Source: Catenulispora sp. MAP5-51 (GTDB taxonomy: Bacteria; Actinomycetota; Actinomycetes; Streptomycetales; Catenulisporaceae). From it: DNA of 64,000 nt. The notes under the pieces were generated by a model. That model searched no databases, had not been told where the DNA came from, and saw only the letters and a list, made by a program, of their open reading frames with translations. Positions 1 through 64,000 of the stretch are shown piece after piece (positions within the stretch are counted from its first letter, which is position 1; the number at the start of each line of letters is the position of its first letter). The translations under genes and the position numbers were made by a program. The stretch spans positions 62,001 through 126,000 of the forward strand of contig NZ_JBGCCH010000017.1 in assembly GCF_041261205.1 (NCBI RefSeq), read 5' to 3'.

Positions 1-630
1 GTTGCTCCCGGCCGCCGGGTCCGCCGAGGCCGCGACGGTCTCGACTTCGGCCAGCCCGTTGAGCCATTCGCGGACCTTCTCGCCGTGGCTCTGCGGCGGG
101 CCCTCGACGTCGACCCGGTGTACAGCCCCGGTCGGCACCACCATGAGCTCGTCCCGGGCGTTGGCCCGCACCCGCCACACCACCTCGGCCGGCGCCACCG
201 GCAGCAGAGCGGTGCGGAACAGCTTGTGCGCCATGCTGCCCATGCCGACGTGCCGGCCCAGGTACACCGCGACGCTGTGCCACGGCTCCCACGGCGCGGG
301 GGCCTCCGGCAGGTCGCAGTCGGCCAGGCTCTCGGGCAGCGCCGCGTTCACGCCCTCGGCGTACGCGGTGAACACCGCCTTGGTCTGGTCCGACAGCGCC
401 TCATAGGAAAGGCGGGCCGCGGCCGCGAGGCCGACCCGCCGGGAGAAGGTGTCGTCGGTCAGCGCCCGCGATCCGACGACCTCTGACCATGTCCCCATGG
501 CTTTACGGCGTACGTATTCCATCTGCAGCCCCCGGTCCAGGGCCGCGATGTGGCCCTGGGCGCGGAAGGCCCCCTCGACGGACGCCGCGCGGGCGTGAGG
601 AATGCCGTGGTGATCGCGAAAAGCCTCCAT
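1..630 (-). CDS. Penicillin acylase family protein (peptidase S45), N-terminal part, cut by the window edge
   Basis: Read leftwards from ATG at 630, 210 codons are visible. They show the A-chain half of an Ntn-hydrolase of the penicillin/AHL acylase type: D6-H-H-GIPHARA, then GHIAALDRGLQMEYVRR (residues 26-42) and AYAEGVNAAL near residue 90. The last visible residues are Gly-Ser-Asn. In this family that is the autoprocessing site, with Ser becoming the N-terminal nucleophile, so the window ends exactly at the active site. Such enzymes cleave amides (beta-lactam side chains, acyl-homoserine lactones, lipopeptides); the substrate cannot be told. I see no signal peptide after this start. It is the third gene of a leftward set with a methyltransferase and a DUF2218 gene, 53 bases after the latter. 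Confidence 0.85.
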   Translation of the reverse strand, partial: MEAFRDHHGIPHARAASVEGAFRAQGHIAALDRGLQMEYVRRKAMGTWSEVVGSRALTDDTFSRRVGLAAAARLSYEALSDQTKAVFTAYAEGVNAALPESLADCDLPEAPAPWEPWHSVAVYLGRHVGMGSMAHKLFRTALLPVAPAEVVWRVRANARDELMVVPTGAVHRVDVEGPPQSHGEKVREWLNGLAEVETVAASADPAAGSN

Positions 631-683
631 GGTCAGCCATTCTCCATGGCCACGCGGGCGATCGGCAGCAGGGCCTGCCCGGT

Positions 684-1001
684 CTACTCCCAGACCACGG
701 TCAGGCCGTCGCGCCGGCCCGCGCGTTCCAGGGTGCGGGTCACGGCTTCTTGCAGGCCTTTGAGCTGCTGCTCGTCCTCGGCGGTGAGGTGCAGCGACAG
801 GGCTGTCGGGCCGGCGGTCAGCTCGCAGACGGCGGTTCCGCGGGTGATGCGGCCGGCGGTGTCGGAGGTGGCTTCGGCGTGCGGACCGGCGTGCCGATCG
901 GCGTGCCGGCCGAGGTGGCGCATGCGCGACGCGTGGGAGCAGAGCTGCTGGAGATAGCGCGATGCGCGGTCGGTGGCTACGTGTCCTTGTATGGCGGGCA
1001 T
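684..1001 (-). CDS. DUF2218 family protein
   Basis: A 105-residue soluble protein. The string VATDRASRYLQQLCSH (residues 8-23), a central RGTAVCEL strand, and the C-terminal pattern LQEAVTRTLERA followed by the terminal LTVVWE match what I recall of DUF2218, a roughly 100-residue family of unknown function. Residues about 29-44 are His-rich (HLGRHADRHAGPHAEA), a possible metal-binding patch (inference). The ATG at 1001 lies two bases beyond the TGA of the upstream methyltransferase, and its AGAGGA ribosome binding site lies inside that gene's last codons, so the two are translationally coupled. Confidence 0.8.
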   Translation of the reverse strand: MPAIQGHVATDRASRYLQQLCSHASRMRHLGRHADRHAGPHAEATSDTAGRITRGTAVCELTAGPTALSLHLTAEDEQQLKGLQEAVTRTLERAGRRDGLTVVWE

Positions 1002-1003
1002 AT

Positions 1004-1600
1004 TCAGGATTCCTCTTGATCTGTAGTGGTAGGGGCGGTTGCGGTTGCGGTGATGAGCCAGGAGGCGATGCCGCCGGGTGCGCGCTGCGAGAGGCTCGTC
1101 GCCTCGCCGATCGCGACGACCGTCCAGCCGTCGGCGAAGGCGTCGTCGATGTCGGCGAGCGAGACCTTGTGCGGCGGGTCCGGCGGCCCGATGTGCCGGG
1201 CGCTGTAGCACAGGACATGCAGTCGTCCGCCAGGACGTAGTACCGAACGTAGGCCCGCTACGTACTCCCGGCGCGACTCGCCTTCGAAGGAGTGGAACAC
1301 CAGCGAGTCCAGGACGGTGTCGAAGGCTCTTCCGAGGTCGGCCAGGTGCCGGACGTCGAAGCGGAGGAAATCCGCCCGGGCGTCCAGGCCGCGTTCCCGT
1401 GACTGCCGCTCGGCCCGCTCCAGGGCCAGGGCATCCCGATCGAGGCCGGTCACGCTCAGTCCCGAGGCGGCGATGAGCAGCGCGTTCTCCCCGTACCCGC
1501 AGCCCACGTCCAGCACGGTGCCGCTGAAAGCGCCGGCCTCGACCAGCTGCCGGACCGCGGGCTGGGGCCGGCCGACATCCCAAGGCGAGTGATGCGTCAT
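1004..1600 (-). CDS. Class I SAM-dependent methyltransferase
   Basis: A 198-residue cytosolic Rossmann methyltransferase. Motif I is VLDVGCGYGENALL (about residues 30-43), followed by the acidic GLDRDALAL loop, FDTVLDSLVFHSF (motif IV region) and LRPGGRLHVLCYS (motif VI). The short form with these loops resembles the TehB/UbiE-like group; the substrate is unknown. ATG 1600 is chosen because residues before it (back to 1687) look non-conserved and run over the divergent promoter; GGGGG lies just upstream. A TTGACA hexamer on this strand (1635-1630) may be the -35. It is first in the leftward set with DUF2218 and the acylase, and divergent from a TetR gene that probably regulates it. Confidence 0.85.
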   Translation of the reverse strand: MTHHSPWDVGRPQPAVRQLVEAGAFSGTVLDVGCGYGENALLIAASGLSVTGLDRDALALERAERQSRERGLDARADFLRFDVRHLADLGRAFDTVLDSLVFHSFEGESRREYVAGLRSVLRPGGRLHVLCYSARHIGPPDPPHKVSLADIDDAFADGWTVVAIGEATSLSQRAPGGIASWLITATATAPTTTDQEES

Positions 1601-1619
1601 GCCCCCAGTTTTTCGATAC

Positions 1620-1646
1620 ACACTGTCTCTGTCAACCACACAGTGT
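1620..1646. promoter_or_regulatory. Inverted repeat operator between methyltransferase and tetR
   Basis: ACACTGT (1620-1626) and ACAGTGT (1640-1646) form a perfect 7-bp inverted repeat with a 13-base spacer in the 79-base divergent intergenic region. A TTGACA hexamer of the leftward promoter lies inside it. A TetR-type autoregulatory operator is the natural reading, not proven. Confidence 0.6.
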
Positions 1647-1679
1647 CTCGATAGCGGACAGGCTGTATAGCATGGTGCC

Positions 1680-2252
1680 GTGCCCAAGATCTGGAGCGAT
1701 ACCCTCGCCGGTCACCGTGACTCCGTCCGGGAGGCCATTCTGGACGCGACCGCCGACCTGGTCGCCGACCACGGCCTGACGGCCGTCAGCATGTCCGCCA
1801 TCGCCCAGGCCGGCGGCATCGGCCGCGCCACGCTCTACAAGTACTTCCCGGACGTCGCCTCGATCCTGACCGCCTGGCACGACCGCCAGGTCGTCGAGCA
1901 CCTGGCCGAGCTGATGCAGACAGCCGACCGAGCGCACGACGCCGACCGCCTCGAAGCCGTCCTGCGCGCCTACGCCCACCGCAACCGCCGCGACCGCGAG
2001 GACCACCACGGCGCCGACATCGCCGCCTCCCTGCACGCCTCACCCGGCGTCCACCAGGCGCACCAGCACCTGGCGCACTTCATCAGCGGACTGATCGCCC
2101 AAGCCGCCGAACGCGGCGAGGCGCGCTCCGACGTACCACCCGCCGAACTCGCGGTGTACTGCGTCAACGCGCTGAACGGCGCCGGCGTCCTGCCGTCGAA
2201 GGCGGCGGTCGAGCGGTTGGTGGCCGTCACGCTGGCCGGGCTGCGGGCCTAA
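1680..2252 (+). CDS. TetR/AcrR family transcriptional regulator
   Basis: A 190-residue one-component repressor. The N-terminal helix-turn-helix is clear: VREAILDATADLVADHG, then SMSAIAQAGGIGRATLYKYF (about residues 37-57). The C-terminal ligand domain is divergent, as usual. GTG 1680 starts the frame; TATAGC at 1665-1670 lies about 9 bases before it, so the message may have almost no leader. Its position divergent from the methyltransferase-DUF2218-acylase set, with a palindrome in between, suggests it represses that set and itself. The ligand is unknown. Confidence 0.9.
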   Translation: MPKIWSDTLAGHRDSVREAILDATADLVADHGLTAVSMSAIAQAGGIGRATLYKYFPDVASILTAWHDRQVVEHLAELMQTADRAHDADRLEAVLRAYAHRNRRDREDHHGADIAASLHASPGVHQAHQHLAHFISGLIAQAAERGEARSDVPPAELAVYCVNALNGAGVLPSKAAVERLVAVTLAGLRA

Positions 2253-2262
2253 GCTGGCGCCC

Positions 2263-2838
2263 GTGAACAACACCGCGGACGACGACTACGACGACTACGA
2301 CGACGACGAGCTGGTCGCATACGTGGCCTGCTGCCCGATCACCCCCGCGGTGGCCGAAAGGCTCGTAGCCGTCGCCAGGCTTCCGCTCGACGATCCGGAC
2401 GAGCTGGATGCCCGGCTTCTCGCCCTCGGATTCGCCGACGACGACCTGGAGCTGGACGACGCGCTGGCCCGCACGCCCGAAGGCCATCACGTCTTTGCCG
2501 ACGACCACCTCTGGATGCCCTTCGCCTATTCCTACTACGTGGGCGGCGACCTGAACCCCGAAGACTTCTGGGGCGCCCTGCCGGGCTGGAGCAGCCAGGC
2601 CGACGCCGGCCAGGAGGCCGTCGAAGCCGTGATCGAGGCCGCCGTCCAAGCCTTCACGAAGGTGCTCGGCACGCCGCCGTCCGTGGACGTCCGCCAAGAC
2701 GACAAAGGCCGGCGCTACGCCGCCTGGTCGATCGACGGCACCCGGCTCGCCGTGGCACAGGCCTTGGAGCCGTTCTCGTACATGCAGGACGACCACGCGG
2801 TCGTCTACATCGGTCAGCCCGACGCACCCGCCGGCTGA
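2263..2838 (+). CDS. Hypothetical acidic protein
   Basis: 191 residues starting at GTG 2263, only 10 bases after the TetR stop, so probably cotranscribed. The N-terminus is an acidic Asp-Tyr run (residues 6-15) from a GAC-rich repeat. No transmembrane segment and no domain I recognise. Codon use is normal for the window (strong third-position GC). The 3' end overlaps the convergent gene on the other strand by 25 bases. The small acidic soluble character recalls immunity-type proteins, but nothing specific supports that. Confidence 0.65.
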   Translation: MNNTADDDYDDYDDDELVAYVACCPITPAVAERLVAVARLPLDDPDELDARLLALGFADDDLELDDALARTPEGHHVFADDHLWMPFAYSYYVGGDLNPEDFWGALPGWSSQADAGQEAVEAVIEAAVQAFTKVLGTPPSVDVRQDDKGRRYAAWSIDGTRLAVAQALEPFSYMQDDHAVVYIGQPDAPAG

Positions 2839-3278
2839 TCGCGCTGGCGCACCGGCACTCCGAGTTCCTCCAGCAGTGAAGGCCGGGACAGGATCTCCGC
2901 GATCGTCTCGCGAATGGCGGTGACTGCTTCCTGGTCCGTGCGCGCCCGGCGTGGCCCGACATCGACCAGGAGACCGAAAGCACCGCCGTCGTTGTGGTCG
3001 TCGGCTTCGACGCCGAGTCTGCCCTCGACCGTCACGCGGTCCTCGGTGAAGACGATCTGCAGCTCGATGATCACGGACCGGCCGTCGGCCGGTACCAGAC
3101 ACTGGCCGTCGTGATACCGCACGGGGTCCGCGTCTTCGCCGTACTGCCAGGTCGGTCCGAGCGCCGCGCGTTCGGTGATCTGGTACGGCTGTGCCCGCTC
3201 GTCGAGGTCGGACGCGTGCCGCTTGAGCTGAAAGTGCGACTGGCGGAGGACCGCCGCCAACGCCGGGCCGGAGAGCAT
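2814..3278 (-). CDS. Hypothetical protein
   Basis: 154 residues from ATG 3278. It has an alternating hydrophobic/polar pattern with a probable beta-rich core (SVIIELQIVFTEDRVTVEG near residues 67-85) and a C-terminal helix ending PSLLEELGVPVRQ. No family recognised. It starts 10 bases after the stop of the MerR regulator on the same strand, so it is probably cotranscribed with it, and it converges on the acidic hypothetical gene with a 25-base tail overlap. Confidence 0.65.
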   Translation of the reverse strand: MLSGPALAAVLRQSHFQLKRHASDLDERAQPYQITERAALGPTWQYGEDADPVRYHDGQCLVPADGRSVIIELQIVFTEDRVTVEGRLGVEADDHNDGGAFGLLVDVGPRRARTDQEAVTAIRETIAEILSRPSLLEELGVPVRQRDQPAGASG

Positions 3279-3287
3279 GGCAGGAGC

Positions 3288-4001
3288 CTATGGCAGCGCA
3301 CTCACCGGCTGATCGCGCATCACCTCGATATAGCGCCCCAACCGCGCAGCCCCCGCCAAAAGCGCCGCCGACTGCCGGTCCAGCGATACCCGCCGGTCGG
3401 CGAGCGCGTCGCGCAGGGCCTGCGAGCTGCCGGTGCGGCGCAGGCCGTCGATGATCGGGTGGATGCGGTCGAACAGGTAGTGGCTCTCGCGCAGGGTGTG
3501 GATGATGCGGGCGTCCCGGATGTCCTGTGCGCCGTAGACGCGGTAGCCGGTGTCTGGTTCGCGGGTCGGGGTCAGCAGGTGCGCGGCCTCCCACACCCGC
3601 AGCGCCGACGTCCGCACGCCCAGCAGTCGGGCCAGCTCGCCCACCCGGAGCCGGACCGGCGCGTCGGAGGCGGGTTCGTGGTCCACCACCGCGGCCATCG
3701 TGCGCTCGATCTCCCTCAGCGACGCACGGCCCTGATGCAGCGCCGCGTGAGCCCCGTCCAACAGTGCCAAGGCCCTGGCGACCTCCCCGGCGCCGACCGC
3801 CTCCAGGATCGCCCGCGCGCCGGTCGCGCCCAGCCCCGGAACCAGCGCGGTGTAGGCCAGGAGGGCGGCCAGATGCCGCTCGTCGTAGCGGCGGTAGCCC
3901 GACGTACTCCGTTCCGACTCCGGAAGCGTGCCGACGGCCTCCAGGTTGCGGACTTGCTGCGTCGACACGCCTGCGGCGCGCGCCAGATCCACCGGACGCA
4001 C
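3288..4001 (-). CDS. MerR family regulator with two tandem MerR domains
   Basis: 237 residues with two MerR-type winged-helix units: PVDLARAAGVSTQQVRNLE with SGYRRYDERHL (residues 3-45), and RVGELARLLGVRTSALRVWE with TGYRVYGAQDI (about 117-160). They are joined by a helical linker, so this is a pseudo-dimer. GTG 4001 is preferred over GTG 4058 because AGGAGGGAG sits just upstream and the first HTH begins immediately. Such double-MerR proteins in actinobacteria typically sit divergent from short UvrA-like ABC genes, as here, and are thought to control them. AT-rich repeats in the gap are the likely operator. Confidence 0.85.
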   Translation of the reverse strand: MRPVDLARAAGVSTQQVRNLEAVGTLPESERSTSGYRRYDERHLAALLAYTALVPGLGATGARAILEAVGAGEVARALALLDGAHAALHQGRASLREIERTMAAVVDHEPASDAPVRLRVGELARLLGVRTSALRVWEAAHLLTPTREPDTGYRVYGAQDIRDARIIHTLRESHYLFDRIHPIIDGLRRTGSSQALRDALADRRVSLDRQSAALLAGAARLGRYIEVMRDQPVSALP

Positions 4002-4063
4002 AGCGGATGCTCCCTCCTGCTCGAGATGACGGTGCCGGCTTCGAACAACGGCTTTCACCCGGG

Positions 4064-4136
4064 AGTTTAAACTTCATCGCTCATCGCCAAGGCAGCGGTA
4101 CGCAAAAGTATCAACAACCAGTTCAAAGATAAACTT
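4064..4136. promoter_or_regulatory. Divergent promoter/operator region of the MerR and UvrA-like genes
   Basis: In a GC-rich genome this gap is strikingly AT-rich. It holds the palindrome AGTTTAAACT (4064-4073) and two copies of TAAACTT (4068-4074 and 4130-4136), the second just before ATG 4142. A double-domain MerR protein would be expected to read two spaced half sites, so these are candidate operators. The UvrA-like gene has no clear ribosome binding site. Confidence 0.5.
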
Positions 4137-4141
4137 TAATC

Positions 4142-6454
4142 ATGCAAAACGTGACGGAATGGATCGAGGTCCGAGGAGCCCGGGAACACAATCTGCGGGC
4201 CGTCGACGTGGCGGTCCCCAAGCGCGCCTTGACCGCCGTGACCGGAGTGTCCGGCTCGGGCAAGTCCTCGCTGGTGTTCGACACGATCGCCGTGGAGGCA
4301 CGGCGCCAGCTCAACGAAACCCTGCCCGCCTTCGTCCGGGGCTTCCTGCCGGCCCTGTCCCGGCCGGCCGTCGACGCCGTCGACCACCTGCCGGCCGTCA
4401 TCCTGGTCGACCAGCGGCGGCTGCGCGGCGGCGCGCGCTCCACGGTCGGCACCATCACCGACATCGCCCCGCTGCTGCGCCTGTTGTTCAGCCGCGCCGG
4501 GGAACCCTTGGTACCGCACGCCGATGCCTTCTCGTTCAACATGCCGGCCGGGATGTGCCCGGGGTGCGAGGGCCTGGGTGAGGCGACGGTCGTGGACCTG
4601 GACGTGTTCCTCGACCGCTCCCGGTCGCTGCAGGGCGGGGCCCTGCGGTGCGAGATCTTCGCTGTCGGCAGCCGGAACTGGCAGATCCTGGCCGCATCGG
4701 GCCGCCTCGACCCGCGGCGGCCGGTCGCCGACTATTCCGAGACCGAACTGCACGATCTGCTTTACGCCGACGACGGCGTCGTGGCCATGGAGTTCCAAGG
4801 CCAGGCGTACAACGCCTCCTACGAGGGCGCGGTGACCAAGTTCCGCCGGCTGTACCTGGACCAGGACCCTGAAACGCGCAGCGGCCGCACGCGCAAACTC
4901 GTCGCGGCGTACACGAAGACCGCTCCCTGCCCCGACTGCGGCGGCACCCGCCTGTCGCCGCTGGCGCTGTCCAGCCGGGTCGCCGGCCACACCATCGCCG
5001 ACCTGTCGGCCATGCCCGCCTCGGACCTGGTCAAGGTGCTGGAAGGGATCTCCGACCCGGCGATCGTGCCCCTGCTGAACGCGTTGTGGGCCCGTCTTGA
5101 GGACCTGATCGGCATCGGGCTCGGGTACCTGAGCCTGGACCGGCGGACCGCGAGTTTGTCCGGCGGCGAGGCGCAGCGGGTGAAACTGGTACGCCAGCTC
5201 GCCTCCAGTCTCAATGATCTGCTGTACGTCTTCGACGAACCCAGCATCGGCATGCACCCGCGCGACGTCTCGCGCATGACCGACCTGCTGCGGGCGTTGC
5301 GGGACAAGGGGAACAGCGTCCTGGTCGTCGAACACGACCGGGACGTGATCGTCGCCGCCGACCACGTCATCGACATCGGCCCCGGGGCCGGGGCGGCCGG
5401 GGGCGAGGTCGGGTACGCCGGCGACGTCCCGGGGCTGCGCGCCTCCGCGACACTGACCGGCCGCTTCCTGGACGAGCCGGTCCGGCTCAAGTCCACGGTG
5501 CGCGAACCCACCGGGAAGCTGCCGGTCCTCGATGCCAGGGCGCACAACCTCACCGGCTTCGACATCGACGTCCCGACCGGGGTGCTGACCGTGCTCACCG
5601 GAGTGGCCGGCTCGGGCAAGTCCACGCTGGCGCACGGCGTCCTGCGGGTCCAGCACCCGACCGTGGTCGCCGTCGACCAGTCGCCGCCGGGGGCCAACCG
5701 GCGCTCGACCGTGGCCACCTACACCGGCGTGCAGGACCCGATCCGCAGGGCCTTCGCACGTGCTAACGGCGTCGATCCGGCGCTGTTCAGCGCGAACTCG
5801 GCCGGGGCATGCCCGGAGTGCGCCGGGCTCGGGGTGATCGAGCAGGACCTGGCCTATCTGGACACGGTGAGCACCACCTGCCCGTCCTGCCACGGCCGCC
5901 GCTTCACCGACGAGGTCCTGGGCCACCGCCTGCGCGGCCTGTCGATCGGGGACGTGCTGGAGACGACGGTGGCCGAGGCCGCGGGGTTCTTCGCCGCCGA
6001 CCGCCGGGTCTGCCCGGTCCTCGGCGCGCTGGCCGCCGTCGGCCTGGACTACCTGCGCCTGGGCCAGCCGCTCACGACGCTGTCGGGAGGTGAGAGCCAG
6101 CGTCTGAAACTGGCCGGGCACCTGGCCGAACCCGGCGGTGTCTACGTCCTCGACGAACCCACCACCGGGCTGCACATGAGCGACGTGCGGCGGCTGCTGG
6201 CCGCGCTGGACCGCCTGATCGACGAGCACGGGGCCACGGTCGTCGTGATCGAGCACAACCTCGACCTGGTCGCGCACGCCGACTGGCTGATCGACCTCGG
6301 GCCCGAGGCCGGGAGCGAGGGCGGGCGGGTGTTGTACGAGGGGACGCCGGCGGGTTTGTTGCGTGTCAAGGGATCGCACACCGGTGAGTACCTCCGGCGC
6401 GCGATCGAGGACACAGCTGTCGTGGGGACGCCTGTCGGGGAGGCGGCGCGGTGA
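4142..6454 (+). CDS. Short UvrA-like ABC protein (class III type), probable drug self-protection or excision-independent DNA damage function
   Basis: 770 residues against about 950 for UvrA. Two complete ABC ATPase units are present: Walker A GVSGSGKSSL (about residue 35) and GVAGSGKSTL; signatures LSGGEAQRVKL and LSGGESQRLKL; Walker B LYVFDEPSIGMH and VYVLDEPTTGLH. The UvrA zinc-finger cysteine pairs remain (CPGC, CPDC, CPEC, CPSC), but the UvrB-binding region is shortened, so it should not load UvrB. Known relatives (DrrC, class II/III UvrA) are linked to resistance against DNA-binding drugs in actinobacteria. It is divergent from a tandem MerR regulator, which suggests drug induction. The next gene overlaps it by 4 bases. 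Confidence 0.88.
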   Translation: MQNVTEWIEVRGAREHNLRAVDVAVPKRALTAVTGVSGSGKSSLVFDTIAVEARRQLNETLPAFVRGFLPALSRPAVDAVDHLPAVILVDQRRLRGGARSTVGTITDIAPLLRLLFSRAGEPLVPHADAFSFNMPAGMCPGCEGLGEATVVDLDVFLDRSRSLQGGALRCEIFAVGSRNWQILAASGRLDPRRPVADYSETELHDLLYADDGVVAMEFQGQAYNASYEGAVTKFRRLYLDQDPETRSGRTRKLVAAYTKTAPCPDCGGTRLSPLALSSRVAGHTIADLSAMPASDLVKVLEGISDPAIVPLLNALWARLEDLIGIGLGYLSLDRRTASLSGGEAQRVKLVRQLASSLNDLLYVFDEPSIGMHPRDVSRMTDLLRALRDKGNSVLVVEHDRDVIVAADHVIDIGPGAGAAGGEVGYAGDVPGLRASATLTGRFLDEPVRLKSTVREPTGKLPVLDARAHNLTGFDIDVPTGVLTVLTGVAGSGKSTLAHGVLRVQHPTVVAVDQSPPGANRRSTVATYTGVQDPIRRAFARANGVDPALFSANSAGACPECAGLGVIEQDLAYLDTVSTTCPSCHGRRFTDEVLGHRLRGLSIGDVLETTVAEAAGFFAADRRVCPVLGALAAVGLDYLRLGQPLTTLSGGESQRLKLAGHLAEPGGVYVLDEPTTGLHMSDVRRLLAALDRLIDEHGATVVVIEHNLDLVAHADWLIDLGPEAGSEGGRVLYEGTPAGLLRVKGSHTGEYLRRAIEDTAVVGTPVGEAAR

Positions 6455-6831
6455 CCCCGGAATTCCTCGCCACCGTGGCCGACTCCGCAGGCCGGGTCGC
6501 CGAGACCTTCCGCTCGCTCCCGTTCCGCGCCGACCGGCCCTACGACCCGCGCCCGGTTGCGGCCGTCGCCGCCGCGGAGTTGGCTGTGTTGTGCGGCGTC
6601 GTCGCGACGCTGGACCGGCCGCTGGTCGTCGACACGCCGACCCGGGCCGAGCCGCTCGGTGTCGACCTCGCGGGCTTGATGAGCTTCCTGCAACTGGTCG
6701 CGGTGCTCTACCACGGTCTGGACGCCGTGCCGCCGGTCCTGGCGGTCAGTGCGGGACGCAATCTGGCGGCGACGCAGCTCATCGCACGCCGTGTGCGGGA
6801 CCGGGCGCGCAGCGAGGCGGCCCGGGTGTGA
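6451..6831 (+). CDS. Hypothetical protein coupled to the UvrA-like gene
   Basis: 126 residues, starting with GTG inside the GTGA overlap with the UvrA-like stop, so translation is coupled. It is mostly helical and Ala/Val rich. RPVAAVAAAELAVLCGVVATL (about residues 34-54) and DLAGLMSFLQLVAVLYHGL (about 72-90) are hydrophobic enough to be buried helices or weak membrane segments. No family recognised. The coupling suggests a partner of the ABC protein. Confidence 0.65.
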   Translation: MTPEFLATVADSAGRVAETFRSLPFRADRPYDPRPVAAVAAAELAVLCGVVATLDRPLVVDTPTRAEPLGVDLAGLMSFLQLVAVLYHGLDAVPPVLAVSAGRNLAATQLIARRVRDRARSEAARV

Positions 6832-6887
6832 ACCCATAGACTTGCGTTCTTGCCCGGGGTTCACCGGGTGGAAAAAGGAGGTCTGAG

Positions 6888-6962
6888 ATGGCTAAGCGCG
6901 GTAACAAGCGGCGGGGTCGGAAGAAGAAGGGCGCGAACCACGGCAAGCGTCCCAACGCCTGA
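6888..6962 (+). CDS. 50S ribosomal protein bL37
   Basis: A 24-residue gene: MAKRGNKRRGRKKK followed by GANHGKRPNA. This is the actinobacterial ribosomal protein bL37, first seen in mycobacterial ribosome structures. It is almost entirely basic, as expected for a peptide threading rRNA of the large subunit. An ideal AAAGGAGG (6874-6881) lies 6 bases before ATG 6888. It stands alone between a hypothetical gene and a hemerythrin gene, with its own hairpin terminator immediately downstream, so it is probably a single-gene transcript. Confidence 0.9.
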   Translation: MAKRGNKRRGRKKKGANHGKRPNA

Positions 6963-6973
6963 CCGTCGTTTCA

Positions 6974-7007
6974 GGTCCCGCTCCGAGCTGCGGCTCTGGG
7001 CGGGACC
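6974..7007 (+). terminator. Terminator after bL37 gene
   Basis: GGTCCCGC (6974-6981) pairs perfectly with GCGGGACC (7000-7007), and the 18-base interior can pair further (CCGAGC with GCTC-GG). It starts 11 bases after the bL37 stop. A short T-containing stretch follows; no long poly-T, as is common in actinobacteria. Confidence 0.75.
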
Positions 7008-7031
7008 TTGGCGTTTCCGGGGCCGGATCAT

Positions 7032-7082
7032 TGATACGCATCTCGTAACTTCCGAATCTCATGTATTATGAGTTCCGTATCA
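7032..7082 (+). promoter_or_regulatory. Promoter with repeats before the hemerythrin gene
   Basis: A -10-like TATTAT lies at 7064-7069. Around it are TGATAC/GTATCA (7032-7037 and 7077-7082), CTCAT/ATGAG (7058-7062 and 7068-7072), and a direct repeat of the form [C/G]TTCCG[A/T]ATC (7049-7058 and 7072-7081, 23 bases apart). This density of symmetric and repeated elements around a -10 suggests a regulator binding site. A nitric-oxide or redox regulator would fit a hemerythrin gene, but that is inference. Confidence 0.55.
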
Positions 7083-7115
7083 ACGAGCGCGATCCGACCC
7101 GACGGAGACTTCGCT

Positions 7116-7778
7116 GTGAGTACCGACCCCCGTGTGAGCACCGAGACCGCCACGAGCACCGCCGGCCGCATCGACTTCACCTTGATGTACGTCACCCATG
7201 ACGCCTTCCGCCGCGACCTGTCCAAGCTGCGCCGGGCCGCCGCCGAGGGCCGTACCGACAGCCTCGGCGTCCAGGTCGGCTGGGCGAACTTCAAGCGCCA
7301 GCTGCACGTCCACCACACGTCCGAGGACGAGGCGCTGTGGCCGCGCGTCGAGGCGGCCAGTGCCGGCCGCGCTGACGCCGCCGAGATCCTGGCCGCGATG
7401 GCCGCCGAGCACGCGCGCCTGGACCCGCTGCTGGAAGCCGTGGACGCGGCCCTGGAGCGGCGCACCGCGGAGCCCGCCGAGCTGGCCGGCGTCGTCGCGG
7501 AGTTGGAGACCGCGCTCGGCGGTCACATGAAGCACGAGGAGGAGGCCGCGCTCCCGTTGATCCAGCAGGTCCTGGATCCCAAGGAATGGGCAGCTTTCGC
7601 CAAGGCGATCGCCCGCAAGCAGAAGCTGTCCGGCGCCGCGGCCTACGTCCCCTGGGTCATCGACGGGGCCGACGACGCGCAGCGGGCGGCCTTCTTCGGC
7701 GCCATGCCCGCGCCTGTCAAGGTCCTGAATCGTCTGTTCTGGAGCTCGCGTCATCACAAGCGCCATCCGTGGGTCTGA
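7116..7778 (+). CDS. Hemerythrin domain-containing protein
   Basis: 220 residues. The hemerythrin four-helix bundle shows the usual ligand pattern for a di-iron centre: YVTHDAFRRDL (H at helix 1), HVHHTSEDEALWPRV (H-x-x-x-E type pair), AAEHARLDPLLEAV, and GHMKHEEEAALPLI. It probably binds O2 or NO, or senses oxidative stress, in the cytosol. GTG 7116 is chosen: GGAG lies 8 bases upstream, and the TATTAT -10 would place the transcript start after the earlier in-frame ATG 7068. The C-terminal 40 residues are outside the bundle. The stop codon lies in a triplicated 17-bp repeat. Confidence 0.88.
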   Translation: MSTDPRVSTETATSTAGRIDFTLMYVTHDAFRRDLSKLRRAAAEGRTDSLGVQVGWANFKRQLHVHHTSEDEALWPRVEAASAGRADAAEILAAMAAEHARLDPLLEAVDAALERRTAEPAELAGVVAELETALGGHMKHEEEAALPLIQQVLDPKEWAAFAKAIARKQKLSGAAAYVPWVIDGADDAQRAAFFGAMPAPVKVLNRLFWSSRHHKRHPWV

Positions 7779-7814
7779 GGCATCCGTGGGTCTGAGGCAT
7801 CCGTGGGTCTGGGG
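7764..7814 (+). repeat. Three 17-bp tandem repeats at the hemerythrin gene end
   Basis: Unit CATCCGTGGGTCTGAGG occurs at 7764-7780 and 7781-7797, then with one change at 7798-7814. The first copy encodes the last residues and the TGA stop; the others lie downstream. Seventeen is not a multiple of three, so expansion here is tolerated only because it is past the stop. Confidence 0.9.
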
Positions 7815-7867
7815 ACGCCGCGCGCGCCACGGTGATCGACATCTCTTTGACGCCTGCCCCGCTCGGC

Positions 7868-7992
7868 TCTACGCTGCCCAAGCAAGGTACTGGGACAGGA
7901 AGCCGGTGAGAATCCGGCACGGTCGCGCCACTGTGAAACCCCTCCCTCGTCGGGCAGTCGAGGCAGCGGGATGAGTCAGACCCTCCCCAGTC
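7868..7992 (+). ncRNA. Cobalamin riboswitch
   Basis: The conserved B12-riboswitch core is plain: GGAAGCCGGTGAGAATCCGG at 7898-7917, then the GCGCCACTGTGA element (7925-7936) and the closing GAGTCAGAC (7973-7981). It lies about 50 bases before cbtB, whose AAGGAGGG ribosome binding site could be sequestered by downstream pairing (for example GGGACGCTGGATCCC just before it). In this class adenosylcobalamin binding switches expression off. Control of a cobalt importer by B12 is the expected feedback. Ends are approximate. Confidence 0.92.
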
Positions 7993-8040
7993 GACCCGCT
8001 CCACTGATCAGGGACGCTGGATCCCGAAGGAGGGCTCACT

Positions 8041-8265
8041 GTGAGCACCATGCCCGTTTCCCCTGCCTCCACCTCTGTTCCCACCCCGCTGGTGGTCTCG
8101 GCCGCCAAGGCGCGGCTGTGGATGGGTGGCGCGCTGCTGTTCGGCCTGCTGGCGTACTACTTCATCGGCGTCGACCAGGGCGCGGTCTCGGTGTTCGGCA
8201 GCGACATGCACATCCACGAGTTCGTGCACGACGCCCGCCACCTGCTCGGTTACCCCTGCCACTGA
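8041..8265 (+). CDS. cbtB: Cobalt transporter subunit CbtB
   Basis: 74 residues with one transmembrane helix (LWMGGALLFGLLAYYFIGV, about residues 26-44) and the family's C-terminal His signature HIHEFVHDARHLLGYPCH, which probably binds the metal outside the membrane. CbtA and CbtB are predicted cobalt uptake proteins usually found behind B12 riboswitches, exactly as here. GTG 8041 has GAAGGAGGG 9 bases upstream. cbtA follows after 21 bases. Confidence 0.92.
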   Translation: MSTMPVSPASTSVPTPLVVSAAKARLWMGGALLFGLLAYYFIGVDQGAVSVFGSDMHIHEFVHDARHLLGYPCH

Positions 8266-8286
8266 GCACGGGGAACCAGAACCCTG

Positions 8287-9156
8287 ATGGAGAGAATCCT
8301 CATCACGCGCGGCCTGCTGGCCGGCGCGCTGGCCGGCCTGGTCGCGTTCTGTTTCGCGCGGATCTTCGCCGAGCCGGTCATCGACAAGGCCATCGCCTAC
8401 GAGAGCGGCCGTGACGCGGCCCAGGCGGCCCTGGACCGGGCCGCCGGGATCGCGGTCCCGGCCGACGGGCCGGACATCTTCAGCCGGACCGTGCAGAGCA
8501 ACATCGGCATCGGCGTCGGCCTGATCGCCTTCGGTGCGGGCATGGGTGCCGTCTACGCGGTGGTGTACCTGCTGTGCCTGGGCCGGGTCGGCCGGATCCA
8601 GCCGAAGGTGCTGGCCCTGCTGGTCGCCGGCGCCGGACTGGCCGGGATCTACCTGGTGCCCTACCTGAAGTACCCGGCCAACCCGCCGGCCATCGGGCAC
8701 CCGGACACGATCAAACCCCGAGCCGCGCTGTACCTGACCATGGTGGTCTGCTCGGTGGCGTTCATCCTGGCCGCGACCTGGCTGGGCCGCCGCCTGGCCC
8801 CGCGCTTCGGGAACTGGAACGCCACCCTGCTGGCCGCGCTGGCCTTCGCCGCCGCGATCGGCATCGTGATGGCGATCCTGCCCTCCCTCGGCGAGCTGTC
8901 GGCGAACGTGCACCAGTACGGACACCACGCGACCGAGACCCCGCTCCCGCTGGCCGACGCCAAGGGGAACATCGTGTACCCGGGCTTCCCGGCCGACGTG
9001 TTGTTCTCCTTCCGCTTCTACTCGATCTGCAACCAGGTCCTCCTGTGGGGCACGCTCGGGCTGGCCTTCGGGCCGATGGCCGAGCGCGTCCTGCGGCCGG
9101 CGATGCAGAGGGCTGAGGCATCGGGCGGCGCCGGCGTCACCGCGGCGGCGGTGTGA
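8287..9156 (+). CDS. cbtA: Cobalt transporter subunit CbtA
   Basis: 289 residues with about six hydrophobic helices, starting with GLLAGALAGLVAFCFARIFAE (residues 9-29). That opening matches the CbtA family, including the conserved Arg-x-x-Ala-Glu-Pro beginning. A His-rich external loop (VHQYGHHATETPLP) lies before the last helix, as expected for metal entry. ATG 8287 follows cbtB directly. The next gene overlaps its stop by 4 bases (GTGTGA), giving one B12-regulated unit of three genes. Confidence 0.9.
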   Translation: MERILITRGLLAGALAGLVAFCFARIFAEPVIDKAIAYESGRDAAQAALDRAAGIAVPADGPDIFSRTVQSNIGIGVGLIAFGAGMGAVYAVVYLLCLGRVGRIQPKVLALLVAGAGLAGIYLVPYLKYPANPPAIGHPDTIKPRAALYLTMVVCSVAFILAATWLGRRLAPRFGNWNATLLAALAFAAAIGIVMAILPSLGELSANVHQYGHHATETPLPLADAKGNIVYPGFPADVLFSFRFYSICNQVLLWGTLGLAFGPMAERVLRPAMQRAEASGGAGVTAAAV

Positions 9157-9923
9157 CGGCAGCCCGCCACGGCGCGACGGCCCCGGCGGCGGTGAGCGAG
9201 GAGCTCGCCGCGCTGGGGCCGTTCTTCGCGGTGGGGTTTCATGGATCGCGAGCACCTGCACCGCAAGCACCTGCAGGACCAGCACCCGAACCACAAGCAG
9301 CCGCTTCCTCCTGGCGCTCGATGAGCGAGCTGATCGATGGCTCGGGGGTTTTGGCCGACCGCATTGCAGCCGTCCGCGCCTTCCTCGCCGCCGGCACCGC
9401 GCAGCAGGATTCCGCGGTGGAGCTGCGGGTCGCGGCCTCGGTCGTGCACCTGGGCCTGGTCGCGCGGGTCCTGTCGCCGGTTCTCGCCCTGGCGGTGCTC
9501 CACCGGCGCGTCGGCCGGGTCCCCGCCGCCGATCTGCTGTGGCAGCCGACGCTCGGCAGCATGTTCCCGCTGTCCGTGCGCTCGGCGGCGCTCGATGGTG
9601 GCGACGGTTTCGCAGAACCCGAATGCGTCGGCGAGTTCGGCGCGGCGGTCGCGCGCTTCGGCGTCAACGAGCACATCCTGCGCGGCAACGTCGCCTCGGC
9701 GCTGGCCGCCGCCGGCCGGACGCTCGCCGAGGCCCGTCCCGACCGGCGCGAGGATGTCCGTGCCCTGATCGGCGGACGGTTGGCCGGCGCCGGGGGCTTC
9801 GAGCCGGACGGCAGCTTCCGCCGCCGCAGCTGCTGCCTCATCTACCGCGCCGCCCCGGACCGGCGGGGTGGCCTGTGCGGCGACTGCGCCCTGGCCCCGG
9901 TGCGTGGTCCAATGGATTCGTAG
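9153..9923 (+). CDS. FhuF-like ferric reductase / (2Fe-2S)-binding protein
   Basis: 256 residues. The C-terminus carries the FhuF-type cluster motif: a Cys-Cys pair, 13 residues, then Cys-Gly-Asp-Cys (SCCLIYRA ... GLCGDCALA, about residues 228-248). That spacing is slightly longer than the usual 10. The N-terminal region is helical, like siderophore-iron reductases (RVAASVVHLGLVARVLSPVLAL). It overlaps cbtA, so it is under the B12 riboswitch and may reduce the metal, siderophore or corrinoid rather than serve a classical ferric siderophore (inference). Residues 30-55 are Pro/Ala rich and probably linker. Confidence 0.78.
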   Translation: MTAARHGATAPAAVSEELAALGPFFAVGFHGSRAPAPQAPAGPAPEPQAAASSWRSMSELIDGSGVLADRIAAVRAFLAAGTAQQDSAVELRVAASVVHLGLVARVLSPVLALAVLHRRVGRVPAADLLWQPTLGSMFPLSVRSAALDGGDGFAEPECVGEFGAAVARFGVNEHILRGNVASALAAAGRTLAEARPDRREDVRALIGGRLAGAGGFEPDGSFRRRSCCLIYRAAPDRRGGLCGDCALAPVRGPMDS

Positions 9924-9938
9924 ATCGCGACAGCGATC

Positions 9939-9998
9939 GTGACAGAGCTTGAGACAGAGCTTGAGACAGAGCTCGTGACAGAGCTTGAGACAGAGCTC
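9939..9998 (+). repeat. Five 12-bp tandem repeats
   Basis: Unit TGAGACAGAGCT (variant CGTGACAGAGCT in copies 1 and 4) repeats five times without interruption at 9939-9998, just after the FhuF-like stop and before the rpiB-like gene. No spacers, so not a CRISPR. AGAGCT is palindrome-like, but no stable hairpin role is evident. Confidence 0.9.
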
Positions 9999-10020
9999 GC
10001 GGTGGACGAGGAGCGGGACC

Positions 10021-10461
10021 ATGCGCATCGCGGTGTCGGCGGACGAGGTGGCCGGGGTGGCCGAGCTGATCGGGCCGGAACTGGAGCGCCGCGGCCATTC
10101 GGTGCTGCTGTTCGGTGCGCTGGCGCCGGGGGAGCGCGCGGACTGGGCCTGGTCCTCGGAGGCCGCCGCGCGGGCCGTCGCCGAGGGACGCGCCGACCAG
10201 GCGGTGGTGGCGTGCTGGACCGGCGCCGGGGCCTCGATCGCGGCCACCAAGGTGGACGGCGTGCGGGCCGCGCTGTGCACGGACGCCGTGATGGCCGACG
10301 GGGCCCGCAAATGGGCCGACGCCAACGCGCTGGCCCTGAGCCTGCGCCTCACCTCGCAGCCGCTGCTGATCGAGATGCTCGACGCGTGGTTCGCCGGCGA
10401 GCCGAGCGCCGATCCGGTGGACGCCGCGAACGTGGCGCACGTCGCCGAGATCGAGAGCTAG
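10021..10461 (+). CDS. RpiB/LacAB-type sugar-phosphate isomerase-like protein
   Basis: 146 residues with the RpiB fold: MRIAVSADE at the N-terminus, VVACWTGAGASIAATKVDGVR (about residues 59-79) holding the catalytic-type Cys and the phosphate-binding GAGxSIAxxK loop, then ARKWADANALAL. In typical RpiB the last motif is ARxHNxAN, with His-Asn taking part in ring opening. Here it is Lys-Trp, so ordinary ribose-5-phosphate isomerase activity is doubtful. ATG 10021 has GGAGCGGG upstream. The stop overlaps that of the converging P-loop gene by 4 bases. Confidence 0.8.
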   Translation: MRIAVSADEVAGVAELIGPELERRGHSVLLFGALAPGERADWAWSSEAAARAVAEGRADQAVVACWTGAGASIAATKVDGVRAALCTDAVMADGARKWADANALALSLRLTSQPLLIEMLDAWFAGEPSADPVDAANVAHVAEIES

Positions 10462-11300
10462 GAGTAGTGCCCCGGAGCTAGACACGGGGCCGAATCCCGC
10501 GATGAGAGCTGAAGAAAGTCGGCGACGGCCATCTCGACCGTCGACTCGCAGCCGGTCCGGTCGCACTCGCACATAAAGGTGCTGACAGCCGCCGCGAAAC
10601 TGCCGGTCTCCGGCCGCGCGGCGTAGTCCGCGTACCGCTGCACCTCGGCGAGGTTGGCGTACCGCAGCAAAGCCCGCCGCTCCTGCGAGCTCGAAGCCGT
10701 CGGGCCCTGCGCCAGATCCGCCGCGAAGAACCCCTCCACGGCCTTGACGACCTCCGCGACCGACAAGCCGTCCACGACCACCTGCGGCGCCCCGGCGCGT
10801 GCCACCTCCTCGGCGATCACCGCCCCGAGCAGCACGTACAGCTCCGGCACCGGATCCGGCGCGTGCCGTCGCGCCAGCCGGAGCCGCTGCTGCTCCGGCG
10901 AGAGCGTCAGCCACAACGCGTGCCCGCCGGCCGGCACGATATCCGGCAGGATCTGCGTCCCCTCGGCGATGACCAGCGGCGAGGTCGGCAGTCCCCGCAC
11001 GTCATCGACCGTCATCGGCCCGCGCTCCCGCTGCAACGCCATCGCCAGCCGCTCGCCTACCGGCCGGGTCGCACGTTCGGCGGGCGTCAGAGCATCTAAC
11101 AGCAGTGCCGCCGGAACCCCCGCGCGGGCGGCACGCTCCCGATGCGCCCACGTATACGTGTCCGACCGGTACCACCGCAGCCCCCACCGCCGCGCGATGA
11201 TCCGGGCGACCGTGCTCTTGCCCGCGCCCGGAACCCCGCCGAGCCACAGCACCCCTGGCGAAGGGGTGCAGGCACCCCCTCCGCTTCCACATGCCTGCAT
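10458..11300 (-). CDS. P-loop NTPase, small-molecule kinase-like
   Basis: 280 residues. Walker A is LWLGGVPGAGKSTVARIIARR (about residues 18-38), followed by YRSDTYTW and a late Walker-B-like LVIAEGTQILPD, which resembles shikimate/gluconate or chloramphenicol kinase-like proteins. The C-terminal tail has MCECDRTGCESTVEMAVADF and CLAPGH, a Cys/His cluster that could bind zinc. ATG 11300 is chosen because residues before it reach into the leader of the divergent gene. The substrate is unknown. Confidence 0.75.
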   Translation of the reverse strand: MQACGSGGGACTPSPGVLWLGGVPGAGKSTVARIIARRWGLRWYRSDTYTWAHRERAARAGVPAALLLDALTPAERATRPVGERLAMALQRERGPMTVDDVRGLPTSPLVIAEGTQILPDIVPAGGHALWLTLSPEQQRLRLARRHAPDPVPELYVLLGAVIAEEVARAGAPQVVVDGLSVAEVVKAVEGFFAADLAQGPTASSSQERRALLRYANLAEVQRYADYAARPETGSFAAAVSTFMCECDRTGCESTVEMAVADFLQLSSRDSAPCLAPGHYS

Positions 11301-11392
11301 GATCGAATCCGTCCCGCCGCGAGCCGATGCTGGTACCAGCCTTTCAAACCGGCGTGCATCGGACGCCGGAGGCACGTCCCAGGGGGAACATC

Positions 11393-13225
11393 ATGCGGGC
11401 CACCAACTCCAGCTCCGGTACCGACACCGGTACAAGCACAAGCACGAGCACGAGCACCAGGGCCAAGGGCGTCGGCGCGGCGGCGCTCGCCGTCCTGGCC
11501 GTCACCGGCACGGTCCTCGGCCTCGGCCTGAACGGCACGGCCCAGACCGGTACCACGCCCGGCGCGTCCACCACGACCGGCGCCGGCACCCCGGCCGCCG
11601 ACGGGCAGGCCGTCATCGCCGAGGCCGCCGGCTTCGTGCAGCCGGACACCTACGCCTTCAAGACCGTCGACGACACCGCCGACCCGACCTTCAACCAGCT
11701 GCTCGGCATCAACAGCCAGGGCGTCATCGCCGGGTACTTCGGCTCCGGCGCCGCCGGCCACCCGAACCAGGGCTACACCGTCCACGGCGACGCGTCCTCC
11801 TTCGCCAAGGAGGACTTCCCCGGCTCGGTGCAGACCCAGGTGACCGGGCTGAACGACCGCGGCGTGACCGTCGGCTTCTTCTCGCACGCGAACACCGCCA
11901 ACCAGGTCAACGACGACGAGGGCTGGTATGCCCTGGACGGCCGGTTCCACCAGGTCGTCTTCCCGGCCTCCAGCACCGCCTCCCCGCCGGTGGAGCAGCT
12001 GCTCGGCGTCAACGACTCCGACATCGCAGTGGGCTTCTACAACGACGCCGCCGGAAACAGCCACGGCTTCCGCTACGACATCAACCGCCACACCTTCCAC
12101 ACCGTCGCCGTCTCCGGCGCCACCAGCACGACCGCCGCCGCCATCGACGCTCGCGGCGACGTCGCCGGCTTCTACACCGGTGCCAACGGCAACCAGAGCG
12201 GCTTCCTGCTCACCGCCTCCGGCAAGCTGACCCCGCTGAACTTCCCCGGCGCGACGATGACGCAGGCGCTCGGCGTCAACGACAAGGGCGAGGTCGTGGG
12301 CCTGTACCAGACCGGCAGCGGCGACACCGCGCAGACCCACGGCTTCACCTGGACCGCCAAGCAGGCCTACCTGACCGTCGACGACCCCAGCGGCGCCGGC
12401 GGCACCACCGTCAACGGCGTGAACGACGCCGGGACGCTGGTCGGCTTCTACGTCGACGCCCAAGGCAACACCGACGGCATGCTGGCCACGCCGCAGAAGA
12501 CGACGACCACGCGCCACCTGTCGCTGAACCCGATGCCGCAGGGTTCGGTCACCCTCGGCACCGACCGCTCCGGGGTGCTGACCGCGCACGTGTCAGCCTT
12601 CGGATTCACCCCGGGCTCGCAGCACGCCGCCGAGGTCGTCGTCCCCGGACGCGCCAAGCCGGTCGCCACCCTCGCCCCGCTGACCGCCGACGCCGCCGGC
12701 CGGATCGAGCAGACCGTGACGACCGCCGGCGCCGTCACGCGCCTGCCGTCCGGGAGCCGCTTCCAGATCCTGCTGGGCACCGGATCCGACGCGCTGTCCG
12801 CGCAGCCGATCGCGCAGAGCCGGACCTTGCCGCAGCGGCCCTCCGGAGACGACCCGATGCCGCTCCAGGGCGTGGACGTGAAGTCCGACACCCGGCTGAA
12901 CGGCAGCGCCACGCTGGTGTTCGACTCCGCCACCCACCGGCTGACGGTCACCGTGGACGCCTCCGGCCTGACCCCCGGCGCCCACGCCGCGCACATCCAC
13001 CTGGGCAGCTGCGCCAGCCAGGGCGGCGTGCAGTACATGCTGACGGACCTGCGGGCCGACTCGCGCGGCGACGTGGTGCACCAGACGCAGACCATCGACG
13101 ACGTCGCCGCCATGCCCGCGCCCGGGACCGCTTACCTGAACGTGCACCTCGGGGACATGAACTCGATCCTGGCGAACGGCCGGCCGACCCCGGCCTTCCG
13201 TCCGCTGCTGTGCGGGAACATCTGA
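11393..13225 (+). CDS. Secreted HAF-repeat protein with C-terminal CHRD domain
   Basis: 610 residues. After a Ser/Thr-Gly repeat stretch (TGTSTSTSTSTS, residues about 10-22) comes one hydrophobic segment (GVGAAALAVLAVTGTVLGLGL), a signal peptide or anchor. Residues about 80-390 hold at least six HAF-type units of the form L-G-I/V-N-x-x-G-x-x-x-G-F/Y-Y/F (LLGINSQGVIAGYF, VTGLNDRGVTVGFF, LLGVNDSDIAVGFY, ALGVNDKGEVVGLY, VNGVNDAGTLVGFY), a probable beta-propeller. The C-terminus matches CHRD (chordin-like): GLTPGAHAAHIHLGSC and MPAPGTAYLNVHLG. ATG 11393 has AGGGGGA upstream. It is probably extracellular; the partner is unknown. Confidence 0.82.
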   Translation: MRATNSSSGTDTGTSTSTSTSTRAKGVGAAALAVLAVTGTVLGLGLNGTAQTGTTPGASTTTGAGTPAADGQAVIAEAAGFVQPDTYAFKTVDDTADPTFNQLLGINSQGVIAGYFGSGAAGHPNQGYTVHGDASSFAKEDFPGSVQTQVTGLNDRGVTVGFFSHANTANQVNDDEGWYALDGRFHQVVFPASSTASPPVEQLLGVNDSDIAVGFYNDAAGNSHGFRYDINRHTFHTVAVSGATSTTAAAIDARGDVAGFYTGANGNQSGFLLTASGKLTPLNFPGATMTQALGVNDKGEVVGLYQTGSGDTAQTHGFTWTAKQAYLTVDDPSGAGGTTVNGVNDAGTLVGFYVDAQGNTDGMLATPQKTTTTRHLSLNPMPQGSVTLGTDRSGVLTAHVSAFGFTPGSQHAAEVVVPGRAKPVATLAPLTADAAGRIEQTVTTAGAVTRLPSGSRFQILLGTGSDALSAQPIAQSRTLPQRPSGDDPMPLQGVDVKSDTRLNGSATLVFDSATHRLTVTVDASGLTPGAHAAHIHLGSCASQGGVQYMLTDLRADSRGDVVHQTQTIDDVAAMPAPGTAYLNVHLGDMNSILANGRPTPAFRPLLCGNI

Positions 13226-13243
13226 TGATCGCCTGTGCAAGCC

Positions 13244-13271
13244 CGGGACGCCGCATCTCTGCGGCGTCCCG
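13244..13271. terminator. Hairpin terminator after the HAF/CHRD gene
   Basis: A perfect 12-bp stem (13244-13255 with 13260-13271, core GGGACGCCGCA/TGCGGCGTCCC) with the loop TCTC begins 18 bases after the HAF/CHRD stop. It lies in the convergent gap with the response regulator gene and could work in both directions. Confidence 0.85.
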
Positions 13272-13368
13272 CCCGCGCGTGTGCCGGGGAACCTCAGAAG
13301 GCTCAGGTTTGGTTTCAGCAGCCCCAGTCCCAGTAGCCCCAGTCCCAGCGGCCACAGCCCCAGCAGCC

Positions 13369-14040
13369 TCAGCCCGACCGCGCATCCAGCAGTTGCAGCA
13401 CCGCCGCCACTCGCCGGTCCAACCCCTGGTCCGCTCCCAGCCCCAGTTTCGAGAACAGGGCATTGATGTGCTTCTGCACCGCGCGCTCGGTCAGGAACAG
13501 CGCCTCGGCGATCGCGGTGTTGCTCTTGCCCTGCGCCATCTGCTCCAGCACCTCCCGCTCGCGGTTGGTCAGCTCGGCCAGCGGCGAGCGGTCGTCGGCG
13601 CGGCGTTTGCGGTCGACCAGCGCCTCGACCAGGACCGGGTCCAGGGCCGAGCCGCCGGAGGCGACCTGCTGGAGCGAGCGCTCCAGTTCCGCGACGTCGC
13701 CGATGCGCTCCTTGAGCAGGTAGCCCGCGCCGGTGGCGCCGTCGCGCAGGAGTTCGTACGCGTACTGCGGATCGGCGTACTGGGTCAGCAGGACCACGCC
13801 GGTGCCGGGGTAGCGTGCGCGGATCACGGCCGCGGCCTTCAGGCCGTCGGTGCCGTTCTCCGGCGGCATGCGGATGTCGGTGAGCACCACGTCCGGCCGG
13901 TGCTCGGCGACGGCCTCCAGCAGTGCCTGCGCGTCGCCGACGGCCGCCACCAGCTCCACGCCGTCCAGCGCGTCGAGCAGCGCCGCCGTCCCGGCCCGCA
14001 AGAGGTAGTTGTCCTCGGCGAGGACGACCCGGATCGCCAT
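13369..14040 (-). CDS. LuxR/NarL family response regulator
   Basis: 223 residues. The receiver domain has the acidic pair in VVLAEDNYLLRAG, phospho-acceptor Asp in VVLTDIRMPP (about residue 53), Thr-Gln in VLLTQYADP and Lys in GYLLKERIG. The C-terminal LuxR HTH is LTNREREVLEQMAQGKSN with TERAVQKHINALFSKLGL. ATG 14040 is preceded by GGGGGAG. It is divergent from two sensor genes and is presumably phosphorylated by the second of them. Immediately downstream the DNA is a CAGCCCCAG-rich simple repeat (about 13318-13372). Confidence 0.92.
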   Translation of the reverse strand: MAIRVVLAEDNYLLRAGTAALLDALDGVELVAAVGDAQALLEAVAEHRPDVVLTDIRMPPENGTDGLKAAAVIRARYPGTGVVLLTQYADPQYAYELLRDGATGAGYLLKERIGDVAELERSLQQVASGGSALDPVLVEALVDRKRRADDRSPLAELTNREREVLEQMAQGKSNTAIAEALFLTERAVQKHINALFSKLGLGADQGLDRRVAAVLQLLDARSG

Positions 14041-14120
14041 GGTCTCCCCCTGGGTGGTCGTGTTCTCATGGCGTGGCACGGGGACCACTTCGGCGCCATG
14101 AGAACACGAGCAGGTGATGC

Positions 14121-15422
14121 GTGATGTCCGGCGGAACGACGCGGCCCGGTCCGGACCGGCGGTCGGCGGCCCTGCGCCTGGCGGAGTGGACCGCGGTCGC
14201 GGTCTTCGTCATCGCAGTATACGAAGTAATCGTCGCCGGCGGGGTGGCGCTGTGGCCCGACGCCGACGACGCCTGGATCCTGGCGCTGTGGGTGGCCGCA
14301 GCGGTGATCAGCGCCTCGGGGATGACGGCGGTGCGCGGGGCGGTGCGCTCTGTCTTCGTGCGGTTCCGGCCCTCGGCGGCGGGGCCCTACGCGGCCCTGG
14401 TGTCCTTCGCAGCGGGGGCGTCGGCGGAGCCGGTGGAGCAGATGCTGCCCCGCCTGGCCGAGCTGCTGGCGCGCGGGACCGGGGCCCGGCGGGCCGAGGT
14501 GTGGCTGGCCGACCGGGGCGGCGGATTCCGGCGGGCGTCGAGCTGGCAGAGCACACAGACAGCCGGGGCTGGGGAGACCGACAGGGTTGCCGATCTCGCC
14601 GCACTGCCGCAGGACCGCGAAGTACTGCCGGTCACCGACGCCGGCGAACTGCTCGGCGCCCTCACCGTCGCAGGCTTCGATGACGGCCCCTTCACGCCGC
14701 GCGACCTGCTCCTGGCCTCCAACGTCGCCAACGCCGCCGGCCTGCTGCTGCGCACGGCCGACCTCGAAGCGCGCCTGATCGACCGGGTCCGCGCCGAATC
14801 CGAGCAGGCCGAGATCCTGCGCGCATCCCGCCGCCGCGTCGTCGCCGCGCGCGACGCGGCGCGCGAGCAGATCGGCCGGCAGATCCGGTCAGAGGTCTGC
14901 GATCCGCTGGAAACGCTGATCGGGCGGATGGCGGGGCTGCACGAGGAGATCGCCGGGATGCAGGACGAGCTGCCGTCGATGATCGCCGAGGCCGAGAGCG
15001 TCATCACCCGGTTCCGCCGGGTGGTGCGCGGCGTGTACCCGTCGGTTCTGGCCGACCACGGTTTGCAGGCCGCCCTGGGCAACCTGCTGGAGACCGTCGA
15101 GCGTCCCACGGCACTGGACGCCGAGGATCTGCCCCGGTGCCCGGCGCGGATCGAGGCCTGCGTCTACTTCTGCCTCGCGACCATGGTGCGCGGCTGGCCG
15201 GACGGCGATGAGCGGCTGCGGATAGCCGTGACGGCGGTGCAGGACCGGTTGCGCGTCACGCTGACAGATCCGCAGGCCTCTGACATGGCCGACGTCGCCA
15301 CAACCGCCGTGTTGGAAGCGGCCGGGGACCGGATCGCGGCCCTGGACGGCACGCTGACGGCCACCACCGAATCCGACGGCCTCCACCTCGTGATCGACGT
15401 CCCCGCGACGGAGCCGGAATGA
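14121..15422 (+). CDS. Degenerate sensor histidine kinase (GAF-like plus HisKA_3/HATPase remnants)
   Basis: 433 residues starting GTG 14121 (ATG 14124 follows at once). Two N-terminal membrane helices (WTAVAVFVIAVYEVIVAGGVAL, ILALWVAAAVISASG), a GAF-like region (about 95-215), a coiled stretch, then sequence aligning with the dimerisation/kinase region of the next gene: ASRRRVVAARDAAREQIGRQI. Where the partner has D-L-H-D, this protein has Q-I-R-S, so there is no phospho-acceptor His. The ATP-binding N box and glycine boxes are also unrecognisable. It probably works as an accessory or hetero-dimer partner of the next kinase, to which it is coupled by an ATGA overlap. Confidence 0.8.
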   Translation: MMSGGTTRPGPDRRSAALRLAEWTAVAVFVIAVYEVIVAGGVALWPDADDAWILALWVAAAVISASGMTAVRGAVRSVFVRFRPSAAGPYAALVSFAAGASAEPVEQMLPRLAELLARGTGARRAEVWLADRGGGFRRASSWQSTQTAGAGETDRVADLAALPQDREVLPVTDAGELLGALTVAGFDDGPFTPRDLLLASNVANAAGLLLRTADLEARLIDRVRAESEQAEILRASRRRVVAARDAAREQIGRQIRSEVCDPLETLIGRMAGLHEEIAGMQDELPSMIAEAESVITRFRRVVRGVYPSVLADHGLQAALGNLLETVERPTALDAEDLPRCPARIEACVYFCLATMVRGWPDGDERLRIAVTAVQDRLRVTLTDPQASDMADVATTAVLEAAGDRIAALDGTLTATTESDGLHLVIDVPATEPE

Positions 15423-17761
15423 CCCCCGCGACGCCAGTGACACCCGGGACGCCTGCCTCGGCCGCGACGTCCGCGAAACCCGCCAGGGCCGCGACACCCG
15501 CCTCGGCCGCACCGCGTCGGCTGTTCGCCGAGACCGCCTGGTACCTCCTGGCCACGGCATACATCCTGTTCGTCCTCGGCTGGCTCGCCGTCGGCCTGCT
15601 GTGCGCGGTGGCGGCGCACGACTCGACACTGCATCAGTGGGCTGTCACGGCCGCCGCCGGCCGGCACGGCCGCACCGACAGGGCCGTCGGCCGTGGCCTG
15701 ATCGCCGGGATCGGGCACAGCACGTCGCTCGCCGGCACCGTCCTGGACTACACCTTCAGCGCCGTGAACCTGGTCACGGCCGGGCTGCTGGTGGTGCTGG
15801 GCCGGCGCGACCGGACCGTGCGGCTGTTCGCGATCGGGATGGTCGGGGCCTCCGGCGCGTTCAACCTCCAGGCGCACGCCTCGATCGAGGCCATGGCATC
15901 CGCGTGGGGCGTCCGGATCGGCTGGTGGCACTCGGCGCTGCTGCACGGCGTCGGGGGAGTGGCCTATGTGGCGGCCCTGCTGATCTTTCCGGACGGCCGG
16001 ATGCCGTGGCGGGGGAGTCGGCCCATCAGGGCTCTGGCAGCGGTTGTCGTCGCCGGCACCCTGGCATTGCTGGCCGTCTCGACGGCCGACTACCCGCACA
16101 CCGTCACCTTCGTGCTCTTCTTCGGCGTCCTGACGCCGGTCGCCGGGATCGCCGCGCAGCGATGGCGGCTGACCCACGCCGTGGACGCCGAACAACGCCA
16201 GCAGTCCCGGGTCCTGCTGTGGGCGCTGGGACTGTCCTTCGGCGTCGCCGCCGTTCTGGCCGGCGCGGCGGCGGCGGCCCGCTTCGTCGACGCGCCGGGC
16301 CTGGCCGGCATCGCCTCCCGGACCACCGCGTTCTGGATCTTCCGCGCGGTCTTCGCGGCGCTGCCGATCGCGGTGCTGGCCGGCGTCCTGAGGTTCCGGC
16401 TGTGGGACGCCGAGCGAGTCTTCAACAAAACCCTGATCTACGGGTGCCTGGTCGCCCTCAGCGGCGCGGGCTGGGTTTTCGGCGTCGTGCGCGTCGACGC
16501 GCTGTTCGGCCTGTCGAACGACTGGACCGCGCCGCCGCAGCTGGTCGGGATGGGACTGCTCGCGCTGGCCGTGCAGCCGGTGCGGATCGGCCTGCAGAAG
16601 CTGGCCGACCGCCTGGTCTACGGGCGGCGGACGCCACCCTACGAGGTGCTGGCCGCGATATCGGCGATGTCGCAGCTCAGCGGTCCGGCTGATCAGACAC
16701 TGCGCGCCTTGGCCCGGACCGTCGCCGAAGGACTGTCCGCGCCGTCGGCGGCCATCGCGGTCACCGTCTCCGACCGTGAGCGGGTCTACTACGGCTGGCC
16801 TCAGGACATCGCAGAGTCCGGAGACCACCAGTGGACGCCGCTGGAGTACCAGGGCGAAGCCGTCGGCGCGATCGGCATCCCCTCGGACGCCCATCGCTCG
16901 CTGGCCCCCGACCGCCGCCGCCTCCTCGCCGACGTGGCTCCGGCCGCAGGCGTCATCGTCCACAACGCCCGGCTCACCATCGACCTCGAACACCGGCTGC
17001 GCCGCATCGAGGCGCTGTCGGTCCGGGTGCGCGCCTCGCGCCGGCGCATCGTCGCCGCACAGGACGGCGAACGCCGCGAACTGGAACGCGATCTGCACGA
17101 CGGCGCGCAGCCCGAGCTCACCGCCGTCCGCCTGGCCCTGGGCCTGCTCGCGCACGCCGCCCGGCGCGCAGGCGAGGCCGATCCCGAAGCCGTGCGCGCC
17201 GCGGCCGGCCGCGCGGTCGCGCAGACCGAGGCCGCGCTGGCCGGGCTGCACCGGACGATGCGCGGCCTGGACCCGCGCACCCTCGGACAGGAGGGCCTGG
17301 TCGCCGCGCTGCGCGAACGGGCCGAAAACCTCGACTGCACGACCCGGTTCGAGTTCCCCGAGTTCGTGGCCGCCCTGAGGTTCGAACGCTCCATCGAGGC
17401 CGCCGTGTACTACTGCTGCTCCGAGGCGATGCAGAACGCGGCCAAGCACTGCCCGGGAACCGAGGTCGTCGTCTCGCTCAGCGTCCAACCCGGCATCAGC
17501 CCGGGAGATGGCCCGGGAGTTGGCCCCGGAGATGGATCGGGAGGTAGGCCCGGAGCCGGAACCGGAGGTCGAACCGAGCGCCGATTGGCTTTCGCCGTCA
17601 CGGATTCCGGTCCCGGCTTCGACGTGGACGCCGCCTACGAGCAGGAACCCGGCGGCCTGGTGAACATGGCCGACCGGATCGCCGCGGCCGGGGGAGAGGT
17701 GCGGATCACGTCGGTCCCGCAGTCCGGGACGACGGTCATGGGCTGGGTACCGTGCCCATAG
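15419..17761 (+). CDS. Membrane sensor histidine kinase (HisKA_3 family)
   Basis: 780 residues. Low-complexity Ala/Thr/Pro start (residues 1-33), then about eight membrane helices up to residue 370, a GAF-like domain (about 390-510), and the HisKA_3 motif ERRELERDLHDGAQPELTAV with the phospho-acceptor His in DLHD. The HATPase carries SEAMQNAAKH (N box) and TDSGPGF (G box). A glycine-rich insert with G-D-G-x-G-x-G-P-type repeats (about residues 697-723) sits between them, lengthening the ATP lid. It overlaps the degenerate sensor by 4 bases and faces the LuxR regulator. The signal is unknown. Confidence 0.9.
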   Translation: MTPATPVTPGTPASAATSAKPARAATPASAAPRRLFAETAWYLLATAYILFVLGWLAVGLLCAVAAHDSTLHQWAVTAAAGRHGRTDRAVGRGLIAGIGHSTSLAGTVLDYTFSAVNLVTAGLLVVLGRRDRTVRLFAIGMVGASGAFNLQAHASIEAMASAWGVRIGWWHSALLHGVGGVAYVAALLIFPDGRMPWRGSRPIRALAAVVVAGTLALLAVSTADYPHTVTFVLFFGVLTPVAGIAAQRWRLTHAVDAEQRQQSRVLLWALGLSFGVAAVLAGAAAAARFVDAPGLAGIASRTTAFWIFRAVFAALPIAVLAGVLRFRLWDAERVFNKTLIYGCLVALSGAGWVFGVVRVDALFGLSNDWTAPPQLVGMGLLALAVQPVRIGLQKLADRLVYGRRTPPYEVLAAISAMSQLSGPADQTLRALARTVAEGLSAPSAAIAVTVSDRERVYYGWPQDIAESGDHQWTPLEYQGEAVGAIGIPSDAHRSLAPDRRRLLADVAPAAGVIVHNARLTIDLEHRLRRIEALSVRVRASRRRIVAAQDGERRELERDLHDGAQPELTAVRLALGLLAHAARRAGEADPEAVRAAAGRAVAQTEAALAGLHRTMRGLDPRTLGQEGLVAALRERAENLDCTTRFEFPEFVAALRFERSIEAAVYYCCSEAMQNAAKHCPGTEVVVSLSVQPGISPGDGPGVGPGDGSGGRPGAGTGGRTERRLAFAVTDSGPGFDVDAAYEQEPGGLVNMADRIAAAGGEVRITSVPQSGTTVMGWVPCP

Positions 17762-17769
17762 CATGAGGT

Positions 17770-18762
17770 ATGAAGATCAACCGGCTGTCCCGCAGTACCG
17801 GCGTCTCACACCATCCGTTCCCGTTCGACCCGGCTTACGGCCTGGACCTCGACGGTCTGCTGCGGGTCGGCGCGCCCGACAACGCGCCGGAGGACTTCGC
17901 CGAGTTCTGGCAGGCCTTGTACCGGCGCGCGCTGGCGACTCCGGTCGAACCAAGGCTCGGAGCCAGGACCGGGGCCACCGCCGACGGGCTGGACGTCTTC
18001 GAGGTCTCCTTCACCTCGCTGGACGGCGTGCGGATCGGCGGGTGGGTGGTGGCTCCGGCCGACGGGGCCGTCGAGCGCGGGTTCGTCGTGGGCCACGGCT
18101 ACGGCGGCCGTGACGTGCCGGACCCGCGGCTGCCCGCGCCGCGCGCGGCCGGGATCTACTTCGTGGCGCGGGGACTGCCGACCAAGACCCTGCTGCCCGG
18201 CGTCCCGTCGGAGGCGGCCGGGCACGTGCTGCACGGTGTCGAATCCCGCGACGCCTCCATCATCGGGGGCTGCGTCGCGGACATCTGGTGCGCGGCGACC
18301 GCCCTGACCGAGCTGTTCCCGGGCGCCGCGCGGCGGCTGGACTACAGCGGCGTCAGCTTCGGCGGCGGGACCGGGGCGCTGGCGCTGCCGTGGGACGAGC
18401 GGTTCACGGCGGCGCATCTGGTGGTCCCCACCTTCGGCAACCACCCGCTGCGCGTGAGGCTGGAGTGCGTCGGCAGCGGCGCGGCCGTGCGCGAGCGTTA
18501 CCTTCAGGATCCTCGGGTGCTTGAGGTGCTGGCCTACTTCGACGCCGCGACCGCCGCGCGCCACGTGCGGATCCCGGTTCAGGCGGTGCCCGCGCTGTTC
18601 GACCCCTCGGTGCCGCCGCCCGGCCAGTTCGCGGTGGTGAACTCGCTGGCCGGCCCGGTGGACGTGTGGGTCGCGACCGCGGGGCATTTCATGGACTATC
18701 CCGAGTTCGAGCAGGAGATGCGGGGGCTGGACCGCGCGATGAGGGAGTTCTTCGCCGAGTAG
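17770..18762 (+). CDS. Acetyl xylan esterase family hydrolase (AXE1 / cephalosporin C deacetylase type)
   Basis: 330 residues, alpha/beta hydrolase fold. The opening FDPAYGLDLDGLLRV and FWQALYRRAL resemble AXE1 proteins. Nucleophile elbow is DYSGVSFGGGTGAL (G-x-S-x-G, Ser about residue 196), acid candidate is Asp in PALFDPSVPPP, and catalytic His is in TAGHFMDYPEF. The oxyanion region GHGYGGRD is present. No signal peptide, so it should act inside the cell on acetylated sugars or similar esters. ATG 17770 lies 8 bases after the kinase stop; cotranscription is possible. Confidence 0.85.
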   Translation: MKINRLSRSTGVSHHPFPFDPAYGLDLDGLLRVGAPDNAPEDFAEFWQALYRRALATPVEPRLGARTGATADGLDVFEVSFTSLDGVRIGGWVVAPADGAVERGFVVGHGYGGRDVPDPRLPAPRAAGIYFVARGLPTKTLLPGVPSEAAGHVLHGVESRDASIIGGCVADIWCAATALTELFPGAARRLDYSGVSFGGGTGALALPWDERFTAAHLVVPTFGNHPLRVRLECVGSGAAVRERYLQDPRVLEVLAYFDAATAARHVRIPVQAVPALFDPSVPPPGQFAVVNSLAGPVDVWVATAGHFMDYPEFEQEMRGLDRAMREFFAE

Positions 18763-18805
18763 ACGTGCCGGCCTGGCCGCTCAGGAATGCGGCCCGAGGC
18801 CGCCG

Positions 18806-19594
18806 TCACCATGAACTCCCGGCCAAAGCCTCCCGCAGTTGCGGCATCACCACGTCGACCTGTGCCAGTGCCCCGATATGGTCGTGCCCGGCCAGTTCGA
18901 TCACCTCGAACCCGAGGTCGCGCAGCCGGGGTTCGTCGGCGTGGTCGTGGCGGGCGATAGCGGCGCCGCCGGCGTGGTGGGACATGCGGCACTCCGGTTC
19001 GCAGTCCTGGCTGCCGTACCAGAGGATCTTCGGGCCCGGCAGGGCGGCCAGCGCGGCCCGGTCGTCGCGCGCGGCCCACTGGCGGAACATCAGGCGGCCC
19101 AGGTGGTGGTCTCCGGCCTGGTCCGGCAGGCCGGCCTGGACCAGCGCGGCGCGGGCGCCCTCCTCGAAGCCGAGCCAGTAGTCGAAGTCCGCCAGCAGCG
19201 GGAAGCCGCCGACCAGCAGCCCGCGGGTGCGGTCGCTGAGCGGGGCCAGGAAGCCGGCCAGCGCGGCCATCCCGGAGTAGCCGGCCAGGACGAAGCCGTC
19301 CAGCCCGGCCGCGTCGGCGACCGCGTGCAGGTCCGCGACCTCCATGCGGGTCGGATACTCGGTGAAGTCAGGACCCTGCCACGCGCCTCCGGCACCGGCG
19401 CCGGGCTCGTCCTCGGTCTCCCCGACGACCCGCCGCGGCTTGTAGCGCACCACCCGGTACGTCTCGGCCAGCGCCGTCCCCAGCGCCGCGAACTCGCCCC
19501 GGTGCCGCACCGGGAACACGATCCCGGCGGCGTCGTGCGGCCCGGACGCCTCGTACCACAGGGTGTAGCCGTCATTCGTCTCGATCAGCGCCAT
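18806..19594 (-). CDS. Alpha/beta hydrolase
   Basis: 262 residues. Ser nucleophile in VLAGYSGMAALAGFL (about residue 107), acid candidate in WYGSQDCEPE, His in ELAGHDHIGAL. The usual HG oxyanion strand is replaced by VFPVRHRGEF, so the oxyanion hole is unusual. ATG 19594 has GGGAGG upstream. It is divergent from a marR gene with two inverted repeats in the gap, so MarR control is likely. The Cys/His-rich loop DCEPECRMSHHAGG is a second oddity. Confidence 0.82.
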   Translation of the reverse strand: MALIETNDGYTLWYEASGPHDAAGIVFPVRHRGEFAALGTALAETYRVVRYKPRRVVGETEDEPGAGAGGAWQGPDFTEYPTRMEVADLHAVADAAGLDGFVLAGYSGMAALAGFLAPLSDRTRGLLVGGFPLLADFDYWLGFEEGARAALVQAGLPDQAGDHHLGRLMFRQWAARDDRAALAALPGPKILWYGSQDCEPECRMSHHAGGAAIARHDHADEPRLRDLGFEVIELAGHDHIGALAQVDVVMPQLREALAGSSW

Positions 19595-19686
19595 CGCGCC
19601 CTCCCGGTTCCCCGCCCCTCGCCCGGCCAGGGCGAATCGAACCCCTGTTTCATATCACTGCTGCGCTCAACGCACAGAGCAAGTAT

Positions 19687-19703
19687 CTGAGCCGGACGCT
19701 CAG
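19687..19703. promoter_or_regulatory. Inverted repeat between hydrolase and marR
   Basis: CTGAGC (19687-19692) and GCTCAG (19698-19703) form a perfect 6-bp inverted repeat with a 5-base centre, in the middle of the divergent gap. It may be a MarR operator or a transcript hairpin; its position about 90 bases from the hydrolase start favours an operator. Confidence 0.45.
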
Positions 19704-19731
19704 CGAAGGGAACCGGGTGGCGATAGATGTT

Positions 19732-19756
19732 ACGGAACAGTATTATCCATTTCCGT
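19732..19756 (+). promoter_or_regulatory. marR promoter and probable autoregulatory operator
   Basis: ACGGAA (19732-19737) and TTCCGT (19751-19756) form an inverted repeat around a perfect-looking -10, TATTAT (19741-19746). The GTG start at 19755 lies 8 bases beyond the -10, so the mRNA is probably leaderless and the operator would block initiation directly. Confidence 0.6.
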
Positions 19757-20204
19757 GAAGACCGAATCCGTGAAGACCGAATCCGTACCACCGGCACCCT
19801 CGGCTCTCCTCGCCCTCCAGCGCGCCACCCACGCGACCCTGCAGACGCTGGCGACCGAACTGGTCGACCTGGACCTCACCCCGTCGGAGACCAACGCCCT
19901 GGCCAACCTCGCCGATGGCCGCGGCCGCACCGTCTCCGAACTCGGCGCCGCGATCGGCAGCAAGCCGACCACCCTGACCGGCGTCCTGGACCGCCTGGAG
20001 CGCCGCGGCCACATCACCCGCGGCACCCTGGCCGGCGACCGCCGCTCGGTGCTGATCGAGCTGACCCCCTCGGGCCGCACGACCGCCGAGGCCGTGCTGG
20101 GCACCATCACCGATCTGGAGCGGCGCGCGCTGGGGGATCTGGGCCCTGAGAAGGTCGCGGCGTTCCACGAGGTGCTGCGCGCGCTGACGGAGGCCTCGCG
20201 ATGA
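19755..20204 (+). CDS. MarR family transcriptional regulator
   Basis: 149 residues with the MarR winged helix: LDLTPSETNALANLA, TVSELGAAIGSKPTTLTGVLDRLERRGHI (about residues 57-85) and the wing GDRRSVLIELTPSGR. The first codons are a 15-bp duplication (K-T-E-S-V twice), so GTG 19770 is an equally shaped alternative start. The -10 placement favours GTG 19755 and a leaderless message. It is coupled by an ATGA overlap to the next gene and divergent from a hydrolase it may repress. Confidence 0.88.
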   Translation: MKTESVKTESVPPAPSALLALQRATHATLQTLATELVDLDLTPSETNALANLADGRGRTVSELGAAIGSKPTTLTGVLDRLERRGHITRGTLAGDRRSVLIELTPSGRTTAEAVLGTITDLERRALGDLGPEKVAAFHEVLRALTEASR

Positions 20205-20638
20205 GCTTCCAGGCCCTGTTCGCCGAGGTCACCGCCGGGAACCAGCACTTCGGACACCGCCAGCACGTCCACCTGACCTGGCTTGCGGTGCGGCGCTACG
20301 GCACCGAGGAGGCGATCGCCGTGGTCAGCGACGGCATACGCCAGACGGCCCGCTACGCCGGGGCGCCGCAGAAGTACCACGCGACCGTCAGCCGCGCGTG
20401 GGTGGAAGCGGTCGGCCACCACGCCGCCGAGCGCCCGGGTGAGGACTTCCCAACGTTCGCCGACGCGAACCCGGCCTTGCTGGACAAGCGATTGCTGTCC
20501 CGCTTCTACTCGTCGGCGCTGCTGGCCTCGGCGCCGGCGCGGACCGGCTGGGTGGAGCCGGACCGGGAACCCTTCCCGTGGCAGACAAAAGTCTCGCCGC
20601 CGATGAGGTCCATCGACGGCGGGACCGAAACTGCTTAG
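20201..20638 (+). CDS. Conserved hypothetical protein (FGHRxHVxLxW type)
   Basis: 145 residues, translationally coupled to marR. The motif NQHFGHRQHVHLTWLAVRRYG (residues 14-34), then KYHATVSRAWVEAVGHH, belongs to a small helical family I have seen annotated only as hypothetical, with conserved His residues that suggest a ligand or metal pocket. The C-terminus is Pro/Trp rich (WVEPDREPFPWQ). Coupling to a MarR protein suggests it acts with the regulator or is its target. Confidence 0.75.
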   Translation: MSFQALFAEVTAGNQHFGHRQHVHLTWLAVRRYGTEEAIAVVSDGIRQTARYAGAPQKYHATVSRAWVEAVGHHAAERPGEDFPTFADANPALLDKRLLSRFYSSALLASAPARTGWVEPDREPFPWQTKVSPPMRSIDGGTETA

Positions 20639-20662
20639 CGGATCAGAACCCGCCTACCGGCC

Positions 20663-22432
20663 TCAGCGGTAGCCGAGGGTGTTCAGCGCCTTGTCGATCG
20701 CCGGCGCGGCCGCGTCGATGCCGAAGCCGCCGTTGAGCACCAGCGCGCCGAAGGCGATGTCGTCCTTCTTGTCGAAGACGATCATCCAGCTGTCGGTCTT
20801 GCCGGTCTTCGGGGTGTCGCCGGACTCCGCGGAGCCGGTCTTGCCGGCCAGGTCGGAGGTGCCGGGGAACTTGCCGTAGGCGGTGCCCTCGCCGGAGTAG
20901 ACGACGCCCTTCATCAGGGTCGTGAGCTGGCTGTCCACGTTCGCCGGCAGCGCGGTGGCGCTGATCTGCGGGGTGCCGGGCACCAGGATCGGCTGCTTGA
21001 AGGAGCCGTTCGCCACCGTGGCCGCGACCGAGGCCATGGTCAGCGGGGACATCGTGATGTTGCCCTGGCCGAAGGCGTCGCGGGCGAACAGGCCCTGGCC
21101 GTCGGCCGGCGGGACCTGCTGGTCGCCGCCGGTGCCGTAGGTGGCCGGGCCCAGGCCCAGGTCCCACTTCTGGTCCATGCCGAAGTAGTTCTTGGCCTCG
21201 GTCGACAGCGCGCTGTAGTCGCTGCCGAGTTTGCCGTCCAGGGCCAGGTGCACGAACGCGGTGTTGCAGGACTGCTCGAAGGCGTCGATCAGGTGCGCGT
21301 TCTGGATCCCGTTGCGAAGGCTCGAGTCGTTGTTGATGACCTGGCCCTCGACCGTGGCGTTGGGGCTGCAGTTCACCGGCTGGCTGGTCTGCAGGCCCTG
21401 CTGGAGCGCCAGCGCCGTGGTGATCACCTTGAACGTGGAGCCCGGGGCGCGGGCGGCCTTGTACGCCAGCGAGGGGAAGCCCGTGTCGTTGCTGGCCATG
21501 CCCAGGATGTAGCCGGTGTCGGGCTGGATCGCGACCATGCCGGAGTTCGGGTAGGCCTTCAGCGCGTTCTCGATCGCGGACTGCACGTTCGGGTCGATCG
21601 TGGTCTTGACCGACACCGTGGATCCGGAGTTCGTGCCGAGCGGGAAGACCCCCGAGTGCGGGTCCTGGGCGCCGGACTTGGGGTCGACGAACTCCACGGT
21701 CAGCTGCGTGGGCGTGGTGCCCGCCGGGACGTGAGTGGACAGCGCGTTGACGGCCCCGGACAGCGTCGGGTGCTTCGAGGTGTCGATCGTGGTGCCCTTG
21801 GAGTCGGTCACCGTCTGCTTCGGCGGCACCGCCTTCAGCAGGTCGGTCCCGCCGAGCTGCGGGTTGATGACCGCCGAGGACCAGTGCACCACCGGCGCGC
21901 CCGAGGGGCCGGCGACCAGGTCCATGCTCGAGTCGTAGGTCCAGACCAGGTTGTTGCCGAAGTCGGCGGCGACCTTGAAGCCGAACTTGGCCAGCGTCGC
22001 GGCGCCGGAGGAGGAAGCGGTCGAGCCGCCCGTCGCCGGTGCCGTGGAGCCGGACGCCGTGGACGTCGGGGAGCCCGCGTCCGTCCCCGACGAGGCGTTC
22101 TCCTGCGATCCCAGGGTCAGCGTCAGCGTCTTCGGGGTCAGCGAGCCCATCACGGCCGACAGCCGGGCCGAGGCGTCCTTGGCGTCGTCGGTGAGTGCGG
22201 CGGCTCCGTTGAAGTCGTTCGTTCCCCACGCGGTCAGGAAAGCCTGGGCCACGCTCTGCGGGGAGGCCTGCGGCGAGGAACTGGTGGTCGCGGCCGCGCC
22301 GCCCTGGGCGCCGGACGACGACTTGGACTTGCCGCTGCTGCCGAACAGCCCGCAGCCGCTGGTGGTCAGCAGGGCCGCGGCTGTCAGACCGCATGCCGTC
22401 ATCCGTACCGCCGTGATTCGCCGCCCCGTCAT
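20663..22432 (-). CDS. Class B penicillin-binding protein (MecA_N type), probable lipoprotein
   Basis: 589 residues. The N-terminus has a hydrophobic signal with a lipobox-like TSGC (Cys 27), then a Ser/Gly/Thr linker, an NTF2-like MecA_N domain (SPQSVAQAFLTAWGTNDFNGA onward), a short dimerisation region and a full transpeptidase domain: SxxK in APGSTFKVI (Ser 332), SxN in EQSCNTAF (Ser 388), KTG in LAGKTGSAE (Lys 531). It cross-links peptidoglycan outside the membrane; this architecture is shared with low-affinity PBPs. ATG 22432 is chosen over ATG 22453 because GGGGAG lies 7 bases upstream. Its lipid anchor replaces the usual N-terminal helix. Confidence 0.88.
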   Translation of the reverse strand: MTGRRITAVRMTACGLTAAALLTTSGCGLFGSSGKSKSSSGAQGGAAATTSSSPQASPQSVAQAFLTAWGTNDFNGAAALTDDAKDASARLSAVMGSLTPKTLTLTLGSQENASSGTDAGSPTSTASGSTAPATGGSTASSSGAATLAKFGFKVAADFGNNLVWTYDSSMDLVAGPSGAPVVHWSSAVINPQLGGTDLLKAVPPKQTVTDSKGTTIDTSKHPTLSGAVNALSTHVPAGTTPTQLTVEFVDPKSGAQDPHSGVFPLGTNSGSTVSVKTTIDPNVQSAIENALKAYPNSGMVAIQPDTGYILGMASNDTGFPSLAYKAARAPGSTFKVITTALALQQGLQTSQPVNCSPNATVEGQVINNDSSLRNGIQNAHLIDAFEQSCNTAFVHLALDGKLGSDYSALSTEAKNYFGMDQKWDLGLGPATYGTGGDQQVPPADGQGLFARDAFGQGNITMSPLTMASVAATVANGSFKQPILVPGTPQISATALPANVDSQLTTLMKGVVYSGEGTAYGKFPGTSDLAGKTGSAESGDTPKTGKTDSWMIVFDKKDDIAFGALVLNGGFGIDAAAPAIDKALNTLGYR

Positions 22433-22552
22433 ACGTCCACTCCCCAGTTGCATCGGCTTGCCCGCCCGAAGGCGGTAGCGGCCAAATTACACTGTCGGGG
22501 CTTTCCGATCCGATCCAGGGGCGTTTCTTTGTTCGACTTGTCAAGCCTGGAA

Positions 22553-22589
22553 GGGTCCGGCGGCGGATGGGCCGCCCGCGGCCGGACCC
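22553..22589 (-). terminator. Terminator after the radical SAM gene
   Basis: GGGTCCGGC (22553-22561) pairs with GCCGGACCC (22581-22589), with an inner stem GGCGG/CCGCC. It lies 8 bases beyond the radical SAM stop on the minus strand and so separates it from the downstream PBP gene, which has a TGTAAT -10 candidate at 22491-22486. Confidence 0.75.
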
Positions 22590-22596
22590 GGGTACC

Positions 22597-23898
22597 TCAA
22601 CTCGTGCGGATGACGTCCATGAAGGCGGACACCGAGAATTCGGCGTTCCCGGCGCCGGGCCGGCCGTAGCCGGGCGGGACCGGCAGCGCGTACTTCTCGA
22701 AGGTGTCGCGCCAGGCCAGGAGCAGCTTCACGAAGTACTCCAGCGACGGGCCCTTCTGCCGGCCCAGGTTGCTGGTCGGTTCCGGGCACCAGGTGGTGAA
22801 CCGCGGCATCACGCCGTGGCTCATGAAGAAGTCCAGGCCCTCGGTCGTGGAGGCGATCGCCTTGTCGACGTCGGTGAAGCCGTGCGGCTCGGCCATCTCC
22901 ACGCCGCCGACGAAGTTCGGGATGACGTTGGTGGCGCCGAAGACGTCGGCGGAGTCCAGGATGCGCTTGACCCACTCGTCGCGGCCGACGTAGCGGTCCT
23001 TGCCCGGGCAGATCCAGTTGAACATCTCGGCGTCCCACACCTCGTAGTTCGGGTGGTAGACGCGGTAGCCGGACTCGAAGAGCATCTTCACCTCGTCCAG
23101 CGGCAGCGCCTGGACCACGGCCTTGGGGATCCAGCGGCCGGCGAAGCGGGACTCGATGGCCTCGGCGAAGCGCGCGTAGAACTCGCCCTCGCGCATGCCG
23201 TCCAGCTTCTTGGTGATCGAGCCGCCGGTGACCGTGTAGGCCTTGGTGACGGTGTCGTACTGGTTGATCAGCGACATCGCCTCGACGATGTCGTCGATCT
23301 CCTTGACCGCCGTGTACTCCCGGCCGTTGGCCCGCTGCTGCCGGAAGTTCTCGTTCAGGTCGCAGAAGCGGCACTCCTCGTCCCGGCCCCAGTACTGGCA
23401 CAGCCGGTAGACAGTGAGGTACACCAGGTAGCCCCACTCGATGGCCGGCGCGATCTCGCTGATCTTCTTGCCCGAGGACAGGGTGTGCTCGTAGTAGCCC
23501 GGGATCGGCGGGAACTCCAGGTCGGCCAGGAACACCCCCTCGCAGCTCAGCCCGAGCTTGCCCTCGTGCAGTCCGACCACATAGGGGCTGTCCGGCGCGA
23601 CCCGCGTGGAGACCACGGTCCGCCGCAGGTCATAGGGGCCGCCGGTCATCCGGATCTCCTCCGGCGCCCGGAACTGCGCGTGCTGGGCCATCTCCGCCAC
23701 CGGCACCAGGTCGAAGGTGAAGATGAAGTAGTCCTTGGGTTTGTAACCGCTGGCCACCCTGAGCGCGTCAGGGCTGAAGGCCAGGCCCTGCCGCAGGATG
23801 TCCTGCTTGATAATGGCCTCGACCGGGAGATCCGGGAACTCCCCCATCATGCGTTCCAGCTCGCGTGTCGTCGCCCCGTCCGCTGTGACAGCGTCCAT
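22597..23898 (-). CDS. Radical SAM superfamily protein with unusual CX8CX2C cluster motif
   Basis: 433 residues. The only cysteine triplet suited to a 4Fe-4S cluster is C167, C176, C179 in RLCQYWGRDEECRFCDLN. That is CX8CX2C rather than the standard CX3CX2C, and it lies after a 160-residue N-terminal domain instead of near the start. Downstream features fit a radical SAM barrel: TVTGGSITKKLDG (GGE-like glycine motif), EVKMLFESGYRVYHPNYEVWD and NVIPNFVGGVEMAEPHGF. Substrate unknown. The gene is monocistronic with its own terminator. Start ATG 23898 has GAGG upstream. Confident on superfamily, not on function. Confidence 0.8.
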   Translation of the reverse strand: MDAVTADGATTRELERMMGEFPDLPVEAIIKQDILRQGLAFSPDALRVASGYKPKDYFIFTFDLVPVAEMAQHAQFRAPEEIRMTGGPYDLRRTVVSTRVAPDSPYVVGLHEGKLGLSCEGVFLADLEFPPIPGYYEHTLSSGKKISEIAPAIEWGYLVYLTVYRLCQYWGRDEECRFCDLNENFRQQRANGREYTAVKEIDDIVEAMSLINQYDTVTKAYTVTGGSITKKLDGMREGEFYARFAEAIESRFAGRWIPKAVVQALPLDEVKMLFESGYRVYHPNYEVWDAEMFNWICPGKDRYVGRDEWVKRILDSADVFGATNVIPNFVGGVEMAEPHGFTDVDKAIASTTEGLDFFMSHGVMPRFTTWCPEPTSNLGRQKGPSLEYFVKLLLAWRDTFEKYALPVPPGYGRPGAGNAEFSVSAFMDVIRTS

Positions 23899-24101
23899 TC
23901 TGGACCTCGCTTCCGCCTATTCCGGATAAGGTCTTGAATATCTCATGGGTTACAAGCCGGCACCGGGAGTGGGGGGCTCAGCTGGCGATGCGGGCATGAG
24001 TCGCGACGGCTTGTGCAGGGCTGGGAACAGCAGTTGTGCACATTCCGTGTGGATCGCCTGTCGGCAGTGCACTGAGCTTGCTCAAGCCCCGCGGGCGCGG
24101 G

Positions 24102-25016
24102 TCAGTGTGATTGCGCGACGGCTTCGGTGGTGGCATCGGTGACAGCTTCGATGACAGCTTCGGTGATGGCGTCCCGGACCGGTCGCGGCGCCGGCTCCAG
24201 CAATGCCGGCAGATCCGAACCCGCGGCCTCGGCGCGGCCCGCGATGACGTTCGAGAACAGCGACAGCGCGTGCCCGATCTGGTACGGCTCCGGTCCGCTG
24301 CCCTCCAGCGCGGCCCGCGTCTCGGCGAGGGAGGCGGCACGGTAGGCGACCGGCCGGCCGAGCACCTCGGCGAGGATCCGTGCGAGGTCCTCGCCGCCGA
24401 CCGCCGTGTCCCCTTCGAGCTCGTACACGCGGCCGGCGTGCCGGCTCGCCCGGCCGGCGGCCAGGTCGCGGTCCGATTCGGCGGCCACCCGCACCGCGGC
24501 GTCGGCCAGGTCCTGCTTGGCCACCACCGACAGCCGGCCCTGCCCGAACGGCGCTGCGAACTCCCCGGTCGCCGCGGCCTGCGCGACCCCGGCCGCCGCG
24601 AGCCCGACGGGCACGTCGGTGTACAGGCCGTTGCGCAGCATGGTCGTGGTGAACGGCCCGGCGGCGAAGCGGTCCTCGCTCCAGCGGTGCGGCACGGCGA
24701 TGGTCATCGACTCGCCGGAGGCCGCCAGGCTCGTGTAGATCAGATGCCTGACACCGGCGGCCGCCGCCGCGTCGGCCACCGCGCCGTGGCGGGCCAGGAC
24801 GACGTCGTCCTCGGCGTACCCGGCCGACACCACCAGCAGGACGTCCACGCCGTCGAACGCGGCCGGCAGCGAAGCCGGGTCGTCGAAGTCGACGCGGCGT
24901 GCGGCGGCGCCGTCTCCGGAACGGGTGCCGGCGACCGCCTTCACATCATCGAGGCCTGACAGGCCCGCCAGGATCAGGCTGCCGAGGCTGCCGGACACTC
25001 CGGTCACGAGAATCAT
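24102..25016 (-). CDS. NmrA-like / QorB-type NAD(P)H-binding oxidoreductase
   Basis: 304 residues, atypical short-chain dehydrogenase. Nucleotide-binding GVSGSLGSLILAGL (residues 6-19), HLIYTSLAAS and PFTTTMLRNGLYTD match quinone oxidoreductase 2 (QorB) relatives. It is probably an NADPH-dependent quinone reductase or redox-sensing protein. ATG 25016 has GGAGG 6 bases upstream. The last 20 residues (TEAVIEAVTDATTEAVAQ) come from a short DNA tandem repeat (about 24117-24172) and are probably dispensable. Divergent from an HxlR regulator, the usual pairing for such genes. Confidence 0.85.
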   Translation of the reverse strand: MILVTGVSGSLGSLILAGLSGLDDVKAVAGTRSGDGAAARRVDFDDPASLPAAFDGVDVLLVVSAGYAEDDVVLARHGAVADAAAAAGVRHLIYTSLAASGESMTIAVPHRWSEDRFAAGPFTTTMLRNGLYTDVPVGLAAAGVAQAAATGEFAAPFGQGRLSVVAKQDLADAAVRVAAESDRDLAAGRASRHAGRVYELEGDTAVGGEDLARILAEVLGRPVAYRAASLAETRAALEGSGPEPYQIGHALSLFSNVIAGRAEAAGSDLPALLEPAPRPVRDAITEAVIEAVTDATTEAVAQSH

Positions 25017-25191
25017 CACAAACCTCCATAAGAGTGCTGATGGTCTCCGAAGTGGACGACAACCAGACTCCGCCGGACGCGCCGGCCGCAGAAGAAGGCA
25101 CTTTCGAAGCACCGGGGCACACGGCGGTAACCGTCCAGGCCCGGCCGCCGGGGCCGGTCGCCGATGTGACTCAGGTCGCATTCCAGGTCTC

Positions 25192-25213
25192 ATTCCGGAG
25201 CTCATCCCGGAAT
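25192..25213. promoter_or_regulatory. Inverted repeat operator before hxlR-type gene
   Basis: ATTCCGG (25192-25198) and CCGGAAT (25207-25213) form a perfect 7-bp inverted repeat with an 8-base centre, in the 227-base gap between the divergent oxidoreductase and HxlR genes. A related ATTCC copy lies 12 bases upstream. A likely HxlR site. Its presence here supports the downstream start chosen for HxlR. Confidence 0.6.
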
Positions 25214-25243
25214 AGCTTCGCGCCCCGCGTCGTCGTCACCGGC

Positions 25244-25657
25244 GTGACGGATACGAACAGCTGGGCCCTGCCCGCGATCGAGACCGACGAGCACGGGCCC
25301 TGCGGCGACGACGACTGCGGCATCCGCGACGTCCTGGACCGCCTCGGCGACCGCTGGTCGGTGCTGGTGGTCGTGGAGCTCGCGAAGGGCGTCCGCCGCT
25401 TCGGTGCGCTCAAGGCCGCCATCCCCGGCATCTCCCAGCGCATGCTGACCGTCACGGCCAAGCGCCTGATACGCGACGGACTGGTCGAGCGCACGGTCTA
25501 CCCCACGATCCCGCCGCAGACCGACTACCGCCTCACCCCGATGGGGGAGAGCTTCGCCCAGACCGTCGCCCACCTGGCCGACTGGTCGCGGCGGCACAAG
25601 GAAGCCGTCGCGGTGGCGCGGCTGCGGTTCGACCTGGACCACCCCGGAGAGCTGTAG
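25244..25657 (+). CDS. HxlR family transcriptional regulator
   Basis: 137 residues with the HxlR winged helix: DDCGIRDVLDRLGDRWSVLVV, then RRFGALKAAIPGISQRMLT (recognition helix) and TVYPTIPPQTDYRLTPMG (wing). The Cys pair in GPCGDDDC could be redox sensing. GTG 25244 gives the family's normal length and leaves a real intergenic region with an inverted repeat. The frame is open back to ATG 25040, but that start would overlap the divergent promoter, so I do not favour it. It probably regulates the adjacent NmrA-type oxidoreductase. Confidence 0.82.
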   Translation: MTDTNSWALPAIETDEHGPCGDDDCGIRDVLDRLGDRWSVLVVVELAKGVRRFGALKAAIPGISQRMLTVTAKRLIRDGLVERTVYPTIPPQTDYRLTPMGESFAQTVAHLADWSRRHKEAVAVARLRFDLDHPGEL

Positions 25658-25699
25658 CCGGCCGGGCATATCCCCTGCCACCAGGCCATACTGGGACAC

Positions 25700-26860
25700 G
25701 TGTCCACCACCGACTGGGTGCTGCACGTCGACCTCGACCAGTTCATCGCCGCGGTCGAGGTCGCCCGGCGGCCCGAACTGCGCGGCCGGCCGGTCGTGGT
25801 CGGCGGCCAGGGCGACCCGACGCGGCGCGGCGTGGTGGCGACCGCGTCGTACGAGGCGCGCGAGTACGGCGTCCACTCCGGCATGCCGATGCGCACCGCC
25901 GCGAAGAAGTGCCCCGACTGCGTCTTCCTGCCGGCCGACCGGGCCGCGTACGAGAAGGTCTCCGAGCGCGTCATGGCCACCCTGCGCGAGTTCCCGGTCG
26001 TGGTCGAGGTGATGGGCTGGGACGAGGCCTTCCTCGGCGCGCGCACCGAGGACCCCGAGGCGCTGGCCGCCGACGTCCGCGAAGCCGTGCTCGGCGAGAC
26101 CGGCCTGTCCTGCTCCGTGGGCATCGGCGACAACAAGCTGCGCGCCAAGACCGCCACCGGGTTCGCCAAGCCGGCCGGCGTCCACCGGCTCACCCGCGAG
26201 AACTGGGCCGCCGTGATGGGCGACCGCCCCACCGACGCGCTGTGGGGCATCGGGTCGCGCACCGGCAAGAAGCTCGCCGGACTCGGCCTGCACACCGTCG
26301 CCGACCTGGCCCGCGCCGACCGGGCGATGCTCGCCGATCACTTCGGCCCGAAGATGGGCCCCTACTTCTGGCTGCTGGCCCAGGGCGCCGGTGATACCGA
26401 GGTGACCGGCACCCCGCACGTGGCCAAGGGCCGCAGCCGCGAGGTCACCTTCCAGGAGAACCTCACCGACACGGCCGAGCTCGCCGCCCAGGTGCGGCTG
26501 CTGGCCCGGCATGTGGCGCAGGACGTCGCCGACGAGGGCCGGCCGGCGACGCGCGTCGGGCTGAAGATCCGGTACGCGCCGTTCGTCACCAAGACCCGCA
26601 GCATCACGCTGCCGGCGCCCACGGCCGACGCCGGGGAGATCGAGCGCGCGGCGCTGGAGGTGTTCGCGCTGCTGGAGCTGGACCGGCCGGTGCGGCTGCT
26701 GGGGGTGCGGGTGGAGCTTTCGGAGGAGGACTCGGAGTCGGCACCGGAGGTAGAGCCGGAGGTCATACCGGAGGTAGAACCGGAGGTAGTGCCGGAGGTA
26801 GGACCGGAGGTCGAACCAAGCGCTGAAACCGTTGCGGACACTCAATCCGCACCGTCATGA
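25700..26860 (+). CDS. dinB: DNA polymerase IV (Y-family translesion polymerase)
   Basis: 386 residues. Palm motifs: LHVDLDQFIAAVEV (metal Asp residues) and VVEVMGWDEAFLGA, where the common S-x-DE is GWDE. Thumb helix-hairpin-helix is ALWGIGSRTGKKLAGLGLHTVADLA; the little finger follows (GKGRSREVTFQENL-type). Translesion DNA synthesis in the cytosol. GTG 25700 is the start. The C-terminus lacks an obvious beta-clamp motif and ends in six tetrapeptide repeats P-E-V-x. The stop overlaps the convergent LigD-polymerase gene by 6 bases. Confidence 0.9.
   Translation: MSTTDWVLHVDLDQFIAAVEVARRPELRGRPVVVGGQGDPTRRGVVATASYEAREYGVHSGMPMRTAAKKCPDCVFLPADRAAYEKVSERVMATLREFPVVVEVMGWDEAFLGARTEDPEALAADVREAVLGETGLSCSVGIGDNKLRAKTATGFAKPAGVHRLTRENWAAVMGDRPTDALWGIGSRTGKKLAGLGLHTVADLARADRAMLADHFGPKMGPYFWLLAQGAGDTEVTGTPHVAKGRSREVTFQENLTDTAELAAQVRLLARHVAQDVADEGRPATRVGLKIRYAPFVTKTRSITLPAPTADAGEIERAALEVFALLELDRPVRLLGVRVELSEEDSESAPEVEPEVIPEVEPEVVPEVGPEVEPSAETVADTQSAPS
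26744..26815 (+). repeat. Six 12-bp in-frame repeats in the dinB tail
   Basis: Unit CCGGAGGTAGAG (last three to four bases variable) occurs six times in a row, coding P-E-V-E, P-E-V-I, P-E-V-E, P-E-V-V, P-E-V-G, P-E-V-E. Each copy contains GGAGGT, but these lie inside the gene and have no start codon of their own in a useful position. Confidence 0.9.
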
Positions 26861-27877
26861 GGCCTCGGCCGGATCCACATGCTTGGCCCGGCTCGGGGCC
26901 ACCCGCGGCGGCTCGTTCGGCTGCTTGGGATAGACCGGCGGCCACGGCGCGTCCATCAAGCCGTTCGCCATGTCCTGCTTCGACATCTCCAGCAGCGGCT
27001 CCAGGGACTGCGGCTGCGCGTTGTACTCGGCCCAGGGGTCGCCGCGCTCGGCGACCCGGTCCGGGACGGTGGCGATGGTCAGCTCGTCGGGGACGACCGT
27101 CAACAGCTCGTCCCAGAAGATCGGTGTCGACACCTGCGCTCCCACCCGCGGCCGGACGCACCACGCGCCGAACACCGTCTTGTGCGGCGCGTTCTGGTTG
27201 AAGTCCACGAACACCCGAGCACCCCGTTCCTCCTTCCACCACTGCGCGGTGATCTGCTCCGGATACCGGCGTTCCATTTCCCGGGCCAGCGCGACGGCGG
27301 CCGCGCGGACCTCGTAGCCGTCCCAGCGGTGCTGGAGGCTGACGTAGATGTGCAGCCCGCGCGATCCCGAGGTCTTCACGTACGCCTCGATGCCCAGCTC
27401 GGCCAGCAGTTGCCGGGTGAGCACGGCGGCGTGCCGGACCTCGGGGTAGCCGACCCCGGGGGAGGGGTCCAGGTCGATGCGCAGCTCGTCGGTGATCTCC
27501 GGCTCCGAGGCGCGGATCGGCCAGACGTGGAAGCCCAGGCAGCCCAGGTTCACGCCCCAGATGATGTGCGCCATGTCGGCCGCGACCAGCGCGTCGCTGG
27601 TGGTGCCGTTGGGCGTGGAGACCTCCATGGTGGTCAGCCACGGCGGCGCGGTCTTCGGGACCCGCTTCTGGAACCACGACTTGCCGCCGGCGCCGTCCGG
27701 ATAGCGCTCCAGCAGCAGCGGCCGGTCCTTCAGGGTGTTCATGATGGGCCCGGAGACCGCGAGGTAGTACCGGACGAGGTCCATCTTGGTCTCGCCGCGC
27801 TTGCTGAAGTAGACCTTCTCCGGGTGGGACACCGCGACCTCGGTGTCGTCGATGTCGAGGATGGTCTCCTTGCTCAT
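26855..27877 (-). CDS. LigD-type polymerase/primase domain protein (non-homologous end joining)
   Basis: 340 residues, a stand-alone archaeo-eukaryotic primase domain of the LigD PolDom type. SHPEKVYFSKRGETKMDLVRYY at the start, LRIDLDPSPGVGYPEV with the metal-binding Asp pair, SGSRGLHIYVSL and ARVFVDFNQNAPHKT are the family motifs. It fills gaps or adds ribonucleotides at DNA ends. The upstream ligase gene overlaps it by 4 bases, so the two act together. No nuclease domain and no Ku gene is visible in the window. ATG 27877. Confidence 0.92.
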   Translation of the reverse strand: MSKETILDIDDTEVAVSHPEKVYFSKRGETKMDLVRYYLAVSGPIMNTLKDRPLLLERYPDGAGGKSWFQKRVPKTAPPWLTTMEVSTPNGTTSDALVAADMAHIIWGVNLGCLGFHVWPIRASEPEITDELRIDLDPSPGVGYPEVRHAAVLTRQLLAELGIEAYVKTSGSRGLHIYVSLQHRWDGYEVRAAAVALAREMERRYPEQITAQWWKEERGARVFVDFNQNAPHKTVFGAWCVRPRVGAQVSTPIFWDELLTVVPDELTIATVPDRVAERGDPWAEYNAQPQSLEPLLEMSKQDMANGLMDAPWPPVYPKQPNEPPRVAPSRAKHVDPAEAS

Positions 27878-29019
27878 GCGCCACCGCCCTTCGCGCCGTC
27901 CGTCGCGCCGTCCGTCGTGCTGTCCGTCGCGCCGCCCTGCGCCGCCGGGCCGAACACCTTGGCCAGCTCGGCCGGCGCCACCTGCTCCAGTTGCGCGTAC
28001 GTGCACGACTCCGGCGTCCGGTCCCGCCGGAAGCGGACCAGGCGGCCGCCGTGCCGGAAACGGCCGGACAGCAGGTGCTCGTACCGGACCTCCGCGACCA
28101 GCTCCGGCCGCAGCGGCTCCCAGGCCAGGTCCTTGTCGGCGGACCAGCGGCTGCGGGCGCCGGGCATGCGGTGGCCGTCGGCGCGCTCCTGGGCCTCGGC
28201 CTCGGCCCAGCCGCGCCAGGGATGGCCGTCCAGGGCGTTCTCGCGCAACGGTTCCAGCTCCCCGACCAGCTCCCGGCGCCGTGCGGCGGTGAAGCTGCTG
28301 GCCACGCCGACGTGGTGCAGGACGCCCTCGTCGTCGAACAGGCCGAGCAGCAGCGAGCCGACGCCTTCGCCGTCCTTGTGCCAGCGGAAGCCCGCCACGA
28401 CGCAGTCGGCGGTGCGCTCGTGCTTCACCTTGAGCATGACCCGCTTGTTCTGCTCGTACGGCAGGTCCAGGGGCTTGGCCATGACCCCGTCGAAGCCCGC
28501 GCCCTCGAAGCGGGTGAACCAGTCCTGCGCGACGTCCGCGTCCTGGGTCAGCGGCGTCAGGATCACCCGGCCGTTCCCCGCCGGCAGCGCTTCGGCCAGC
28601 GCCCGGCGGCGCTCGTGGAACGGCTCGCCGCTCAGGTCCCGGTCCCCGAGCGCCAGCAGGTCGAAGGCGACGAAGCTGGCCGGCGTCTCGGCCGCGAGCT
28701 TGCGGACCCGGGAGGCGGCCGGGTGCAGGCGGTTCTGGAGCGTGTCGAAGTCCAGGCCGTCGCCGGTGACCACGACGATCTCCCCGTCCACCACGCAGCG
28801 CTCCGGCAGCGCGTCCGCCAGCAGCTCGACGAGCTCGGGGAAGTACCGGGTCAACGGCCGGTCGTTGCGCGAACCCAGCTCCACCTCGGCCCCGTCCCGG
28901 AACACGACGCACCGGAACCCGTCCCACTTCGGCTCGTAGGCCAGCCCCGGCGAGCGGGGCACCTCGCGCACGGCGGTGGCCAGCATCGGCCGCACCGGCG
29001 GCATGACCGGGAGATCCAC
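27874..29019 (-). CDS. ATP-dependent DNA ligase (LigC/LigD ligase-domain type)
   Basis: 381 residues. Adenylation Lys 31 lies in AYEPKWDGFR (motif I), followed by ELGSRNDRPLTRYFPE, VVDGEIVV (motif IIIa region), FVAFDLLAL, GVMAKPLDLPY (motif IV) and RVMLKVKHERT (motif V). An OB domain completes it. The last 20 residues are Thr/Asp/Gly/Ala repeats (TDSTTDGATDGAKGGG), probably disordered. GTG 29019 is used; ATG 29004 is an alternative. It seals breaks in partnership with the coupled LigD-type polymerase. Confidence 0.92.
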   Translation of the reverse strand: MDLPVMPPVRPMLATAVREVPRSPGLAYEPKWDGFRCVVFRDGAEVELGSRNDRPLTRYFPELVELLADALPERCVVDGEIVVVTGDGLDFDTLQNRLHPAASRVRKLAAETPASFVAFDLLALGDRDLSGEPFHERRRALAEALPAGNGRVILTPLTQDADVAQDWFTRFEGAGFDGVMAKPLDLPYEQNKRVMLKVKHERTADCVVAGFRWHKDGEGVGSLLLGLFDDEGVLHHVGVASSFTAARRRELVGELEPLRENALDGHPWRGWAEAEAQERADGHRMPGARSRWSADKDLAWEPLRPELVAEVRYEHLLSGRFRHGGRLVRFRRDRTPESCTYAQLEQVAPAELAKVFGPAAQGGATDSTTDGATDGAKGGGA

Positions 29020-29080
29020 TTCTCGACCGTAAGACGGCGGCCCGCCCTCGGCACTCTGGCAGCGGCGAACGGGCGTCGGC

Positions 29081-29150
29081 GATCAGGAAGTGGCGATCAG
29101 GAAGTGGCGATCAGGAAGTGGCGAACAGGAAGTGGCGACAAGGTGGTGGC
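29081..29150 (+). repeat. Five 14-bp tandem repeats before a hypothetical gene
   Basis: GATCAGGAAGTGGC occurs three times exactly (29081-29122), then as GAACAGGAAGTGGC (29123-29136) and GACAAGGTGGTGGC (29137-29150). The array fills the gap between the divergent ligase and hypothetical genes and must lie in or near one of their promoters. A phage-like or CRISPR origin is not supported, since there are no spacers. Confidence 0.9.
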
Positions 29151-29177
29151 CAACAGGCGGCGGCATACCATCGGGCC

Positions 29178-29651
29178 ATGGACGCCGAACAGCTGCGCGA
29201 CTTCTACGCCCGGAGCGCACGCGGCCGGGAGACCGCCGACCGCGAGTTCGCCGAGCGCACGCACGGCTGGCACTTCGAGCTGCTCCCGGAAGCGGCGCAG
29301 TGGGCTGACGAGCACGCCGCGGGGGAGCGCTGGTCCTCGGGCGGGACCGCGGTGGTCGAACTCGCGGACGCGGCGGGCGTGATCGGCAAGCCGGAACCGG
29401 GCCGCATCGGCAGCGCCTACTCGCACCGCGACCCGATGACCGAGCAGACCACGGCGACCGGCTTCGGCTTCTGGCCGCGGGCCGCCGAGGCGCTCGTCGT
29501 GCACGCGGGGCGTGCGGTCCCTGTGGAGGCCCTGGAAGCGCCGGCGGAGCGGGGCGACGGGGCCGCGGTGCTGGCGATGCTGCGGCTGGTGGTCGAGTCG
29601 TTCGCGACGGTGCGCGCCTTCAGCGATCCGCCGGGGACGCCGCGATCGTGA
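29178..29651 (+). CDS. Hypothetical protein
   Basis: 157 residues from ATG 29178, soluble, acidic, Trp containing (THGWHFELLPEAAQWADEH, GFGFWPRAAEAL). No known domain recognised. No ribosome binding site is visible, and the 14-bp repeat array ends 28 bases upstream, so it may be leaderless. Codon use is typical of the window, which supports a real gene. Just past its stop is another repeat block. Confidence 0.65.
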   Translation: MDAEQLRDFYARSARGRETADREFAERTHGWHFELLPEAAQWADEHAAGERWSSGGTAVVELADAAGVIGKPEPGRIGSAYSHRDPMTEQTTATGFGFWPRAAEALVVHAGRAVPVEALEAPAERGDGAAVLAMLRLVVESFATVRAFSDPPGTPRS

Positions 29652-29666
29652 CGACGGATCGGTGCG

Positions 29667-29721
29667 GGCGGAACTGATCGGGGTTCAGGCGGAGCTGATC
29701 GGTTCGGGCGGAGCTGATCGA
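29667..29721 (+). repeat. Three imperfect repeats of about 20 bp
   Basis: GGCGGAGCTGATCGG-type units start at 29667, 29688 and 29707 (periods 21 and 19), between a hypothetical gene and the converging RraA-like gene. No gene lies here, and no terminator hairpin is evident in the block. Confidence 0.75.
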
Positions 29722-29747
29722 CTCGGCCGGATCCCCGAAGACCGGTC

Positions 29748-30371
29748 TCAGCCCTCGAATCCGCCGTCGGCGAGCAGCTTGTCGATCCGCGTCCGGTGCG
29801 CCGCCTCCCACTCGTCCAGCGTCTCGGCCTCGTCCTTGGCCAGCTTCGCGCGCGCCGCCGCGAACACCTCGTCGCGGCGGGCCACGGGCACCACCACGAT
29901 GCCCTCCTCGTCGGCGACCACGATGTCGCCGGCGTGCACGTTCACGCCGCCGCAGTGCACTGTCACGTTGTGCGGCTTGATGACGGCCTTCGCTCCCGGG
30001 ATCGGGATCACGCCGCGGGCGAACACCGGGAAGCCGGCTTCGCGGGCCTCGGCCAGGTCGCGGATCACGCCGTCGATCACGAAGCCGGCGATGCCCCGGC
30101 GCTGCGCCACCGCCATCACGTTGCCGCCGGCCACCGCGTAGTCCAGGTCGCCGCCGGTGTCCACGACGATGACCGAGCCCGGTTCGGCGCGGTAGATCGC
30201 CGCGTGGACCATGAGGTTGTCCCCGGGCGGGCAGCGGACGGTGAACGCCGGGCCTGCCAGGCGCGCGGCCGCGCTCGTCACGGTCAGCGCGCGGATGCCG
30301 GTGTCCATGACGTTCTCGCGGGTGAGGACGTCGGCCAGGGTGGTGGTGGGTACGTTGGCGAAGGTGTCCAT
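29748..30371 (-). CDS. RraA-like / class II aldolase-decarboxylase (HMG-CHA aldolase type)
   Basis: 207 residues. The RraA-family core is clear: GPAFTVRCPPGDNLMVHAAI, PGSVIVVDTGGDLDYAVAGGNVM and GIAGFVIDGVIRDLAE with the substrate/metal Arg-Asp pair. Members are either RNase E regulators or 4-hydroxy-4-methyl-2-oxoglutarate/oxaloacetate retro-aldolases. In actinobacteria the enzyme role is more likely, since Arg and Asp of the aldolase site are kept. ATG 30371 begins the conserved MDTFANVPTTTLADV. It may share a transcript with the small membrane protein 53 bases upstream. Confidence 0.85.
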   Translation of the reverse strand: MDTFANVPTTTLADVLTRENVMDTGIRALTVTSAAARLAGPAFTVRCPPGDNLMVHAAIYRAEPGSVIVVDTGGDLDYAVAGGNVMAVAQRRGIAGFVIDGVIRDLAEAREAGFPVFARGVIPIPGAKAVIKPHNVTVHCGGVNVHAGDIVVADEEGIVVVPVARRDEVFAAARAKLAKDEAETLDEWEAAHRTRIDKLLADGGFEG

Positions 30372-30424
30372 GGTGTTGTGATCGTAGGCGACACGGCCGG
30401 TCGGCGAGTGGTTCAGCGGGTGGT

Positions 30425-30610
30425 TCAGCGGCGTGGCGGGCGGCGCCGGTTCCGGCCCCGGTTCTGGTCCCGGTTCCGGTCCCCGCCCCGGCTGGAGCTG
30501 CGGTGAGCGGCGACCACCGAGAAGCCGACGAGCGCCATGATGATCACGAGGTATATTACGGCGCCGAGGGCCGGATGCCCGGCAGCCGTCGGGGGCAAAG
30601 CGGCGGGCAT
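30425..30610 (-). CDS. Small single-pass membrane protein
   Basis: 61 residues: a short N-terminus, one transmembrane helix (LGAVIYLVIIMALVGFSVVAA, about residues 15-35), and a strongly basic Arg/Asn/Ser tail made of (R)GGDRNRDQNRGRNRRR. ATG 30610 has GAGGA 5 bases upstream. The helix-plus-basic-tail layout is typical of small actinobacterial membrane proteins. The tail could bind lipid head groups or nucleic acid. No homology recognised. It is divergent from the ArsR-MgtA unit, so a link to that metal system is possible. Confidence 0.6.
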   Translation of the reverse strand: MPAALPPTAAGHPALGAVIYLVIIMALVGFSVVAAHRSSSRGGDRNRDQNRGRNRRRPPRR

Positions 30611-30717
30611 CAGCGTCCTCTTCGTCGGTGGCCTGATATGCCGATAGCCGGTCGGGATCGGAGTACGCGCCGATCCAGGTCTCGGTTTTCGGAACCCTGC
30701 GTGATCGACCGATTGCG

Positions 30718-30754
30718 CAAACGTTTGAGTGGACCTTCCACAGTCGGGCACAAT
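30718..30754 (+). promoter_or_regulatory. Promoter with palindrome before the arsR-type gene
   Basis: CAAACGTTTG (30718-30727) is a perfect 10-bp palindrome overlapping a -35-like TTGAGT (30725-30730). With an 18-base spacer, CACAAT (30749-30754) is the -10. A repressor bound to the palindrome would occlude the promoter. ArsR autoregulation is the simplest reading, though the palindrome is not a textbook ArsR box. Confidence 0.5.
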
Positions 30755-30818
30755 GGATCGAGAAACCCAGGCAGGCAGGAACCCGGGCCGCGGCCCGGAC
30801 GAGATGCGAGGAGGTGAC

Positions 30819-31205
30819 ATGCGCCGCAGACAAGAGTCCCGCAGCGGGGACGACGCCGTTTCCGACGACGGGGCCCCCAGCCCACGCCTCCTCCAGGACG
30901 CGGCCGCCACCTTCGGCATGCTGGCGGCCACCACGCGGCTGCACATCGTGTGGCTGCTGGCCCGGGCGGAGCAGGACGTGACCGCGCTGGCCGAGGCCAC
31001 CGGAAGCAACGTCGCCGCGGTGAGCCAGCACCTGGCCAAGCTGAAGCTGGCCGGCCTGGTCAGCGCGCGCCGCGAGGGCCGCCGCCAGGTCTACGTGGTC
31101 GACGACCCGCACGTGGTCGCCATCGTCCGGCAGATGCTGGACCACCACGCCGAGATGGCCGACGGCAAGGCCTCCGCGACCGGAAGGCCCGCCCAGACGG
31201 CCTAG
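30819..31205 (+). CDS. ArsR/SmtB family metal-sensing repressor
   Basis: 128 residues with an ArsR winged helix: AATFGMLAATTRLHIVWLLA, DVTALAEATGSNVAAVSQHLAKLKLAGLV. The C-terminal alpha-5 helix reads DDPHVVAIVRQMLDHHAEM. Relative to the second Asp, residues at +2 and +13 are His and at +16 Glu, which is the CzrA/NmtR alpha-5 metal site (Asp, His, His, His) with the last His replaced by Glu. It therefore probably senses Zn, Ni or Co. No alpha-3 Cys motif. ATG 30819 has GAGGAGGTGAC upstream. Cotranscribed with the P-type ATPase. Confidence 0.88.
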   Translation: MRRRQESRSGDDAVSDDGAPSPRLLQDAAATFGMLAATTRLHIVWLLARAEQDVTALAEATGSNVAAVSQHLAKLKLAGLVSARREGRRQVYVVDDPHVVAIVRQMLDHHAEMADGKASATGRPAQTA

Positions 31206-31257
31206 CCATCGAGCGGCTCGCCGCTGTATGACGCTGCACGACGGGGAACGAACCGCC

Positions 31258-34206
31258 ATGACCCTGCTGACGGACCGCACCGCCGAGCTGGCCGCGCGCG
31301 GCGAGCAGCCCGTGCTGCAGGTCCTGCGCGGCCTGGACAGCGGACTGCGCGGCCTCACCGAGGCCGAGGCCGCCGCGCGCCTGGAGCGCGACGGCGAGAA
31401 CCAGATCGCCCGGCTCCGCGACGGACCGCCCGGGCGCGGCCTGGCCACCGCCTTCCGGGCCCCGTTCCTGCTGGTCCTGATGGTCCTGGACGTGGTCCTG
31501 GCGATCAGCGCGGACATCGGCGGCGTCCTGGCCATCACCGGCATGATCGCGATCGCGACGGTGATGCGCTTCTGGCAGGAACGGCGCTCGCACCGCACGG
31601 TCGAGGCACTGCGCGCGCTGGTCCTGACCACCGCCACGGTGGTGCGGCGCGCCGACGAGGACAGCGGGCCGCTGGCGCGCGAGCTGCCCGTGGACCAGCT
31701 GGTGGTCGGCGACGTGGTCCGGCTGGCGGCCGGGGACTTGATACCGGCGGATCTGCGCCTGCTGCGCGCCAAGGACCTGTTCCTGGACCAGAGCCTGCTG
31801 TCCGGGGAGTCGATGCCGGTCGGGAAGCACGCCGAGCTGTCCGGGACGGCCGGTGTTGGTGGCGGCGCGCGCGTTTTCGGATTCCCGCCACGGCAGCGGC
31901 AGCCGGAGACGGACTGGCATGCCGCGAGACCGGCGGCCGACCAGCCGGCGACGCGCTCGGCCAGCACGCAGGCGCTCGGTCAGCCGCCGCCAATCGCCGC
32001 CGCAGCCTCGATCGCAGGCCAGTCGCCGCAATCTGCTGCCACCTCGACCGCAGACCAGCCGCAGCGATCCGGTGTGGCCGCCTCGATCGCCGGCCGGCCG
32101 CCGCCGCGCTCGGCAGCCCCACCCGCCTTCGGCTCGCCCCCGCACCCCTGCGACCACCCCGCGCTCTGCCTGGCCGGCACCCACGTCCTGTCCGGCACCG
32201 CCACCGCCGTCGTCATCGCCACCGGTCCCCGCACCTACCTGGCGGGCCTGGGCCGCGAGCTCGACGGTGGACGCCGGCCGGCCACCGCCTTCGACCGGGG
32301 CGTCTCCGCGGTCAGTTGGATGCTGCTGCGTTTCATGCTCGTGCTGGCGCCGCTGGTGTTCGCGGTCAGCGGGCTGGCCACCGGCAGCTGGCACCGGGCC
32401 TTCCTGTTCTCCGTCGCGGTCGCCGTCGGCATCACGCCGGAGATGCTGCCGGTCGTCGTCACCACGACGCTGGCGCGCGGGGCCGTGACGATGGCGCGGC
32501 GCCGGGTGATCGTCAAGCGGCTGCCGGCGATCCAGGATCTCGGTGCGATGGACGTGCTCTGCGTCGACAAGACCGGCACCCTCACCGAGGGCATGCCCGT
32601 CCTGGCCCGCCACATCGATGCCCGGGGGCGTCCCGACGAGACCGTCCTGGACTACGCCGCCGTCAACAGCCTCCTGCAGGCCGGCTGGCGCAATTCGCTG
32701 GACGAGGCCGTCGTCGCGCACGCCGAGGCGCTCGGGCCGGCCGGTCCGGCCTGGGAGAAGGTCGACGAGGTCCCCTTCGACTTCAGCCGCCGCCGGATGA
32801 GCGTGATCGTCGCGGCGCCGGACGGCGCTCTGGCACCCGACCACGTCATCGTCACCAAGGGCTCCGTCGAGGAAGTCGTCCAGTGCTGCACCTCGGTGCT
32901 CGACGACGGCCTCGCCGTCCCGCTGGATCCCGGCCTTCGCGCCCGCATCGACGACGTCGCCGCCGCCGAGCGCGCCGAAGGCCTGCGGCTGCTGGCCGTG
33001 GCGATCCGCACCGTCCCCGGCGCCGCGCGCCCCGGCCGCCCCCACTCCTACAGTCTCGCCGACGAATCCGACCTCACCCTCGTCGGCTTCCTCGGCTTCA
33101 CCGACCCCGCCAAGGACTCCGCCGTCGCGGCGCTCGCCGAACTCGCCGCGCGGGGCGTGGCGGTCAAGGTGATCACCGGCGACGAGCCCGCGGCGGCGGC
33201 CCGCGTCTGCCGCGACGTCGGCATCGACCCCGGCGCGGTGGTCGACGGCCGAACTCTGTCAGCCCTCGACGACACCGCCCTGGCCGCCCTGGCCGACCGC
33301 ACCACCGTCTTCGCCAAGACCGACCCGCTGGCCAAGGCCCGCATCGTCCACGCCCTGCGCCGGGCCGGCCGCACCGTCGGCTACCTCGGCGACGGCGTCA
33401 ACGACGCCCCGGCCCTGCACGCCGCCGACGTCGGCCTCACCGTCCCGGAGGCCACCGACCTGGCCCGCGAGACCGCCGACGTGATCCTGCTGGACAAGGA
33501 CCTCACCGTCCTGGTCGCCGGCGTCGAGGAGGGCCGGCGCACCTTCGCCAACTCCCAGAAGTACATCCGCGCCGCGACCAGCTCGAACTTCGGCAACGTG
33601 CTGTCGGTGACGGCCGCCGCGGCGTTCCTGCCCTTCCTGCCGATGGCCCCGATCCAGTTGCTGGTCCAGAACCTGCTCTACGACCTGTCCCAGCTCGCGC
33701 TGCCCTGGGACGCCGTCGACGAGGACCAGATCGCCGGGCCGCGCCGCTGGGACAGCAGGGGCCTGCGACGCTTCGTGCTGCTCGCCGGCCCGCTCAGCTC
33801 GCTGTTCGACCTGGCGACCTGGAGCGTGCTCCGGTGGGTGCTGGGGGCCGGCGGCTCCCATGTGTCGCTGTTCCAGACCGGGTGGTTCGTCGAGGGCTTA
33901 CTCTCCCAGCTGCTCGCCGTCCACATCATCAGGACCCGCGGGCTCCCGTTCTTCTCCTCGCGCGCGGCCCTTCCGGTGCTGCTGGCCACGGGCCTGGCGA
34001 TGGCCGTGGGGCTGGCGCTGCCGTTCAGCATGGCGGTGCGCGGCATGGGGATGACCGCGTTGCCGGTCCTGTACTTCGGACTTCTGGCGCTGATCCTGCT
34101 CGCCTACTGTGCGCTGTTGCAGACGGTGAAGCTCAGGTTCAGCCCTCGCGATGACGGGGTAGGGGCCTCGGTGCGGGGTGCGGACCAGGCTTCCTTCGAA
34201 CTCTGA
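31258..34206 (+). CDS. P-type ATPase, MgtA-like (P3B), with a low-complexity insert
   Basis: 982 residues from ATG 31258 (GGGGA upstream; ATG 31228 is the alternative). Motifs: LSGESMPVGKHA in the actuator domain, DKTGTLTEG (Asp 437 phosphorylated), KGSVEEVVQCCTSV, TGDEPAAAARV, GDGVNDAPAL, and late membrane helices ending NLLYDLSQLALPWDAVDEDQI. This pattern fits Mg2+ import ATPases. Between LSGES and CLAGTHVLSG lies an extra Ala/Ser/Pro/Gln-rich stretch of about 105 residues (nt 31843-32160) with repeated A-A-S-I-A-G-[QR] units, absent from normal MgtA. Downstream of an ArsR sensor, so the cargo may be a transition metal instead (inference). Confidence 0.88.
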   Translation: MTLLTDRTAELAARGEQPVLQVLRGLDSGLRGLTEAEAAARLERDGENQIARLRDGPPGRGLATAFRAPFLLVLMVLDVVLAISADIGGVLAITGMIAIATVMRFWQERRSHRTVEALRALVLTTATVVRRADEDSGPLARELPVDQLVVGDVVRLAAGDLIPADLRLLRAKDLFLDQSLLSGESMPVGKHAELSGTAGVGGGARVFGFPPRQRQPETDWHAARPAADQPATRSASTQALGQPPPIAAAASIAGQSPQSAATSTADQPQRSGVAASIAGRPPPRSAAPPAFGSPPHPCDHPALCLAGTHVLSGTATAVVIATGPRTYLAGLGRELDGGRRPATAFDRGVSAVSWMLLRFMLVLAPLVFAVSGLATGSWHRAFLFSVAVAVGITPEMLPVVVTTTLARGAVTMARRRVIVKRLPAIQDLGAMDVLCVDKTGTLTEGMPVLARHIDARGRPDETVLDYAAVNSLLQAGWRNSLDEAVVAHAEALGPAGPAWEKVDEVPFDFSRRRMSVIVAAPDGALAPDHVIVTKGSVEEVVQCCTSVLDDGLAVPLDPGLRARIDDVAAAERAEGLRLLAVAIRTVPGAARPGRPHSYSLADESDLTLVGFLGFTDPAKDSAVAALAELAARGVAVKVITGDEPAAAARVCRDVGIDPGAVVDGRTLSALDDTALAALADRTTVFAKTDPLAKARIVHALRRAGRTVGYLGDGVNDAPALHAADVGLTVPEATDLARETADVILLDKDLTVLVAGVEEGRRTFANSQKYIRAATSSNFGNVLSVTAAAAFLPFLPMAPIQLLVQNLLYDLSQLALPWDAVDEDQIAGPRRWDSRGLRRFVLLAGPLSSLFDLATWSVLRWVLGAGGSHVSLFQTGWFVEGLLSQLLAVHIIRTRGLPFFSSRAALPVLLATGLAMAVGLALPFSMAVRGMGMTALPVLYFGLLALILLAYCALLQTVKLRFSPRDDGVGASVRGADQASFEL

Positions 34207-34269
34207 TGTAAGGGTTCACGGTTGAGGGTGTCTTCCACGCTCAGAGTAAGCACCCTTATCCTCGAGCCT

Positions 34270-34902
34270 GTGACAATCGGGGACGATCTACTCCTACTCG
34301 CGATCAACCCGCGCGACGGACGCGTGCAAGCCGCCGAGTTCATGGGAACGGCGCTGCGCGGCGCCGAGGCGCTGGACCTGAGTCTGGCCCGCCGCGTCGC
34401 GGTGGCCGACGGCCGGATCGCGGTCGCCGACCCGCGGCCGATCGGCCATCCGCTGGTGGACCGCGCACTGGCCACGCTTCATGCCGAGGGCTCCGCGCCC
34501 CGGCTGCAGGCGTGGTTCGCCGAGCGCCCCACGGAGCCGGCGGTGCTGCACCAGTACGTGGGGCTGCTGGCCGACCGGGGGGTGATCCGGGTCGAGCGTC
34601 GGGGGGACGGCGGCCGGACCCGCACCCGGCTGGTCCTGGTGGACATGGAGCGCAGCGCCTACGTGCACACCCGGATCGAGAACGTCGCCTCGAACGGCGA
34701 CCGCGCGCTGGGCAGCATCGTGCACGCCTGCGGCCTGGACGAGTACCTCTATCCAGGCCTGCGCGGCCGCTCGGCCCGGCGCCGGCTGGCCCGCATCACC
34801 GAGGAGGACGGCCTGGCCCCCGGGGTGCGCGACGCGATCGACGCGGTGGCCGGGGCGGTGTCGCAGATGGTGAACCGTGACCAGTCCGGCGGCGCGTATT
34901 GA
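34270..34902 (+). CDS. GPP34 (GOLPH3) family phosphoprotein
   Basis: 210 residues. The start MTIGDDLLLLAINPRDGRV is the GPP34 family signature, seen in eukaryotic Golgi phosphoprotein 3/Vps74, where it binds phosphatidylinositol-4-phosphate. Actinobacteria carry many copies of unknown role. All-helical, with PTEPAVLHQYVGLLADRGVIRVE and a C-terminal RITEEDGLAPGVRDAIDAVAG helix. GTG 34270 is chosen because the family motif begins there and TATCCT lies about 7 bases upstream, so the message is probably leaderless. The TTG at 34222 is less likely. Confidence 0.85.
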   Translation: MTIGDDLLLLAINPRDGRVQAAEFMGTALRGAEALDLSLARRVAVADGRIAVADPRPIGHPLVDRALATLHAEGSAPRLQAWFAERPTEPAVLHQYVGLLADRGVIRVERRGDGGRTRTRLVLVDMERSAYVHTRIENVASNGDRALGSIVHACGLDEYLYPGLRGRSARRRLARITEEDGLAPGVRDAIDAVAGAVSQMVNRDQSGGAY

Positions 34903-34920
34903 GGCGCGCCGGCCGGCTGA

Positions 34921-36468
<1,548 letters not shown>

Positions 36469-36469
<1 letters not shown>

Positions 36470-37098
36470 TACCGTCCCTCCGTGTCGTGCCGGTGGGCGC
36501 GCTCGCCGTCGTGGTCCAGGATCGTCAGGATCTCCACGGCCGGGCCGTGCGCGGCGATCAGGTGCGGGGTCATGGTGCTGAACTCCGCGGCGTGCCCCTC
36601 GTGGACCAGGATGACGCGCTCGCCCAGGTGGAGTTCGGCGGTGCCGGACAGGACGGTGAACCAGTCCCGGCCGGGATGGACCCGCAGCTGATCCGGGCCG
36701 GTGCGGCGCTCGGAGGTGATGCGCAGCTTGGCGACGGTGGCGCCGTTGGGGGAGCGCTCGTTGGACAGCAGCCAGCTGGTCATGCCCGGGGTGTGGACCG
36801 GCTCGGGGCGGATCACCACCCCGGCCTCGTCGCCGGGCTCGACCAGCTGGTCCAGCGTCGTGCCCAGGGCGCGCGCGATCGGTACCAGCTGGTCCAGGGC
36901 GATGCGGCGCCGGCCGGTCTCGATGCGGCTGAGGTTCGACGGGCTCAGATCGCAGCGGGCGGCCAGCGAGTCCAGGGTCCAGCCCCGGGCCAGGCGCAGG
37001 CTGCGGATGCGCCGACGGACCAGGGCGTCGGTGTCGGTGTCGGTGCTATCGGTGTCGGTGCTATCGGTGTCGGTGTGGGAGCCCGGTTCTTGCGCCAT
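36469..37098 (-). CDS. XRE-family regulator with C-terminal cupin domain
   Basis: 209 residues. The HTH is RIRSLRLARGWTLDSLAARCDLSPSNLSRIETGRR (about residues 30-64), followed by a cupin (VHPGRDWFTVLSGTAELHLGERVILVHEGHAAEF). The layout is that of small-ligand sensing one-component regulators (PuuR/SutR type). ATG 37098 is chosen; upstream TTG is the only alternative. The N-terminus has a Thr-Asp-Ser repeat (DTDSTDTDSTDTDTD) from a GTCGGT simple repeat at about 37029-37080. Divergent, 47 bases away, from a methyltransferase gene it may control. Confidence 0.88.
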
Positions 37099-37145
37099 AG
37101 GCAAGATGATATGCCTCAGACGCAGATGGCGCCTACGCTGGCGGT

Positions 37146-38051
37146 ATGGATCACCAGCGCGCGCACCACTACTCCGACCACGCCTCTCACCACTCGGACC
37201 ATGCCTCCGACCACGCTTCTCACCACTCGGGCCATCTCTCCGGCAATGCCTCCGACCATGCCTCCGACACCTCTGTCGCCGACATCCTCGACCTCGACGC
37301 CGAAGTGCTCGGCCCCTACCTGGAGGAGCTGACCGGCTGGGCCCGCAGCCACACCAAGGCCGCGCCCCACACCATCGTCGACGTCGGCGCGGGCACCGGA
37401 ACCGGCACCCTGGCCCTGGCCCGCCGCTTCGAGGCGGCCGAGGTGATCGCGATCGACCAGTCGCCGACCATGCTCGAACGCCTCCGGGCCGCGGCCGCCG
37501 CGCACGGCATCGCCGGCCGTCTGCGCGCCGTCCAGGCCGACCTCGACGCCGGCTGGCCGCCGATCGGCACCGCCGACCTGGCCTGGGCCTCCTCCTCGCT
37601 GCACCACGTCGCCGACCCCGACCGGGTCCTGGCCGACGTCCGCGCCGCGCTGAATCCCGGCGGCCTGCTGGTGGTCGTCGAGATGGACGCCATGCCGCGC
37701 TTCCTGCCCGAGGACGTCCATCCCGGCCTGGAAGAACGCTGCCGCGCCGCCGGAGCCCGCAACGGCTGGAACGCCTGGCCGGACTGGACCGGCCATCTGG
37801 AACGCGCCGGATTCACCGTCGCCGAGCAGCGCGTCTTCGACATCGATGTCCGTCCGGCGCCGCCGGCCGCCAATCGCTACGCGCACCGCGTCATGAGCGG
37901 CATGCGCAATCGCTTGGCCGAGCAGTTGTCGGCCGACGACGTGGCCGTACTGGACCGGCTGCTCGATCCCGACGACACGGAGTTCGTGCTGCGGCGCCGT
38001 GACCTGGTGGTCCGCGGCGCGCGCACGGCCTGGGCTGCGCATCGCGCGTAG
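37146..38051 (+). CDS. SAM-dependent methyltransferase with His-rich repeat N-terminus
   Basis: 301 residues. Residues 5-42 are a run of imperfect H-A-S-D / H-H-S units ([20 protein letters not shown] and on), not part of the fold and probably a disordered, metal-binding tail. The catalytic domain is ordinary class [17 protein letters not shown] (motif I), [29 protein letters not shown] and [13 protein letters not shown]. The substrate is unknown. Divergent from an XRE-cupin regulator. ATG 37146 is the only start before the repeats; a later start would lose them but keep the domain. Confidence 0.82.
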
Positions 38052-38091
38052 CGTGCGCGGCCCGGGCCTTCTGAGGCGATACCGTGCCATC

Positions 38092-38889
38092 ATGCCCGAC
38101 ACCCAGTACGAAGACCTGCTGCACCGCGTCCTGACCTCGGGGACGGCGAAATCCGACCGGACCGGTGTCGGGACGCGGTCGCTGTTCGGACATCAGCTCC
38201 GCTACCCCCTGCAGGACGGCTTCCCGCTCATCACGACGAAGAAGGTCCACTTCAAGTCGGTCGCCTACGAGCTGCTGTGGTTCCTGCGCGGCGAGGGCAA
38301 CGTGCGCTGGCTGCAGGAGCACGGGGTCTCGATCTGGGACGAGTGGGCCGCCGAGGACGGCGACCTGGGACCGGTGTACGGCGTGCAGTGGCGGTCCTGG
38401 CCCACGCCCGACGGCCGGCACATCGACCAGATCGCCGAGGTGCTGCGGCTGCTGCGCGCGAACCCGGACTCGCGGCGCATCATCGTGTCCGCCTGGAACG
38501 TCGCGGAACTGGAGAACATGGCGCTGCCGCCGTGCCACGCCTTCTTCCAGTTCTACGTGGCCGACGGCCGCCTGTCCTGCCAGCTCTACCAGCGCAGCGC
38601 GGACATGTTCCTGGGCGTGCCGTTCAACATCGCCTCCTACGCGCTGCTCACCCACATGATCGCGGCGCAGACCGGCCTCGAGGTCGGCGACCTGGTGTGG
38701 ACCGGCGGCGACATCCACATCTACGACAACCACGTCGAGCAGGCGGAGCTGCTGCTCACCCGCGAGGCGCGGCCGTTCCCGACGCTGGAGCTCAAGCCCG
38801 CGGACTCGCTGTTCGACTACACCTACGCGGACATCGCAGTGCTCGGATACGACCCGCATCCGGCGATCAAGGCGCCGGTGGCGGTGTGA
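38092..38889 (+). CDS. thyA: Thymidylate synthase
   Basis: 265 residues, the standard length. It makes dTMP from dUMP using methylene-tetrahydrofolate. Catalytic Cys 148 is in [14 protein letters not shown], and the dUMP-binding [20 protein letters not shown] and [12 protein letters not shown] are complete. N-terminal [18 protein letters not shown] with phosphate-binding Arg is intact. ATG 38092 has no good ribosome binding site, and only 40 bases separate it from the methyltransferase stop. Many actinobacteria use ThyX, so a housekeeping or secondary role cannot be told here. Downstream (38880-38937) is a short GTGTGAGCG-type repeat. Confidence 0.95.
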
Positions 38890-38964
38890 ACGGTGTACGC
38901 GGTGTGAGCGGTGTGAGGGCCGTGAGCACTGTGAATGGTTCGAGGCCGGCCGCAGGCTTCTGAT

Positions 38965-39570
38965 TCAGAGCTGGGGAGCGGGCTGCGGCAGGGCGTGCGC
39001 GCCCTCCGGCCGCAGCCCGTCGAAGATGATCGCCAGGTAGCGCCGCCACAGATCCGGCGACGCGTCCGGCACGTAGCCGCTGACGTAGTTCGGCGCGCAC
39101 ATCAGCAGGAAGACGTCGGTGCCGGTGACGTCGGCCCGGACCGCGCCGTGTTCCCGGGCCCGGGCGACCAGGTCCTCTATTGCTTGGAACAGCGCCGATT
39201 GGGCTTGCTGCACCTCGGGTTTCAGCTCCCCGGCGGCCATCAGGAACGACAGATCGCGCTGCTGTCGCTGGTGGCCGGCCGCGATGAGGAACTCCAGCAG
39301 CGCCGCGCCCGGATCCTCGGCGTCCAGTAGGCGCTCGCAAGTCGCGCGCAGGTCCTCCACCCGGTCCAGGACGATGGCGGCGATCAGGTCGTCCTTGGTC
39401 GGGAAGTGCCGGAACACCGTCCCCTTGCCGACGCCGGCGCGGCGCGCGATGTCCGCGACCGAGGCCTCCAGGCCGTGCTCGGCGAACTCGTCGGCGGCCG
39501 CGGCGAGCAGCAGCGCGCGGTTGCGGGCCGCGTCGGCGCGCAGGGGGCGGCTGGTCGCTGGGGTGTCCAC
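38965..39570 (-). CDS. TetR/AcrR family transcriptional regulator
   Basis: 201 residues. HTH: NRALLLAAAADEFAEHGLEASVADIARRAGVGKGTVFRHFPTK-type helix pair (about residues 17-60). The C-terminal domain fits the TetR_C class seen near oxidoreductases (AGHQRQQRDLSFLMAAGEL). GTG 39570. It is divergent from an NADPH quinone-type oxidoreductase, and two identical 15-bp operator-like sites lie in the gap, so it very probably represses that gene and itself. Confidence 0.92.
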   Translation of the reverse strand: MDTPATSRPLRADAARNRALLLAAAADEFAEHGLEASVADIARRAGVGKGTVFRHFPTKDDLIAAIVLDRVEDLRATCERLLDAEDPGAALLEFLIAAGHQRQQRDLSFLMAAGELKPEVQQAQSALFQAIEDLVARAREHGAVRADVTGTDVFLLMCAPNYVSGYVPDASPDLWRRYLAIIFDGLRPEGAHALPQPAPQL

Positions 39571-39588
39571 GGCCGCAGCCTAACAAGT

Positions 39589-39648
39589 TGACCGCCCGGT
39601 CCGCTTATCGCTAGCCTCCTGCCGGGCGGAAGATGACCGCCCGGTCCG
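39589..39648. promoter_or_regulatory. Two identical TetR operator sites
   Basis: TGACCGCCCGGTCCG occurs at 39589-39603 and again at 39634-39648, exactly 45 bases apart. Each holds the inverted repeat GACCG-CC-CGGTC, a typical short TetR site. One lies near the regulator's own start; the other sits just before the GGAGGGG ribosome binding site of the oxidoreductase gene. Confidence 0.8.
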
Positions 39649-39663
39649 TTTTCTGGAGGGGCA

Positions 39664-40662
39664 GTGGACGCAGTAGTGGACAGCCAGCAGGAATCGATGA
39701 AAGCCGTCGTCGCCACCGACTACGGCCCGCCGGAGCAGTACGCGGTCGCCGAGGTGCCGGTGCCGCGACCCGGACCAGGACAGATGCAGGTACGGATCGC
39801 CGCGGCCTCGGTCAACCCGGCCGACGTGCGGCTGCCCGGCGGGGAGTTCCGCGACGTGGTCGACGCCGAGTTCCCTTACATCCCCGGCGTCGACTTCGCC
39901 GGGATGGTGACCGAGATCGGCGACGGCGTCAGCGCCTACGCGGTCGGGGACGAGGTGTTCGGTACGGCGGTCCCCAGGGTGCTGCGCGCCATGGCCGGGA
40001 CGCGGCCGTCGGTGGGGACCGGTGCGATGGCCGAGTACGCCGTCGTCGAGGCGGACACGCCGCTGATCGCGCACCGTCCCGACGGCCTGGCCGCCCCGGA
40101 CGCCGCGGCGCTGGCCACCGCCGGCCAGGCCGCGCTGGCCATTTCGAAGGCCGCGGACGTCCAGCCGGGGGAGCGGGTGCTCGTCGTCGGAGCGACCGGC
40201 GGCGTGGGGACTGCGCTGCTGCCGCTGCTCGCCGCCGCGAAGGCCCAAGTGATCGCCACAGCGACGGAGACTGATGCCGACGTGATGGTCGGGCTCGGCG
40301 CGACGGAGGTCATCGGCTATCAGGAGGCCGGCTACCCGGCCGATGTGGACGTCGCGATCAACGTGGTGCTGCCGGGCGACGGCCTGGCCGGGGTGGCCGC
40401 GGCGCTGCGTCCCGGTGGCAGGCTCGTGACGATCACGTTCCCGATCACCACGCCGGAGCTGATCCGGCGCGACGACGTCGAGCTGCGGTTCATCCTCGAC
40501 ATGGACGGCGAACTGGCCTCGATGCGCGACGTCGGGGAAGCTGGCGCGCGCGGGGAACTGCGCGCCACGATCGCGCGCCGGTACAGCCTGGACGAGGGAC
40601 CGCAGGCGTGTGCCGACTTCCTGCGGGAGCACACGCTGGGCAAGCGGGTCGTGGTTCTCTAG
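39664..40662 (+). CDS. NADPH-dependent quinone oxidoreductase-like MDR protein
   Basis: 332 residues of the medium-chain dehydrogenase family without the zinc ligands, i.e. the quinone oxidoreductase branch. MKAVVATDYGPPEQYAVAEVP, the substrate-domain ASVNPADVRLPGG, the GVDFAGMVTEIGDGV loop, and Rossmann motif LVVGATGGVGTALLPLL. GTG 39664 follows GGAGGGGCA. An internal ATG (codon 12, MKAVVATDYG) is where many homologues begin, so the first 11 residues may be extra. Probably repressed by the divergent TetR and induced by electrophiles or quinones (inference). Confidence 0.9.
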   Translation: MDAVVDSQQESMKAVVATDYGPPEQYAVAEVPVPRPGPGQMQVRIAAASVNPADVRLPGGEFRDVVDAEFPYIPGVDFAGMVTEIGDGVSAYAVGDEVFGTAVPRVLRAMAGTRPSVGTGAMAEYAVVEADTPLIAHRPDGLAAPDAAALATAGQAALAISKAADVQPGERVLVVGATGGVGTALLPLLAAAKAQVIATATETDADVMVGLGATEVIGYQEAGYPADVDVAINVVLPGDGLAGVAAALRPGGRLVTITFPITTPELIRRDDVELRFILDMDGELASMRDVGEAGARGELRATIARRYSLDEGPQACADFLREHTLGKRVVVL

Positions 40663-40709
40663 CCAAATGTCGCCCTAGCCGGGTATCGCTCCCAGCACTA
40701 CTCCCCGAG

Positions 40710-41204
40710 CTACACACCGTCGAGATAAGCCCGTGCCTGCAACGAATACAGCTGCGCGTACTGCCCGCCGGCGGCCATGAGCTGTGCGATGCCCGCCGGC
40801 GCGCTGACCGCCGCCACCAGCCGGCGCTGCAACGTGACCACCATGCGCGCCCTGACGACGGCGGACAGCGCGTCCTGCGCCGGACCGCGCAGCAGCGACA
40901 CGCCGTAACAGACTCCTGCGAAAGCCAGCGCCACGAGCAGCGAGTGGCCCGCGCGCGAGCCCAGGCCGTCCCGGGCGGCGGCCGGGATGCGGCCGGTGGC
41001 CCGGCCCATCGCGACCAGCGTCAGGTTCGGCAGGACGGCCTCGGCCACGACGAACACCGCGACCGCCGCCATCAGCGCCGGGCTGACAGATACCAACAGA
41101 CGCAGCGCGCGAACGCGGCGCGAGGACTTCAGGGCGGCGACGGGGTGCGCCAAGCGGGACAGCACGGGCCGCAACGGTGACGGTGGCTTCGGCACGGGAT
41201 CCAC
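40710..41204 (-). pseudogene. Remnant of a type I ABC exporter: N-terminal membrane part joined to the extreme C-terminus
   Basis: 164 residues in an open frame. Residues 1-142 are the start of an ABC exporter subunit, with two membrane helices (LRLLVSVSPALMAAVAVFVVAEA, SLLVALAFAGVCYGVSLL) and VVRARMVVTLQRRLVAAVSAPAGIA, which in complete proteins continues into intracellular loop 1. Here it jumps to MAAGGQYAQLYSLQARAYLDGV, the last residues of such proteins after the ATPase domain. About 400 residues, including all Walker and signature motifs, are missing. A 12-bp repeat TGCCCGCCGGCG (40762-40773, 40790-40801) flanks the junction. It cannot transport; a decayed gene is most likely. Confidence 0.75.
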
Positions 41205-41261
41205 CGTGGCCGAGGCCCGTTCGGCGTCGCAACCGTGTTTTCCGTCAGCGAACAGGCCGTT

Positions 41262-41570
41262 TCATTCCAGCGACAGGTACTCCTGCGGCGGCTCGGTGAG
41301 CCCCGGATCGCCGGCCCAGTAGTGGTCGCCCTTGATGGCCGTCATCGCCCAGTGCCAGGCCTCGTCGTGGAAGACCAGGCCCCGGTACGGCTTGTCGGGC
41401 GGTTCGTAGTCGTACCACTGCTCGGCCGCCTCGTCGGCCTCGGCCCCCGTCATGCCGCCGTACGTGCGCATCACCCATGCGTACCGTCTGCGCTCGGCGG
41501 CCAGGTACCGCGCGTACTCCTCCTCCGGCCACGGCGGCCAGTCCTCGTTCTCGCCGACGTCGTTGCCCAT
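41262..41570 (-). CDS. Hypothetical protein
   Basis: 102 residues from ATG 41570, rich in Trp, Tyr and acidic residues (EDWPPWPEEEYARYLAAERR, GLVFHDEAWHWAMTAIKGDHYW). No signal peptide or membrane segment. The conserved-looking WHWAMTAIKGDHYW core with a C-terminal EPPQEYLSLE suggests a small actinobacterial family of unknown role. It lies 9 bases from the stop of the alpha/beta hydrolase on the same strand, so it is probably the second gene of that transcript. Confidence 0.65.
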   Translation of the reverse strand: MGNDVGENEDWPPWPEEEYARYLAAERRRYAWVMRTYGGMTGAEADEAAEQWYDYEPPDKPYRGLVFHDEAWHWAMTAIKGDHYWAGDPGLTEPPQEYLSLE

Positions 41571-41579
41571 TCGGCGATG

Positions 41580-42425
41580 CTAACCGCCCAGCCGCAGCGC
41601 CGCCCCCGCGAACTCCAGCAGCAGATCGCACGTCATCTGCGGGTCCTCGTACATCGGCGTGTGGCCGATGTCCGGCAGCACCACCACCCGCGCCCCGGGC
41701 ACCGCGCGGTAGTCCTCGGCCGACGACGCGTGCCAGCGGGCGTCCTGGGCACCGAAGAACACCAGCAGCGGCTTGCCGAGTTCGGCGAGCCGGTCCGGGA
41801 GTGTGCGTTCCCTGATGTGGGCCAGCGACCCGCGCGCGGTCCCGGCCAGGGCCCGGTGCGTCATCCGGCGCGTGTCCTCGACCAGCGCGTCCGGCAGCGG
41901 CGCCGCCGGCCGGGCGAACGCGGTGCTCAGGCTCTTGCGCACGATGGCCTCGGTGAACGCCCGCCACAGCAGCGCGCCGGGCACGCGGGCGAACAGCAGC
42001 CGGCTCAGCGCGCCGCCGGAGGTGTCGGCCTCGGGGCTGGGCCCGGTGCTGATCAGGGCCAGTGCCGAGACTGTCTCAGGACGCTGCCGCGCCAGATCGG
42101 AGACCACGTAGCCGCCGGTGGAGTGCCCGACGGCGACCGCCACGCGCTGCACCCCGAGCCGATCCAGGACGGTGCCGACGCGCTCGGCGTGCCCCGGGAT
42201 GCCGTACGCGCCCGGCGTATCCAAGCCCTGAGACCGCCCATGCCCCGCCAGGTCGACGCGGACGACCCGGTAGGCGTCCGCCAGGCACGGCACCACCGGG
42301 TTCCACCACGCCGTGGACGCGCCGAGGCCGTGCACCAGCAGCAGCACCGGCGCGTCCGCCGCGCCGTCGGTCCTCACGTGCAGCGTCGCGTCGCCGACGT
42401 CCACCTGCTGCGTGTGTTGTCCCAT
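41580..42425 (-). CDS. Alpha/beta hydrolase
   Basis: 281 residues. Oxyanion HGLGASTAWWNPVV, nucleophile elbow AVGHSTGGYVVSDLA (Ser about residue 101), acid FFGAQDARWHA, and His in LPDIGHTPMYEDP complete a catalytic triad. No signal peptide. Sequence is close to epoxide hydrolase/haloperoxidase-like members, without a distinctive cap. Divergent from an AraC regulator 61 bases away, which may control it. Confidence 0.88.
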   Translation of the reverse strand: MGQHTQQVDVGDATLHVRTDGAADAPVLLLVHGLGASTAWWNPVVPCLADAYRVVRVDLAGHGRSQGLDTPGAYGIPGHAERVGTVLDRLGVQRVAVAVGHSTGGYVVSDLARQRPETVSALALISTGPSPEADTSGGALSRLLFARVPGALLWRAFTEAIVRKSLSTAFARPAAPLPDALVEDTRRMTHRALAGTARGSLAHIRERTLPDRLAELGKPLLVFFGAQDARWHASSAEDYRAVPGARVVVLPDIGHTPMYEDPQMTCDLLLEFAGAALRLGG

Positions 42426-42486
42426 GGGAGGTCCCCGCTCTCGATCAGACTTCGTGGATGTCCTGCTCCTCGGTTAGCGTGGCGGT

Positions 42487-43233
42487 ATGGCGATCGGCGC
42501 GCTTCCACAAACATGCGGTGGCCCGCAGGCCCCGGTGGCGTGGATCCGGCCCGGGCAGGCCGGGTACGTCGGGCCGGATCTGGGCGTCGATCTGCACTCC
42601 GCGTCGGTGGGCGTCCTCACAGTGGGTCTGGACGCGCCGTTCGTCGTGGAGACCCCCGAGCACGGCGCCATCCGCACCCGCAGCGTGTACGCCCCGGCCC
42701 GCGCGCAGCACCGGGTGATCGCGCCGGAAGGCCGGATCCTGTTGCTGTTCACCGAAAACGGCATGGGCTCGGCGATGCGGCGGCGGATCGGTCCCTACGG
42801 CCTCGGACACCGGCTGGAACGCGAACTGATCGCCGCCTGCCGGCACGATGCGGATCCCAGCGTCCTGCGATACCTGGGCGGTATCGGTCCCGGCGCCACC
42901 GACCGCCGCATCAGCCGCGTCGTCGACGAGATCCGCGACGACCCGGCCCGCGTCCTGCGCGCCGAGCACAGCGCTCAGGACCTGGGGATGTCGACTCCTT
43001 ACTTCCTGCGGATGTTCGCCCGGCACACCGGCACCACCTTCCGCCGCTACCAGCAGTGGAACCGCCTGCTGGAAGCCGCGCGGGGCATCGCCGCCGGCCA
43101 CGCCCTGACCCGCTGTGCCGCCGACGCGGGCTTCGCCTCCCCGTCGCATCTGAGCGACACCTTCCACGAGACGCTCGGAACCACCGCCACGGCGGTTCTC
43201 GGTTCCCGCGTCCGGTTCGAACTGGACGCCTGA
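42487..43233 (+). CDS. AraC family transcriptional regulator
   Basis: 248 residues. The N-terminal domain is cupin-like (GVLTVGLDAPFVVETPEHG, RSVYAPARAQHRVIAPEGRILLLF). The C-terminal double HTH has AQDLGMSTPYFLRMFARHTG and TRCAADAGFASPSHLSDTFHETLG. ATG 42487 without a strong ribosome binding site. It is flanked by a divergent hydrolase and, downstream, a small ferredoxin-fold-like protein, both candidate targets. Confidence 0.9.
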   Translation: MAIGALPQTCGGPQAPVAWIRPGQAGYVGPDLGVDLHSASVGVLTVGLDAPFVVETPEHGAIRTRSVYAPARAQHRVIAPEGRILLLFTENGMGSAMRRRIGPYGLGHRLERELIAACRHDADPSVLRYLGGIGPGATDRRISRVVDEIRDDPARVLRAEHSAQDLGMSTPYFLRMFARHTGTTFRRYQQWNRLLEAARGIAAGHALTRCAADAGFASPSHLSDTFHETLGTTATAVLGSRVRFELDA

Positions 43234-43314
43234 ACCGCGACGAGTTTCCAGCGCGCCGAGTGTCTCCATTAGTAGCGGGCGTGAACCGATCCGCAAAATA
43301 GGGAAAGGGAGACT

Positions 43315-43620
43315 ATGAGCACGCACATCATCCGGTATGAGACAAAGCCGGACCGGGCCGACGAGAACCAGCTGCTGGTCGAGGCGGTCTTCGAGCAACT
43401 CAAGGCCGAGCGACCCGAAGGCCTGCATTACGCGACATTCCGGATGGAAGACGGAGTGAGCTTCGTGCACATCGTCGGCTACGACGACGATGACGCCGAC
43501 CTCCTGCGTCCCCTGACAGCCTTCAAGGCCTTCCAACAGGACGCCGCCGACCGCATGATCGCCCCGGCGCAACGGGGGAGCGCCACGGTCGTGGGCTCGT
43601 ACGGCTTCTTCGGGGAGTGA
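43315..43620 (+). CDS. Small stress/antibiotic-biosynthesis monooxygenase-like (ABM or Dabb fold) protein
   Basis: 101 residues. The pattern MSTHIIRYETKPDRADENQLLVEAVFEQL, GLHYATFRMEDGVSFVHIVGY and PLTAFKAFQQDAADRM fits the dimeric alpha/beta-barrel fold of ABM/Dabb proteins: two beta-alpha-beta units with a central strand pair. No catalytic residue is diagnostic. GGGAAAGGGAGACT precedes ATG 43315. The sole gene in its transcript after the AraC gene, which may activate it. Confidence 0.7.
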   Translation: MSTHIIRYETKPDRADENQLLVEAVFEQLKAERPEGLHYATFRMEDGVSFVHIVGYDDDDADLLRPLTAFKAFQQDAADRMIAPAQRGSATVVGSYGFFGE

Positions 43621-43814
43621 CAAACCCCACAGCCAAGCGTGACTTCGCGGTCCGCAGGACACGAACCGGTCACGGTCTCGTACCGGAACTTGTCCTGCGG
43701 GTTCCCCAGTGGATAAACATCACTTCGCCGTCTTCTGAAGATTTCATGAAGCCGCGCGTTGGCGGCCGCTTCAACGACGACGGTTGCCACCACAGGGGAA
43801 AGGGAAAACCATCC

Positions 43815-46805
43815 ATGCCGAACGCCGCTAGCCGGCGGCGTGCGCAGGCCGTGATGGCGGGGGTCTTCCCCGTCGCCGTCGCGCTTGTCGCCGCGTCCGC
43901 GTCCGCCTCGCCCGCCCAGGCCGACACGCAGCACCACAACACCACGAACAAGATCCTGACTGACGTGCACCCGACCTGGGCGACGGCGGACAAGGACCGC
44001 GGGGCCGTGCCGGCCGCGCAGCAGATCAGCACCCGGGTGTACCTCTCCGGTCAGGACTCGGCCGGGCTGGCCGCGCTGGCGCGCGCCGCCTCCGACCCGA
44101 ACAGCCCGGACTACCAGCACTACCTGACCCCGGCCCAGATCCAGGCGCGCTTCGGCGCCACGCCGGCCCAGGTCGCGGCGGTGCAGAAGTGGCTGACCGG
44201 CTCGGGCCTGAAGGTCACTTCGGTGACCAGCGACTGGATCGACGCCTTGGGCGACACCGCGGCCGTGCAGCGCGCCTTCGGCACCCAGATCAAGGACTAC
44301 CAGGGCACCGACGGCGCCGTGAAGTACGCCGCCTCGTCCTCGGCGGTCATCCCGGCCGAGGTCGCCGACTACGTCGAGGGCGTCTCGGGCCTGTCGCAGG
44401 CCTCGGTGCGGGTGCACGCGGACTCGGCGAAGGCCAACGCGGCCAACGCCGCGGACCAGAACTGCTCGCCGTACTGGGGCGCGAGCACCACCACCGCGTG
44501 GCCGGCCGGTGCGAACCCCGGCCCGACGCCGCTGCTGCCGTGCTCGTACACGCCCAAGCAGCTGCGCGACGCCTACGGCGTGACCAAGTCCGGCATGACC
44601 GGCAAGGGCGCGACCATCGCCGTCGTCGACTGGTACGGCTCCTCGACGATGGAAGCCGACGCGAACCGGTACGCCACGGACAACAAGGACCAGCCCTTCG
44701 CGCCGGGTCAGTACCGCGAGGTCGTCGACCAGTCGCAGTGGAACAACCAGGACGCCTGCGGCGGCACCTCCGGCATCGCCGGCGAGGAGGCCCTCGACGT
44801 CGAGATGACGCACGGCCTGGCGCCGGACGCGAACATCGTCTACGTCGGCGCGAACTCCTGCACCGACGCGGACCTGATGGCCGCCGAGGAGAAGATCGTC
44901 GACCAGCACCTGGCGGACGTGGTCTCCAACTCCTGGGGCGAGATCATGCACACCACCGACGGCCAGGACATGGACCCGTCGGAGATAGCCGCCTACGACC
45001 GCATATTCCAGAAGGGCGCGGCCGAGGGCATCGGCTTCGACTTCTCCTCCGGCGACTGCGGCGACGACGACCCGGCCAACGCCGCCAACGGCGGCGCGAA
45101 CTGCGCCGCGGACTCGGCCCGCAAGCAGACCGAGTGGCCGACCTCCGACGCGTGGGTCACCTCGGTCGGCGGCACCACGCTGGCCACCGACTCCTCGGGC
45201 AACTACGCCTGGGAAGCGGCGATGGGCGACCACGTCGGCGCCGCCAAGCAGGGCGACCCGGCCTGGCGTCCGGTCACCGGCCAGAAGGTCCCGTTCTCGT
45301 TCTACTTCGGGGGCGGCGGCGGCACCTCCGAGGACGTCCCGCAGCCGTTCTACCAGGCCGGCGTCGTGCCGTCCTCGCTGGCGAACAACCTGCCCAGCGG
45401 CCAGGGCACCACGCGTCCGATGCGGACCGTGCCGGACGTGGCGATGAACGGCGCGCTGGCCTCCTCGGTGCTGGTCGGCATGACCGGCATGAGCACCCCC
45501 GGCGTCTACGGCACCGGCGGCATGGGCGGCACCTCGGTGGCGGCTCCGGAGTTCTCCGCGCTGCAGGCCGACGCCAAGCAGGCCGCGGGCCACGCGCTGG
45601 GCTTCGCGAACCCGTCGCTGTACGCCCTCGGTGGTACCTCGGCGTTCCACGACGTCACCGCGCACCCGGCGGGCCAGCCGCAGGTGCTGGAGGGCATCCA
45701 CGTCTCGTCCAAGGACGCGACCATCGGCAGGCTGTACCGGGCCGGCGAGGACTCCTCGCTGGTCGCGGCGGCCGGTTACGACAACGCCACGGGCCTGGGC
45801 TCGCCGGCCGACGACTACCTGTCGAAGGTCGGCGCCGTCGCGCCGCTGCAGCCGACCGCGCCGAACGCGCCGGTCGTCAAGCGCATCGCCGGCGCCGACC
45901 GCTACGGCACCGCGATCAACGTCTCGCAGGCCTCGTTCCCGAAGGCCGGCTCGGCCTCCGCGGTGGTCCTGGCCACCGGCGAGACCTTCCCCGACGCGCT
46001 GGCCGGCGCCCCGCTGGCCAACGAGAAGGGCGGCCCGCTGCTGCTGACGCCGTCCAAGACCGCCGACCCGGCCGTCATCGCCGAGATCCACCGGGTCCTG
46101 GCGCCCGGCGGCAAGGTGTACGTCCTGGGCGGCGTGAACGCGGTCTCGGACAAGGTGGTCTCCGCGCTGGGCCTGTCGGCCTCGCAGATCACCCGGGTCT
46201 CCGGCCAGGACCGCTTCTCCACCTCGGTGGCGATCGCCGAGCAGATCGGCAACCCGACCGGCAACGTGATCCTGGCGACCGGCGACAACTTCGCCGACGC
46301 CCTGACCGCGGCGCCGTACTCGGCGATCTACGGCGGCGGCACGGGCACCCCGGCCGCGATCCTGCTGACCGACGACCGCAAGCTGCCCGCGCAGGTGGCC
46401 GGCTACGTCGCCGGTGCGCACTCGGTGGCGGCGGTCGGCGGCCAGGCCGTGGCCGCGGCCGCGCACCTGGACAACCGGGACGCCGGCGCGCAGTTCGTCG
46501 GCTGGGACCGCTACGGCACCGCCTCGCTGGTGGCCGGGAAGTTCCAGGCGCCGAAGACCGTCGGCGTGGCCACCGGCGTGCAGTTCGCCGACGCCCTGAC
46601 CGGCGCGGCGATGCTGGGCGCGGCGCACAGCCCGCTGCTGCTCACCAACCCGGTGAAGCTGCCCGACGGCACGGCCGCGACGCTGCACGGCTTCAGCGCC
46701 GCGCTGGCCGGCGGCGCGGTCGAGCTGTTCGGCGGCCCGGTCGCGGTCTCCGACGGGGTCGAGGCGCAGGTCGCCAAGGCGGTCGGCGGGCGCGTCCTGC
46801 GGTAG
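43815..46805 (+). CDS. Secreted sedolisin (S53) peptidase fused to cell-wall-binding repeats (CWB2)
   Basis: 996 residues. Signal peptide at residues 1-37 (VFPVAVALVAASASASPAQA), then a Pro-kumamolisin activation domain (about 45-195, YLSGQDSAGLAALARAASDP ... AFGTQI). The acid serine peptidase domain follows with Glu 324 and Asp 328 in GEEALDVEM, Asp 414 in SSGDCGDD and nucleophile Ser 574 in GGTSVAAPEF. The calcium-site end is YDNATGLGSP. From 688 on come three CWB2 repeats (RIAGADRYGTA, RVSGQDRFSTS, FVGWDRYGTA), which anchor to cell-wall polymers. So it is probably a wall-attached acid protease. ATG 43815 has GGGGAAAGGG upstream. Confidence 0.9.
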   Translation: MPNAASRRRAQAVMAGVFPVAVALVAASASASPAQADTQHHNTTNKILTDVHPTWATADKDRGAVPAAQQISTRVYLSGQDSAGLAALARAASDPNSPDYQHYLTPAQIQARFGATPAQVAAVQKWLTGSGLKVTSVTSDWIDALGDTAAVQRAFGTQIKDYQGTDGAVKYAASSSAVIPAEVADYVEGVSGLSQASVRVHADSAKANAANAADQNCSPYWGASTTTAWPAGANPGPTPLLPCSYTPKQLRDAYGVTKSGMTGKGATIAVVDWYGSSTMEADANRYATDNKDQPFAPGQYREVVDQSQWNNQDACGGTSGIAGEEALDVEMTHGLAPDANIVYVGANSCTDADLMAAEEKIVDQHLADVVSNSWGEIMHTTDGQDMDPSEIAAYDRIFQKGAAEGIGFDFSSGDCGDDDPANAANGGANCAADSARKQTEWPTSDAWVTSVGGTTLATDSSGNYAWEAAMGDHVGAAKQGDPAWRPVTGQKVPFSFYFGGGGGTSEDVPQPFYQAGVVPSSLANNLPSGQGTTRPMRTVPDVAMNGALASSVLVGMTGMSTPGVYGTGGMGGTSVAAPEFSALQADAKQAAGHALGFANPSLYALGGTSAFHDVTAHPAGQPQVLEGIHVSSKDATIGRLYRAGEDSSLVAAAGYDNATGLGSPADDYLSKVGAVAPLQPTAPNAPVVKRIAGADRYGTAINVSQASFPKAGSASAVVLATGETFPDALAGAPLANEKGGPLLLTPSKTADPAVIAEIHRVLAPGGKVYVLGGVNAVSDKVVSALGLSASQITRVSGQDRFSTSVAIAEQIGNPTGNVILATGDNFADALTAAPYSAIYGGGTGTPAAILLTDDRKLPAQVAGYVAGAHSVAAVGGQAVAAAAHLDNRDAGAQFVGWDRYGTASLVAGKFQAPKTVGVATGVQFADALTGAAMLGAAHSPLLLTNPVKLPDGTAATLHGFSAALAGGAVELFGGPVAVSDGVEAQVAKAVGGRVLR

Positions 46806-46876
46806 TCGGCGTGTCGTGGTCGCCTGGTCGCGGTGCTGAGCCGCGACGCGGTATGTAAGAGCAGGTAGTGACAAGG

Positions 46877-46910
46877 CTCAGGGGCCGTCCGGTTTCGGAC
46901 GGCCCCTGAG
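46877..46910 (+). terminator. Strong terminator after the sedolisin gene
   Basis: A perfect 15-bp stem, CTCAGGGGCCGTCCG (46877-46891) with CGGACGGCCCCTGAG (46896-46910), and a GTTT loop, 71 bases after the stop. It is followed by TCGTTTG. It is the most stable hairpin I noticed in the window. Confidence 0.92.
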
Positions 46911-46961
46911 TCGTTTGCGTGGCGCTCCCGTGGCGTCCCGCGGCGAGCGGCGCACGTCACA

Positions 46962-46996
46962 TTGCCGCCCCCCTTGAAACTATTGCATAATGCAAT
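46962..46996 (+). promoter_or_regulatory. Promoter of the ClC gene with overlapping palindrome
   Basis: ATTGCATAATGCAAT (46982-46996) is a perfect 15-bp palindrome with a single central base. CATAAT inside it (46986-46991) is a good -10, with TTGCCG (46962-46967) as -35 at 18 bases. A repressor dimer on the palindrome would cover the -10. The start codon follows 51 bases later. Confidence 0.65.
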
Positions 46997-47047
46997 CGTT
47001 GCTATGGGGTCGAATCCCTCACCCTGCCGACCACGGAGCCTGCCCGC

Positions 47048-48988
47048 GTGCCGACAAACCCCGCTCGTTCTGTCCCGCCCCAAGCCGCCCCCTCTGCGAC
47101 CTCTGCGACCTCTGCGACCTCTGCGAACACTGGGAACTCTGCGAATCCGGCCAAACATCCGGGCCATGCGATCGCGCACCTCGGGGACTTCCACGTCCCG
47201 CCGCGCGTCGTCGTGATCACCGCGGTGGCCGTGCCGATCGGCGTCCTGGGCGCCCTGGCCGCCTACGCGCTGCTCAAGCTGATCACACTGGTGACGAACA
47301 TCTGCTTCTACGCGCAGTTCACCTTCCACGCGACCAGCCCGGCCGGCACCCCGCACCGCTGGCTGATCCCGATCCTGCCGGTCGTCGGCGGCCTGGTGGT
47401 GGGCCTGATGGCGCGCTACGGCAGCGAGAAGATCCGCGGCCACGGCATGCCGGAGGCCATCGAGGCGATCCTGGTCGGCGGCAGCAAGGTCCAGCCGCGC
47501 GTAGCGGTGCTCAAGCCGCTGTCCGCGGCGGTGTCGATCGGCACCGGCGGCCCGTTCGGCGCCGAGGGCCCGATCATCATGACCGGCGGCGCGCTGGGCT
47601 CGCTGCTGGCGCAGGTCCTGCACGTGACCACCGACGAGCGCAAGACGCTGCTGGTCGCCGGCTCCGCGGCCGGCATGGCGGCGACGTTCAACACCCCGCT
47701 GGCCGCGGTGGTTCTCGCGGTGGAGCTGCTGCTGTTCGAATGGCGTCCGCGCTCCCTGATACCGGTGGCGGCCGCCGCGGTGACCGCGACCGTCGTGCGC
47801 GGGCCGATGCTGGGCTACGGGCCGCTGTTCGGGGGCGCGCACGTTCCGTCGCACCTGGCGTTCTACGACTACCCGCTCTGTCTGGTCGCGGGGGGCGTGG
47901 CCGGGCTGCTGGCGATCGGCGCCACGGCGCTGGTGTACTTCTCCGAGGACTCCTTCGCCAAGCTGCCGATCCACTGGATGTGGTGGCCGGCCATCGGCGG
48001 GGCGGTCGTCGGGATCGGCGGCCTGATCGAGCCGCACGCCCTTGGCGTCGGGTACGACGTCATCGACGAGCTGCTCACCGGGCGCGCCACCACCGGCCTG
48101 ATCGTCGGCATCCTGGTGGTCAAGACCCTGATCTGGGGGCTGTCGCTGGGCTCGGGCACCTCCGGCGGCGTGCTCGCGCCGATGTTCATGGTCGGCGGCG
48201 CGCTCGGTGCGGCCGAGGCGATGGTCTTCCCGAGCGTCAGCCCCGGTTTCTGGGCCCTGGTCTCGCTGGCCGGGGTGCTCGGCGGCGTGATGCGCTCGCC
48301 GCTGACCGGCATCGTGTTCTGCCTGGAGCTGACCCATGAGGTCAACGCGATCCTGCCGATGATCATCACGGCCGGCACCGCGTACCTGGTCTCGGTGGTC
48401 TTCCTGAAGCGCTCGGTGCTCACCGAGAAGCTGGCCCGGCGCGGCCTGCACCTGACCCGCGAGTACTCGGTCGACCCGCTGGAGGTCCACCTGGTCGGCG
48501 GACTGACGGCCGAGCCGGCCACGTCGTTCCCGGCCGCGCAGAGCACCGGCCAGGCCAGCGCGGCGATCCGGGCCTCGCTGCCCGACGGCGACCTGGCCGT
48601 CCAGCGGCTGTACCCGGTGTTGCACTCGGACGGCGAACTCGCCGGAGTGGTGACACGGACGCAGCTGCTGGCCGCCGACATCGAGGACCCGACGCCGTTG
48701 GCCCAGACGGCGCGGCCGGCGATCGCCGCGCAGCCGGCGGAGACGCTGCGGACCGTCGCGAACCGGATGGCGCACCATTCGGTGACGCGGGTGGTGGTCA
48801 GGGCCGAACCGCATGAGCCGCCTTATGTGCTGAGCCTGCGGCAGCTGCTGCACGCGCGGCGGATCGACCACCACGAGGAGTCGCAGCGCGAGCGGATGCT
48901 GGGACGACGGCGTGAGCGGGCCGAGGTCGTGGACTTGGTGGACGTCGACGCGCATGTCGGCGGATCGGCTGAAACCGAGCGGGTGTAA
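47048..48988 (+). CDS. ClC-type chloride channel/transporter with CBS-like C-terminus
   Basis: 646 residues from GTG 47048. Residues 1-45 hold T-S-A repeats (TSATSATSAN) from a 9-bp DNA repeat. The ClC core has about 10 or more helices with the filter motifs GTGGPFGAEGPIIM (gating Glu kept), AAGMAATFNTPLAAVVLAVE and GSGTSGGVLAPMFMVGG. The C-terminal region includes two degenerate CBS domains (LPDGDLAVQRLYPVLHSDGELAGVV; HHSVTRVVVRAEPHEPPYVLS). It probably exchanges chloride for protons at the membrane. The palindromic promoter upstream suggests repression. Confidence 0.9.
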   Translation: MPTNPARSVPPQAAPSATSATSATSANTGNSANPAKHPGHAIAHLGDFHVPPRVVVITAVAVPIGVLGALAAYALLKLITLVTNICFYAQFTFHATSPAGTPHRWLIPILPVVGGLVVGLMARYGSEKIRGHGMPEAIEAILVGGSKVQPRVAVLKPLSAAVSIGTGGPFGAEGPIIMTGGALGSLLAQVLHVTTDERKTLLVAGSAAGMAATFNTPLAAVVLAVELLLFEWRPRSLIPVAAAAVTATVVRGPMLGYGPLFGGAHVPSHLAFYDYPLCLVAGGVAGLLAIGATALVYFSEDSFAKLPIHWMWWPAIGGAVVGIGGLIEPHALGVGYDVIDELLTGRATTGLIVGILVVKTLIWGLSLGSGTSGGVLAPMFMVGGALGAAEAMVFPSVSPGFWALVSLAGVLGGVMRSPLTGIVFCLELTHEVNAILPMIITAGTAYLVSVVFLKRSVLTEKLARRGLHLTREYSVDPLEVHLVGGLTAEPATSFPAAQSTGQASAAIRASLPDGDLAVQRLYPVLHSDGELAGVVTRTQLLAADIEDPTPLAQTARPAIAAQPAETLRTVANRMAHHSVTRVVVRAEPHEPPYVLSLRQLLHARRIDHHEESQRERMLGRRRERAEVVDLVDVDAHVGGSAETERV

Positions 48989-49006
48989 GCGATTCGTTGT
49001 TCGGTT

Positions 49007-50206
49007 CTACTTCGGCTCGCCGTGGAACACCCGCTTGGCGGCCTGCCTGTTGAAGCCCACGAACGTCAGCAGCCAGGCCGCGGCGCCGATCCAGACCAGC
49101 ACGTGGCCTGGATCGGTGAGCCACTTCCAGCCGGTGGCCTTGGCGACCTCGATGGTGGCCACGGCCGTCATTCCCATGGGGAAGACCGTGGCCCAGCGCC
49201 GGACGTCGTACCGGGGCCGAGGCCACCGGATCTCGGCGACGACGAGGACGGCGTACCAGCACCAGGCCAGGGCGAGCAGGATGAGGGCGATCACGCGCAG
49301 CGTGTCGTGGACCGAGGCGGCCCAGGTCCAACCCCCGGACGTGCTCCCGCCCGCGAGGAGCTTCGCGCACGCCAGCGCCGAAATGGCCAGCGCGCCCCCG
49401 GCGACCCAGTGATCTCCGGCGCCGTTGCGGACGGCGGTGAAGTCGAAATGGCGCATCGCGTCGACGTAGAGCACCAGCCCGAGGACGAACAGGACCAACG
49501 CGGGCACCAGTAGCCAGTGCGCCGGGAGTGCCGCGGCGAGCGTGGCGGCCAGCGTCACCAAACCCTGGGTCGCGACGCAGACCAGGAACACCGCGCCCTG
49601 CATGTTCGGCCGCAGATGGCGCACGACGATCCACAGCAGCGGCGGCCACAGCACCGCCGCGACGATGAGCAGTACCACCGCCGGCGGCTGCCAGCCCTGC
49701 AGGCTCACCCGGACGCCCAGCACCGTGGTCGAGGCGACGGCGGTGAGGGCGGCCGGGGTGTGCGACTCGGCGGTCCAGCGGTGTCGCTCCCGGGCCAGCC
49801 GCCGGGCGAAGTCGTCGCCGAGAGCGAGCCAGCCGATCGCGGCCAGCGCGAAGAGCACCGCCGACAAGACCTGCGCGCCGACCGCCCGCAGACCGGTCGA
49901 GACGATGGAGGTGGCCATGACCGCCGAGCCCGCGGCCGGCGGGAGGTCGCCGAACCAGGACGCCAGGCGGCTGTGGAAGGCGGGGGAGGGGGCGGTCGGG
50001 CTGCTCGTGGAAGCTGCGCTGCCTGCGGGGCCGGGCGTCGGGCTGCTTGCGGAAGGCGCGCCAGTCGGGCTGCTGGTTCTGGTGCTGGTATCGGGGCGGG
50101 TTGTCGGGCTGCTCGCACCGGCCGCACTGGTAGTGCCGGTAGTGCCGGTCGTGCCAGCCGCACCGGTTGCGGTGCGCGGCTGCTTCGGCTCGGGCGAACC
50201 CTCCAT
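49007..50206 (-). CDS. TDT family transporter (tellurite resistance/C4-dicarboxylate or SLAC1-type)
   Basis: 399 residues. Residues 1-75 are Thr/Ser/Pro/Gly repeats, presumably a disordered cytoplasmic tail. Then GDLPPAAGSAVMATSIVSTGL starts the TDT fold, with about ten helices to the end and conserved-looking FPMGMTAVATIEVAKATGW near helix 9. TDT proteins move malate, tellurite-related anions, sulfite or chloride; the cargo cannot be told. ATG 50206 is preferred to GTG 50212. Its stop lies 18 bases from that of the ClC gene (convergent). Confidence 0.85.
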   Translation of the reverse strand: MEGSPEPKQPRTATGAAGTTGTTGTTSAAGASSPTTRPDTSTRTSSPTGAPSASSPTPGPAGSAASTSSPTAPSPAFHSRLASWFGDLPPAAGSAVMATSIVSTGLRAVGAQVLSAVLFALAAIGWLALGDDFARRLARERHRWTAESHTPAALTAVASTTVLGVRVSLQGWQPPAVVLLIVAAVLWPPLLWIVVRHLRPNMQGAVFLVCVATQGLVTLAATLAAALPAHWLLVPALVLFVLGLVLYVDAMRHFDFTAVRNGAGDHWVAGGALAISALACAKLLAGGSTSGGWTWAASVHDTLRVIALILLALAWCWYAVLVVAEIRWPRPRYDVRRWATVFPMGMTAVATIEVAKATGWKWLTDPGHVLVWIGAAAWLLTFVGFNRQAAKRVFHGEPK

Positions 50207-50278
50207 GATCACCGCCTTCCCCTGCGGACGCTAGCGCCGCCGGGTCCGGTGAGCCCGGCGGCGTGTCCGTTCGGGGGA

Positions 50279-50680
50279 TCAGGCGCCCAATGGGACCCGC
50301 CGCGCGCGTACGATCCGTTCGCTGATACGCCATCCCGCTTCCAGCCGTAGCACGGTGTCGTCGTAGGTCACGCTGCCGCATGTGCCGTCGGCCATGACGC
50401 CGATGCCCTTGGAGCGTGCCAGGATCCGGTCGGAGTCTTGCTCGGTCAGGATGACGTTCGTGACGTGGTGTCCGACCGGGTTCCGGTCGCCGAGGGCGAG
50501 GGCCGCGTCGCGGTTGGCGGCCAGGCCGCGTAGGACGCCGAAGCCGAAGTCGGTGATGTCGTAGGCGACGTCGTCGGTGAAGACCTCGCCGAGGCGGTCG
50601 AGCTCGCCGCGGTCGCAGAGGTGGCCGTGTAGCGCTATCAGTTCATTGATGGCGATGTGGTCGTCCCAGGAGAGGGTCAT
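50279..50680 (-). CDS. SnoaL-like (NTF2 fold) protein
   Basis: 133 residues. MTLSWDDHIAINELIALHGHLCDRGELD, LGEVFTDDVAYDITDFG and a C-terminal YDDTVLRLEAGWRISERIVRARR follow the SnoaL_4 pattern of small polyketide cyclase/dehydratase-like folds. Enzyme or ligand binder; not resolved. ATG 50680 is used because TAGCCT lies 7 bases upstream on this strand (leaderless) and the residues before it are the operator itself. Divergent from and presumably repressed by the TetR across a 12+12 palindrome. Confidence 0.8.
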   Translation of the reverse strand: MTLSWDDHIAINELIALHGHLCDRGELDRLGEVFTDDVAYDITDFGFGVLRGLAANRDAALALGDRNPVGHHVTNVILTEQDSDRILARSKGIGVMADGTCGSVTYDDTVLRLEAGWRISERIVRARRVPLGA

Positions 50681-50689
50681 GTGCGCTAG

Positions 50690-50715
50690 GCTAAGTGGGG
50701 ACTTCCCCACTTAGC
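50690..50715. promoter_or_regulatory. 26-bp near-perfect palindromic TetR operator
   Basis: GCTAAGTGGGGA (50690-50701) and TCCCCACTTAGC (50704-50715) are exact inverted copies around CT. It lies in the 52-base gap between the SnoaL-like gene and tetR, covering the -10 region of the SnoaL-like gene. This is among the longest perfect dyads in the window. Confidence 0.9.
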
Positions 50716-50732
50716 AACCGAGGACCCGACCG

Positions 50733-51281
50733 ATGCGTGCCGACGCCGCCAAGAACGTCCGAGCCCTGACTGCCGCAGCGAAGGAGCTGTTCGACGAGCA
50801 GGGCCCCGACGTGCCCCTGGACGAGGTGGCCCGCCGTGCCGGCGTCGGCAACGCCACCCTCTACCGCTACTTCCCGACCCGCGCCGACCTGATGGTGGGG
50901 GTCTACGCCGACGAGGTCGCCGACCTGTGCATGGACGGCGCCGCACTGCTGATGGCGGCGGCCCCGGGACAAGCGCTGTTCGCCTGGCTGAACAGGTTCG
51001 TCGTCCACGTCGCCACCAAGCGCGCCCTGGCCCTGGCCGGCACGGAGCACAACGGCGAGCGCCGCACCAAACTGTTCGACACCTGGCACGAGGCGATGCG
51101 CACCGTCGCCACGGACCTGTACGACGAGGCCCGCCGCGCCGGCACGGTGAGCCCGCAGGTGAGCGCCGAAGAATTGCTCGCGATGGCCTCCGCGGCCGCC
51201 CTGGCCGGCAACGGGCCCCAAGAGGCGCGGCGGCTGTTGACGATGATGTGGTACGGGGTCGCGGGGGACGCTGCCGTCTGA
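50733..51281 (+). CDS. TetR/AcrR family transcriptional regulator
   Basis: 182 residues. NVRALTAAAKELFDEQGPDVPLDEVARRAGVGNATLYRYF-type HTH at residues 8-47 (given here as two helices), then a C-terminal domain with MDGAALLMAAAPGQALFAWL, of the SbtR-like class. ATG 50733. The perfect dyad just upstream is the obvious operator for autoregulation and for the divergent SnoaL-like gene. The inducer may be the SnoaL ligand. Confidence 0.92.
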   Translation: MRADAAKNVRALTAAAKELFDEQGPDVPLDEVARRAGVGNATLYRYFPTRADLMVGVYADEVADLCMDGAALLMAAAPGQALFAWLNRFVVHVATKRALALAGTEHNGERRTKLFDTWHEAMRTVATDLYDEARRAGTVSPQVSAEELLAMASAAALAGNGPQEARRLLTMMWYGVAGDAAV

Positions 51282-51287
51282 TCAACC

Positions 51288-51313
51288 GGTGCGCCCAACA
51301 GGTGCGCCCAACA
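51288..51313 (+). repeat. 13-bp tandem duplication
   Basis: GGTGCGCCCAACA occurs twice in direct succession (51288-51300, 51301-51313), just after the TetR stop. Another example of a short duplication at a gene end. Confidence 0.85.
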
Positions 51314-51344
51314 CTACGCCCCGAGCTACCACCGAAGCGGAAAA

Positions 51345-51379
51345 CCCTGCGACAGCCCGGGATCCCGGGTGCCGCAGGG
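51345..51379. terminator. Bidirectional terminator between tetR and the thioester-domain gene
   Basis: CCCTGCG (51345-51351) pairs with CGCAGGG (51373-51379). Inside is the palindrome CCCGGGATCCCGGG (51356-51369). The two genes converge here. AAAA precedes the left arm, giving a short U run for leftward transcripts. Confidence 0.8.
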
Positions 51380-51415
51380 CTGGACGTATTGCGTGGCGCG
51401 GGATGGCCTACCGCA

Positions 51416-52633
51416 TCAGGAGTGCGACCCCTGCTTCCGCGTGCGCCGGGTGTACAGCATCATCCCGCCGCCCGCGGCGACCAGCGCCACCGCGCCGCCG
51501 GCCAGCGGGACGGTGTTGCCGGCGCCGGTGTGCGCCAGGCCGCCGGTGGGGCTGGAGGGGGTGGTGCTCGGGGTGGTCGAGGCGGGGGTGCTCGGGGTGG
51601 AGCTGGAGGGGTGTGAGCTCGGCGCTGTCGACGGCGAGCTGCTGGGCGTGGTGACCGGGGCGGTGGCCGGGGTCCACGCGAGGTCGGCGGACGCGGACAC
51701 CGGGGTGCTCTGCGCCTGCGCGAGGATCAGGTTCTGCGACTTGCGGCCGTCGTGGCTCAGGAACACCCGGCCGGCCTCGATGCCGCTGACGGTGCTGGTC
51801 GCGCTGAGGCTGACCTGGCCGGTGGCCGGCGTGGTCGGCAGCTGGACGTAGACCACGTCGCCGTTCTTGAACGTGGTGTGCGCCGTGACGGCCTTGCCGC
51901 CGGCGTCCACGAGCTTGGCACCGGTCTTCTCGGCGTCCAGGCTCACCGAGATCGACGCCCCGGGCGTGCTGGTCAGCGTGAACCCGACCTTGGCGCCGGC
52001 CTGCGGCTTCGCGCTGGAGGTCTGGGTGATGCCGAGCGCGGCCTTGGGCTGGGCGGTGTCGTTCATGTGCCCGGTGGCCTGGGATATCAGCCAGTTGTAG
52101 AGCGAGACCACCTTGGTGTCGGGCTCGTTGTCGGTGTCGAGCCGGCTCTTGTGCTGCGGGTCGGCGAAGGTCCAGATCGCGGCCTGGGTGCCCTCGACGG
52201 CTTCCTCAGCGCTCAGCGAACCGTTGACCCCGGCTTCGGTCCCCAGCTGGTCGAGGTTCTTCTGCTGCGGGAAGGAGTTGTTCAGGATCCACTTGATGCC
52301 CTCGAGGTGCTGGGTGTCGATGCCGGTCCGCTCCGCCTCCTCGGACCAGGCGTGCTCGTCGTAGGTCTCGTGCGGGTTCAGCGCGACGGTCTGCTGGATG
52401 CAGTAGGTCCACAGTGTGCTGTCGCTGCCCGGCACGTCCAGGCCGATCAGCGCGGTGGGCGCCTGCGGGTCGTCGTTCATGACGACGGTGCCCTCGTGCT
52501 GGTAGTGCGGGTCGACCGTCGCCCCGGTGACCCCGTCGGCGTGCGCCGTGCCCGCCACCATCGCGGTGGACGCCGCGCCGAGGAACATGGCGGCGGCTAT
52601 TCTCCGTCCGTTCGAGGACGTCGGTTTCAGCAT
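51416..52633 (-). CDS. Thioester-domain surface protein with class E sortase signal
   Basis: 405 residues. Signal peptide at 1-32 (ending AHA-D). The thioester domain has Cys 78 in LWTYCIQQ and Gln 150 in EGTQAAIWTFADP, the pair that forms an internal Cys-Gln bond able to link covalently to host or surface amines. An Ig-like region follows (about 200-320), then a Ser/Thr/Pro stalk (TPSSSPSTAPSSHPSSS). The sorting signal is LAHTG (366-370), hydrophobic helix and RRTRK, i.e. LAxTG for class E sortase. So it is a wall-anchored covalent adhesin. ATG 52633 with GGGGAT upstream. Confidence 0.9.
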   Translation of the reverse strand: MLKPTSSNGRRIAAAMFLGAASTAMVAGTAHADGVTGATVDPHYQHEGTVVMNDDPQAPTALIGLDVPGSDSTLWTYCIQQTVALNPHETYDEHAWSEEAERTGIDTQHLEGIKWILNNSFPQQKNLDQLGTEAGVNGSLSAEEAVEGTQAAIWTFADPQHKSRLDTDNEPDTKVVSLYNWLISQATGHMNDTAQPKAALGITQTSSAKPQAGAKVGFTLTSTPGASISVSLDAEKTGAKLVDAGGKAVTAHTTFKNGDVVYVQLPTTPATGQVSLSATSTVSGIEAGRVFLSHDGRKSQNLILAQAQSTPVSASADLAWTPATAPVTTPSSSPSTAPSSHPSSSTPSTPASTTPSTTPSSPTGGLAHTGAGNTVPLAGGAVALVAAGGGMMLYTRRTRKQGSHS

Positions 52634-52731
52634 GGATCCCCATCCCTATACGTGATTGCGGCACCGTGTGTGGCTTCCACGGGTGCTCAGAACACGCATA
52701 CGCTAGTGGATGATCGGACCTTGACGCTGCC

Positions 52732-54180
52732 CTACTTCGCAATGGATCCGCTGCGCTGCTGCAACCACCTCAGCCCGATTTGAGCCACGCGGAAAGCCGG
52801 ATCCGTCCCGTCGGCGAACTGCGCGGCCGTCAGCGTCGGCACCCTGACATCCGGCGGGATTCCGGCGATGTCATAGGTCCGGCCCGACGGCGTCAGGTAC
52901 TCCTCGTCCGGCAGCCCGAACGTCCAGCCGTTGGGCAGTTGCCGGTCCAGGATGTCCGAGAACACCCCCTGCGTGTCCTCTCCGACCACGAGCGGGCGCG
53001 GCGAGCGGTTGAGCAGCGCCTGGATGGTCGACTCGCCGGCGCTGAACGTGGAGCCGCCGGCCAGGATCGACAGCGGCCCGTCGTAGTGCGGAGCCGCCGA
53101 AGGGTGCACCAGGAACGGCTGCGGAGGCGTGAAGTGGTCCGGCAGGCTCGGATCGTCGCGCGTCTGCTTGGCGTACGCGAAGAAGCTCTGCCCGGTCAGG
53201 CGCGAGGCCAGCATCAGGCCGAGCGGGTCGTCCCCGCCGCCGTTGATCCGCAGGTCCAGGATCAGGCCGTGCAGCCGGTCCGGGTTGTCGCCGCTGGTGC
53301 GGTCGGCGGTGAAGATCTGGTCGAGCGCGCCGGCGAAGGCGGCCGCGTTGGCCGCGGACGTGTCCTGCGATGTGAAGCCGGTGAACCCCGACACGCGCAG
53401 GTACCCGACGCCGCCGGGCAGCGTGGCGAACGTGACGCGGCCCTGGCACCACGTCTGCAACGCGGTGGCGGCGTCGGCCAGGTCGGCGTGTTGGATCAGC
53501 GTCATCGCCCGGGTGTCGAGGTCGTCGCCGGGGACCTGCGTGCCGGGCTTGACCGAGTAGATCCGCGTCCCGTCGGCGACCAGGCCGACGTGCGCGTCGT
53601 GCAACGGCGTGATCATGGCGGCGAAGATGCTTCGCAGCTGTGCGTCGGTGGTGGTCGCGGTGACCTGCGGCCGGTAGGTGTCATAGACGCGCTGCCAGTC
53701 GATGCCGCGCTGGGCGAAGAACGGATAGTTCTCCGCGAACGTCCGCCAGAACACGTCGAAGGTCTCGATCGGCGTGGCCGGGGTCGGCCGTGTGCAGGCC
53801 GCGGGTAGGGCGGGCAGGCGAATCAGGGTGCGTGCGTTGACGTTCGCGTCGATGTGCCACAGCGCGCGGTCCGGGCCCGGTCCCGGCGTGAAGGTCGAGA
53901 CGCTGCCGTCGTCCTGGTACGACATGTCGCGGATGCAGCTGATCGCGGTGGTGTCGTAGTACTCGTACGTGGTGCCGGTGATCCGCACGATGGTGCTGTA
54001 GCCGTCGGTGCGCCAGACGCCGTCGAGCCGGCTGCCGGAGCTGCCGGAGGTGCTGGAGGTGCCGGAGGCGCTCGAGGTGCTGGAGGTGCCGGCCGAGGCC
54101 GGGACGGCAACCGTGGCCACAACCGTCGCCACGGACCCGGCCAGCACCGCCGCCGTTGTCAGAGTCTTGTATTTCCTCAC
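52732..54180 (-). CDS. Secreted S41 family peptidase (tail-specific/CtpA or TSP-like)
   Basis: 482 residues from GTG 54180. Signal peptide (TLTTAAVLAGSVATVVATVAVPASA), then a Ser/Gly/Thr linker with S-S-T-S repeats. The C-terminal S41 fold shows GLILDLRINGGGDDPLGLML, AGGSTFSAGESTIQALL (Ser nucleophile) and VVGEDTQGVFSDILDR. No PDZ domain is evident, and the N-terminal part is of unknown fold. Such secreted S41 peptidases degrade C-terminal tails of proteins. Upstream of the thioester-adhesin gene by 98 bases on the same strand. Confidence 0.85.
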   Translation of the reverse strand: MRKYKTLTTAAVLAGSVATVVATVAVPASAGTSSTSSASGTSSTSGSSGSRLDGVWRTDGYSTIVRITGTTYEYYDTTAISCIRDMSYQDDGSVSTFTPGPGPDRALWHIDANVNARTLIRLPALPAACTRPTPATPIETFDVFWRTFAENYPFFAQRGIDWQRVYDTYRPQVTATTTDAQLRSIFAAMITPLHDAHVGLVADGTRIYSVKPGTQVPGDDLDTRAMTLIQHADLADAATALQTWCQGRVTFATLPGGVGYLRVSGFTGFTSQDTSAANAAAFAGALDQIFTADRTSGDNPDRLHGLILDLRINGGGDDPLGLMLASRLTGQSFFAYAKQTRDDPSLPDHFTPPQPFLVHPSAAPHYDGPLSILAGGSTFSAGESTIQALLNRSPRPLVVGEDTQGVFSDILDRQLPNGWTFGLPDEEYLTPSGRTYDIAGIPPDVRVPTLTAAQFADGTDPAFRVAQIGLRWLQQRSGSIAK

Positions 54181-54236
54181 GCGTCAATGCTTGTCCCCGC
54201 CCTGGCCGGGCGACACCGTGCTGTCCCCCGTCTTGC

Positions 54237-55010
54237 CTACCGTGCTAGCACCAGGACCAGCGACCCGTTCAGGAACGGCTGCTCCCGCAGGTGCCCGTAC
54301 CGCTCGTCCCAGGCCCCCGACTCCAGATCGGCCCGCAGGCGCTCGGTGTACTGCTCGGCGACCGCCGGTTCGACGAAGCTCCACGCCGAGCACGACTGCC
54401 GTGCCGCCGGATCCAGCAGCATCTCGGGCCGGCCGTAGTACGCCTCGTTGAAGCCGTCGGTGCAGTCCACCGGGATCGGCACCGGGATGACCTCGGTCTG
54501 ACCGCCGAGGGTCTCGGTGATGTCGGCGATGGCCGGGTAGCGCCGGGCCTCGGTGTCCAGGACCAGCGGCGCGTAGTCGTACAGCCAGAAGTCGCGCACC
54601 AGGTCCGGGTCGCAGGTCAGGACCGCGACCGGGCCGCCGGCCACGCGGCGCATCTCGCGCAGCCCGGCCTTCAGGTCGCTCCACTGGTGCACGCTGAACG
54701 TGGTCATGGCGCCGTCGAACGCGTCGTCGTCGAACGGCAGGCTCTCGGCGGTCGCGTCGATCGCCGCCGGCAGGTGCGCCGGCCGCTGCGCACGCATCGA
54801 GGCCGAGGGCTCGACCGCCGTCACCTCGAACGCCGCCGACTCGTACGACCCCGCCCCGGCGCCGACGTTCACCACCGTGCGCGCGCCGGCCAGCGCCTGC
54901 TCGATCAGGGCCGCGATACGCGGCTCGGGCTGCCGGTAGGCGGAGTAGCTGGTGCCTATCGCGCCGTAGTCCGCGTCCCCCGCACTGCCGTCGGTCGTTC
55001 GCTGTGTCAT
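54237..55010 (-). CDS. SAM-dependent methyltransferase
   Basis: 257 residues. Motif I is TVVNVGAGAGSYES (about residues 45-58), the acidic loop is VTAVEPSASMRAQRP, and post-motif segments are ATAESLPFDDDAFDGAMTTFSVHQW and EMRRVAGGPVAVLTCDP. This matches class I (UbiE-like) methyltransferases. ATG 55010 is chosen since upstream residues (to 55109) are Arg/Gly/Pro rich and not conserved. The IclR gene ends 20 bases upstream on the same strand, so the two may share a transcript. Confidence 0.86.
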   Translation of the reverse strand: MTQRTTDGSAGDADYGAIGTSYSAYRQPEPRIAALIEQALAGARTVVNVGAGAGSYESAAFEVTAVEPSASMRAQRPAHLPAAIDATAESLPFDDDAFDGAMTTFSVHQWSDLKAGLREMRRVAGGPVAVLTCDPDLVRDFWLYDYAPLVLDTEARRYPAIADITETLGGQTEVIPVPIPVDCTDGFNEAYYGRPEMLLDPAARQSCSAWSFVEPAVAEQYTERLRADLESGAWDERYGHLREQPFLNGSLVLVLAR

Positions 55011-55030
55011 GCGAAAGACCCTACAGCCCC

Positions 55031-55810
55031 TTACAAGTCCAGCGCCCGCACCGTCTCGCCGAGGTCCGGACCGAGCAGGGAAGCCAGGCGGGGCCCCAGA
55101 TCGCGGCACGCGGCCAGCAACATCGGCAGCACTCGCGGGAAGTCGGCTTCCGAAAGCCGTTCGGCGGGCCCTGCGATGGTGATCGAGCCGAGGGCCTCGC
55201 CTTCCTGCCCCGCGTCCTCCCGGTTGTCCTCCCGGTACGCCAGCAGCGGTGCCGACACGCCGTTGATGCCGGGATGGTTCTCGCCGAAGGAGGTCTCGTA
55301 ACCGCGCTCGCGGATCGCCGACAATTGGTTGCTGGTAAGGCCTGCGAGGTCTATGTCCACCAACGCGCTGGACGGCAGATACGCCAGGATGATGCGCCCG
55401 CTGGACCCCACCGCCAGCGGCGACCGCTCGCCGAGCACGCCGGCCGGATCCAGGATCGGCTCAGACGGCGCCGGTACGCCGAGGACCAGTACGCGGGCTG
55501 CCCCGGAGCGCAGGTGCAGCACCACCGCCTCGCCGGTGAGGTGCGCCAGGCGCGCGATGACCGGCTGGATCGCGCGCAGCATCGCCGGACGCGGGCCGAT
55601 CAGGGTGGCCAGCGCGACCGAACGCCCGGCCAGGCGGTAGCCGCTGCGTCCCAGGTGGTCGAGGTAGCCCTCGCGTTCCAACTCCCGCAGGACGCGGAAG
55701 GCCTGGGACTCCGACAACCCGATGCGCTCGGCCACCGCGCGCAGGGACGCGGGCTGGCGCATGCCGGCCAGCGCCTCCAGCACCTGGAGTCCGCGCAGCG
55801 CAGTGCTCAC
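55031..55810 (-). CDS. IclR family transcriptional regulator
   Basis: 259 residues from GTG 55810. Winged helix: RGLQVLEALAGMRQPASLRAVAERIGLSES ... AFRVLRELEREGYL (about residues 6-50), then a GAF-like IclR effector domain with YETSFGENHPGINGVSAPLL, the classical ligand-contact segment. It is divergent from the MmgE/PrpD-ICL-aconitase operon, with a perfect operator dyad between them, so it is almost certainly its regulator, probably responding to the acid substrate or pyruvate/glyoxylate-like product. Confidence 0.92.
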   Translation of the reverse strand: MSTALRGLQVLEALAGMRQPASLRAVAERIGLSESQAFRVLRELEREGYLDHLGRSGYRLAGRSVALATLIGPRPAMLRAIQPVIARLAHLTGEAVVLHLRSGAARVLVLGVPAPSEPILDPAGVLGERSPLAVGSSGRIILAYLPSSALVDIDLAGLTSNQLSAIRERGYETSFGENHPGINGVSAPLLAYREDNREDAGQEGEALGSITIAGPAERLSEADFPRVLPMLLAACRDLGPRLASLLGPDLGETVRALDL

Positions 55811-55819
55811 GCGGCCAAT

Positions 55820-55838
55820 ACTTGCATATTGTGCAAGT
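55820..55838. promoter_or_regulatory. IclR operator dyad
   Basis: ACTTGCA (55820-55826) and TGCAAGT (55832-55838) around a 5-base TATTG. A perfect 7-bp dyad in the 68-base gap between iclR and the mmgE/prpD gene. Length and AT-rich centre fit IclR sites. Confidence 0.75.
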
Positions 55839-55878
55839 TGAGTAGTGGCCGTCGCGGCGCGCGTGCGCCAATGACCCC

Positions 55879-57306
55879 ATGAGCGCACCGTCCAACCCCG
55901 AAGGCGTCACCGGCCGCCTGGTCACCTGGATCCACGATCTCACCTGGGACGACGTCCCCGCCGCCGTCCGGGCGCGCGCCGCCCACCTGCTGCTCGACGG
56001 CCTCGGCTGCGCCCTGGTCGGCGCCCAGCTGCCCTGGTCCCGCCTGGCGACCGAGGCGGTGCTCGGCGTCGAGGGCGGCGGCGACGCGGTCGTCATCGGG
56101 ACCGGACGTACCACGACACCCTCCGGCGCCGCGCTGCTCAACAGCACCTACATCCAGGGCTTCGAGCTCGACGACTTCCATCCGCTGGCCCCGCTGCACA
56201 GTGCCTCTCTGTTGGTGCCCTCACTGCTGGCCACGGCCAGTCACACCGGCCAGCCGGTGAGCGGCCGCGACCTGCTGCTGGCCGCGATCGTCGGATTCGA
56301 GGTGGGACCGAGGATCGGCACTTCGATCGGCGGGACCACGATGCTCTCACGCGGCTGGCACTCCGGGCCGGTCTTCGGCGCCTCCTCGGCCGCCGCGGCC
56401 TGCGCGAAGCTGCGCGGCCTGGACCCGGCGCAGACCGAGGACGCGCTCGGCTTCGCGGCGACCCAGTCGGCGGGCCTGATGTCGGCGCAGTACGAGGCGA
56501 TGGGCAAGCGGATGCAGCACGGCTTCGCCGCCCGCAACGGCTTCTATTCGGCGGCCCTGGCCGCCGTCGGCTACACCGGGATCGACCAGGTCTACGAGCG
56601 CGAATACGGCGGCTACGTCGCCGTGTACGGGGAAGGCCATCCGACCGACCCCGAGGCGATCGTCAGGGGCCTGGGGGAGCACTGGGAGACCACGATGGCC
56701 ATGGTGAAGTCCTGGGCCGTCATGGGCGGCCTGCACGGCGCCGTCCAGGCCGCGCAGGCGCTGCGGGCCAGGCTCGGTGGGCGCCCGATCGAGCGCACGA
56801 TCGAGCGCGTCGACATCCGGGTCGGCGACGTGGTCTACCACCACGGCTGGTGGCCGCCGCACCGGCCGCTGGAGGCGATCGGCGGCCAGATGAACATCGG
56901 CTACGCCACCGCCGTCACCCTGCTGGACGGCACCGCGCTGCCCGAGCAGTTCACCGCCGCGCGCCTGGACGCCGACGACGTCTGGCACCTGCTCGACCGC
57001 ACGCACGTCACCCTCGACCGCTCGATCGACGAGCTGCCGCTGACCGAACGCTTCCAGACCCACCTGACCCTCACCTTCGCCGACGGATCGACCGACGCCG
57101 AGACCGTCATCTCCCCGCACGGCAACCCCTTCGACCCGATCACCGACGACGAGGTGGTCGCCAAGTTCCGCAGCCTCGCCGATCGGGTCATGGAGCCGGA
57201 GCGGGCCGCCGCGATCGTGGATGCGGTCCGGAGCCTGGAGGGGGCGGCCTCGATCACGCCGCTCGTGGAACTGCTCGCCGGGCCGGTCGCCAGGGCGCTG
57301 GATTGA
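55879..57306 (+). CDS. MmgE/PrpD family dehydratase/isomerase-like protein
   Basis: 475 residues. HLLLDGLGCALVGAQLPWSR near the start, FELDDFHPLAPLHSASLLVPSLLA, AAIVGFEVGPRIG, HSGPVFGASSAAAACAKLRGL and KRMQHGFAARNGFYSA are the MmgE/PrpD pattern (2-methylcitrate dehydratase, aconitate decarboxylase and relatives). It acts on a branched tri- or dicarboxylate. First gene of a five-gene operon with a lyase and aconitase-type subunits. ATG 55879. No prpC (methylcitrate synthase) or acs-like gene is near, so plain propionate use is not certain. Confidence 0.9.
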   Translation: MSAPSNPEGVTGRLVTWIHDLTWDDVPAAVRARAAHLLLDGLGCALVGAQLPWSRLATEAVLGVEGGGDAVVIGTGRTTTPSGAALLNSTYIQGFELDDFHPLAPLHSASLLVPSLLATASHTGQPVSGRDLLLAAIVGFEVGPRIGTSIGGTTMLSRGWHSGPVFGASSAAAACAKLRGLDPAQTEDALGFAATQSAGLMSAQYEAMGKRMQHGFAARNGFYSAALAAVGYTGIDQVYEREYGGYVAVYGEGHPTDPEAIVRGLGEHWETTMAMVKSWAVMGGLHGAVQAAQALRARLGGRPIERTIERVDIRVGDVVYHHGWWPPHRPLEAIGGQMNIGYATAVTLLDGTALPEQFTAARLDADDVWHLLDRTHVTLDRSIDELPLTERFQTHLTLTFADGSTDAETVISPHGNPFDPITDDEVVAKFRSLADRVMEPERAAAIVDAVRSLEGAASITPLVELLAGPVARALD

Positions 57307-57355
57307 TGCTTCAAAGCTTGTTCACCCTGCTCGCCTTGTCCGCTCCGGAGGAGTC

Positions 57356-58252
57356 ATGACCACACCCGCTCGCGCCCGCCTGCGCGAACTGCTCGCCAGC
57401 AAGCAGCTCATCGTCGCCCCGGGCGTCTACGACGGCATCAGTGCCCAGCTGGCCCGGCGGACCGGCCACGCCGCCGCGTACCTCACCGGCGCCGGGGTCG
57501 CAGCGTCCGGATTCGGGCTGCCCGACATCGGGCTGGTCACCCAGACCGAGATGGCCGAACGCGCCCGGATGGCGGTGCGGGCGCTCGGTGACGTGCCGCT
57601 GCTCGCCGATGCCGACACCGGGTACGGCGCGCCGATCAATGTCGTGCGGACCGTGCGCGAATACGAGGACGCCGGCGTTGCCGCGATCCAGCTGGAGGAC
57701 CAGGCCTTCCCCAAGAAGTGCGGCCACCTGCCCGACAAGGAGCTGGTCGGCGCCGAGGACTTCGCCCGCACGCTCGGTGCCGCGCTCGAGGCGCGCGCCG
57801 ACGACGCGATGCTGGTCATCGCCCGCACCGACGCCCGCGGACCGCTGGGCATCGACGCGGCGATCGCGCGGGCCAACCGCTACGCCGCCGAGGGCGCCGA
57901 CATCCTGTTCGTGGAGGCACCGCAGAGCACTGAGGAGATTGAACGGATCGCCGCCGAGGTGAAGGCTCCGCTGCTGCTCAACCTGGTCATCGGCGGTCTG
58001 ACGCCGGAGCAGTCCGCCGAGCGTCTCCAGCAGCTCGGGTTCGCCGTCGCGATCCATCCCTCCGCCGTGCTCGCTCACAGCGCCCTCGGCGCGCTGACCG
58101 CGCTGTGCCAGCTGCGCGGGATCAAGCCGGACGAGTTCCTGCCGACCAAGCCCGAGGAGTTCTTCAACCTCGTCGGGATGGCCGAATGGTCCGAGCTCGG
58201 TGAGAAGTACCGGCCGGTGGCGGCGAACGAACAGCGCGAACAAGGAGCCTGA
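57356..58252 (+). CDS. Isocitrate lyase/PEP mutase family enzyme (methylisocitrate or dimethylmalate lyase type)
   Basis: 298 residues. Barrel motifs: VAPGVYDGISAQLARRTGH, PLLADADTGYGAPINVVRTV, AAIQLEDQAFPKKCGHLPDK (the KKCGH catalytic Cys loop of lyases) and EGADILFVEAPQS. It should split a 2- or 3-branched malate/isocitrate into pyruvate or glyoxylate plus a carboxylic acid. Both methylisocitrate lyase (with PrpD) and 2,3-dimethylmalate lyase (with aconitase-type dimethylmaleate hydratase) share this context. ATG 57356 has GGAGGAG upstream. Two bases separate its stop region from the next start. Confidence 0.9.
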   Translation: MTTPARARLRELLASKQLIVAPGVYDGISAQLARRTGHAAAYLTGAGVAASGFGLPDIGLVTQTEMAERARMAVRALGDVPLLADADTGYGAPINVVRTVREYEDAGVAAIQLEDQAFPKKCGHLPDKELVGAEDFARTLGAALEARADDAMLVIARTDARGPLGIDAAIARANRYAAEGADILFVEAPQSTEEIERIAAEVKAPLLLNLVIGGLTPEQSAERLQQLGFAVAIHPSAVLAHSALGALTALCQLRGIKPDEFLPTKPEEFFNLVGMAEWSELGEKYRPVAANEQREQGA

Positions 58253-58253
58253 T

Positions 58254-59573
58254 ATGAGCAAGCCAGGCATGACGATGATCGAGCGCATCCTCGCGCGTAA
58301 AGCCGGCCTCGCCTCGGTCGCGGTCGGCGACACCGTGACCGTGGACGTCGACATGACCGTCCTGATCGACCTGCAGTTCGCCACGATGTGGCTGCCGCCG
58401 CTGCGGATCGCCGACCCCGCCAAGGTCGCGATCGTGATGGACCACGCGGTCCCGGCGCCCACGATCAAGGACGCCGCCGGCGGCCCGAACGCCCGCAAGT
58501 TCGCCGCCGACTTCGGCATCGAGCGCTTCTACGACGTCGGCCGGCACGGCATCTGCCACCAGGTCATCGCCGAGAACGGGCTGGCCCGCCCCGGCGAGGT
58601 GCTGGCCTGCACCGACAGCCACACCTGCGCCGGCGGGGCGTACAACACCGCCGCGCGCGGGCTCGGGCCTGCGGAGGTGTACTCGATCCTGTGTACGGGA
58701 CGCACCTGGTTCCAGGTCTCGCCGACGATCCGCTACGAGCTGACCGGGCAGCTGCCCGCCGGGGTCAGCGGCAAGGACGTGTTCCTGCACATCGCCAACC
58801 AGTTCGGCGACGCCACCAACCACAACCTGGAGTACGGTGGTCCCGGGCTGGCCTCCGTCCCGCTTCACGATCGTCGCACCATAGCTACACAGGGCGCCGA
58901 AATCTCTGCTGACTTCTCGACTTTCGCCCACGACGACGTCCTCGCCGACCACTTCGCAGCCCTCGGCGTCACCGGCTACGAACCCGCCGACGCCGACCAG
59001 GACGCGGTCTACGCCGACGTGCGCGAGATCGACCTGTCCGCCCTGGTGCCCTACGTCGCACGCCCCGGGACGGTCTCGCGCAACGGCGTGCCGGTCGCCG
59101 AGGTGGAGGCTCGCAAGATCGACCAGGCGTTCATCGGTTCCTGCGCCAACGGCCAGCTCGACGATCTGCGCATCGCCGCCGAGGTGCTGCGCGGCAAGCA
59201 GGTGGCGCCGGGCGTGCGGCTGATCGTGACGCCGGCCAGCCAGCAGGTCTACCGCGACGCGATGCGGCTGGGCTATCTGCAGGACATCGCCGATGCCGGC
59301 GCGGTGGTCACCAACGCCACGTGCGGGGCGTGCTTCGGCTACCACATGGGAGTCGTCGGGCCCGGCGAGGTCTGCCTGACCTCCTCGACCCGCAACTTCA
59401 CCGGCCGGATGGGCTCGCCGGAAGCGGAGATCTACATGGCCTCGCCCGCGACGGTCGCCGCGTCGGCGATCGCCGGCCACATCACCGCCGCCGGCCACAT
59501 CACCGCCACCGGCCACATCACCGCCGCCGGCCACATCGCCATCACCGACGCCCGACAGGAGAGCCGCCGATGA
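58254..59573 (+). CDS. Aconitase-superfamily hydro-lyase, large subunit (LeuC/DmdA type)
   Basis: 439 residues. [23 protein letters not shown] start, [30 protein letters not shown], and the cluster cysteines in [12 protein letters not shown] and [15 protein letters not shown] (4Fe-4S, CGAC). The size and separate small subunit fit the isopropylmalate-isomerase/dimethylmaleate-hydratase branch, not the fused aconitase. It ends with four 6-residue repeats of G-H-I-T-A-A type, added outside the fold. It overlaps the small-subunit gene by 4 bases. Probably hydrates or isomerises the operon's substrate before the lyase step. Confidence 0.9.
59475..59546 (+). repeat. Four 18-bp in-frame repeats at the end of the large-subunit gene
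   Basis: GGCCACATCACCGCCGCC and variants fill 59475-59546, coding [24 protein letters not shown] just before the stop. His-rich, in frame, and apparently tolerated as a C-terminal tail. Confidence 0.9.
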
Positions 59574-60136
59574 CCGGCGAACTTCACGTCACCGGCCGGG
59601 TCTGGGTTTTCGGCCACGGTCTGACCACCGACGACATGTACCCGCCCGACGCCATGAAACTCGACTTGCCCGAGGCCGCCAGGCAGGTGTTCTACGGGGT
59701 GCGCCCCGGCTGGACCGGGCAGGTCCGGCCCGGCGACATCGTGGTCGCCGGACGCAACTTCGGGCTGGGCTCCTCGCGGCCGGTCGCGGCCCTGTTCCGG
59801 CAGCTCGGCGTCGCCGCGCTGATCGCCGAGGAGTTCAACTCGCTGTTCTTCCGCAACGCGGTCAACGCCGGGCTGCCGGCCATGACGGTGCCCGACGCGA
59901 CAGCGGTCTTCCACGACGGCGATACCGCCGCCGTCGACCTGGCCACGGGAAGCTGGGCGAATCAGAGCACGCAGACCTTCGGCACGGTGCCGGTGCTGCC
60001 CGCCCTGGTGTTGGAGATCATCGAAAGCGGCGGGGTCCTTCCCCGGCTCGCGCAACAGGGGTATCTGCCGGCCGAACTGGCCGAGATCCTCAGCTCGCCG
60101 TCGGTGGCGGCGGCCGGACAGGGGAGTGGTGCATGA
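59570..60136 (+). CDS. Aconitase-superfamily hydro-lyase, small subunit (LeuD/DmdB type)
   Basis: 188 residues, swivel domain. [19 protein letters not shown], then [21 protein letters not shown] (the GSSR substrate-binding loop), [22 protein letters not shown]. This is the mobile subunit that completes the active site of the large subunit encoded just before it. ATG overlaps the previous stop (ATGA), and the metallo-hydrolase gene overlaps its own end the same way, so four proteins are translated in a coupled series. Confidence 0.92.
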
Positions 60137-60810
60137 GCCTGCTCGTTCCCGGGATCCTGCGCGTCCCCACGCGCGGTGACGGCGACAACTGCTTCCTCGT
60201 CACCGACGAGCACGGGCTGACGCTCGTCGACGTCGGATGGAAGAGCGCTCCGGACGTCATCCGGCAGGCCGTCGAGGCGAGCGGCCGCACTCTGGCGGAC
60301 ATCAAGCGGATCGTCATCACCCACGCGCATCCCGATCACGTGCGCGGCCTGGCCGAACTCGTCGCCCGCACCAAGGCCGAGGTGCTCGTCCACGAGCTCG
60401 ACGCGGCGTGGCTCGCGGCCGGCCGTGTCCCGCGCACGGGCCGGTCGGGGGCGTTCGGACGGACGATCGACCGGCTGCCGCTGCTGCACTGGGATCCCGT
60501 GACGGCGACCAGGACCGTGGCCGACGGCGCGCACATCGGACCGTTGCGCGTGATCCACACGCCCGGCCACAGCCCCGGGCACATCGTGCTGCTGCACGAA
60601 CCCAGCCGGGCGTTGCTGGTCGGGGACGCGGTGTTCAACCGGGGCGGGCTCAGCAGCGGGCATGACGCCTTGGCCGCCGACCCCGGGGTGCGCGACGCGT
60701 CCTACGCGCGGATGCCTCGCGATGTCGCAGCGGTGGGATTCGCGCACGGAGCGCCGCTCGTGGGACAGGAGGCGGCGGCCGGTCTGGGGGCCTGGCTGGA
60801 CGACCGGTAG
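60133..60810 (+). CDS. Metallo-beta-lactamase fold hydrolase
   Basis: 225 residues. Zinc ligands: [11 protein letters not shown] (H-x-H-x-D-H), [25 protein letters not shown] and GFAHGAPL. This is a class B MBL hydrolase, not a beta-lactamase by itself. In this operon a thioesterase (acyl-CoA hydrolase) or lactonase role supplying or finishing the dicarboxylate substrate is plausible (inference). GTG/ATG start at 60133 is inside the small subunit's last codons. A promoter element for the next gene begins 9 bases after its stop. Confidence 0.88.
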
Positions 60811-60818
60811 CGGCGGCC

Positions 60819-60857
60819 TATCGCCGGTGTATCGAAAAGCCCATACATGTCGGCAAC
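60819..60857 (+). promoter_or_regulatory. vanK promoter element (probable VanR site), copy 1
   Basis: A 39-bp element, TATCGCCGGTGTATCGAAAA onward, matches the one before vanH at 36 of 39 positions (60819-60857 against 63395-63433). It ends 23 bases before the vanK start. A plausible layout is TATCGC (-35) and CATACA (-10), 17 bases apart, with the GTGTATCGAAAAGC core between as activator site. Presence on two van genes of unlike neighbours marks a shared regulator. Confidence 0.88.
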
Positions 60858-60880
60858 GCGGCGCCGCCTTGGCTGGGGCA

Positions 60881-61987
60881 ATGACCTTGACCGTCGAGCC
60901 GATCAACGCTGCCGGGCATCTCGCGTTCGTGCGGGCCCAGCGGTCCGTCAGCTTCCTGCAGACTCCGGCCTGGGCCCAGGTGAAGACCGAGTGGCGCAGC
61001 GAGTCGCTCGGATGGTTCGACGGCCCGCGGCTGGTCGGCGCCGGGCTGGTCCTGCACCGTCCGGTGCCGCGCCTGAAGCGGCGCACGCTGGCCTACCTGC
61101 CCGAGGGGCCGGTCATCGACTGGACCGGCGATCTCGCGGCGTGGCTCGATCCGCTGGTGGCCCGGCTCAGGGCCGGTGGCGCGTTCGCGATCCGGCTCGG
61201 CCCGCCGGTACGCACCGACACCTGGAGTGCGTCGCAGGTCAAAGAAGGGCTCGCAGACCCAGGCGTCAGGCGGCTTGCCGACATGCCCGGCCGGCCGGAC
61301 CCCGTCGGCGTGCGGGTGACCAAAGCGCTTCGGGATGCCGGCTGGCTGCCGCAGAACCCTGAGGACGGCTTCGGGGCCGGGCATCCGCAGTTCAAATACG
61401 AGATCCCGCTGGCCGGCCGGACCGAGGACGACGTGCTCCAGGGCATGAACCAGCTGTGGCGCCGGAACATCAGGAAGGCTGCCGGAGCGGGTGTCGAGGT
61501 CACGGTCGGCGAGGATTTGGAAGCGTTCCACGAGCTCTACGTCCACACCGCCGAGCGCGACCACTTCACACCGCGGCCCCGGAGCTACTTCGAGACGATG
61601 GTCGCGGCGATGCGCGCTGAGGACCCCGAGCGCGTCAGGCTGTACTTCGCCCGACACGACGGGGACCTTGTGGCGGCAACGATTCTGGTGCGCGTAGGTA
61701 CCCACGCCTGCTACGCCTACGGGGCCTCCTCGACCGACAAGCGCGAGGTGCGCGGCTCGAACGCATGTCAGTGGGCGATGATCCGCGACGCACTGGTGGC
61801 CGGCTGCCAGACGTACGACCTGCGCGGCATCACGCCGACCCTCGATGCCGCCGACCCCCACGCGGGCCTGATCCAGTTCAAAGCAGGGGCCGGCGGACAA
61901 GCTGTGCGGTACGTGGGGGAGTGGGATCTGGTGTTGCGGCCGGCGGTGTACCGGCCGTTCCAGCTGTACATGAAGCGGCGCGGGTGA
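60881..61987 (+). CDS. vanK: VanK-type FemX aminoacyltransferase
   Basis: 368 residues. FemABX fold: SFLQTPAWAQVKTEWRSESLGWF, LPEGPVIDW, GHPQFKYEIPL ... QLWRRNIRKAAGAGVEV, FHELYVHTAERDHFTPRP and YAYGASSTDKREVRGSNACQWAMI are family motifs. In S. coelicolor, VanK adds the glycine branch to D-Ala-D-Lac ending lipid precursors, which the normal FemX cannot use. Here it stands beside murF and vanH and shares the vanH promoter element, so VanK is a firmer call than a generic FemX. ATG 60881. Confidence 0.88.
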   Translation: MTLTVEPINAAGHLAFVRAQRSVSFLQTPAWAQVKTEWRSESLGWFDGPRLVGAGLVLHRPVPRLKRRTLAYLPEGPVIDWTGDLAAWLDPLVARLRAGGAFAIRLGPPVRTDTWSASQVKEGLADPGVRRLADMPGRPDPVGVRVTKALRDAGWLPQNPEDGFGAGHPQFKYEIPLAGRTEDDVLQGMNQLWRRNIRKAAGAGVEVTVGEDLEAFHELYVHTAERDHFTPRPRSYFETMVAAMRAEDPERVRLYFARHDGDLVAATILVRVGTHACYAYGASSTDKREVRGSNACQWAMIRDALVAGCQTYDLRGITPTLDAADPHAGLIQFKAGAGGQAVRYVGEWDLVLRPAVYRPFQLYMKRRG

Positions 61988-62002
61988 GGGATCGCTTCAC
62001 CT

Positions 62003-63346
62003 CTACGCCAGCCCTGCCGCCACCTCGTCCAACCGCCCGCCGCGCGAAGCCTTCACCAGCACCACATCCCCGGCGGCGACGTGCTCGCGCAACCAGGCGA
62101 CCGCCGCGTCGTTGTCCGGCAGTGGCACCGCGCGCACCCCGGCTCCGGCGGCGATCGGACGGGCCGCGGCGCCGACGGCGACCACGATGTCGGCGCGATC
62201 GGCTGCGTAGCGTCCGACCGCGCGGTGCTCGGCCTCGCCGGTGGGGCCGAGTTCGCGCATCTCGCCGAGGACGGCGATGCGGCGGCCCGCCTCGATCGCG
62301 GCCAGCGCGTCCAGGGCGGCGCGGGTGGAGTCGGGGTTGGCGTTGTAGGAGTCGTTGAGCAGGGTCGCGCCGCCGGCCAGGCCGCGCAGCTCCATGCGCC
62401 ACTTCGACAGGGACGCGGCAGCCAGCGCCTTGGTCGCGGCCTCCAGGGGCACGCCGGCTGCCAGGCCGGCCGCCACGGCCGCCGCCGCGTTGAGCGCCTG
62501 GTGCGCGCCGATGTGCGGCAGCGACACCAGGGCCGGGCCCTCGGCGGTCCGCAGTGTGAACGACGGCCGGCCGAGCCGGTCCAGGACCAGGTAGAGCACC
62601 TGGACGTCGGCGTGCTCGGCGCGGCCGAAGGTCAGGACCGGGCCGTCGGTGAGGGCGCGCATCGCGGCCACGCGGGGGTCGTCGGCGTTCAGGATCGCGG
62701 TGCCGCCCGGTGTCAGGCCTCGTACCAACTCGCCCTTGGTGGTGGCGATGGCCCCGCGCGACCCGAACTCGCCGAGATGGGCCCGGCCGACGTTCAGCAC
62801 CACCGCGATGTCCGGCGCGACCAGGCCGGTGAGCGCGGCGATGTCGCCGACGTGCCGCGCCCCCATCTCCAGCACCAGGAACCGGGTGTCGGCGCCGGCG
62901 CGCAGCATGGTCAGCGGCACGCCGAGTTCGTTGTTGAACGACCCGGCCGTGGCGACCGTCGGCGCGGCGCCGGACAGCACCGCCGCGATCAGGTCCTTCG
63001 TCCCGGTCTTGCCCTGCGAGCCGGTCACCCCGACCACCGTCAGCCCGGCCCGCAGCCGCCCCACGACGTGCGCGGCGAGCACCTGCAACGCGGCGCGCGC
63101 GTCCTCGACGACGACGGTCGGCAGCGCCGTGGGCCGCGAGCCGAGCACGGCCGCCGCCCCGGCGTGCGCGGCCTGCTCGACGTGGTCGTGGCCGTCGGCG
63201 TGCTCGCCGGCGAAGGCGACGAACAGGCCGCCGGGCTCGGCCTGGCGGCCGTCGATCACGGCCGGTGCGCTTACGGTCGCGGCGGCGTCGCCGGCGACCG
63301 TCCCGCCGACGACGGCGGCGATCTCGTCGAGACGGAGCGGGATCAT
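62003..63346 (-). CDS. murF: UDP-MurNAc-tripeptide:D-Ala-D-Ala ligase, MurF paralogue in the van locus
   Basis: 447 residues, full-length. ATP motif [17 protein letters not shown], Mg/ATP contacts [13 protein letters not shown] and [45 protein letters not shown] and [17 protein letters not shown]. It adds a dipeptide or depsipeptide to UDP-MurNAc-tripeptide. It lies between vanK and vanH, far from any division/cell-wall (dcw) gene, so it is probably a second MurF suited to D-Ala-D-Lac, as in known glycopeptide producers (MurF2). ATG 63346, divergent from vanH with the promoter element between. Confidence 0.9.
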
Positions 63347-63394
63347 GAGGCGGACTCGTCATAGGTCATGCCGACCAGTCAAAGCACACCGGCA

Positions 63395-63433
63395 TATCGC
63401 CGGTGTATCGAAAAGCTCATACATGCCGACAAC
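63395..63433 (+). promoter_or_regulatory. vanH promoter element (probable VanR site), copy 2
   Basis: Same 39-bp element as before vanK (three mismatches), ending 24 bases before the vanH ATG. The equal spacing to both starts supports a functional promoter. It also sits 48 bases upstream of the divergent murF start and could act on both genes. Confidence 0.9.
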
Positions 63434-63457
63434 CTCGCATTGTCTTGACTGGACGCC

Positions 63458-64000
63458 ATGGGAATCACCATCTACGGATGCGGCCAGGACGAGGCGGTCT
63501 TGTTCCGGGAGCTGGCAACGGGGTTCGGCGTTGTCCCTACCGTCATCGCGGAGCCGGTAACCGAAACGAACGCCGTACTGGCGTCGGGAAGTCGGTGTGT
63601 GAGCGTCGGACACAAGACTCGCATCACCAATTCCGCGCTTCAAGCGCTCAGCCGTGCCGGCGTCACATATATCTCCACTCGGAGCATCGGCTACAACCAC
63701 CTCGACGTCGACTACGCACGCAGCGTCGGCATCCGCGTGGAGAACGTCAGCTACTCGCCCGACAGCGTCGCCGACTACACGGTGATGTTGATGCTGATGG
63801 TGGTACGCCACGCCAAATCCCTCGTCCGCCGCACCGATGTCCACGACTACCGACTGCATGACGTCCGTGGCAGAGAACTGCGAGATCTGACAGTCGGTGT
63901 GGTCGGGACCGGTCGGATCGGCGCCGCCGTTGTGGATCGACTGCAGGGCTTCGGATGCCGCGTGCTGGCGCACGACCGTAGCCCTAAATGTTCGGCCGAA
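63458..64000 (+). CDS. vanH: D-lactate dehydrogenase VanH (5' part; runs off the right edge)
   Basis: 181 codons visible. MGITIYGCGQDEAVLF, RCVSVGHKTRITNSALQAL, AGVTYISTRSIGYNHLDVD, NVSYSPDSVADYTVMLMLM and the NAD motif TVGVVGTGRIGAAVV match enterococcal and streptomycete VanH nearly word for word (for instance ISVGHKS, YISTRSIG, YSPDSVADYT). It reduces pyruvate to D-lactate for D-Ala-D-Lac precursors. vanA and vanX are expected just beyond the window. ATG 63458; no strong ribosome binding site (TTGACTGGACGCC precedes). Confidence 0.95.
   Translation, partial: MGITIYGCGQDEAVLFRELATGFGVVPTVIAEPVTETNAVLASGSRCVSVGHKTRITNSALQALSRAGVTYISTRSIGYNHLDVDYARSVGIRVENVSYSPDSVADYTVMLMLMVVRHAKSLVRRTDVHDYRLHDVRGRELRDLTVGVVGTGRIGAAVVDRLQGFGCRVLAHDRSPKCSAE

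Follow-up and report, generated by a model that had tools for sequence, protein, structure and literature searches.

A radical SAM gene with unusually spaced cysteines

The window, by which we mean the whole 64,000-nucleotide stretch of Catenulispora sp. MAP5-51 DNA that was analysed, carries on its minus strand a gene for a radical SAM protein that we refer to as the variant (Table 1). C167, C176 and C179 lie where the first-pass annotation of this DNA had placed them in the 433-residue translation, with the CX8CX2C spacing it had given, and canonical CX3CX2C is indeed absent from the protein. That annotation was also right to place the gene next to a penicillin-binding protein (PBP) gene: the neighbour matches PF00905, and its ATG lies 143 bp downstream of the variant gene. 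Its further claim, that the gene has its own terminator, can be upheld only in part: a candidate stem-loop does follow the stop codon (-31.8 kcal/mol), but its z against shuffles is only -1.34, and a terminator scan across 22553-22589 found no terminator with a T tail. The PBP cluster (c158) recurs in five other Catenulispora loci, after the gene in three and just upstream in two, and we do not think that the two genes are functionally linked. Elsewhere in the window, overlapping minus-strand reading frames at 26855-29019 resemble, judged by eye only, the polymerase and ligase parts of a LigD-type end-joining protein.

Table 1. The variant gene, its parts and its flanks, in window coordinates.
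Feature	Position	Strand	Basis or remark
Variant radical SAM protein, 433 aa (P0001)	22597..23898	(-)	ATG start; NF045502 180.4 bits, cut-off 125
N-terminal region, residues 1-157 (helical at 9-37, with a five-stranded part at 81-128 after it)	23428..23898	(-)	predicted model
Radical SAM TIM barrel, residues 158-433	22600..23427	(-)	predicted model and PDB comparison
CX8CX2C motif, C167-X8-C176-X2-C179	23362..23400	(-)	
C167	23398-23400	(-)	
C176	23371-23373	(-)	
C179	23362-23364	(-)	
C371 (TWCPEP), just past the last barrel strand	22786..22788	(-)	invariance and model
GAGG, ribosome-binding-like, 6 nt ahead of the ATG	23905..23908	(-)	from sequence
Possible stem-loop, 3' of the stop codon	22553..22589	(-)	folding versus shuffles
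Penicillin-binding protein (PBP) neighbour	20663..22453	(-)	PF00905; PF05223 weakly

Predicted fold and family assignment

An AlphaFold model based on 52 aligned sequences (51 of the 80 homologues introduced below plus the window protein) reaches a mean pLDDT of 92.9 and depicts a radical SAM barrel, the first strand of which (residues 158-164) runs immediately ahead of C167. The cluster loop of the predicted model follows the first strand of a TIM barrel, as in the radical SAM superfamily, with CX8CX2C in place of the usual CX3CX2C; other members of the superfamily likewise depart from that spacing. The possibility that the protein might not be a TIM-barrel radical SAM enzyme at all, raised in the first-pass annotation as what would overturn its reading, did not materialise given this confident prediction, and a motif placed late, behind an N-terminal domain, is what the model depicts: the barrel begins around residue 158, preceded by N-terminal residues 1-157.

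The top Foldseek and VIA-align matches are radical SAM enzymes (HydE, LipA/LIAS, PylB, BioB and MqnE; VIA Z about 14-16). MqnE (TIGR03700; PDB 6xi9, 6xig) shares the barrel (6xi9: VIA Z 14.8, 242 residues, 3.8 A) but is no nearer to the variant by VIA than HydE or LipA, and the variant differs from it in having no TIGR03700 match at E<=1, in its cysteine spacing (CX8CX2C versus CX3CX2C) and in its extra N-terminal part. For the latter (fragment 1-155), Foldseek gave no PDB match at E<=0.001, and of 998 chains compared by VIA none reached Z 2.

Among sequence models, the window protein scores above the cut-off of NF045502 ('variant_rSAM'), which is titled just 'radical SAM protein' without a function and matches all 52 aligned sequences. 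It has no Pfam match at E<=1, and the sole match of a PDB sequence search lies at E 0.5. A weak match to the MSMEG_0568 family (TIGR04043) over residues 96-333, likewise seen in all 52 sequences, amounts to 30.4 bits against a cut-off of 303.7, and the variant is therefore not a member. Profile alignment with hhalign gives E 6e-5 against MqnE (9 sequences; probability 64%, 139 columns) and E 4e-5 against MqnC (TIGR03699; 9 sequences, probability 71%), a likeness at superfamily level only, whereas MqnE and MqnC match each other at 8e-99, which places the predicted radical SAM fold outside the MqnE/MqnC family. In these alignments C176 and C179 pair with the second and third cysteines of the MqnE and MqnC CX3CX2C, with C167 displaced upstream. 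The displacement, the NF045502 score and the TIM-barrel model together bear out the earlier view of a distinct radical SAM subfamily.

Conservation of the motif

A genome scan returned 538 coding stretches, of which 80, at 55-95% identity, were retained. By record title these come from Catenulispora, Streptomyces, Actinoplanes, Chlorobiota, Acidobacteria, Planctomycetes, Leptospiraceae/Spirochaetales, Cloacimonadota, Calditrichaeota, Gemmatimonadetes, Methylomirabilota and others. The family search for CX8CX2C proteins that the first-pass annotation had proposed supports its motif, the spacing being constant in all 80. Note that these homologues were gathered with six sequence patterns, one of which (CQYWGRDE) overlaps part of the motif, so that a pattern-free check of the spacing matters. 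A whole-genome protein search provides one: all 11 full-length acidobacterial orthologues have CX8CX2C, and a twelfth, from a truncated gene, ends before the motif. Since L114, L119 and L121 duplicate members of the earlier set exactly, eight of the 11 are new.

The 52 aligned sequences share 105 invariant positions, including C167, C176 and C179. The claim that these three are the only plausible ligands is weaker, as a fourth cysteine, C371, is invariant too. More distant relatives in Acidobacteriota (L126-L136; 22-25% identity to the window protein) are less uniform: among the ten other than L134, CX8CX2C occurs in L126, the first gap widens to CX9, CX10 or CX11 ahead of CX2C in eight, and no such motif was found in L130. 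Judging by these sequences, cysteine spacing appears to drift in the wider family.

Menaquinone genes next to the variant

Genes of the futalosine (menaquinone) pathway lie within 10 kb of the variant, mostly adjoining it, in 14 of the 80 loci and in three phyla: Chlorobiota (L007, L008, L009), Acidobacteriota (L021, L038, L059, L077) and Actinomycetota (L060, L063, L065, L068, L072, L073, L079). The survey of gene neighbours, also proposed in the first-pass annotation, thereby qualifies its remark that the gene stands alone, which is true of the window and not of these loci. MqnA adjoins the variant in L021, L038 and L065, and an MqnC-type protein does so in nine loci (L059, L060, L063, L065, L068, L072, L073, L077, L079). 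The arrangement is clearest in L065, where a UbiX-type flavoprotein (PF02441), a polyprenyl synthetase, mqnA, the variant and an mqnC-type gene follow one another. L008 and L009 share the gene order mqnA, a futalosine-hydrolase-like PNP, the variant and a protein of 461 or 483 residues, which is an EPSP synthase in L008 and falls into the same cluster in L009. The futalosine-hydrolase-like match of L007 is below the curated cut-off (50.8 versus 124.7 bits), and in L059 the CofH_C protein at 8848-9996 is its genome's TIGR03699 match. No mqn match was obtained with 10 queries in the other 66 loci, many of which lie on short contigs.

When reading frames of the 80 loci and the window were clustered, the variant gene and the shadow frames overlying it made up the largest groups; clusters with CarA/CarB and with an oxoacid-ferredoxin oxidoreductase (L027) were common to few lineages. 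In the related records L013, L015 and L020 the variant is preceded, 108-436 bp upstream, by a gene (c4) for the large subunit of carbamoyl-phosphate synthase. In six Streptomyces loci (L043, L046, L051, L058, L061, L074) a protein of cluster c157 is encoded directly upstream on the same strand, the L043 copy bearing a weak likeness to NimABCDEF (19.9 bits versus a cut-off of 260).

Co-occurrence with the pathway and exclusion of MqnE

We then considered 28 carrier genomes, namely those of 27 of the 80 loci, chosen for variety, and the window's own. PF02621 (MqnA/MqnD) is present in 27 of them, and 27 match TIGR03699 (MqnC) at E<=1e-20, 12 of these above the curated cut-off. According to passages of PMC13386864, 4,157 of 26,264 genomes have the futalosine pathway; against that background PF02621 in 27 of 28 carriers, which are not independent genomes, is far above chance. 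G214, the genome of L022, has the variant and a strong MqnC and no PF02621 match; G218 has PF02621 matches and no CofH-family match, and the carrier G337 also has no CofH-family match. With mqn genes as neighbours in 14 of 80 loci and as companions in 27 of 28 genomes, we consider it very probable that the variant belongs to the futalosine pathway.

Which step might it serve? A replacement of MqnC was rejected because carriers retain an MqnC-scoring protein. MqnE exceeds its cut-off in only four of the 28 carriers: the window's genome, two Streptomyces and one Actinoplanes. The other 24, three of them Actinomycetota (G225, G228 and G229, the genomes of L065, L072 and L073), have one CofH-family match in 18 cases, two in five and none in one, and each of the 18 single matches scores higher as MqnC than as MqnE. 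The controls Thermus composti and Deinobacterium chartae show the converse, with MqnE and MqnC above cut-off and no NF045502 match.

Samples of two phyla, those of G208 (Acidobacteriota) and G223 (Planctomycetota), genome completeness being unstated, extend this pattern. Among 149 acidobacterial genomes, 98 have MqnE and 12 carry the variant (one as a truncated gene), with no overlap (Fisher p=1e-6, ancestry ignored). The MqnE limit here was our own (TIGR03700 E<=1e-110; 93 of the 98 are above the curated cut-off); one profile search covered 26 of the 149 genomes, the MqnE count all of them. When only the 104 genomes with a strong MqnC are considered, 87 have MqnE only, 11 the variant only, six neither and none both. 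Among 199 planctomycetal genomes, 90 have MqnE and 25 carry the variant (at E<=1e-100, again our own limit), again without overlap (p=7e-8, ancestry ignored). One CofH-family match is found in 23 of these 25 carriers and none in two, while 97 of 110 non-carriers with such matches have two or more. Neither enzyme was found in six Acidobacteriota and 20 Planctomycetota genomes despite CofH-family matches.

Two groups of acidobacterial genomes require comment. Second CofH-family matches in seven carriers were considered as MqnE and rejected: they score 287-330 bits with TIGR03700, the MqnE group at least 384. One of them lies in an 810-residue frame, about the size of FbiC. A further 11 genomes have only a weak variant match (22-29% identity) and were excluded from the carrier count; nine of them have MqnE, so that exclusion is not absolute if all weak matches are counted as carriers. 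The best of these matches is a CX8CX2C protein in G349, one of the nine with MqnE. Taken together, none of 37 carriers has MqnE in the two phyla, yet four of 28 do in the other set.

Actinomycetes with both enzymes

In the window's genome, MqnE, a PF02621 protein and MqnC are encoded within 8 kb of each other on contig C2, the variant on C17, and this MqnE is an open, full-scoring frame with CX3CX2C. Where MqnE is also present, that is here, in the two Streptomyces and in the Actinoplanes, the variant must be redundant, conditional or repurposed. The gene is kept: nine of 10 genomes of the window's genus have it, the miss being 77% complete, as do all seven same-order genomes in the phylum sample, none from that order appearing among the non-matches listed.

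In a tree of 88 rows, built by a quick method with SH-aLRT support only, Catenulispora groups with Chlorobiota (99), and the Streptomyces and Actinoplanes rows fall in with those of Thermoleophilia/Gaiella type and of Gemmatimonadota (100). Left out were L047, L050 and L053, which are kin of kept rows, the acidobacterial L116 and L120 and the truncated L125. The two separate placements suggest that the gene entered MqnE-bearing actinomycetes at least twice. Only three columns conserved at 93% or more in the other 42 rows change in Streptomyces/Actinoplanes or in Catenulispora, and no column does so in both. Two Streptomyces linear plasmids carry the variant, annotated only as radical SAM protein (NZ_CP108387.1, 7811-9181; NZ_CP108083.1, 112638-113960), with no mqn gene among the 17 features listed around it on NZ_CP108387.1, nor on NZ_CP108083.1.

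We infer that in these actinomycetes the variant would act as a second isozyme with its function kept, though conditional use or a new task may apply instead. A suggestive parallel comes from S. caniferus, for which passages of PMC4763440 describe additional mqnA, B, C and D homologues located outside a naphthoquinone cluster and an MqnE homologue within that cluster, those passages mentioning no second mqnE.

A proposed function and its rivals

The first-pass annotation spoke of unknown chemistry; gene context and a distribution complementary to that of MqnE narrow this by pointing to the MqnE step, the reaction itself being a matter of analogy. We think it reasonably probable that the variant is a radical SAM enzyme of the futalosine pathway and a non-orthologous replacement of MqnE. 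MqnE adds a deoxyadenosyl radical to the product of MqnA, and rearrangement and loss of CO2 then give aminofutalosine. By analogy, we infer the cluster, substrate and product of the variant: a putative [4Fe-4S] cluster on C167, C176 and C179 would generate the 5'-deoxyadenosyl radical by cleaving SAM, and addition of this radical to 3-[(1-carboxyvinyl)oxy]benzoate at its enol-ether double bond, followed by rearrangement and decarboxylation, would yield aminofutalosine, which would pass to MqnB-type hydrolases, MqnC and MqnD.

The kinship with MqnE at superfamily level only (6e-5, set against 8e-99 for MqnE and MqnC) and the N-terminal part, for whose fragment 1-155 no PDB match was found, might instead point to other chemistry within the same pathway, for instance conversion of the MqnA product to another adduct, or a single reaction that spans both the MqnE step and the nucleosidase step, either of which would make MqnE dispensable. 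Coexistence with MqnE in four genomes would also fit non-identical roles. Yet an MqnC-type protein and PF02621 are each kept in 27 of 28 carriers, so that later intermediates are probably kept as well, and the futalosine-hydrolase-like gene that adjoins the variant in L007-L009 fits a nucleoside adduct; on balance we regard such a departure as unlikely. A bolder version, which we hold to be doubtful, if slightly less so, is that the CX8CX2C lineage, which has an N-terminal domain of its own, carries out the committed radical step of the futalosine route in many phyla by chemistry not identical to that of MqnE, and that some actinomycetes keep both enzymes since the routes differ in product or conditions.

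Alternatively, the variant might replace MqnE in most carriers and have taken on another task in Streptomyces, Actinoplanes and Catenulispora, for example in making a naphthoquinone-like secondary metabolite. Both genes are present in four actinomycete genomes, no mqn gene was found near the variant in the loci of these three genera, the tree suggests two separate entries, and two copies sit on linear plasmids. Against this, just three of the highly conserved columns differ in these lineages, none of them in both groups, and retention in seven of seven same-order genomes fits a core role; we consider this improbable. Finally, the association might reflect common lifestyle or ancestry, the variant acting outside menaquinone synthesis altogether. 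The 66 loci without an mqn match, the lack of PF02621 in G214 and exclusion statistics that ignore ancestry could be read that way, but adjacency to mqn genes in Chlorobiota, Acidobacteriota and Actinomycetota and exclusion of MqnE in two phyla make it very unlikely indeed.

Relation to earlier work and significance

Our search covered open-licence PMC papers. Among those listed, none links the variant family to menaquinone synthesis or describes any replacement of MqnE, although earlier work may exist, for example in subscription papers or preprints; none of the open-licence matches listed (3 of 1,384 for one query) concerns the variant_rSAM family, and the phrase CX8CX2C led to one paper, on anamorsin, which is not a radical SAM enzyme. 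PMC3914697 tabulates MqnA, C and D, 'MqnE' being absent from its text. Passages of PMC4746308 predict non-orthologous replacements in quinone synthesis by similar reasoning, based on gene neighbourhood and complementary occurrence, and name an alternative for MqnD and none for MqnE.

If the variant does replace MqnE, a gap would be closed in the respiratory-quinone pathway of lineages apparently without that enzyme, and a widespread, conserved radical SAM family without a name would gain a function. Two distantly related radical SAM proteins with differently spaced cluster ligands would reach one pathway step, offering a natural comparison, and pathway annotation that demands MqnE would be overlooking such genomes.
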